Positions 1 through 28,155 of a DNA stretch of 28,155 nucleotides are shown in pieces. Made by a program: the position numbers and the translations under genes. The DNA is taken from positions 1-28,155 of IMG/VR virus record IMGVR_UViG_3300043803_000684; one strand, written 5' to 3'. A model generated the notes under the pieces. It was not told where the DNA came from. It ran no database searches and saw only the letters and a program-made list of their open reading frames with translations. The stretch is from a virus. Every line of letters begins with the position of its first letter. Position 1 is the stretch's first letter.

Positions 1-2
1 AG

Positions 3-701
3 CGCTTGCCTGACTTTGACATGATCATCACTGATCGTCCCGTTGAAGTTATTGCCGAGTCACTGCACACTGATTGGCTCAAAGCATTGCAGAAATCAGA
101 CTTCACTAGCTTGCGCAATCAGATACTTACCCCAGGCAACAAGTCATGGGTTGGTACACACAAGCTAAATGCATTGTTGCAAATGCTACTCATGCCAGAT
201 GATCGTGAGACTATTGATGTGCCTCGCCGTTCATACAATGGTAAGGTGTATGATCCTGCTATTCGTGTTGGCGTTGGTGACAAAGTAGTTATGGCTAAGA
301 ATTGGTATGACTTAGAATGTGACAATGGTACATCTGGTGTGTTCAATGGTGAAGTGGGTAGGGTTGTTGAAGTCACTGATCTGCATGAGATTGTTGTTGA
401 CTTCGAGGATCGTAAATGTTCTATACCGCCAGCAGTGCAGACAGTGGTTGACAATCAAGTGCGCATTGGTTATCCACAGAATGACCTGTATCTAGCATAC
501 GCACTCACCACACACAAAGCACAGGGCAGTGAGTACAAGCATGTGATTTATGTAGTGAACAAATCCCATCACACACTGCTTAATCGCAAGAACCTTTACA
601 CAGCAATCACTCGTGCGCGTGAGCATGTCACACTGATTGCTGATACAAAGGGCTTGTCATTGTCAGTAACCATCAAAGAACCACGTGTGTTTGGAGAATG
701 A
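3..701 (+). CDS. RecD-like SF1 DNA helicase, C-terminal part (cut by window start)
   Basis: The reading frame is open to the left edge, so this is only the C-terminal ~233 residues of a larger ATP-dependent DNA helicase. It shows the SF1B (RecD/Dda) C-terminal domain: a small beta-barrel-like stretch (VGVGDKVVMAKNWYD followed by GVFNGEVGRV), then motif V (YALTTHKAQGSEY) and motif VI (NLYTAITRAREHVTLI) with the arginines expected for ATP hydrolysis. The Walker A and B motifs must lie upstream of the window. It is the first visible gene of a + strand replication operon. The next gene starts 4 bases after its TGA, and that gene's ribosome binding site (GGAG) lies inside this coding end. The likely role is unwinding or recombination during phage replication. 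The helicase family call is firm; the exact subfamily is not. Confidence 0.85.
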   Translation, partial: RLPDFDMIITDRPVEVIAESLHTDWLKALQKSDFTSLRNQILTPGNKSWVGTHKLNALLQMLLMPDDRETIDVPRRSYNGKVYDPAIRVGVGDKVVMAKNWYDLECDNGTSGVFNGEVGRVVEVTDLHEIVVDFEDRKCSIPPAVQTVVDNQVRIGYPQNDLYLAYALTTHKAQGSEYKHVIYVVNKSHHTLLNRKNLYTAITRAREHVTLIADTKGLSLSVTIKEPRVFGE

Positions 702-705
702 TGCA

Positions 706-1272
706 ATGAATACTCGCAAGCTAATCCTGTTCAATGGGCCACGTCACAGTGGCAAAGACACAGCAGCAGATCATGTTTGGTCTGTATTCCCTGATACAAT
801 GCGGTTCAAAATGAGCCGCCCATTGAAGGATGGTATCAAAGCCTTCTTCAATCTAACCGATGCGCAGGTTGCGTATCTTGAAAGCAAGAAAACTGAGCCA
901 GATGAATTGCTGTTTGGCAACAGCTATGTTGATGTACAGATCAGCATGTCTGAGTATTGGGCCAAAGATAAGTTTGGTATGCGTGTGTTTGGTAAGCTAG
1001 CGTTGCGAGAGATACAAGCATCGCCAAGCAAGCTATTCGTATGCAGTGATAGTGGCTTTGACTATGAAGCTGCTCCGTTGTTGCCATACTTTGGTGTGTC
1101 TAATGTGTTGTTGGTGCGGCTGCATCGTCCTGGCAAAACATTTGAAGGTGATAGCCGTAGCTACATTGACTTGCCAGACATACGCGGCACTATTGACATA
1201 ACAAACTCAGGCAGCACAACGTACTTCCGTGAACAGATCGAGGAGACAGTGAAGATATGGTTGAGTCTGTAG
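706..1272 (+). CDS. Deoxynucleoside monophosphate kinase-like P-loop protein
   Basis: A 188-aa protein with a P-loop near its N-terminus (residues 8-18, GPRHSGKDTAA), which fits phage deoxynucleoside monophosphate kinases and related adenylate-kinase-like enzymes. These phosphorylate dNMPs to dNDPs with ATP in the cytoplasm and feed replication. The region after the P-loop (FKMSRPLKDGIKAFF) resembles the lid and substrate-binding part of that group. ATG at 706 is preferred over the in-frame GTG at 685 because GGAG at 693-696 sits 9 bases upstream of it and it does not overlap the helicase gene. Its 3' end overlaps the polymerase gene by 16 bases, which suggests coupling. Family assignment rests on the P-loop, size and replication context; substrate is not determined by what I can see. 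Confidence 0.75.
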   Translation: MNTRKLILFNGPRHSGKDTAADHVWSVFPDTMRFKMSRPLKDGIKAFFNLTDAQVAYLESKKTEPDELLFGNSYVDVQISMSEYWAKDKFGMRVFGKLALREIQASPSKLFVCSDSGFDYEAAPLLPYFGVSNVLLVRLHRPGKTFEGDSRSYIDLPDIRGTIDITNSGSTTYFREQIEETVKIWLSL

Positions 1273-2963
1273 GAGAATTGAACCGTGAGTTCATACGTAA
1301 AGCACAAGCTGCTCAGCTTACTACGGATTGCCTTGCTGACGGTAATTTCGGCAGCACTATTGCTATTGTTTGTGAAGCACCTGGGTTTAGGGAAACACAA
1401 CTAAAAGTACCGTTAGTAGGTGGATCAGGCCGCTTTCTATGGGATGTGTTGAAGGGCTTTGGTTTGCACCGACAACACTTCTACATTACCAATGTAGTGA
1501 AGCGACAACTGATAGATAGCAAAGGTGGCGGCAGTCACCAATGGGGTGACGGCGGTAAGAAGGGCATTGCGCGTAATGAGTTAGCACATTGGACTGCATT
1601 GCTGAAATGGGAATTGTCACAGCTACCTAACCTCAAGCACATATTGGTGCTTGGTGACATTGCATTGCAGGCTATTGTAGGACAGAGTGGCATTGATCAA
1701 TGGCGTGGCAGTGTAGTTGGTGATGGAGAACGTGACTTTATCATCGCACACAATCCTGCAAACATCTTACGTAAGCCATCATTAGAACCCATATTCCGCT
1801 TAGACATAAGCAAGCTAGATATGGTTCGGCGCGGTGTGTGGCGTGAGTATAATGTCACACCTATCTACGATCCATCACCGAATGAAGCAGTGCAGTGGTG
1901 TGATCGTATGATACAAGAAGGTAAGCCAGTATCATTTGACATTGAGGTAATCGCAAATGAAACCGCGTGTATCGGCTTTGCAAATGACGCACATGAGGGC
2001 ATGTGCATCAACTTCCGTGGCTTATCAAACAATCGTTGGACAGTGGCTGAAGAAGCACAAGTTAGGCGCGCAATACAGCGAGTCCTCCGCCATGCAAGTG
2101 TTCAACTTGTGGCGCAAAATGGATGCTTCGATAGTGCGTGGCTTTGGTATAAAGATCGTATCAAGGCAAAGCCGTTGTGGATTGACACACTACTTGCACA
2201 TCACACGCTGCATCCCACATGGCCACACAATCTTGGCTTTCTCACTGCACAGTACACCACACATCCATTCTATAAGAATGAGAAAAGTGACTGGAAAGAG
2301 GGTGGTAACATTGCCGACTTCTGGATATACAACGTCAAAGATGTGTGCATTACTTGGGAAGTGGCGCGTAGGATTGAGAAAGAGTTAGCATCACAGAAAT
2401 TGTGGGATTTCTACCGCAATCATGTGATGCGACTACAGCCACATCTAATTGCCTCTACGGTGCTAGGCAATCGTGTTGACATTGCAATGCGCAAACAATT
2501 AGAAATGGAGTTTGGTACGAGTGTTGACAAACTGAGTGCAGAGTTTGTTGCCGCAGCACGCATTGCTACTGGTGATGACACGATCAATCCAAATCCAAAC
2601 TCACCACAACAGCTTGGTAAGCTGTTCTTTGAACAACTACGCTTACGTGGTAAGACTGCAAGCACTGATGAAGCTAACAGGCTTGTAATGATTGAGAACC
2701 CGCATACTAGTGATGCGGCTAGGCACATGCTAATCCTGCTTAATAAATACAAGGAGCAGCATAAACTATACAGCACATACATCACCGCAGAGATTGATCC
2801 AGACAATCGTATGCGTAGTGATTACAAGCAGTATGGAACACAGTTTGTGCCTGGCCGTTTGTCTAGTAGCCACACATTGTGGGGTAGCGGCATGAACCTA
2901 CAGAACCAACCTGAAATGCTGAGAGGCATGTTCATAGCAGATAGGATGATGTTCGATGATTAA
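1257..2963 (+). CDS. UDG-like domain + 3'-5' exonuclease + N-terminal part of family A DNA polymerase
   Basis: A 568-aa N-terminal half of a split DNA polymerase. Residues ~30-190 look like a family 4/5 uracil-DNA glycosylase fold: EAPG at 40-43, PLVGGSGRFL at 52-61, TNVVK at 78-82, LVLGD at 130-134 and HNP at 165-167 in place of the usual HPS. Residues ~222-375 are a DnaQ-like proofreading exonuclease with all three motifs: FDIE (D228, E230), AQNGCFD (N288, D292) and YNVKD (Y358, D362). Residues ~385-560 are the polymerase thumb and early palm, with GRLSSS at 533-538 and NLQNQP at 547-552. The chain ends after MFIAD, just before motif A should begin. The missing catalytic part is encoded at 3399-4232. 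The gene starts inside the kinase gene (AGGAG at 1241-1245), and its ATGATTAA end overlaps the next gene. UDG activity is inferred from motifs only. Confidence 0.85.
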   Translation: MVESVGELNREFIRKAQAAQLTTDCLADGNFGSTIAIVCEAPGFRETQLKVPLVGGSGRFLWDVLKGFGLHRQHFYITNVVKRQLIDSKGGGSHQWGDGGKKGIARNELAHWTALLKWELSQLPNLKHILVLGDIALQAIVGQSGIDQWRGSVVGDGERDFIIAHNPANILRKPSLEPIFRLDISKLDMVRRGVWREYNVTPIYDPSPNEAVQWCDRMIQEGKPVSFDIEVIANETACIGFANDAHEGMCINFRGLSNNRWTVAEEAQVRRAIQRVLRHASVQLVAQNGCFDSAWLWYKDRIKAKPLWIDTLLAHHTLHPTWPHNLGFLTAQYTTHPFYKNEKSDWKEGGNIADFWIYNVKDVCITWEVARRIEKELASQKLWDFYRNHVMRLQPHLIASTVLGNRVDIAMRKQLEMEFGTSVDKLSAEFVAAARIATGDDTINPNPNSPQQLGKLFFEQLRLRGKTASTDEANRLVMIENPHTSDAARHMLILLNKYKEQHKLYSTYITAEIDPDNRMRSDYKQYGTQFVPGRLSSSHTLWGSGMNLQNQPEMLRGMFIADRMMFDD

Positions 2964-3171
2964 GCAGAAGTCACACATTATTCCTCTCACACCATACACA
3001 ACGGCTAGTGAGCGCGGCCTGGACATTCACACAGAATGGGTGAAGATCAAAGCACGTAGCAAATCACGTGAGTTAGCCGAGGAACGCATGATTGCGTACA
3101 TGGAGCAGTCATCTGCATACAGAGGAATGTCATATGAAGATATGATAGAGTATGCAAAGGGGTTGCCTTAG
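2956..3171 (+). CDS. Small unknown protein inside the polymerase break (71 aa)
   Basis: I do not recognise this protein. It is 71 residues, mostly charged and probably helical (KARSKSRELAEERMIAYME), without a signal peptide, membrane segment or cysteine cluster. Its ATG overlaps the TAA of the polymerase N-terminal gene (ATGATTAA), an arrangement typical of stop-restart coupling, and AGGA at 2943-2946 can serve as binding site. It is followed after one base by another small gene. It shows no homing endonuclease or intein motif. Its position between the two halves of one polymerase is its only functional clue: it may be a passenger of whatever event split the gene. Support is the frame, the tight overlaps and the operon context. 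Confidence 0.6.
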   Translation: MIKQKSHIIPLTPYTTASERGLDIHTEWVKIKARSKSRELAEERMIAYMEQSSAYRGMSYEDMIEYAKGLP

Positions 3172-3172
3172 T

Positions 3173-3394
3173 ATGATCCCAGGCTTTCGGATGCCTAAGC
3201 CAGCATCACTTACAAACGACCAACTAGCAGATGCTCTCAAAGACTTAGACAGACATTGGGATGCATTGATTGTGCTCAGCGCACAACACAATAATCCCAA
3301 TATAATGTGGCTGGAAGATTACTACTCAGACCTGGTTGATGAAATACGCCGACGCATTGTGCGATATAGACAAGCAGAACGCGCAAGGAGATAA
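3173..3394 (+). CDS. Small unknown protein inside the polymerase break (73 aa)
   Basis: An unrecognised 73-aa protein, predicted mostly helical, with an acidic middle (LEDYYSDLVDE) and a strongly basic C-terminal tail (RRRIVRYRQAERARR). ATG at 3173 is chosen over the in-frame ATG at 3152 because AAAGGGG at 3156-3162 lies 10 bases upstream and the gene then begins 1 base after the preceding stop. Its last codons contain the AAGGAG ribosome binding site of the polymerase C-terminal gene, so translation through this gene probably helps load ribosomes on that gene. The basic tail could bind nucleic acid, but this is only a guess from charge. Confidence 0.55.
   Translation: MIPGFRMPKPASLTNDQLADALKDLDRHWDALIVLSAQHNNPNIMWLEDYYSDLVDEIRRRIVRYRQAERARR
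3385..3390 (+). promoter_or_regulatory. Ribosome binding site of the polymerase C-terminal gene
   Basis: A near-consensus AAGGAG sits 8 bases before the ATG at 3399. It matters because it shows the catalytic half of the polymerase has its own translation start, rather than being a downstream exon that depends on splicing. It also fixes the start at 3399, against the longer open frame that begins at 3336 inside the preceding gene. Confidence 0.75.
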
Positions 3395-3398
3395 GATC

Positions 3399-4232
3399 AT
3401 GCAAACAGCAGCAATCAGACGCACCAGAGAAGAACAACTTGTCTATGTGTACTTCGATGGTGCGCAAGCAGAAGCCCGTATTGTCGGGTGGGAAGCGAAG
3501 ATCATCAAATGGAAGGAGCAGTTTGAACGTGCAAGACTTAACCCAGGAAGCTACGATGCTCACATCGCACTTGCCAGTGAGATGTTCAAAGTGCCATATG
3601 ATGCTGTCCCTAAGTTTGACTATTACGATAAAACCAACGCAACACCAGAACACCCTATCGGCAGCCTTTCACTTAGAGCAATCAGCAAGCGATGCAGACA
3701 TGGGCTTAATTACCGAATGCAAGCTGCAAGACTCGCTGCCACAACAGGACTGTCCATTAAAGAAGCTGAACTTGCCTATGCAGCTTATCATCGGGCAACA
3801 CCAGAACTAAAGATATGGTGGAAAGTTATCATTGATGAAGTGTACAAGCATCGTGCATTGTGGACTTGTCTTGGCAGACGCATGGAGTTTCCAGGTAGCC
3901 GCATTGACGAGGACTTGTTAGACAGTATCATCGCATTCAAGCCACAATCAACACTAGGTGACTTTGTTTGTGGAGTACAATATAAGTCACAAGAAGATGA
4001 TAAATGGCCACGCTATGCTCGGATACCGTTTAATAATCACGACAGCCTCACTGCAATGTGCCGTGAGCGTGACGTGCAGCGTGTCGCAGCTATAATGCGC
4101 AAGTATGCTGAAAGCCCACTAATCATCCACGGTGAACCACTGATCATTCCTGCGGATTTCAAAGTCAGCTATGCAGATGAACAAGGTGTGCATCGCTGGT
4201 CCAACATGAAGAAGTTGAAGTTTGATGCCTAA
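3399..4232 (+). CDS. Family A DNA polymerase, C-terminal catalytic half
   Basis: A 277-aa protein carrying the palm and fingers missing from the gene at 1257-2963. Motif A is DGAQAE at residues 20-25 with catalytic D20. The O-helix (motif B) is RAISKRCRHGLNY at 93-105, with R93 and K97 in the dNTP-binding positions. Motif C is NNHDS at 212-216 with catalytic D215. The end (PADFKVSY, then W267 and KKLK) resembles the usual C-terminus of phage family A polymerases. The O-helix position that is Phe762 in E. coli Pol I and Tyr526 in T7 polymerase is His101 here by my alignment. The first ~12 residues before VYVYFDG look like added sequence giving a new start. The two chains probably assemble into one UDG-exonuclease-polymerase. 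The end overlaps the HNH gene by 8 bases. Confidence 0.87.
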   Translation: MQTAAIRRTREEQLVYVYFDGAQAEARIVGWEAKIIKWKEQFERARLNPGSYDAHIALASEMFKVPYDAVPKFDYYDKTNATPEHPIGSLSLRAISKRCRHGLNYRMQAARLAATTGLSIKEAELAYAAYHRATPELKIWWKVIIDEVYKHRALWTCLGRRMEFPGSRIDEDLLDSIIAFKPQSTLGDFVCGVQYKSQEDDKWPRYARIPFNNHDSLTAMCRERDVQRVAAIMRKYAESPLIIHGEPLIIPADFKVSYADEQGVHRWSNMKKLKFDA

Positions 4233-4482
4233 GAGATCACCAAGCAGCAAACAAGGAACACGCTATATCAAGGCCAGTGATCGCAGAAACATACGTGCGA
4301 AGCTATTTGCAGCACAAGGCGGTTACTGCGCATTATGTGGAGATGCAATGGAGTATGAAGATGCAAACATAGATCACATCATACCAGTGTCGCTAGGCGG
4401 CACAAATCGGTATAACAATCTACAGCTTGCACATGCTTCATGTAACAGGCGGAGACAAACTAAATGTATCGTGAAGCCGTAA
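4225..4482 (+). CDS. Small HNH endonuclease
   Basis: An 85-aa McrA-type HNH nuclease. It has the zinc pair C35-x2-C38 and the catalytic DH at 50-51 (in ANIDHIIPVSLGG). N65 and H70 follow, then the second zinc-type element C73-N74 (HASCNRRR). The metal-dependent ββα fold nicks or cuts DNA. ATG at 4225 is used; a TTG three bases upstream is less likely. It overlaps the polymerase C-half gene by 8 bases and the DUF3987 gene by 19 bases. It could be a phage packaging/recombination nuclease or a free-standing homing endonuclease. Its place directly beside a split gene makes homing worth considering, as HNH genes are linked to split genes in T4-type phages. No specificity domain is visible besides a basic N-terminal ~30 residues. 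Confidence 0.85.
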   Translation: MPKRSPSSKQGTRYIKASDRRNIRAKLFAAQGGYCALCGDAMEYEDANIDHIIPVSLGGTNRYNNLQLAHASCNRRRQTKCIVKP

Positions 4483-5711
4483 AAGAAGGCACATTCTTGG
4501 ACAAGTACTTGCAGTACATGAGTCCACTAGAAACACCAATAGCATACGACTTCTGGTGTGGTATATGGCTTCTCAGCAATGCAATTGGGCGGCGCATGAT
4601 TGTGAACCGTCCAAAGGCACCAGTGTTTCTCAATCTGTACATTGTGTTATGTGCAGAAGCAGGCACTACACGCAAGTCAACAGCTATTCGTATGTGCGAA
4701 CGTGTGTATCGTGCCGCTGGGTTTCATACAGATGCTGTGACTGTCACAGGAAATATCACACCAGAGAAGCTGCGTGAACAGTTAGCACTACAGACCATTG
4801 AACACAATGCCGCTTCGTGCGGTATATTAGTCAGTGAGTTAGTAACATTTCTAGGCAAAGAGCAGTACGCCATTGCAATGCCAGGATTGCTCACTGACTT
4901 GTACGACTGTCCTGAATTGCGTGAATACAGTCGCTTATCTACTAGCACGACTACGGTGCGCAATGTGTACTTAACATTTGCAGCAGCATCAACACCTAGC
5001 TGGCTAGTACGTGCGATCAATCCTGATGTTATTGAAGGCGGTTTTACCAGCCGATGCTTGTTCATCATCGAAGAACGGCGCAAACGGCTTGTTGCTTGGC
5101 CAGAAGAATTGACAACTGATGTGGATGAATTAGCAATAGCGCTGTGCGATATACGCAAGCAAGCAGATAACTGGTCAAAGCATGGCATAAATCTAACAGA
5201 CAAGGCCAAGGCACGCTTTGTTCGTTGGTATGAGCAGAGGCGTGATGGAGATAGTAACGATCCATTTCTAGCATCATTTGAAGCTAGAGAGGATCATCAC
5301 ATACTGCGACTAGCAGCATTGCTGAGTGCGAATGATGAAAGCTGGATGATTGATGTGCATCATATCAATCATGCAATCAAGATTATCCAGCATAATAAAG
5401 TATCAGCAGCACACTTATTCGGCGCTAATAAAGAAGCAATGCGCATGACTAATGGCATAGACAAACTGCGCACTGTGCTACTAGAAGCTGGTGAGTTAGG
5501 TATAGGTCAGAGCGATGTGCTATTCAAAACACGTAGATACCTAAAGACACGTGAACTAGAGTATGCGCTAGCCATCATGCATGAAATGGAAATGGTTCAG
5601 CGCTTTGATGTAGCTACACAAGGCAGACGCAAAACAGTGTGGCGTGCTACTAACAAAATACTAGCGCGCAACTTAAACACACTGATGCTTGAGAAGCTGA
5701 CTGCTACTTAG
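4464..5711 (+). CDS. DUF3987-type primase/helicase ATPase
   Basis: A 415-aa protein with the layout of the DUF3987 family of phage and plasmid replication ATPases. The N-terminal part (PIAYDFWCGIWLLSNAIGRR) resembles the lead-in of that family. A degenerate P-loop, AEAGTTRKSTA, lies at 64-74, with K71 and S72 kept and the last glycine replaced by R70. A Walker B-like GILVSELVTFL is at 120-130. A probable arginine finger sits in GGFTSRCLF at 192-200. The C-terminal ~90 residues look like a winged helix (AGELGIGQSDVL to KTVWRA). It probably supplies replicative helicase or primase-helper activity beside the split polymerase. GGAG at 4451-4454, 9 bases upstream, supports the ATG. It is the last gene of the + operon, and its TAG overlaps the stop of the opposing gene. 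Confidence 0.72.
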   Translation: MYREAVKEGTFLDKYLQYMSPLETPIAYDFWCGIWLLSNAIGRRMIVNRPKAPVFLNLYIVLCAEAGTTRKSTAIRMCERVYRAAGFHTDAVTVTGNITPEKLREQLALQTIEHNAASCGILVSELVTFLGKEQYAIAMPGLLTDLYDCPELREYSRLSTSTTTVRNVYLTFAAASTPSWLVRAINPDVIEGGFTSRCLFIIEERRKRLVAWPEELTTDVDELAIALCDIRKQADNWSKHGINLTDKAKARFVRWYEQRRDGDSNDPFLASFEAREDHHILRLAALLSANDESWMIDVHHINHAIKIIQHNKVSAAHLFGANKEAMRMTNGIDKLRTVLLEAGELGIGQSDVLFKTRRYLKTRELEYALAIMHEMEMVQRFDVATQGRRKTVWRATNKILARNLNTLMLEKLTAT

Positions 5712-8700
5712 CGATGAAGGCGCGGAAACTGATCCAAGCCTTTCATTGGATCAATGTCAGCAATACGCACTCGCCTACCAGTATCATCAGATATGTCAGC
5801 TTCAACACTAAGCATTGCTTGATATATCTGTGCATTTATCTCTCGCACTTCTTGCGCAGTCTGATTGGTACGTGTGCGTAGCTGCCCAGGATCGGCACGA
5901 AGAATTGGTGAACTGTTCAGTGTTCTCAATTCTTCTAGCTTATCCTTACGTTGTTGTTGCAGCTTACTAATCTGTGAATTAAATTGTGCAAGCTGCAACA
6001 ACACTGGCCGCATATCTTCTGGAACACCTGCACGACCACCACCAAACTCTGGTTCACGCAAGCGTGTGGATGGGCCAATCGTACCCTCACCACCACGTAT
6101 CTGCCCTAGATTGCGCGTGATTGTGTCTAGCTTCTGCTCCATAGCTAGGATTGTTTCGCCAACAACATCATTGCTGCGCATACGGCGCTCTTGGCCAAAC
6201 ATTGCGGGGCCTACAATACGCGCACCACCAGTAATGTTTGCACCATACTGCCCTAGCGTAGCTTTAGCCGCAGCACCTGTGCCTTCTGTACGCTGTACAA
6301 TGCCAAATGTACGCCACAGATCAAGCAATGACTCGCCACCATACCCCATTGCAGTCTGCAACACTGTAGCAGTGTAGCGATCACTCACATCATTGTTCAT
6401 CATCATACGATCAAGCGCTTTAGCGCTGCGATCAGGTGCAATACGTGGTCCAGTAGCAAAAGACATTGCATCTTGTACCGTGCTGCCAGTCAAAATGCGT
6501 GATGCAGCATCAACTGCGCCAAGCATTGGCACATCTGCACCAGCTAGGCCAATTGATGCGCGCATACGTTGATCATTTCCATCTTCAATGAGCCTATGCA
6601 AGCTATCACGCAGTGGTGCATAGCGTTCAGTGAAGAAATCAGGATTATCAACATCAAATCCTGCCTGAATTGATCCTAACACAGCACTAAAGAACGGAGC
6701 AAATGCTTGTTCTATAGGAATGCGAATGCTGCTTTCAGGATCATCACTGTTCCAGTAGAAACGAAATGCGCCAGCAGCATCACGACCATCACGTGTTAGC
6801 AAATGTGCTACAGATTTCGGTGGTTTGCCTTCTGCAATAGCGCGTTCATCGCTATCTACCGCAGATTGCAGCATTGCAGTGCCGAGCATTGTTGCAAACA
6901 TTGCAGTGCGTACTGCCATTGATGCTGGCTCACGCTTAAATGCTTTAACAGGCTGATGCGCACCTTGTACCATGATGTTTCCATACGGCACCATAGACAA
7001 AATGCCTTGCACAATACGATAATTACCATATTGCGATGGATCACCTGTTACAGATCGTGCATAGCCAATGACCCCACGCTCATTCCGCCCCTTATTCGCA
7101 CGATACATAGCACTTTGTGGTGCATTAGCTACCAGATCAAGAAACTTAGAGTAGCCTTGCCATATGCGACGTGCCGTAACTGGTGTAATTCTCGCACCTT
7201 GTACAGCAGCATACTCTCGAAACTGTTCTAGTGAGCGTATTTTAGATATATCAGGAGCAAATCCACCGTAATTCATCACCTTCGCATATTCAGGATTATT
7301 CTGCGCAAGATTGCGCATCTGCGCAGCAAAGCCTGTCAGTCCTTGTCCTTCCATAGCATAGGACAAACCTTGCGCAATCAGCCCCTCGCTTTTCATACGA
7401 TGCAAGTCACTTGCTTCATAGCTGCGCTTAAATGCATCAGCCATTGCTTGTGCGCGCACTGGTCCTAGCTGATTAGCAATAAAGCCATTCTTGTCTAGTG
7501 AACGCTGCAATGCATTGCCAATTACCTGCCCGCGCAAATCCCACAAGTCACGCAATGGCGCAGCTAGAACCTGTGCAAAGAATGTTGGATCAACAATGCC
7601 TAGCTTGCGCGGGCTGATGCCTGTGCTGTTCTGTATCCACTTGTCAAGAATGCCAATGCGCATGTTTGATGGCGCACTGATAAGCGCAGCTACTGCACCC
7701 ATGGCCATCGACGCTGGTGCTTGCAAGTTTCCTAGCAGAAAGCCTATAGGCCCTGTAGTCATTTTCTGTTCTAACATACGTGCTGCATTAGCAATAGGCA
7801 CAAATGCACGTGGATATGGCAACAAGCCTTGGCTTATTGTTGGATCAAGCTCTAGCAGAAAGCGTGTCCCATTATGATCACGAAATGGTACTGCAATGTA
7901 TGCAGGATCAGTCTTAACACCAGGACGATCCACTAGCACGCGACCAATGCCAGTTACAGGCTTGGCACTACCACTAGGAAACGTACTGGATAGATTATTA
8001 GCAACAGCTTTTAGCGCTTCATTGCGACGAATGAAGTCAAGTGTCTGCCCAATCCCATCCTGCATATTCATCATAGCATCTTGATAACGATCAGGGCCAG
8101 CGTTCTCAGCACGGTTACGACTTGTAAGTGGTGAGTTAGTTTCTACCGCTGATACAATAGGGCTAAGTCCTGCGCGCTGATTACGTTCAAGCACTAGATC
8201 AGCAATCATGCGATGCATATAATTAGGGTTCATTGTGCGCATATCATTCACTTCTTTGAGTGACCATATGCCACGACGCTGGCCGTAATCTAACAATGCA
8301 TTGTTAATTTTGCGGTAATCATCTACAATCTTCACTACTTCTGGTGAACGCATACCCTCAGCAACACGTTGCTTTAGTGTTGCATCATCTATGTCAGACA
8401 GCGCTGATCTACGTGCCTCACCTTGCACTTGCTTACCAGTAAGCGGATCAGTGCGCCATGCAGGATCAGGTACTTGTTTGTAATGTCCGGTAACAGGATC
8501 ACGCACAGTCTTAGTGCGATTGACATTAGCCCTGCGAAGGTCTAATTCATCCATAGCAGCAAGCATGTCATTGAAACGTGTGAAGTCGTCACGCCTAGTA
8601 ACTTGATCAACATTCTTACCACGAAGCAATGATGCACGATATGCAACCTCACGTGGTGCTTCTGTTTTGCTACCGCCAGGAAACAGGCCAGTATCCCAAA

Positions 8701-9712
8701 ACTCACGAAACACATCGCTGTTAGCAGCTTCATTGGCGTGAGTAATGACTGTGCCAATGATGCTATCACCTTCTTCACGAGTGATAACGCCATCACGCAC
8801 ACGTTCATCTATGCGATTATTCAAGACTGTATATTGATTGAACAATCCATTCTCAACACCTTCAATCGCACCAGTCATAGGCTGCATACCGCTAGGCGTA
8901 CCGGGCTGTGTTAGTGCAGATTGATTAGCAGCATCAAGCTGACGCTGTGTAAAGCGTTGTTGATACCTAGCAGCAGCACCAACACTGAGAACAGCTAATC
9001 CACCCACAACCCATGGCAACACATCTTGCGCAGTCTCATACCATGACCTTTGCCCAGGCGGCACAATGTCATTGAATGGGTCAGCAGGTGGTGCTGGTAT
9101 TACAGCAGATGTAGTACGTGGCGGATTGATGCGCGCAAGTCGCGCTTCATCAGCGGCATCAGCTAATTGCTCTGCGCCGTATGACAAGCCTGCACCAGCC
9201 GCAGCGTTTAATGCAATGTTACCAGCATTGTATGGTGCCGAACCAGGCAGCGCAATCTCACCTACACGAACCGCACCGCCAATCGTACTAGCTACACCAG
9301 GAGTTTGCTGTAATCTTGTTGGCAACATACGCACGATGCGATTAGCAGTGCTTGCAGTAGTAGCTACAGGACCACCAAGGGGAATCAATGCTGGTCCAGC
9401 AGTTTGCACTAACGCACGTACTGGATCATCCTTAAACTCAGCACGAGGCATGATGTTTCTGTCTAAGAATGCATTAGCATCACGACTCCAATTAGTGAGT
9501 CCCTGACTGCCACTTAAATAACCAGCAAGGCCAGCAATATCTGGCACAGCACCAGTAAAGCCACGTGCAATATCCATTGCAAGGCTAACACCAGGAATGT
9601 TGCGAATGATGCCACCATTAGCTGCACGACGCGGTGACTGTACAATGTCAGCAAATGGATCAGCAGCTTGCGGTGCAGCTACAATGTCAGCAAAGGGATC
9701 AGTACCACTCAT
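5708..9712 (-). CDS. Giant internal virion / DNA-ejection-type protein (1334 aa)
   Basis: A 1334-aa protein at the end of the late operon. By size and place it corresponds to T7 gp16, the ejection protein that crosses the host envelope, but I see no clear lysozyme or transglycosylase motif. Visible parts: DPFADIV at 5-11 and 18-24 and DPFNDIV at 210-216; a hydrophobic helix at ~231-247 (LPWVVGGLAVLSVG); a long helical, Ala/Arg-rich middle; more hydrophobic stretches (for example GNIMVQGAHQPVKAF to AMFATMLGTAML); and a coiled-coil C-terminus (QFNSQISKLQQQRKDKLEEL). The second half resembles the LPD38-type region of phage polyvalent proteins, which is a weak recollection. ATG at 9712 overlaps the upstream TGA (ATGA). 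The likely role is a virion protein injected with DNA; membrane insertion is inferred. Confidence 0.7.
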   Translation of the reverse strand: MSGTDPFADIVAAPQAADPFADIVQSPRRAANGGIIRNIPGVSLAMDIARGFTGAVPDIAGLAGYLSGSQGLTNWSRDANAFLDRNIMPRAEFKDDPVRALVQTAGPALIPLGGPVATTASTANRIVRMLPTRLQQTPGVASTIGGAVRVGEIALPGSAPYNAGNIALNAAAGAGLSYGAEQLADAADEARLARINPPRTTSAVIPAPPADPFNDIVPPGQRSWYETAQDVLPWVVGGLAVLSVGAAARYQQRFTQRQLDAANQSALTQPGTPSGMQPMTGAIEGVENGLFNQYTVLNNRIDERVRDGVITREEGDSIIGTVITHANEAANSDVFREFWDTGLFPGGSKTEAPREVAYRASLLRGKNVDQVTRRDDFTRFNDMLAAMDELDLRRANVNRTKTVRDPVTGHYKQVPDPAWRTDPLTGKQVQGEARRSALSDIDDATLKQRVAEGMRSPEVVKIVDDYRKINNALLDYGQRRGIWSLKEVNDMRTMNPNYMHRMIADLVLERNQRAGLSPIVSAVETNSPLTSRNRAENAGPDRYQDAMMNMQDGIGQTLDFIRRNEALKAVANNLSSTFPSGSAKPVTGIGRVLVDRPGVKTDPAYIAVPFRDHNGTRFLLELDPTISQGLLPYPRAFVPIANAARMLEQKMTTGPIGFLLGNLQAPASMAMGAVAALISAPSNMRIGILDKWIQNSTGISPRKLGIVDPTFFAQVLAAPLRDLWDLRGQVIGNALQRSLDKNGFIANQLGPVRAQAMADAFKRSYEASDLHRMKSEGLIAQGLSYAMEGQGLTGFAAQMRNLAQNNPEYAKVMNYGGFAPDISKIRSLEQFREYAAVQGARITPVTARRIWQGYSKFLDLVANAPQSAMYRANKGRNERGVIGYARSVTGDPSQYGNYRIVQGILSMVPYGNIMVQGAHQPVKAFKREPASMAVRTAMFATMLGTAMLQSAVDSDERAIAEGKPPKSVAHLLTRDGRDAAGAFRFYWNSDDPESSIRIPIEQAFAPFFSAVLGSIQAGFDVDNPDFFTERYAPLRDSLHRLIEDGNDQRMRASIGLAGADVPMLGAVDAASRILTGSTVQDAMSFATGPRIAPDRSAKALDRMMMNNDVSDRYTATVLQTAMGYGGESLLDLWRTFGIVQRTEGTGAAAKATLGQYGANITGGARIVGPAMFGQERRMRSNDVVGETILAMEQKLDTITRNLGQIRGGEGTIGPSTRLREPEFGGGRAGVPEDMRPVLLQLAQFNSQISKLQQQRKDKLEELRTLNSSPILRADPGQLRTRTNQTAQEVREINAQIYQAMLSVEADISDDTGRRVRIADIDPMKGLDQFPRLHR
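5730..5753. other. Hairpin at the convergent gene junction
   Basis: A perfect 8-bp inverted repeat (TGATCCAA and TTGGATCA, 8-base loop) lies 19 bases past the + operon stop and inside the last codons of the - strand giant gene. Neither strand has a T-run after it, so it is not a classical intrinsic terminator. It may slow or process transcripts where the two operons collide, or be chance. Confidence 0.35.
9641..9702 (-). repeat. Tandem DPFADIV-coding repeat
   Basis: Two 23-base copies (9641-9663 and 9680-9702) differ at one base and encode DPFADIV twice, 13 residues apart, at the N-terminus of the giant protein. A third, diverged copy at 9063-9084 encodes DPFNDIV. The spacer encodes an Ala/Pro-rich linker, which suggests a short linear binding motif on a flexible tail. 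Confidence 0.75.
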
Positions 9713-9720
9713 TGCATTGT
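9704..9720 (-). repeat. 17-bp gene-junction repeat, copy 1
   Basis: The sequence ACAATGCAATGAGTGGT (- strand) spans the stop of the 308-aa gene (ends Thr-Met-Gln) and the start of the giant gene (Met-Ser-Gly). An identical 17-mer spans the portal/scaffold junction at 21062-21078. Confidence 0.7.
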
Positions 9721-10635
9721 ATCCGGGTCAATGCCATTGCTGCGCAGTCGTTGGCGAATTGCTTCACGTTGTTGTGGTGTAGTGCTAGGATTAGCAAGGT
9801 GCCTACGTGCTGACTCAATCATAGCTGCACGAGGATCATTGCCTTCTTCTGTCGCAAGTGTGGTACGTTCAGGTTGTGTCGGTTGTGCAGCATTACCTTG
9901 TGGTGATGCATTACCACCCCGGCCAGACCTACGTGCTTCAAGTCCAGTTATGATTTCATTAGTGCGTTGTCTTGCAGTAGCAAGCGCCGCATCACGCTCT
10001 CGAATGATTGCTTCTCGCCGTGCTTGATTAAACTCAGTTTGCAATCTGCGAGTAGCATCGCCCATAATAGTCGCTTCTTGGCGTGTTAGGTTAGACCTTG
10101 CCGCAGTAATGCTTCTATCAATCAATGCATTGTCACGTTGTTCAATGTTTGCTGCCGTATTAGGATTGACTTCGGTATTATTGCCTTCTGGACGCAACGA
10201 ATACCTACGACCAGCAGCAGCAACATTTTCACGCAACAAGCTGCGATACATTTCACGCGCATTAGGATCAAGCAGACCTTCTAATTCAGGCGCATTTAGT
10301 GCAGACAATCCAGCAGGATTATTGATGCCAGCAGTCAGCAATGCTTGTCTATTACGTGTTGCTTGATCCTCTAATGCACGGCGACGATCTTCTTCACGCA
10401 TGTCAGCAAGTGTTTGGTTATGCTGCTCTGTGGCAAGTGTGTAATCACGCTTCGCATCCAATGCTTTTTGCTCAGCAAGAAAGCGATGACCAATCATTTG
10501 ACTGGCCCCAGGCTGTGACATAGCCTGCGTTAGTGCTTGCTCACCAGCCATTGCATTGCGCAATTCATCACCACCTGGTGCACTAAGCCTGCCAAGTCGT
10601 GTCGGCCTTACAACGGTTAAACTATAACGTGCCAT
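9709..10635 (-). CDS. Putative internal virion protein, helical (308 aa)
   Basis: I do not recognise the family. The protein is rich in Ala, Arg, Gln and Glu and almost wholly helical, with long coiled-coil-prone stretches (KALDAKRDYTLATEQHNQTL, QTEFNQARREAIIRERDAAL). A low-complexity Gly/Asn/Gln/Pro linker follows at about residues 240-265, and a short C-terminal helical module (TPQQREAIRQRLRSNGIDPD). No membrane segment or enzyme motif is seen. It lies between two similar helical proteins and the giant protein, the place of T7 gp14/gp15-type inner-core proteins, so a role in the ejected core is the best guess. Its stop overlaps the start of the giant gene by four bases (ATGA), implying coupled and probably matched expression. 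Confidence 0.65.
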   Translation of the reverse strand: MARYSLTVVRPTRLGRLSAPGGDELRNAMAGEQALTQAMSQPGASQMIGHRFLAEQKALDAKRDYTLATEQHNQTLADMREEDRRRALEDQATRNRQALLTAGINNPAGLSALNAPELEGLLDPNAREMYRSLLRENVAAAGRRYSLRPEGNNTEVNPNTAANIEQRDNALIDRSITAARSNLTRQEATIMGDATRRLQTEFNQARREAIIRERDAALATARQRTNEIITGLEARRSGRGGNASPQGNAAQPTQPERTTLATEEGNDPRAAMIESARRHLANPSTTPQQREAIRQRLRSNGIDPDTMQ

Positions 10636-10645
10636 TGTGTGTGCC

Positions 10646-11659
10646 TCACATCATATAGTTATTAGACGCCCATGCCTCATTATATGATACTGGACGATTT
10701 ACATTACTGAATGTAAGCGATGCAGGATTGTTGTTATATGCGCCACGATTGCGCCAACCTTCGCGCTCTGCCATGCGGGTAAGCCCTTGCAGATACTGCC
10801 CAAGGCTATCTAGCGCAACTGGTGTACGATCCTCAGCATAGCGTACATTTGGTCCATCAAGTCCCATAGCACTACCTAATGCTTGCGGCGCCATATTAGC
10901 ACGGCTACGCAGTGTGCTATTAAGGCTTTCATCAAGTACAGTAGGTGTGAATGGTACACCATCTGGTGCAGATGCACGTGCAGCTAGTGCGCCATATTGA
11001 TTAAGGCGTGAATTAACACGCTGTCCTCGACGTGCTACATATTCGTTAGGCGCCTCTAAATCAGCTTCTGCAATCGCAGTGCGTGTGTCTGCGAGGCTAT
11101 TGCGGCCTAATTTAGCAAGTGCTTCTTGACCACCAGTACCGCTGCGAAGTGATACAAGACCGATACGCTTACGCATATCATCAGCACCACTAGTAGCTTT
11201 GGCTGCTCCTGCACGGATCAATGCTCCCCGTAAATCTTGCACACTCTGTGAGCCGGTTTTCATACCAGCAAGTATGCTATCAGCCATGTTACCTTCAGCC
11301 AATTGACGGCCAAAATTAGCTACACGCAGCATACGCGCACGTGGCATATCTTGCGTTAGACGCAGCCGCTGCTCTTGATCAGATGCAGCGATGGCAGCAC
11401 GTGTCGTTTCACTTGGACGTTCTACCCAACCAACGCCAGGTATATACTCAGTCACATCACCACGTGCATTGCGTGTGCCAGCACGTGCCATTTCTTCCTG
11501 CAACTGCGCAATTCTACGATTAGCATAGAATTGTCGCAACGCAAGATCATTCTGCGCGTTAGCCGCTTGCTGTGCTTGACTAGCATTAACTGCACCTAAG
11601 CCTACGCCTGCCGCACTAGCGCCAGCAGACACAAGCATTGCTAAAGTAAAGGGGTCCAT
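10646..11659 (-). CDS. Putative internal virion protein with N-terminal hydrophobic helix (337 aa)
   Basis: The N-terminus (LAMLVSAGASAAGVGLGAVN, residues 6-25) is a small-residue hydrophobic helix like those of podovirus ejection proteins such as T7 gp14, which insert into host membranes. A coiled coil follows (QAQQAANAQNDLALRQF to RRIAQLQEEMAR). The rest is Arg/Ala-rich with no enzyme motif. The C-terminus (YNNNPASLTFSNVNR) is polar and probably surface exposed. It sits in the four-gene block GNAT - 308 aa - 337 aa - 308 aa that precedes the giant protein. Ejection function is inferred from position and from the N-terminal helix; no family match is claimed. Confidence 0.65.
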   Translation of the reverse strand: MDPFTLAMLVSAGASAAGVGLGAVNASQAQQAANAQNDLALRQFYANRRIAQLQEEMARAGTRNARGDVTEYIPGVGWVERPSETTRAAIAASDQEQRLRLTQDMPRARMLRVANFGRQLAEGNMADSILAGMKTGSQSVQDLRGALIRAGAAKATSGADDMRKRIGLVSLRSGTGGQEALAKLGRNSLADTRTAIAEADLEAPNEYVARRGQRVNSRLNQYGALAARASAPDGVPFTPTVLDESLNSTLRSRANMAPQALGSAMGLDGPNVRYAEDRTPVALDSLGQYLQGLTRMAEREGWRNRGAYNNNPASLTFSNVNRPVSYNEAWASNNYMM

Positions 11660-11671
11660 GTCACATACCTA

Positions 11672-12598
11672 TCAGAATGTTCCACTGCCGCCAACGCCGC
11701 GTTCTGCATTGCGAACACGTTCACGTTCTTCCATAAATGCTGGCAATGAGTTAGGATTTACCGGCCCTTGCGCACTGCCGCCACGTGTCAGAATATCGCC
11801 AAGATCAAAGAATTGTTGACCAGCAAGCGCAGAATAAATATCACCTTCCAGTGAGTTACGCAATTGTCCGGTCAAGTCTGACAATTCTGTTTGATAGCCG
11901 CTTAGGTTGAAATCGCTGCCAAGCGTGTATCCACCTGCCGCTTCTCTTGCACGATCGCCTATATCGCCAACCTGGCTACGATAGCCCTGGATAATGCCGC
12001 CACCAAGATTGTTAGCTGTACTACGTGCCGCACGTTCCATTTCATCAAGCCGTGCTAGTGCAGCATCATAGCCTATTTGATCAAGGCTACCACGACTACG
12101 TGATAAATCGAGTGATTGCAGAGCCTCAGTGCGCTGATTACCAAGTATTGCGTCAATGTATGGATCATCAGCAGTATCTTGAAACAATCCACGCTCAAAG
12201 TTATCAACAAATGCACGATTAGTTTGTTGCGTGAAGTTTGCGCGCTGATCACGTTCAGCATTACTGATTGCATTGTCTAGTAGTGAGTTAGTAAAGTATT
12301 GTGATGGATTTGCATCAAGGCTTGGCGTCGCACGACGGCCATCAGCAATTGCATCATCAATGAGATAGTTGTATGTGGTGGGATCAAGTCCTCGTGCAGT
12401 TAGACGCTCTGCTGCATCAGTGCGATAAGCTGTTTCTGCTGTGCTAAGCGCAGTGTTAAACTCGTCACGACGCCTAGCAGTTTCTTGCTCTTGACGTTGA
12501 CGCTCTGCTTCACGATTTGCATCTTCACGTGCATACTGCTCACGTTGCAATTGCAGTGAATTATCAGGGGGTGGCCTATATCCGCCGCCAAAACTCAT
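11672..12598 (-). CDS. Putative internal virion protein, helical (308 aa)
   Basis: A polar, largely helical protein with an unusual start. A Gly/Pro-rich head (SFGGGYRPPPDN) is followed by a highly charged coiled coil (residues ~17-50, REQYAREDANREAERQRQEQ), and it ends in a Gly-rich tail (GVGGSGTF). The middle has a helical region and a Gly-rich turn (NNLGGGIIQGYRSQVGD). There are no cysteines, membrane helices or recognisable enzyme motif. ATG overlaps the GNAT stop (ATGA) and AAGGAG lies 9 bases upstream, so it is probably well translated. Phage head/ejection proteins often have this combination of flexible ends and charged coils. It is called an internal virion protein only by composition and place. 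Confidence 0.62.
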   Translation of the reverse strand: MSFGGGYRPPPDNSLQLQREQYAREDANREAERQRQEQETARRRDEFNTALSTAETAYRTDAAERLTARGLDPTTYNYLIDDAIADGRRATPSLDANPSQYFTNSLLDNAISNAERDQRANFTQQTNRAFVDNFERGLFQDTADDPYIDAILGNQRTEALQSLDLSRSRGSLDQIGYDAALARLDEMERAARSTANNLGGGIIQGYRSQVGDIGDRAREAAGGYTLGSDFNLSGYQTELSDLTGQLRNSLEGDIYSALAGQQFFDLGDILTRGGSAQGPVNPNSLPAFMEERERVRNAERGVGGSGTF

Positions 12599-13059
12599 GT
12601 CACTATCTCCTTGCGCATGAATACACCGAATGTCTGATAGCCGCGCTTACTATAAGCACGTGCCGCCTTAGTAACATCATGTGGAGCAGTTATACCAAGC
12701 ATAACTGCATCTGCACCAGCACTCTTTGCATAGCTTTCCGCAGCACGAAGCAGCGCAGCAAACGCTAAGGTGTGACGCATCTCTGGCATTATGTAAAATG
12801 CCAGGTCATGTACAAAGAAACCACCAGTAAATATGTATGGCATCTGTGTTAAGCATATAAAACCAACAATACCACGCTGATCATGCTCAGCAATGTAACC
12901 AATCAGCGTATTATTATCAATTCCTTCCAAAAACTCGTACACATTTTCACGCATGAACGGTTTATGCGTATATTTACTCTCACTATGCATCAATTCAGCT
13001 AGCATTAGTACCCGCGCATAGTCATTGTGATGCTTGTAAGTGCGGATACGTATCGTCAT
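12595..13059 (-). CDS. GNAT-fold acetyltransferase-like protein
   Basis: A 154-aa protein with the GNAT pattern: an N-terminal strand-helix (MTIRIRTYKHHNDYARVLML), a central beta meander (LIGYIAEHDQRGIVGFICLT), a strand plus helix in the acetyl-CoA motif A position (HDLAFYIMPEMRHTLAFAAL), and a final ordered pair (AYSKRGYQTFGVFMRKE). Motif A is degenerate: the usual R-x2-G-x-G/A is not clear (MPEMRHTLAF), so acetyl-CoA binding is uncertain. Phage GNAT-like proteins occur just before inner-core genes, as with gene 13 of T7-like phages, so it may be an assembly or virion protein rather than an enzyme. It is the first gene behind the consensus promoter at 13086-13113, with a predicted leader of only ~20 bases and a weak ribosome site. 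Confidence 0.75.
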   Translation of the reverse strand: MTIRIRTYKHHNDYARVLMLAELMHSESKYTHKPFMRENVYEFLEGIDNNTLIGYIAEHDQRGIVGFICLTQMPYIFTGGFFVHDLAFYIMPEMRHTLAFAALLRAAESYAKSAGADAVMLGITAPHDVTKAARAYSKRGYQTFGVFMRKEIVT

Positions 13060-13065
13060 GCTGCC

Positions 13066-13117
13066 TGTCCAAGCCCTTTTGGGCTATTATAGCCCCAAAT
13101 CGGCACTTGTCAAGCCC
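13066..13117. promoter_or_regulatory. Palindrome and direct repeats around the promoter (candidate operator)
   Basis: The -10 box is enclosed in a perfect palindrome, GGGCTATTATAGCCC (13081-13095). A second, mutually exclusive hairpin AGCCC-TTTT-GGGCT spans 13072-13085. Direct repeats TGTCCAAGCCC (13066-13076) and TGTCAAGCCC (13108-13117) flank the promoter about 42 bp apart, near four helical turns. This fits a regulator site, but no regulator gene is in view. No U-run follows on either strand, so it is not a terminator. Confidence 0.5.
13086..13113 (-). promoter_or_regulatory. Consensus sigma-70 promoter before the ejection-protein block
   Basis: On the - strand, TTGACA (13108-13113) and TATAAT (13086-13091) are both perfect and are separated by 16 bases. 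The predicted start is an A near 13079, giving a leader of about 20 bases to the ATG at 13059. It lies in the only 63-bp gap of this part of the operon, so it can drive the GNAT gene and the four genes after it using host RNA polymerase. Confidence 0.8.
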
Positions 13118-13122
13118 ATTTC

Positions 13123-13401
13123 TCACAATTCATCATCATTATTTTTGCTGAACCTATTACCGAGCAGTGTATTTGAGTTACGATACAGTATTGAGTCTGT
13201 CAAACGCTCTACTGCTTTAGTTACCGCAGCTACCGCGGTCAGCATTTCATTGTTTAATTCAAGCAATTGTGCATCTTTTCTATCTAAGCGCCGCAGCAAT
13301 GATTGCAGCACATGCCAGCAGGCAATATAGCCCGCTAACATGATCGCAATGATTACTGGACTACTCTCAGCAACACGATTTATGAATGTGAGGTTGTCCA
13401 C
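13123..13401 (-). CDS. Small membrane protein with coiled coil (holin or spanin candidate)
   Basis: A 92-aa protein with a GTG start. Residues ~15-37 are one membrane helix (SPVIIAIMLAGYIACWHVLQ), then comes a basic stop (RRLDRKDA) and a coiled-coil stretch (LLELNNEMLTAVAAVTKAV), and a polar acidic end (KNNDDEL). GTG at 13401 is chosen over the upstream ATG at 13431 because AAGGAG at 13410-13415 is 8 bases away and the start then falls 1 base after the tailspike stop instead of overlapping it. One N-terminal helix plus a coil fits an i-spanin or a BhlA/T7 gp17.5-like holin. The true endolysin/holin pair is elsewhere (24959-25528), so its role is unclear. It is the last gene before the internal promoter. 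Confidence 0.65.
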   Translation of the reverse strand: MDNLTFINRVAESSPVIIAIMLAGYIACWHVLQSLLRRLDRKDAQLLELNNEMLTAVAAVTKAVERLTDSILYRNSNTLLGNRFSKNNDDEL

Positions 13402-13402
13402 G

Positions 13403-15439
13403 CTATGCACTCCTTCTTGTCCAACGCACATACAAATTACCTGCCGCAGAATTGATTGTCCCTGCGCTTATGTTTTGTTGCACAACTGCTAGTGTGTTAG
13501 CTGAGCCTGTCCCCATGCCAGCTAGAGCATGAAGTATTAGTCCACCATTATGAAATCCAGTACCAGGATCATACGATACCTGCACCTGATCACCTTGACG
13601 CATCCCTGCTACAGTGTGTGTAACAACACTATAACTACTTGGTCCTTGTGATATGCCACTAGGATAGTTAATCAGAAACTCTTTTACACGTGATCCCCAC
13701 TTATATTGCCCACCAAACAGTACACGAGGCGTTTGCGCACGTGCAGGCACATACAGGCGTAACGCTTTAAGCCTGCCAGTGATCGGAGAAGCGCCTTCAC
13801 CAAGCACACCAATGAATGCAAACTGTGCACTAGGATGTAATGTAATACGCTGATGCTCATAATAGCGCTGTGCTGTTTCATTGGTTACTGGCGTTGTAGC
13901 ATCAAAGTTAGTGCCCGCCGCCCACCAGCGCGCTGTTGCATTGTACACACAACTCATGCCAGCAAAGCGCACAGGCACTAGGCTACCTAATTCATTCTGT
14001 GATCCATCCCACTGTGCGACAACCATCTGCATATTGCTGCCACCAACTGCTAAAGAGAACTCTTTGCAGGATGAACAGTCAACAATGAAGCCTAATGCAT
14101 ATGCACCATTAACACCAACATCATTAGTGGTTAATTCAAATGCATCACGTCCACCAGTCAGCACCATAGCATCTAGTGTAGCACCAGCAGCAGTACCAAA
14201 TAGAATGGCTAACTTTTCAAAGGCTTTGCCACCAACTTCAATTTCTTCATCGAAGTATGCAGCTTCACGCACAGATGGAACATCAGCAACAAGACGTTGT
14301 GTTTCTTCAACACCACCCATTTGATGCATGACACGTACAGTACCGCCAGCACGTGTTACTGCTGCATCATAGTCAACGCTCAGATTGTAACCCCATGATC
14401 CAACATATGCAACATCATAGAAGCAGTCTTGTGCATTAGCCATGTGACGTGCTGTGAAGTTTGTGCAGGCTTCCATGCGCATGTCATGCGCAACAATGCC
14501 ACGACCAGCTACTTCAACAAGGAACGGAATAGCATCACGATAGTTACTGCCATCGCTATTACGGCGCTGCAATTCAAACGATGGCGCGTAAAATACATGC
14601 TGATTATGCAAGTCATAGCTTAGAATATCTGCACGTGATAGCCGCACACCAAAGCGTGATAGCGACACATTAGTGCTGCTACTATTTGCAAAGTGACCGC
14701 CGAAGTAACGATTAGCATTATTCCACGAGCCTTCGCCATCAGTGCGAATGTCTATACCATAACGACAATCAACAATCTGACCAATGAACAGCAAGTTATC
14801 TTCAAAGCCGTGTGCTAAGCCAGAAGTAGTGCCAGCAGCAGCACCTAGTGTACGCAAGCCAATAGTAAAACCTTTGATGCGACGAATGTTTATGTAACAG
14901 TTATCACAGTTACGTGCCAACACACCAATGTCAGACTCGCTACTCCAATCAGTTGTTGCATTGTTCTCGATGTGGATACCGTCAAACCACTTATACTGCA
15001 CACGTGATGTGTTATTAGCGCTGCCAATGGTCAAGGCAACACCTGTACCATAATACACAATCTTTCCGCGCATGATTAAGCCCGCAGCGGCAGCAGGTAG
15101 CGTCAATGGTGAATTGACACGATACACGCCATCAGGTATAATAGCCAACTTTCCCTGCGATGCAGCAGCATTGAACAGATTTTGCAAATCAGCTTGCGCA
15201 TCAGTAACGCCAGTGAAGTCTGCTCCAAAGTCACCAGCATACAAGCCTAACTCAGCCATCTTGTTAGACCATGAACGCTGCTCAGCGCCTGTACCTACTT
15301 GCGTAAAGTACACTCCAATGGTGCCAATGTTCGCTTGCAGCGCACTGATTTCATTCTTCGCAAACTCTAGCTGCGCTTTCAGACCAGACTTAGAAACTGG
15401 CGCTGTAGTAATGAAATCAGGATTGATGTTACTTACCAT
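13403..15439 (-). CDS. Tailspike, pectate-lyase-like beta-helix
   Basis: A 678-aa receptor-binding protein. The N-terminal ~40 residues (SKSGLKAQLEFAKNEISALQ) form a helical anchor of the type that fixes spikes to the tail. Residues 69-105 (DFGADFTGVTDAQADLQNLF, then IPDGVYRV) are the classic entry to a pectate-lyase-fold right-handed beta-helix. Long stretches of short strands follow (IHIENN, NCYINIRRIKGF, GIDIRTDGEG, GIVAHDMRMEACTNF). The C-terminal ~250 residues are beta-rich and probably form a trimer or carbohydrate-binding part. Many such spikes degrade capsule or O-antigen; no catalytic set can be assigned here. AGGAG 6 bases upstream supports the ATG. The gene sits directly after the tail nozzle gene, as expected for the distal tail part. 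Confidence 0.85.
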   Translation of the reverse strand: MVSNINPDFITTAPVSKSGLKAQLEFAKNEISALQANIGTIGVYFTQVGTGAEQRSWSNKMAELGLYAGDFGADFTGVTDAQADLQNLFNAAASQGKLAIIPDGVYRVNSPLTLPAAAAGLIMRGKIVYYGTGVALTIGSANNTSRVQYKWFDGIHIENNATTDWSSESDIGVLARNCDNCYINIRRIKGFTIGLRTLGAAAGTTSGLAHGFEDNLLFIGQIVDCRYGIDIRTDGEGSWNNANRYFGGHFANSSSTNVSLSRFGVRLSRADILSYDLHNQHVFYAPSFELQRRNSDGSNYRDAIPFLVEVAGRGIVAHDMRMEACTNFTARHMANAQDCFYDVAYVGSWGYNLSVDYDAAVTRAGGTVRVMHQMGGVEETQRLVADVPSVREAAYFDEEIEVGGKAFEKLAILFGTAAGATLDAMVLTGGRDAFELTTNDVGVNGAYALGFIVDCSSCKEFSLAVGGSNMQMVVAQWDGSQNELGSLVPVRFAGMSCVYNATARWWAAGTNFDATTPVTNETAQRYYEHQRITLHPSAQFAFIGVLGEGASPITGRLKALRLYVPARAQTPRVLFGGQYKWGSRVKEFLINYPSGISQGPSSYSVVTHTVAGMRQGDQVQVSYDPGTGFHNGGLILHALAGMGTGSANTLAVVQQNISAGTINSAAGNLYVRWTRRSA
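13410..13415 (-). promoter_or_regulatory. Ribosome binding site that sets a GTG start
   Basis: AAGGAG (- strand) lies within the last codons of the tailspike gene, 8 bases before the GTG at 13401. It decides the start of the small membrane protein. Confidence 0.7.
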
Positions 15440-15441
15440 TG

Positions 15442-17181
15442 TTATCTCCTGATGGAGCCGGTTATGTAATACATTTGCAAGGCTACAAATGCAATGTAAG
15501 CGTTGCTTTCGCCAGTTATACGCATACGCATTGAATTAAACTTAGCTGGCCATGCATATAGCTGCGCATTGTTTGCTGGACGTGCTGCAACATCAACACC
15601 AGCAGGTATTTCAGTCATTTGAAACGGCATTGACAATTCTGGCTGCAAGAAATCATCAATGAACATTTGCAGAGAGAATGTGCCATTGCCTTCACAAATC
15701 ACTGATGCATATTTTGAATACTTCAATAGCCCTGTCGAACGCATATCTGACCATGGTGTAGCAAATGTATATGGTATTGGTACACCTACAGCATTAGACA
15801 ATTCTTCCCAACCAGTGTTATCATCCCATAGCTGACCAGTATCCCATGGCTGTGTGCCGCCAATAGAATAGTCATTGTACAATGGATTGTACTGATTGTG
15901 ATAGAAGAACACCTTCACACCTTGTGCAAGGAAGATGCGTCCTTCTGTTGTACGACAACCACAACGATACGCCATCTGATCGAAATACGCCCACGCATTA
16001 AACTTCTGCGCACGATCAAAGCAATACACGAACACATTGTTATCTGTGTTCACTGCTACTGTGTCGCTCTTGGGCACGAAGAACATGATATGCTGCGCAA
16101 TGCGATCATGGATAGCAAACACATGCTGCTCTAGCTGTGCTTGTGTAAATGGGGCGAGTGCTTGTTGTAGGTCTGTGCCGATTAAGGTGCTTTCTCGTGT
16201 AGGTGACAGCTTAGCAGTCAGTGCGGCACGTTGTACTCCGGCCATGCCAGCCTGATCAAGCAGCAAAATGTCATCACCAAGAGGCACTAAGCAGCGGTGA
16301 CTGATACTCCCATGATTTTCGATTACATCTTCCACATCAGGAATATGGTTTGGCGTAGTTTCTGTATCATATACACCTAGTTTAATAGCAAGCAATGTTT
16401 CGCTAAATGATACTATTAGAGTATCACGAAATGCAGCAATTCCAGTAATGTCAGGGCTACCGCGATTGATATACGTGTTTGTTATGAAATTAACTGCGTC
16501 ATTATCAACACCTGGATCACCAACAAACGTGCCTGCAACGGCCTTCATACCGATGTACAGCGTTGTCTTGTCAGTGGGCGTGGTGCATAGGATTAAGTAA
16601 TTGTTGCATGTAGCACAGAACTTGGCAATAGGCACATTCACGTTGCTACCAGTACCTGCATCATACAAATATGTACAAGCGTAGTTAGGCTGCATACGCA
16701 ATGGTTTATCAACACCATTGCAGATGATTAGATCACCAGCAAATTGGGTAAAGCTAACAAATGTTAGATTGTTAGACCAACCAGTAGGTGAATTGTTTCC
16801 ACTAGGCGCTACACTATTATCTGCAATGGTATCATCCCAACGCAGTGTCACAACGCCAGATGCATTGATGCTTACAATCTTACCATTTTTACCTACTGCG
16901 ATAATTGCAGTATTATAGTACTCCATTGCAATGATTTCATCAAGTACACCTGTTACATCAGCAAACACTGATGTGCCATAGCGCAAGCGCAGTCGGCCAT
17001 TAGTATCTGGATACAGATTACGGCACTCGACAATGAAGCGTGTAGATAAGTTAAGAGGCGTGTCGAACGTATTCAATCCACCCTTAAACTCTCTAGCCTC
17101 TCTAATGCGCATCTTCTCGACATTAGGTATTTGTCGAGTAACACGCAATGATGGATTACGATTAGCACGTATTAGGCGCAT
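15442..17181 (-). CDS. Tail nozzle / stabilisation protein (P22 gp10 or T7 gp12 role)
   Basis: A 579-aa beta-rich protein. Its start (REFKGGLNTFDTPLNL, then VECRNLYPDTNGRLRLRYG) is typical of podovirus tail proteins of the P22 gp10 / T7 gp12 type, which close the portal channel and hold the tailspikes. Repeated short beta blades (IIAMEYYNTAIIAVGKNGKI, SFTQFAGDLIICNGVDKPL, DITGIAAFRDTLIVSFSETL) point to a beta-propeller. ATG at 17181 is chosen, sharing one A with the preceding TAA (TAATG), with GGGAG upstream; an ATG at 17199 would give six extra residues and lacks as good a site. It lies between the tail adaptor and the tailspike, in assembly order. Confidence 0.78.
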   Translation of the reverse strand: MRLIRANRNPSLRVTRQIPNVEKMRIREAREFKGGLNTFDTPLNLSTRFIVECRNLYPDTNGRLRLRYGTSVFADVTGVLDEIIAMEYYNTAIIAVGKNGKIVSINASGVVTLRWDDTIADNSVAPSGNNSPTGWSNNLTFVSFTQFAGDLIICNGVDKPLRMQPNYACTYLYDAGTGSNVNVPIAKFCATCNNYLILCTTPTDKTTLYIGMKAVAGTFVGDPGVDNDAVNFITNTYINRGSPDITGIAAFRDTLIVSFSETLLAIKLGVYDTETTPNHIPDVEDVIENHGSISHRCLVPLGDDILLLDQAGMAGVQRAALTAKLSPTRESTLIGTDLQQALAPFTQAQLEQHVFAIHDRIAQHIMFFVPKSDTVAVNTDNNVFVYCFDRAQKFNAWAYFDQMAYRCGCRTTEGRIFLAQGVKVFFYHNQYNPLYNDYSIGGTQPWDTGQLWDDNTGWEELSNAVGVPIPYTFATPWSDMRSTGLLKYSKYASVICEGNGTFSLQMFIDDFLQPELSMPFQMTEIPAGVDVAARPANNAQLYAWPAKFNSMRMRITGESNAYIAFVALQMYYITGSIRR

Positions 17182-17876
17182 TATCGTGTCTCCCACCATT
17201 CATCAATACCGTTTGGATTAGTCCTGCGCGGATCAAGCACAATGACTGCGCTATCAAAGCGGCGAATTATTTGCGCCAATCGTGTTTCAAATGCTGCTTG
17301 GTGTTCAGCAGTTTGCGCAGCATTTGCTGCATCGGTTGCTGAATACTTAAATGCAGCACCATTGATTAGCACCCATTCATCAAAGGGTACAACTACTGAT
17401 GGCACAGTAAATAGATCAGGCGGATCAACACGCACACGCACACGTATAGGTTTATCCACCGTTGTTACAGACGTAAGTGGCCAAATACGAAACAGCTTGT
17501 TGCGTTCAGGATCATCAACAACATTCAATGGTTCAATGAAACGTGGCGTAGTACCATTTATGCGATAAGGATTTTCAATCATGGATAACTGATCCATGGG
17601 GCGCGGATTTACACCATAGTACACAAATTGTACGTCTTGCCAACCTTGTGATGCGTTAGCAATAGTGCCAACAATTTTGCCGGTGGTGCCATCTAACTGA
17701 TGGTTTTCCCATCGCATTAGATGATCCCACCAGCGTTCCATGCGCACAGTTTCATACACTTCACGCACTTTGTCACCAATAGCATCCTCTGCGTATAGCT
17801 GAGTGCTAGGGCCAGCAACCATTCGCAAAGCACGTATTGTTGCTTGTATGAGCGAAGCATACGAAAGAAATGCCAT
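17181..17876 (-). CDS. Tail adaptor / tail tubular protein A-like
   Basis: A 231-aa protein starting MAFLSYASLIQATIRALRMV. A helical N-terminal half (AIGDKVREVYETVRMERWWD) is followed by beta-rich segments (LFRIWPLTSVTTVDKPIRVRV) and a C-terminal helix-strand. Size, helical N-terminus and place directly before the nozzle gene match T7 gp11/P22 gp4-type adaptors, which bridge portal and tail. ATG at 17876 is used because AAGGA lies 7 bases upstream; an extension to 17930 would run into the terminator stem. It is the first gene past the intrinsic terminator, so its expression probably depends on read-through. Family call rests on position and general fold impression. Confidence 0.62.
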   Translation of the reverse strand: MAFLSYASLIQATIRALRMVAGPSTQLYAEDAIGDKVREVYETVRMERWWDHLMRWENHQLDGTTGKIVGTIANASQGWQDVQFVYYGVNPRPMDQLSMIENPYRINGTTPRFIEPLNVVDDPERNKLFRIWPLTSVTTVDKPIRVRVRVDPPDLFTVPSVVVPFDEWVLINGAAFKYSATDAANAAQTAEHQAAFETRLAQIIRRFDSAVIVLDPRRTNPNGIDEWWETR

Positions 17877-17891
17877 TACACAGTCCTTGCT

Positions 17892-17927
17892 GAAAAGAGC
17901 CTGCCAGTGATTGTAGCACTGACAGGC
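17892..17927 (-). terminator. Intrinsic terminator after the capsid block
   Basis: On the - strand an 11-bp stem (GCCTGTCAGTG with CACTGGCAGGC, one G-U pair), 7-base loop CTACAAT, is followed by TCTTTTC. It lies 31 bases after the stop of the decoration gene and before the tail adaptor gene. The place matches the partial terminator after T7 gene 10, which reduces transcription of tail genes relative to capsid genes. Confidence 0.82.
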
Positions 17928-17957
17928 CAAGTTAGCAGCTACAGCAAAGGCTACACG

Positions 17958-18632
17958 TTATGCAGCAAACTGTGCATTACCGTGTAGGTTCGAAGTATCG
18001 GCAACATACCGAACTTCAAACGTGTTTGTACCATCAGGAAGGACGGTGACAGGCAGGTACGTGCCACGCACATCTGCGTTCGTACCAGTAGGAGTCGTTG
18101 CATTAGCAAGACCAGCAACGAACGTACCAGCGTTTGCACTAGCAGCGTTGTTCTTGATTTCATTAACCATAGCCTTACCCTTTTCAGGCAAGCCCATCAA
18201 GTTAGTGAAACCAACATCAATGGTGACGGCAGCAGTAGCGCCCCACGCAATGTTGTCAATGTAACGGAATGCTTTCACACCAAGCACTGCCGTAGCGCCG
18301 TTAAGCGTAAGCACTTCTTGCATACGCTGACCAAGATAGTCGCGGCCAGTGATTGTTACCTGCGATGTTGCAGCACCAGAAGCAACGACACGAATGCCGC
18401 GACCCCACTTGCCCATCTGCGCTTCACTCGCAACATATGCGGCATTGAATACGCTGGTATTACCAGCAGACGCAATACTTTGTGCGGAAAGAAATGCAGT
18501 GTTGTTCGCAGCAAGTGGTGCACCAAACTCAGCAGTGATCAGATCATCACCTTCAATGCCGGAAGTGTACGCCTTTCGACGCACATTCATACGAACACGC
18601 TGAGGATGAAAAGTAGCAATACGACGCGGCAT
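17958..18632 (-). CDS. Probable capsid decoration / minor head protein
   Basis: A 224-aa protein with a basic N-terminus (MPRRIATFHPQRVRMNVRRK) and an Ala/Thr/Gly-rich, beta-strand-rich body (SQVTITGRDYLGQRMQEVLT, AVTIDVGFTNLMGLPEKGKA). It has the best Shine-Dalgarno site of the window (AAGGAGGG at 18641-18648, 8 bases before ATG), so it should be made in large amounts. It lies two genes after the major capsid gene and just before the intrinsic terminator. High expression, size and place suggest a capsid cement or decoration protein. I do not recognise the exact family; a head-completion role is possible. Confidence 0.6.
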   Translation of the reverse strand: MPRRIATFHPQRVRMNVRRKAYTSGIEGDDLITAEFGAPLAANNTAFLSAQSIASAGNTSVFNAAYVASEAQMGKWGRGIRVVASGAATSQVTITGRDYLGQRMQEVLTLNGATAVLGVKAFRYIDNIAWGATAAVTIDVGFTNLMGLPEKGKAMVNEIKNNAASANAGTFVAGLANATTPTGTNADVRGTYLPVTVLPDGTNTFEVRYVADTSNLHGNAQFAA

Positions 18633-18635
18633 GTG

Positions 18636-19025
18636 TTAGGCCCTCCTTGTCACACGAACATCACGAGTGTTTTTGATCACGTGCTGTTTGAGATCGAGCA
18701 TACGTTCGATTTCAATTGGCAAACCAGTGTTGAGATCAATCTCAAAGTTTTCGCTCTCAACAATGCCAGCACGTGCCATGTCTCCTTTAGTGCGGAACCA
18801 TACACTATGTCCATGTGGAAAGTACACCATGTAACTTTCCGACACAATTTCTGGTTCTTTGACTTCGATGAATGACTTACCGAAGTTTGGATTAGCGATC
18901 ATCTCGCCATCTTCATCTTCGATTTCAGTCACATCTTTATCTTTGTTACGCTTGTACACAGTATGAAGTACTTCACGATCATGCAGTACTTCAATCTGAA
19001 AGCGCTTTGCTCTACGTTGTGCCAT
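18636..19025 (-). CDS. Unknown head-region protein (129 aa)
   Basis: An unrecognised 129-aa protein: basic N-terminus (MAQRRAKRFQIEVLHDREV), an acidic mid part (NKDKDVTEIEDEDGEM), then alternating polar strands (YMVYFPHGHSVWFRTKGDMA) and a basic end. ATG at 19025 is chosen, 4 bases after the capsid gene stop with GGGG upstream; a longer frame to 19142 would overlap the capsid gene by more than 100 bases. It sits between the major capsid and the decoration-like gene, so it may be a small head protein, but no function can be given. Confidence 0.6.
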   Translation of the reverse strand: MAQRRAKRFQIEVLHDREVLHTVYKRNKDKDVTEIEDEDGEMIANPNFGKSFIEVKEPEIVSESYMVYFPHGHSVWFRTKGDMARAGIVESENFEIDLNTGLPIEIERMLDLKQHVIKNTRDVRVTRRA

Positions 19026-19029
19026 GATA

Positions 19030-20016
19030 TTACCCCGTTGTACCGTTACGAAGAACTGCGTGTGTACGGAAGCACTTCCAATTACAGAAGTTACCCTGCC
19101 ACACAATACGCTTACCAATCGCGTCAACAGTCCAAGGCGCAACCAAGTCCTTAGTACGCATATTCACACCCTTGAGGATGTGCGCACGAAGGTACGTGCT
19201 ATTGATAAAGTATGCACGGTTGACACCGCAATCTTCATCATACAGCATTGGAATGCCATTGTGCGTAACGCCTTCAAAGCCAAGGTCATACATGCCCTTG
19301 CCTTTGCTAGACTGATCAAGCGTGATCGTCACTTTGTCACGCACCGCTTGACGATACATGCGAAGGATGTTACGCCCAATAATGATCACATCTGGCTTGT
19401 CGCTTTTCAGCTTCAAGTCAAGCAGAACATCATCAAACGCTTCTTCGATGTTTGTAGGATCAAGCGCACCAGCAAATTGATATGCAGACGTGCGCCACTG
19501 TTGCTCTACTGCGCGCGACAAGCCACCAAGTGTTCCTGTAGTCGGATCATCGGGGATCAAAGCAGCAAGTCCAAGAGGATCAGTACCAGTGCCAGCACCG
19601 TACAGATACTCACTAAACTTCTCTTTGATTGACATTTCCAACACATTCAGCTTCTCAGTCAAGATTTTGAACAGAGCAGCATCACCAGTGTTTTCATCAA
19701 CCTCTTGATCAGACACAATCAACGTACCAGCAACACGCGACCAGCCATAGCCAATCGTAGTGAACTCACTGGTTTCGTTGACAGGCACTTCATCGTAGTA
19801 TTGATACGATGCTACGTTTGAATTGCGTCCAAGCGTAAGTGGATTAGTGATGTTCGCGCCACCATTCTCCAACTCCACCTTATCATTAGCCATAGCCCAT
19901 GCAACAAGTGCATTAGACTTAATAGAGGCCATGATAAGTTTGCGCCGCGACCTATCAAGCAACGAGTGGATCATAGTATCAAGCGTACCACCCGCTGCAA
20001 ATTGACTGTTGATCAT
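19030..20016 (-). CDS. Major capsid protein, HK97 fold
   Basis: A 328-aa major capsid protein. Residues 161-175 (GTLGGLSRAVEQQWR) match the segment found in a large group of phage capsid proteins (GTxGGxxR....WR). Around it are the usual E-loop-like (residues ~70-105, DEVPVNETSEFTTIGYGWSR) and spine-helix-like (DAALFKILTEKLNVLEMSIK) regions, and P-domain strands (KPDVIIIGRNILRMYRQAV, GIPMLYDEDCGVNRAYFINS). No protease domain or cleaved delta region is obvious. GAGGA 6 bases upstream supports the ATG. It follows the scaffold gene by 7 bases, and a terminator lies two genes downstream. It forms the icosahedral shell. Confidence 0.85.
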   Translation of the reverse strand: MINSQFAAGGTLDTMIHSLLDRSRRKLIMASIKSNALVAWAMANDKVELENGGANITNPLTLGRNSNVASYQYYDEVPVNETSEFTTIGYGWSRVAGTLIVSDQEVDENTGDAALFKILTEKLNVLEMSIKEKFSEYLYGAGTGTDPLGLAALIPDDPTTGTLGGLSRAVEQQWRTSAYQFAGALDPTNIEEAFDDVLLDLKLKSDKPDVIIIGRNILRMYRQAVRDKVTITLDQSSKGKGMYDLGFEGVTHNGIPMLYDEDCGVNRAYFINSTYLRAHILKGVNMRTKDLVAPWTVDAIGKRIVWQGNFCNWKCFRTHAVLRNGTTG

Positions 20017-20023
20017 GTTGTCC

Positions 20024-21070
20024 TCACAGGTTATCTACGTTGAAACCAGCATCACGCATGACTGATTTAACAATATCACGTGATGATGCTGTATGGTTCT
20101 CAGGGGCAGCACGGCGCGGTGCATTGGGCACGTTGCCGGTCATGGATGGAGCAGGCATACGTGCATTGTTAGCACGTGGTTGTTGCCGGCCTTGTGGCGC
20201 TGATTGCATCTGATTTCGCACAGATGTATTCAGGTCTAATCCACGTTGCAGTGCAAATGCTTGCACATGCAATGCTGCCTCACGCAGTGTGAGGGTCTGA
20301 TCAGCATTTAGCAGTGATATAATCTCTGCTTGCTGATTACGCGCCCACGGCATAGCAGTATATAGCGCGTTTAATTCTCTATCAACATTCGCTGCTGCTT
20401 CTGCTTCACGTGTAGCAGCTTCACGGTCTTGTTTGAATGGGGATACGGTTTCTTCGATCATACGGCGGATAGCCGCCATGTCAACCGTGCCGCCCAATTC
20501 CTCACTAGCATAGCCCATTGCCCGGAACTCTGTCAAGATAGTTTTGACCGCTTCGACGGGATTTTCTTTCCAGTGCTTAAAGAATTGCAATGCATTAGAT
20601 ACCTCTGCATTGTTCAATCCTAATTCACGTGGCAATGACGCAGCTTCACGATATGCTTGCACTTCTGCTTGTGCGCGTACAAGATCAGTGTTAAGCGATT
20701 CAACTTGTGTGCGATATGTGCGCGCTGCTTCAAAGAAGCGACGCTCATTGCCAGCCTTTGCAATTACTGCACCAGATACAGGATCAACTAAGTCTCCTGC
20801 ATTGTTGGCAGGCAAACGACCGCGCGGTGACTGGTTGCCTTGCGTGTCTTGCCCTCCCTGCTTGTGTTCTTTGCTATGCTGTGCCGGAGTGCGTTGGCTA
20901 TTGCTTCCGTCATTCGGTGCTGATGCACGTTCCTTGCTTTCATCACTTTGCTGTGTAGTTTCCTCTGCTTCACCTTCAATGGTCTGTTGTGTATCTTGCT
21001 CATTGGCTTCATCCTCTGGCTTTGTGCCAAACATGGAGTCAATTTTATCTTCGATCCTAGAACCACTCAT
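20024..21070 (-). CDS. Scaffolding protein
   Basis: A 348-aa protein between portal and capsid genes. The N-terminal ~95 residues are acidic and disordered (EDEANEQDTQQTIEGEAEET, then Ser/Gln/Asn-rich). A coiled coil follows (FFEAARTYRTQVESLNTDLV), then helical regions, and a Gln/Arg/Pro-rich linker before a short basic helical C-terminus (SRDIVKSVMRDAGFNVDNL) that probably binds the capsid protein. Such scaffolds guide procapsid assembly and leave afterwards. ATG at 21070 overlaps the portal stop by four bases (ATGA), with AAAGGA upstream. Call based on composition and place. Confidence 0.78.
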   Translation of the reverse strand: MSGSRIEDKIDSMFGTKPEDEANEQDTQQTIEGEAEETTQQSDESKERASAPNDGSNSQRTPAQHSKEHKQGGQDTQGNQSPRGRLPANNAGDLVDPVSGAVIAKAGNERRFFEAARTYRTQVESLNTDLVRAQAEVQAYREAASLPRELGLNNAEVSNALQFFKHWKENPVEAVKTILTEFRAMGYASEELGGTVDMAAIRRMIEETVSPFKQDREAATREAEAAANVDRELNALYTAMPWARNQQAEIISLLNADQTLTLREAALHVQAFALQRGLDLNTSVRNQMQSAPQGRQQPRANNARMPAPSMTGNVPNAPRRAAPENHTASSRDIVKSVMRDAGFNVDNL

Positions 21071-21078
21071 TGCATTGT
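21062..21078 (-). repeat. 17-bp gene-junction repeat, copy 2
   Basis: Same 17-mer (ACAATGCAATGAGTGGT, - strand) as at 9704-9720. Here it spans the end of the portal gene (Thr-Met-Gln-stop) and the start of the scaffold gene (Met-Ser-Gly). Confidence 0.7.
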
Positions 21079-23226
21079 CCTTTGCTGTTGCGCCGGATTG
21101 TTGTTGCTAACCATTCGCAGTACTTCCGGCAATGCTTCTGCGACTGGTACTCCACGTGCTAATGCAGTGCCTAGTGCCTGCTTAGCTTGTGGTGGCAGTG
21201 AGTCAATTATTGCAGCTAATTCTTGCAATGCAGGAGCACCACCACCACCACTACTACTACCAGGTCTGCCAGCATTATCAGTGCGACCCTTCTGCAATGC
21301 AGCTTGCGCTTCTTGCTTCATACGATCCGCCCAATTATCTGGCAATTCCAATTCATCAAACGCTTCTTCAAACATAGTAAGCGTTGTTTCAAGTACAACA
21401 CTTGGAGCAAACTGTGCCATCTGTGATAGCAGCTTACCCATCTCAATAGCTTGCTGTTTCTTTGCAGCACTTGTTGGTTTTTGTGCAGAGCCACCAACTG
21501 ACTGACAACCAAACATCTTACGTAGCGTTTCTGCATCAAATGTTTGCCAGCCTTTGCTACGCTTCTCACCAAGCACGGACGCTACTTCTTCCTGTGACAT
21601 AAACTGCGCACACAAGAAGCCGATACCATAGAATACTGTGCCTAGTGCATCCTCAATTGCGTCAATCTTTTCATCAAGACGCATCGCAGTGCTACTGTTG
21701 TAATTTTCAATAGCACGATTGGTTGTGTTAGTTTTGAATTGCGCATTTCGCAGCACATCACTCACACCACTAACACGGTCAATGGCTTGTAAGCTACGTT
21801 GAGGATCGAATAGCTGCAATGCTTTGAGCATTGCATTAGGCTTCTCAAGGATCATGTCTTTAAGTGACCGTCCATCAGGTACTTCTACGCCATGTGCTGA
21901 TGGTGATTGACCCTTCAACCACAATTCTACAGTTTCTTTGTTAAACTTGTTATCATACAGCACATTCTCACGAATGTCTTGCCTTGCTCTACGAAACTCG
22001 TCATGTATTTCATTGACCGCATCCTGTTGATCAAGGTAATACGTCACAGGACTACGCGCATACGCACCAATGGGTGTGGTATTAAAGAACAATGGCACAA
22101 GTGGATAGAAGTTAGGCAGGCCATATGGATCATTTTCTACCCAAATAGGCCAATCCCACTTGTTATCTGCATACAGATATATGCGACGAGTGATTTTATC
22201 CCATATACGCCAGCACTTTGTGCGATGCGCACGTTGCAATGCGGCTGTGTCGTTATATCCGTATGAATGCGCCTCTGCATCAGTCTCAAACAGCTTGAAG
22301 TTTTCCATGTTGCTTTCAGTTTTATCACTTGCAAGCAATACATGCGTAGGCTCATAGAGACTTTTTACAATACCATCTTCATCCTTACTACCATAACGCG
22401 CATTCAGGTATGATGTGGGATAGAAATCCTCAATCCATATATACTTTGCATCACTAAAGTCTGGCATTGTTGCATCAGCATCAACCACAATACTATGCGG
22501 TGCACGATACTTTACAAACGGTCCAGCAGCAGTGATGAATGCAAACGACTCGTCAAGCGCCATCAACTCTCCTTCAATGGTACGTATCTCATGCGTATCT
22601 TTGGCCTTCTCTAGTCGCTGTTCAGCATCTAACAATTGTTGCTGCAAACCTTGCAATGATTGCGAACGCTCCGTATAGCCAAACTCGAACCAACCAAGAT
22701 TACACAATTCAGCAGATAGCACCGCTTGCTTAGCGTGTATCTTTAGATTAAGTCCTGGTGCATCCTTGCGCGATGCAAGTGCATTAACTAAATCTTCAAT
22801 CTGCGATACAAAGTCTTTGCGATTTTCATCAACTACAGTGAACTCTGCTTGTGGGTTCTTAGCGTACAATGCTGGCATAATTGCGCGCACATTTGCGTAC
22901 ACCAGGTTCTCAGTCTCAGACCACTGAGTGTTGCGTCGTGCAGAGAAGTAACGATTACCACTCTGCCCATCACGTGTGTTTGTGCGGTGCGATAGCTGAT
23001 CATGGTTGTAATAGCGGATAGCTTCATTCCAGCCATCAACATGCAGCTTACGCGCTGTCGTAGCAGCATCTAGCCGACTTTTCCACAACTTACCGTAATT
23101 CTTGCTGATAGCAATCTTGCTAGCAGGATCAATCTTATATATTGGACCCTGATCAACAACCGTAGGAAGCGGCGCTTCTTCATCAAGCAATGCTTTGACA
23201 CCGCTAGGAATGTTTGTTTCACTCAT
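21067..23226 (-). CDS. Portal protein (podovirus type)
   Basis: A 719-aa portal, the dodecameric ring at the capsid vertex through which DNA is packaged and ejected. The length is close to P22 gp1 (725 aa). Visible are the wing/stem-like helices (LWKSRLDAATTARKLHVDGW), the segment YANVRAIMPALYAKNPQAEF typical of this portal group, a glycine/tyrosine-rich strand region (YPTSYLNARYGSKDEDGIV), the IGAYARSPVTYYLDQQDAVN stretch before the tunnel-lining helix, and a C-terminal part of Gln/Ala-rich helices with GSSSGGGGA before the last helices. It starts 3 bases after the terminase stop (AGGAT upstream) and overlaps the scaffold gene. Family call is strong. Confidence 0.87.
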   Translation of the reverse strand: MSETNIPSGVKALLDEEAPLPTVVDQGPIYKIDPASKIAISKNYGKLWKSRLDAATTARKLHVDGWNEAIRYYNHDQLSHRTNTRDGQSGNRYFSARRNTQWSETENLVYANVRAIMPALYAKNPQAEFTVVDENRKDFVSQIEDLVNALASRKDAPGLNLKIHAKQAVLSAELCNLGWFEFGYTERSQSLQGLQQQLLDAEQRLEKAKDTHEIRTIEGELMALDESFAFITAAGPFVKYRAPHSIVVDADATMPDFSDAKYIWIEDFYPTSYLNARYGSKDEDGIVKSLYEPTHVLLASDKTESNMENFKLFETDAEAHSYGYNDTAALQRAHRTKCWRIWDKITRRIYLYADNKWDWPIWVENDPYGLPNFYPLVPLFFNTTPIGAYARSPVTYYLDQQDAVNEIHDEFRRARQDIRENVLYDNKFNKETVELWLKGQSPSAHGVEVPDGRSLKDMILEKPNAMLKALQLFDPQRSLQAIDRVSGVSDVLRNAQFKTNTTNRAIENYNSSTAMRLDEKIDAIEDALGTVFYGIGFLCAQFMSQEEVASVLGEKRSKGWQTFDAETLRKMFGCQSVGGSAQKPTSAAKKQQAIEMGKLLSQMAQFAPSVVLETTLTMFEEAFDELELPDNWADRMKQEAQAALQKGRTDNAGRPGSSSGGGGAPALQELAAIIDSLPPQAKQALGTALARGVPVAEALPEVLRMVSNNNPAQQQRTMQ

Positions 23227-23229
23227 CTT

Positions 23230-24798
23230 TTACATCCTATATCTATGATCACGTGCAGTAGCTTCACGCACATCTTGTTCATGCCACCTACGAAGTTTGT
23301 CTGATAACACACGCGGCCTTTGTACACGCACAACAGCAGGTGTTGCTTGTTTTGATAGCATGTACTTCAATGCATCCATCGCATGGTTCTTTGCATCTAC
23401 TGGCGCATCAATGGCATCATCTTTGCGATTACGCTTCCAACGATATGCAGCAATTTCTTCGCGGAACCATGTTAATTCATCACTGATGAATAGCTTAGGA
23501 CTGCCCCATGATCCTGTAAATGGATTAAGCAAAGTGTGTTGTGGTGTGAGATACTGCTTGACTTTGACAATACCATTCATAATGTTGTTATTGCCGCGTG
23601 ACATGATGATGTTCTCGCTAGCAAACATCTCTGCTACGCTAGGGCCAACCATATCACGGCCAGCATTAGTCTTTCTAAATATGGCAGGATCGGCATACAT
23701 GCGCATCAATGATAGATCGTGTGCACTCCACACGGCTTCTGGATGATGCAATGCACGAAGCCGCTTCATCTCATTAGCTTGTTGTCTAATACCCATGTTC
23801 TCTTGATAGAAGCCACCAGGTATCAGTATATGTCCTTCAGGATCAGTCAAGCCTAGCAAGTAACAGCTAGGCGATGCTAGCCCAAAGTCATAGCCTTCGA
23901 TCAGTGTCAGCCATACTCCTTGGTGACGCAGGTTGTTAATGTAATCGGTTATACGTGCATGTGGAATTACATGTACATTATCATCAAACTCGTCATAAAC
24001 AACACCATCAAAGGCCACCCATTTACCGAGCAGATACCTATCACGCATCTTGCCACGATATGTGGCTTCTAGTAGCTTAATGTAATCACGTTCAAGATTC
24101 TGTGCATTTTCATATGTACTTGCTTCAAACAATTCAACAAGCGGTATAGGCTTGCCATTGATTAGCACAGGCTGCCCTTCATCATCTACTTCACAGATCA
24201 GATCAGGATTGTGTCTGCCATCACGCAAGTCATACAGTGGCTTCACTAGATGCTTGTATGGCCAACCTAGTGTCGGATTACATGACATAATAATCTGTCT
24301 AGGCCCTGTACGTGGCATGGTGGCATCATCGCCAGCATATTCTGCACTACCACGTAACCGACCTAGTAGGTTCAGAAAGTCCTCATGCGAGATTTGCACA
24401 TCGTCAATTTGATCAATGACAATAAAATCATAGTTAGCAGATAGCAGGTTGCTAGTGCCTTCACCATCTTCATCCTTGCTTTGATCAATGTATCTGAAAT
24501 CAATGATTGTACCATTCTTTAGGACACATGTATTTTCACGTGACTTATCAAATGATTTAATCCAACTCTCAGGACACCACTTGATAAACTCTCTACGTAA
24601 TGTGCTATTCAACTTTGGATATGTGGCACGTGCCATCAATATAGCAGCACCAGGATAATCTACAGCAATCTTCAATGTCTCAGCTACAAGGCCAGTCGTT
24701 TTGCCATTAGCGAAGCCACCAGCAAACAAACGTATCTTTGTACGACTGCGATGGAAACGGTCTGCATGACCACCCGATATGACCTTGTAGCTGCGCAT
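23230..24798 (-). CDS. terL: Terminase large subunit (ATPase/nuclease)
   Basis: A 522-aa DNA-packaging motor. The ATPase Walker A is GGFANGKTT at 27-35. Walker B is FIVIDQIDD at 125-133, with Gln where many terminases have the catalytic Glu, a form I recall from other phage terminases (VDQIED type). The coupling motif is SCNP at 172-175. The RNase H-like nuclease domain follows: YDFGLASPSC gives the first acidic residue, WSAHDLSLM the second, and DAPVDAKNHAMDALKYML the last. It binds the portal and cuts and pumps DNA. It starts 1 base before the stop of the 49-aa gene region, with only a weak ribosome site, so coupling to the gene before is likely. Confidence 0.92.
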   Translation of the reverse strand: MRSYKVISGGHADRFHRSRTKIRLFAGGFANGKTTGLVAETLKIAVDYPGAAILMARATYPKLNSTLRREFIKWCPESWIKSFDKSRENTCVLKNGTIIDFRYIDQSKDEDGEGTSNLLSANYDFIVIDQIDDVQISHEDFLNLLGRLRGSAEYAGDDATMPRTGPRQIIMSCNPTLGWPYKHLVKPLYDLRDGRHNPDLICEVDDEGQPVLINGKPIPLVELFEASTYENAQNLERDYIKLLEATYRGKMRDRYLLGKWVAFDGVVYDEFDDNVHVIPHARITDYINNLRHQGVWLTLIEGYDFGLASPSCYLLGLTDPEGHILIPGGFYQENMGIRQQANEMKRLRALHHPEAVWSAHDLSLMRMYADPAIFRKTNAGRDMVGPSVAEMFASENIIMSRGNNNIMNGIVKVKQYLTPQHTLLNPFTGSWGSPKLFISDELTWFREEIAAYRWKRNRKDDAIDAPVDAKNHAMDALKYMLSKQATPAVVRVQRPRVLSDKLRRWHEQDVREATARDHRYRM

Positions 24799-24799
24799 A

Positions 24800-24949
24800 T
24801 TACTTCTTCTTAGCTGTCTTTGCAGACTTTACAAAGTCAGCTTTGGTTGGCGCACCTTTGCTGCCAACCTTACGCATCTTCTCACCAGAACCAGCAGCAA
24901 TGCGCTCTTTCTTGGCGTGAATGTTAGCATACAAACCTTGCTTTGGCAT
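24800..24949 (-). CDS. Small basic conserved-type phage protein (49 aa)
   Basis: A 49-aa, lysine-rich protein beginning MPKQGLYANIHAKKERIAAG and containing SGEKMRKVGSKGAPTKADF. This pattern (MPKxGLYANI....R..AGSGEKMRKxGxKGAPT) is one I recall as common in short genes near packaging or lysis genes of many phages, with unknown function. AGGAG lies ~6 bases upstream and the gene ends 1 base before the terminase ATG. Possible roles are DNA or capsid binding, based on charge only. Confidence 0.78.
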   Translation of the reverse strand: MPKQGLYANIHAKKERIAAGSGEKMRKVGSKGAPTKADFVKSAKTAKKK

Positions 24950-24958
24950 TGCAATCTC

Positions 24959-25129
24959 CTACTTGCGCTTTACTTTGTCATAAGCAGATGCACCTGCAAC
25001 CGCAAGCGCACCAAGCGCGCCAACGATTGTTTCAGCATCAGACGCATCAATCTGACCACGAGCAACAAGAAAGCCCGCAAGCACTGCGCCGAATGTGCGA
25101 AACAAACCACCTGCAATAGCTGTCCACAT
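24959..25129 (-). CDS. Small two-helix holin
   Basis: A 56-aa membrane protein with two hydrophobic helices: residues ~3-23 (TAIAGGLFRTFGAVLAGFLV) and ~35-50 (TIVGALGALAVAGASAY), joined by a short turn (ARGQIDASDAE), with a basic tail (DKVKRK). This pattern is common for small phage holins next to the endolysin, which make membrane lesions that free it. It lies 12 bases after the endolysin gene and has AGGAG upstream. Its TAG is part of the next gene's ribosome site (TAGGAG). It is a better holin candidate than the single-helix protein at 13123-13401. Confidence 0.78.
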   Translation of the reverse strand: MWTAIAGGLFRTFGAVLAGFLVARGQIDASDAETIVGALGALAVAGASAYDKVKRK

Positions 25130-25141
25130 TGTTCTGTTCTC

Positions 25142-25528
25142 CTATGGATACACGTTGCGATCTAACTCGAAGTGTGGGCCATCTGGAAACTTCTTCCAAT
25201 CGCCACCCCACACAATGGCAATATCAAGCTCTTTCGCTACTTGTTTGATGACTGGCGCAACTGCACGATACAACTGCCAATCAAAGCGACCCTTACCAGC
25301 AACAAGCGGTATAATATCTACCGCATGACCTGTTAGATGGCGACCAACAGGATGTTTGGGATTGTCAGGATCAATCTTTGTTGCACCACGTTGAAAGAAC
25401 ACACGTTGTTCTTCAATAGTGCGCAGCCCTTCGTACACACGAAAGGCCACACGTTCACGCGCTTTGCGCATAACCTTTACTAGATCAGGATGAACACCTT
25501 TCAGATGTTCTTCACTAGCACTATCCAT
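25142..25528 (-). CDS. Endolysin, M15 L-Ala-D-Glu peptidase type
   Basis: A 128-aa peptidase with the M15C/VanY-like fold of phage T5 endolysin. Zinc ligands H64, D71 and H119 (in GRHLTGHAVD and DGPHFEL) and catalytic D116 match the T5 enzyme in spacing. GLRTIEEQ at 34-41 and WGGDWKKF at 107-114 complete the family pattern. It cleaves the L-Ala-D-Glu bond of peptidoglycan peptides. There is no signal peptide, so it needs the holin next to it. AGGAG lies 7 bases before ATG. The neighbours are the holin and the virion protein at 25549-26838. Confidence 0.9.
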   Translation of the reverse strand: MDSASEEHLKGVHPDLVKVMRKARERVAFRVYEGLRTIEEQRVFFQRGATKIDPDNPKHPVGRHLTGHAVDIIPLVAGKGRFDWQLYRAVAPVIKQVAKELDIAIVWGGDWKKFPDGPHFELDRNVYP

Positions 25529-25548
25529 GCGTTGTCTCCTATGTTTGG

Positions 25549-26838
25549 TTAGTAGCCTTGATAACCTTGCAAGCTTGCGATGATCACACTTGATGCTGTG
25601 ACTGCTTGCACGTTTAGTGCAGTAGCATTTGAGCCGCGCAATGGTACAGGAAACCTAAAGTTTGTAGGTGCCATGTTTGCCGGACACCATATGCGCCACA
25701 ATACAGTAGCACCGTCCTTAATCTGAAACTCACCAGCCGTTGCACTGTTATTCTGTACAGTACAACTTGTGACGTAGTTACGTCCAGCAGGAGCAGCACC
25801 AGCAGCACGTGCTGCCGTATCACTGCCGACAGTCAAACCTGTAACGGCACCGACAAATGACCAGAACAAGTCAGGAATAGCGTATTGCTGTACAATCAGC
25901 TTTTCATCAAGCGAAGCAACCATGTTTGCTTGCTGACCTGATGTTAAGTTAGCGGGCATAGTACTAACACCGTTAGCGCCTACGCGAACAGGTGCGCCCG
26001 CAACAGTGTTACCACGGTTAGTTTGGCCCTGCATGAATAGGCTATTAACACCGCCTGTATTACCAGGAAGTGCTACAGGCACAGGATTGTTACCTGCAAC
26101 AATCTCAGTTAGCAGCCTACGGAATGCTTCAACATGCACAAAGGTAATCAATGCATTTGCTGATGCAGCAGGTGCAGCAATGTTACGCCAACGCATACGC
26201 AACTTATATCGTGCGTTCGGGTTAGGCATACGCTGATCACGACGGTAACTGTTTGAACGTCCTGTCGCACTATCAAGAACATGTGCATGAAACGATGCGT
26301 AGTTACCCATCGCATCAATTTCAAACAATGCAGCACTTGCGCTTGTAGGCACAGTTACCGCAGCGCTATCAATCGGTGCGACAGCCCCTTGTCCAACACG
26401 ATATTCAGCATTGGTGACAGTAGTACCATCCCACACCCATGCTAAAATATCACGATCATTTACGCGATTATCAGCATCAACACCAACGAATGCAATCTCA
26501 AACTCTTGGTTTGCTTGTCGTGCGCTAAGCGATATGCCAACTGCTAAGCGCGCAGGTAGCAAGAAACTTTGACGGCTTTGTACTGTAGTAATGCTGCCAG
26601 CAGTAGTACCACTTGCAATGGTCAGCGTACCACTACCTTGTGTGATACTACCACCTGCACCAATAATAGTCTCAAACAATTTATGATCTACAACGTCACT
26701 ATCAAACGAGTAACGTTCTGAACGTACGATTGAATTGACTACTTCTTCTGCTATTGGTGACATAACTGCATCACTAATAGGCGCTTGCGGTGAATCTGTT
26801 ACAGGGCCTTGCCATGATAGATCACGTACAAAGGTCAT
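25549..26838 (-). CDS. Beta-rich virion or fibre-like protein (429 aa)
   Basis: I do not recognise a named family. The protein is Ala/Thr/Gly/Val-rich with repeated short strands, low in Lys and Cys, as in phage structural proteins. An N-terminal ~60-residue helical start (DAVMSPIAEEVVNSIVRSER) is followed by a beta-sandwich-like domain (GSGTLTIASGTTAGSITTVQ to RYKLRMRWRNI). A linker comes next (NPVPVALPGNTGG, GNTVAGAPVRVG), and then a C-terminal beta domain (NYVTSCTVQNNSATAGEFQI, to VIIASLQGYQGY) like those seen on the outer ends of head fibres. It overlaps the gene before by four bases. A head fibre, tail or other structural role is possible. Confidence 0.6.
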   Translation of the reverse strand: MTFVRDLSWQGPVTDSPQAPISDAVMSPIAEEVVNSIVRSERYSFDSDVVDHKLFETIIGAGGSITQGSGTLTIASGTTAGSITTVQSRQSFLLPARLAVGISLSARQANQEFEIAFVGVDADNRVNDRDILAWVWDGTTVTNAEYRVGQGAVAPIDSAAVTVPTSASAALFEIDAMGNYASFHAHVLDSATGRSNSYRRDQRMPNPNARYKLRMRWRNIAAPAASANALITFVHVEAFRRLLTEIVAGNNPVPVALPGNTGGVNSLFMQGQTNRGNTVAGAPVRVGANGVSTMPANLTSGQQANMVASLDEKLIVQQYAIPDLFWSFVGAVTGLTVGSDTAARAAGAAPAGRNYVTSCTVQNNSATAGEFQIKDGATVLWRIWCPANMAPTNFRFPVPLRGSNATALNVQAVTASSVIIASLQGYQGY

Positions 26839-27410
26839 TTCTCAATCTCCAAGTCTATGATAGGTGTAGCATCGTGCCGCTTGTCAACGACTTCAATGCG
26901 GAATGTTGCGCGCATTTCCTGCGCGGGATCAACGGGCTGCTTTGCTGTATGACCACGACGATCAAGTATGCTATTAGATGCTTGCAGTGCTACTCGATGA
27001 TCTTCACTATCTATGAGATCACCTAGCTTAGTAGCAGCAAGCACTTCCTTCTCTGCAAGTATTGCAGCAACTTGTGTCTTAGATTGCGCAGCTACTGCTT
27101 CAATCATGTGTGCTTCGAGCTGTGTATAAGCGCGATGTTCACGCATTTTAGCAATTTGTGCAGGCGTTATGCCAAGTGTCAATGATATTTCATTATCACT
27201 AAGGCCACTAGCAGTATATACTAATAGCACAGCGAAGGTATTCAAATGCTCAGGTATTGCGGGCAGATCAGCCAATTTGCGCTTCGTTGACGCAACCAAA
27301 CGCTGTGCTTTTGAATTACTAGGTACTTCAATACGTGAAAATGGTGTAACAGGCATAACTGCTACACCATCACCTATTAGAAGCGGCGCATTAGGATCAG
27401 GCAGACGCAT
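26835..27410 (-). CDS. Probable terminase small subunit
   Basis: A 191-aa DNA-binding-type protein. Residues ~60-100 hold a helix-turn-helix (TASGLSDNEISLTLGITPAQ IAKMREHRAY, split here for length), followed by long helices with an oligomerisation look (EAHMIEAVAAQSKTQVAAIL) and SNSILDRRGHTAKQ. This arrangement, plus a place before the lysis and TerL genes, fits a small terminase, which recognises phage DNA and regulates TerL. It is separated from TerL by four genes, less common but seen in podoviruses. No strong ribosome site precedes ATG at 27410, which lies 2 bases after the gene before it, so it may depend on coupling. Confidence 0.62.
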   Translation of the reverse strand: MRLPDPNAPLLIGDGVAVMPVTPFSRIEVPSNSKAQRLVASTKRKLADLPAIPEHLNTFAVLLVYTASGLSDNEISLTLGITPAQIAKMREHRAYTQLEAHMIEAVAAQSKTQVAAILAEKEVLAATKLGDLIDSEDHRVALQASNSILDRRGHTAKQPVDPAQEMRATFRIEVVDKRHDATPIIDLEIEK

Positions 27411-27412
27411 GT

Positions 27413-28155
27413 TTACTGTTCATCCCGCACAGCATCACGACGATTGCCAGAAGTTTCTGACACACGACGACGAGAAGGTGGCAAGCGAATAGTGCTAGAC
27501 TTGCGTGCTGGTGCAACTTCACCTTCTGGTACACGTTCGATACGCTCTCTACGCCCTTTGTTGTTATTACCAGCAGCGCGTTCATCACGTGTACGTGCTG
27601 CATTACGTTCTGAACGCTGCGTGTTACGCTCAATCATACGCCTACGCAAGTCTGCATCAGGGCGTGGCAATGATCCCTGTCCTTGACGTTCACTGCTAAC
27701 ACGCTCAGATGGCTTTGATGCTTGCTGCGTTTGTCGTGTTTGCTGTGCTTGCGGTGCAGGTGTTTCGGCACGAGGCGCAGGTGTTTCAGTACGTGGTTGT
27801 GCAGTATTACGTGATGGTGCTGATAGTATGTTAGTACTGCTAGGTGGCACATCACGCACTGGTCCAGGTCTAAATGGCGCACGTCCTACATATTGTGAAG
27901 CGTTGCGTGCTGCACCAGCCATTCCACCAGGAACCATACCCATACCAATGATAGCAGGCAAAAGCATACGAGTGATAGCTTGTTCAACTGTAGTATTACC
28001 ACCAACATTAGAATGACTACCACCACCACCTGGAAACTCAGCGGCAAGATCAGGTTCAACAACAGGCTCTACAACAGGAGCAGCAGTAGGTTCTACAACG
28101 ACACCAGCTTCACGAATGTCGCGCATAGATGGATTACCATCAGCATTAGGATCGC
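27413..28155 (-). CDS. Low-complexity basic protein, N-terminus outside the window
   Basis: The frame is open to the right edge, and residues before the first ATG (DPNADGNPSM) look coding, so the true start is probably outside. The visible ~247 residues are low complexity: an acidic Val/Pro/Glu repeat (VVVEPTAAPVVEPVVEPDL), a Gly-rich stretch (FPGGGGSHSNVGGNTT), one moderately hydrophobic helix (MLLPAIIGMGMVPGGMAGAA), then Pro/Ala/Gln repeats (TETPAPRAETPAPQA) and a very Arg-rich end. Such composition suits a disordered virion or DNA-binding protein. No family is recognised. Confidence 0.55.
   Translation of the reverse strand, partial: DPNADGNPSMRDIREAGVVVEPTAAPVVEPVVEPDLAAEFPGGGGSHSNVGGNTTVEQAITRMLLPAIIGMGMVPGGMAGAARNASQYVGRAPFRPGPVRDVPPSSTNILSAPSRNTAQPRTETPAPRAETPAPQAQQTRQTQQASKPSERVSSERQGQGSLPRPDADLRRRMIERNTQRSERNAARTRDERAAGNNNKGRRERIERVPEGEVAPARKSSTIRLPPSRRRVSETSGNRRDAVRDEQ

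Follow-up and report, generated by a model that had tools for sequence, protein, structure and literature searches.

Can a family A DNA polymerase, a textbook single-chain enzyme, work from two genes? The question is raised by a 28,155-base virus record, a metagenomic contig that we refer to at its full length as the window, in which two partial polymerase genes are separated by two small open reading frames (ORFs). Because unrelated phages have broken this enzyme at the same turn, we take the break for a functional arrangement rather than damage, an intron or an assembly error. Comparative analysis indicates that an ancestral single-gene family A replicase is now, very probably, carried by two translationally coupled genes whose chains assemble into one replicase. 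We infer both the assembly of the two chains and their joint polymerase activity.

Layout of the split polymerase locus

On the + strand, the end of a RecD-like helicase gene and a deoxynucleoside monophosphate kinase gene are followed by the polymerase N-half, the two small ORFs, the polymerase C-half, an HNH endonuclease and a DUF3987 primase/helicase. The N-half (1257..2963, +, 568 aa) was assigned by Pfam and PHROG to a UDG domain (PF03167, residues 29-176, E 4.9e-15), a 3'-5' exonuclease (PF01612, residues 219-377, E 2.6e-9), the thumb and the first palm strand. The C-half (3399..4232, +, 277 aa; PF00476, phrog_17) carries motifs A (DGAQAEAR), B (KRCRHGLNY) and C (NNHDS), and the motif A Asp, the motif B Lys and the motif C His-Asp are all present in the window. 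Both ORFs lie where the initial annotation had placed a split family A polymerase, and its reading of their content, with UDG-like, exonuclease and early polymerase regions in the first and a start before motif A plus the catalytic aspartates in the second, agrees with these matches.

Searched separately, the two halves gave complementary matches to the DNA_pol_A profile PF00476, covering positions 5-147 in the N-half (E 3.7e-8; 33.2 bits when taken alone, slightly below the 34.3 cut-off) and 147-357 of 381 in the C-half (E 3e-11). These matches abut exactly and cover the profile once, end to end, in keeping with the earlier proposal that the halves together hold each expected polymerase region once. 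The phrog_17 profile is likewise divided, with 566-1003 in the N-half and 1009-1239 in the C-half. Complementary matches to a single family, in order, on one strand and in an arrangement that recurs in other contigs, lie far beyond chance. The PHROG families of short ‘DNA polymerase’ proteins (phrog_9556, phrog_12241, phrog_2573 and phrog_5995) match N-halves up to, or C-halves from, approximately the break, so that split or intron-cut PolA genes have already been clustered as separate families. For the UDG domain (window 1257-1850), the nearest solved structures are type-4 UDG/UdgX entries (E 1.7e-8); its first residues show no CxxC pair, so that an iron-sulphur cluster may be missing.

Two other genes do lie inside the break, as first noted: a 71-aa ORF (2956..3171, +) and a 73-aa ORF (3173..3394, +), neither of which has a family assignment. 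For the second, ATG 3173 (protein start MIPGFRMPKP) is a more likely start than 3152 (80 aa), as in one relative (L003). The C-half has its own ATG at 3399 and, 8 nt ahead of it, a Shine-Dalgarno-like AAGGAG (3385..3390, +), while neighbouring genes around the break each overlap or almost touch; the independent start and the tight coupling of the intervening genes described initially were thus both recovered. The N-half had been thought to stop right after MFIAD. MFIAD does lie near the end, but the frame runs six residues further, and the predicted free ends are ...MFIADRMMFDD* for the N-half and MQTAAIR..., from ATG 3399, for the C-half. Downstream follow the HNH endonuclease (4225..4482, +, PF01844), more likely starting at ATG 4225, and the DUF3987 primase/helicase (4464-5711, +). 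The genome's structural half begins with a 1334-aa protein on the - strand (5708-9712), which is probably a virion component.

The break recurs at one turn in related viruses

A search of IMG/VR with each half yielded 91 loci. The split sought in related genomes is carried by 13 contigs from 13 metagenomes, two of which (L002 and L013) have one half cut by the contig end; in approximately 65 other contigs with both regions complete, the polymerase is one continuous gene. Several of the split records are genome fragments, and none carries a closed classification. Two further candidates (L081 and L087) were rejected as split loci, being in fact fused genes in which the match ran beyond a stop. 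Distant viral relatives were scanned for more splits and gave fused genes only, and a host search among the genome contigs returned no match.

In the window clade, all split loci break at one and the same turn. The N tail reads GMFIADR..F(D/N)(D/E) or GMFIAPKIKIPEGM, the C head reads M...EE(S/Q)L..VYFDGAQAEAR, and the fused L024 has GMFIADPKYVYVYFDGAQAEAR at the corresponding place. In fused relatives, the match to the N-half query extends to residue ~562, and that to the C-half query begins at residue ~4-18. This is the turn leading into motif A, which by alignment corresponds to FIA|PEDYVIVSADYSQ (FIA|PEDY) of E. coli Pol I. The fused UDG-exonuclease-PolA relatives (L024-L091) have the same domains and motifs as the window's enzyme, and several also have a DUF3987 primase/helicase next, but theirs is one continuous gene whereas the window's is two.

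As the window is a metagenomic contig, one has to consider that a fused gene was misassembled or missequenced, and misassembly had been named at the outset as a way for the reading to fail. Recurrence of the break in 13 contigs from 13 independent metagenomes, with distinct inserts, leaves this explanation with practically no probability.

History of the split

In the full-length tree, the split sequences form one well-supported clade nested within fused relatives, with a single exception, the fused L024, which is sister to the split L022. In our reading the polymerase was one gene in the ancestor; the break is old and stable. The N-half tree groups L022 with L024 (support 99/96) and disfavours one split clade (AU p 0.013). 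The C-half tree is weaker for L022 plus L024 (support 90/87; p 0.155). The odd N tail of L022 is common to the main split group at the DNA level (42/44 nt with L005). Since this tail DNA is shared, the sequences favour one split followed by a later re-fusion in L024 over two splits at the same turn. L024 and L025, with a fused polymerase sister to split L022, are the candidate re-fusion.

Variable gap content argues against splicing

The gap between the halves ranges from 107 bp (L016/L017) to 790 bp (L004); its content varies with lineage, and its sequence is unrelated between lineages. L003 carries diverged copies of the window's two ORFs, and in L014 a 111-aa and a 98-aa ORF flank one window-type ORF. 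The gap ORFs of L005, L016, L006, L007, L008 and L022 are unrelated to the window's; that of L006 matches phrog_4837 and has a zinc-ribbon-like cysteine pattern, and that of L008 gives a weak WYL match and phrog_3715. Relatives of the 71-aa ORF were found in this gap only. The interval between C-half and primase (4225-4482 in the window; same place in L001-L018) is a second variable slot: the window group has the HNH endonuclease there, L006-L008 and L022 have different ORFs, and the fused L024 has none.

Among the gap ORFs of the window and the relatives scanned, no match to an endonuclease, maturase or intein was obtained. A gene split by a homing endonuclease was rejected, there being no endonuclease in the gap; the HNH gene lies downstream of the C-half and, being absent from several split relatives, is a neighbour and not part of the break. 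A fractured gene with a split intein was also rejected, with no intein family found in any ORF of the region and no room in an N tail that extends just 6 residues past MFIAD. The relative reading frames of N and C differ from locus to locus, which speaks against frameshifting or read-through, and both were rejected.

A self-splicing intron, or a relic that still splices, would yield a mature mRNA encoding one chain, and phage polA genes commonly carry introns. In the Herelleviridae (SPO1 type; Goe26, Goe19, BE07 and Moonbeam), polA is in pieces with small genes between them, as in the window, and these pieces are of the intron type; an intron was also proposed by the authors of the MEP401 report for their phages (PMC10580990). 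The Herelleviridae breaks, however, lie at or near TGRLSSxNP, upstream of the window's break, with HNH-type ORFs between the pieces, and a group I intron at the window's break was not encountered. The Rfam intron search returned chance matches only, whether run at the gathering score or with E relaxed to 10. The L016/L017 gap of just 107 bp is, to our knowledge, below the size of any known self-splicing intron, gap sequences are unrelated between lineages, the C-half has its own start, usually with a Shine-Dalgarno-like site, and the TAATG junctions of MEP401-like relatives (see below) leave nothing to splice. An intron therefore has only a slim chance of being the explanation, and splicing across the break, the other way in which the initial annotation could have failed, is very unlikely given the 107-bp gap and the lack of any intron match; the variable frames and variable gap DNA point the same way.

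Structural model of the two halves

In the window, N and C share one frame, and the whole stretch was read through as a single chain and folded with 47 relatives. In the resulting model both halves have a pLDDT of about 90, residues 567-695 form a disordered linker and the pTM is 0.78, with the placement of the halves partly built in through the fused homologues in the alignment. The fold is that of PolA, in that one alignment to the 6vdd_A crystal structure spans both halves, from 201 to 986 (Z 34.4, 542 residues, rmsd 3.7). The model shows the halves as complementary pieces of one predicted fold, which is not the same as binding. A second model, built with the split sequences alone, reached a pTM of 0.30 from an alignment of 12 sequences, too shallow to place the halves.

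Both halves are conserved

For split pairs with unsaturated dS, dN/dS is 0.07-0.10 in the N-half and 0.05-0.15 in the C-half, with similar values in fused pairs; by this measure both halves are under purifying selection (about 0.05-0.15). Protein distances of N and C correlate (r 0.95). All ten split rows keep the patterns of exonuclease II/III, GRLSS, NLQNQP, motif A and motif B, and 9/10 keep that of motif C.

These data bear on the idea that the polymerase is decaying, i.e., that a broken gene is kept by chance while the host or another enzyme replicates the phage. The interruption itself and the modest profile score of each half alone would fit such decay. Yet the low dN/dS extends across deep divergence in both halves, the catalytic motifs are kept, and stable splits exist in at least two other lineages. 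Moreover, in four split genomes of 42.0-44.7 kb (G002-G005) the two halves are the sole PF00476 matches, and PolB and PolIII alpha were sought and not found, so that near-complete genomes lack any other polymerase family that we could find. Decay as an explanation is highly improbable.

The halves might instead have separate jobs, the N-half acting alone as UDG and exonuclease, both domains being complete in it, and the C-half partnering another protein, e.g., a host factor. However, the N-half keeps its thumb/palm sequence up to the break (GRLSS, NLQNQP, FIAD) under equal constraint, and the C-half has no thumb and starts within the palm, and so needs the N-half as partner. This division of labour, too, we consider very improbable.

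The 3' end of the N-half (GATAGGATGATGTTCGATGATTAA, 2940..2963, +) is near-identical among split relatives. Its synonymous identity is 0.80 in split loci vs about 0.5 elsewhere and is not raised in fused relatives. The N-half overlaps the start of the next ORF (2956), and raised identity would be expected if this stretch also had to supply the following gene with its ribosome-binding site and start; the N-half end thus likely doubles as a ribosome-binding site.

Proposed two-chain replicase

Two separate chains, as proposed in the initial annotation, are the best-supported reading, with a conserved break, no intron or intein, purifying selection and no other polymerase found in near-complete relatives, although the phage might in principle rely on a host polymerase. 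In the mechanism we propose, one mRNA with coupled starts would give two chains, which would associate without a covalent join. The N-half would bring the UDG domain, the proofreading exonuclease, the thumb and the first palm strand, and the C-half the remainder of the palm, the fingers and both catalytic aspartates, so that the joined halves would form one PolA-shaped enzyme replicating the phage. The gap DNA would have no part in the enzyme, with small genes coming and going there.

A broader view, which we advance tentatively and rate somewhat below an even chance, is that phage family A replicases repeatedly undergo, and tolerate, fission at the turn preceding motif A, where an open gap swaps small genes while the flanking polymerase is kept, and that the split is reversible. 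Recurrence is based on two independent breaks at the turn and a third 10-12 residues away, and reversibility on fused L024 as sister to split L022. A natural two-chain replicase that is stable over large divergence, and convergent at one turn in unrelated phages, would show that a palm can be assembled from two polypeptides, and the break marks a natural site for split-polymerase reagents. The split loci also speak against the intron explanation that has been published for such breaks, and they carry a warning for annotation, since a polA gene labelled ‘partial’ in a phage contig may be a complete subunit.

Comparison with other split polymerases

The split phage polymerase as a kind is already known; the repeated break point and the cargo gap are the new points. 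The OM43 phages MEP401 and MEP402 (Zobellviridae) have a split PolA with a small ORF between the halves, for which an intron was suggested (PMC10580990), the sole report of a split family A enzyme found in a literature search mostly outside subscription journals. As in the window, the family A polymerase lies in two genes around a small ORF of unknown function, the second half has its own start, and the MEP401 break falls in the same turn ahead of motif A, with KTLFLSRYGE closing the N-half and MILNADAKALEW opening the C-half. Their polymerase, however, has no UDG domain and is far diverged from the window's. The two splits have separate origins, since fused sequences, namely L026-L033 and more distant outgroups, surround the window clade in the tree. 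All 77 readable MEP401-like loci are split at that same turn. In one MEP401-like subgroup (e.g., L140, L142, L143 and L147) the junction is TAATG with nothing between the halves, and Alcaligenes phage QDWS535 is split at the same turn by TAATG without an insert; as such junctions leave nothing to splice, they argue against the published intron suggestion for MEP401. In the MEP401-like L175, the C-half frame breaks at motif A at ~3697 (LNVINTSRRKALEW), through a frameshift or a sequencing error. Another split PolA gap (L179, MW202697.1) holds, at 2782-2988, a small gene with the annotation R67 dihydrofolate reductase.

Vibrio phage vB_VspS_VS-ABTNL-3 (MF497422, PVS_29/PVS_27) has a UDG-exonuclease-PolA N-half, a 184-aa ORF and a C-half, as in the window. 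Its break, however, lies 10-12 residues farther upstream (NLQNLPKGDG* / LPNIKKLFVPE), and its halves are 24-27% identical to the window's, which together point to a separate event. A search of viral contigs with its C-half gave no match.

The initial annotation had cited split family B gp43 as a precedent, which holds (PMC2988022), but had taken a split family A enzyme with a UDG domain to be less familiar; split family A polymerases have already been described in MEP401/402 (PMC10580990). In Aeromonas phages 25 and 44RR, the gp43A/gp43B replicase consists of two cooperating chains, as proposed for the window; it belongs to family B, whereas the window's enzyme belongs to family A, and its gap holds a seg homing endonuclease or untranslated sequence, whereas the window's has no endonuclease (PMC2988022). 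In phage 25, the split gp43A and gp43B co-purify and have polymerase activity, and the split NrdA of Aeh1 is active (PMC2988022). By analogy, the best reading of the window's locus is coupled translation into two chains that would assemble, in parallel with the split gp43A/B and NrdA of these T4-like phages.
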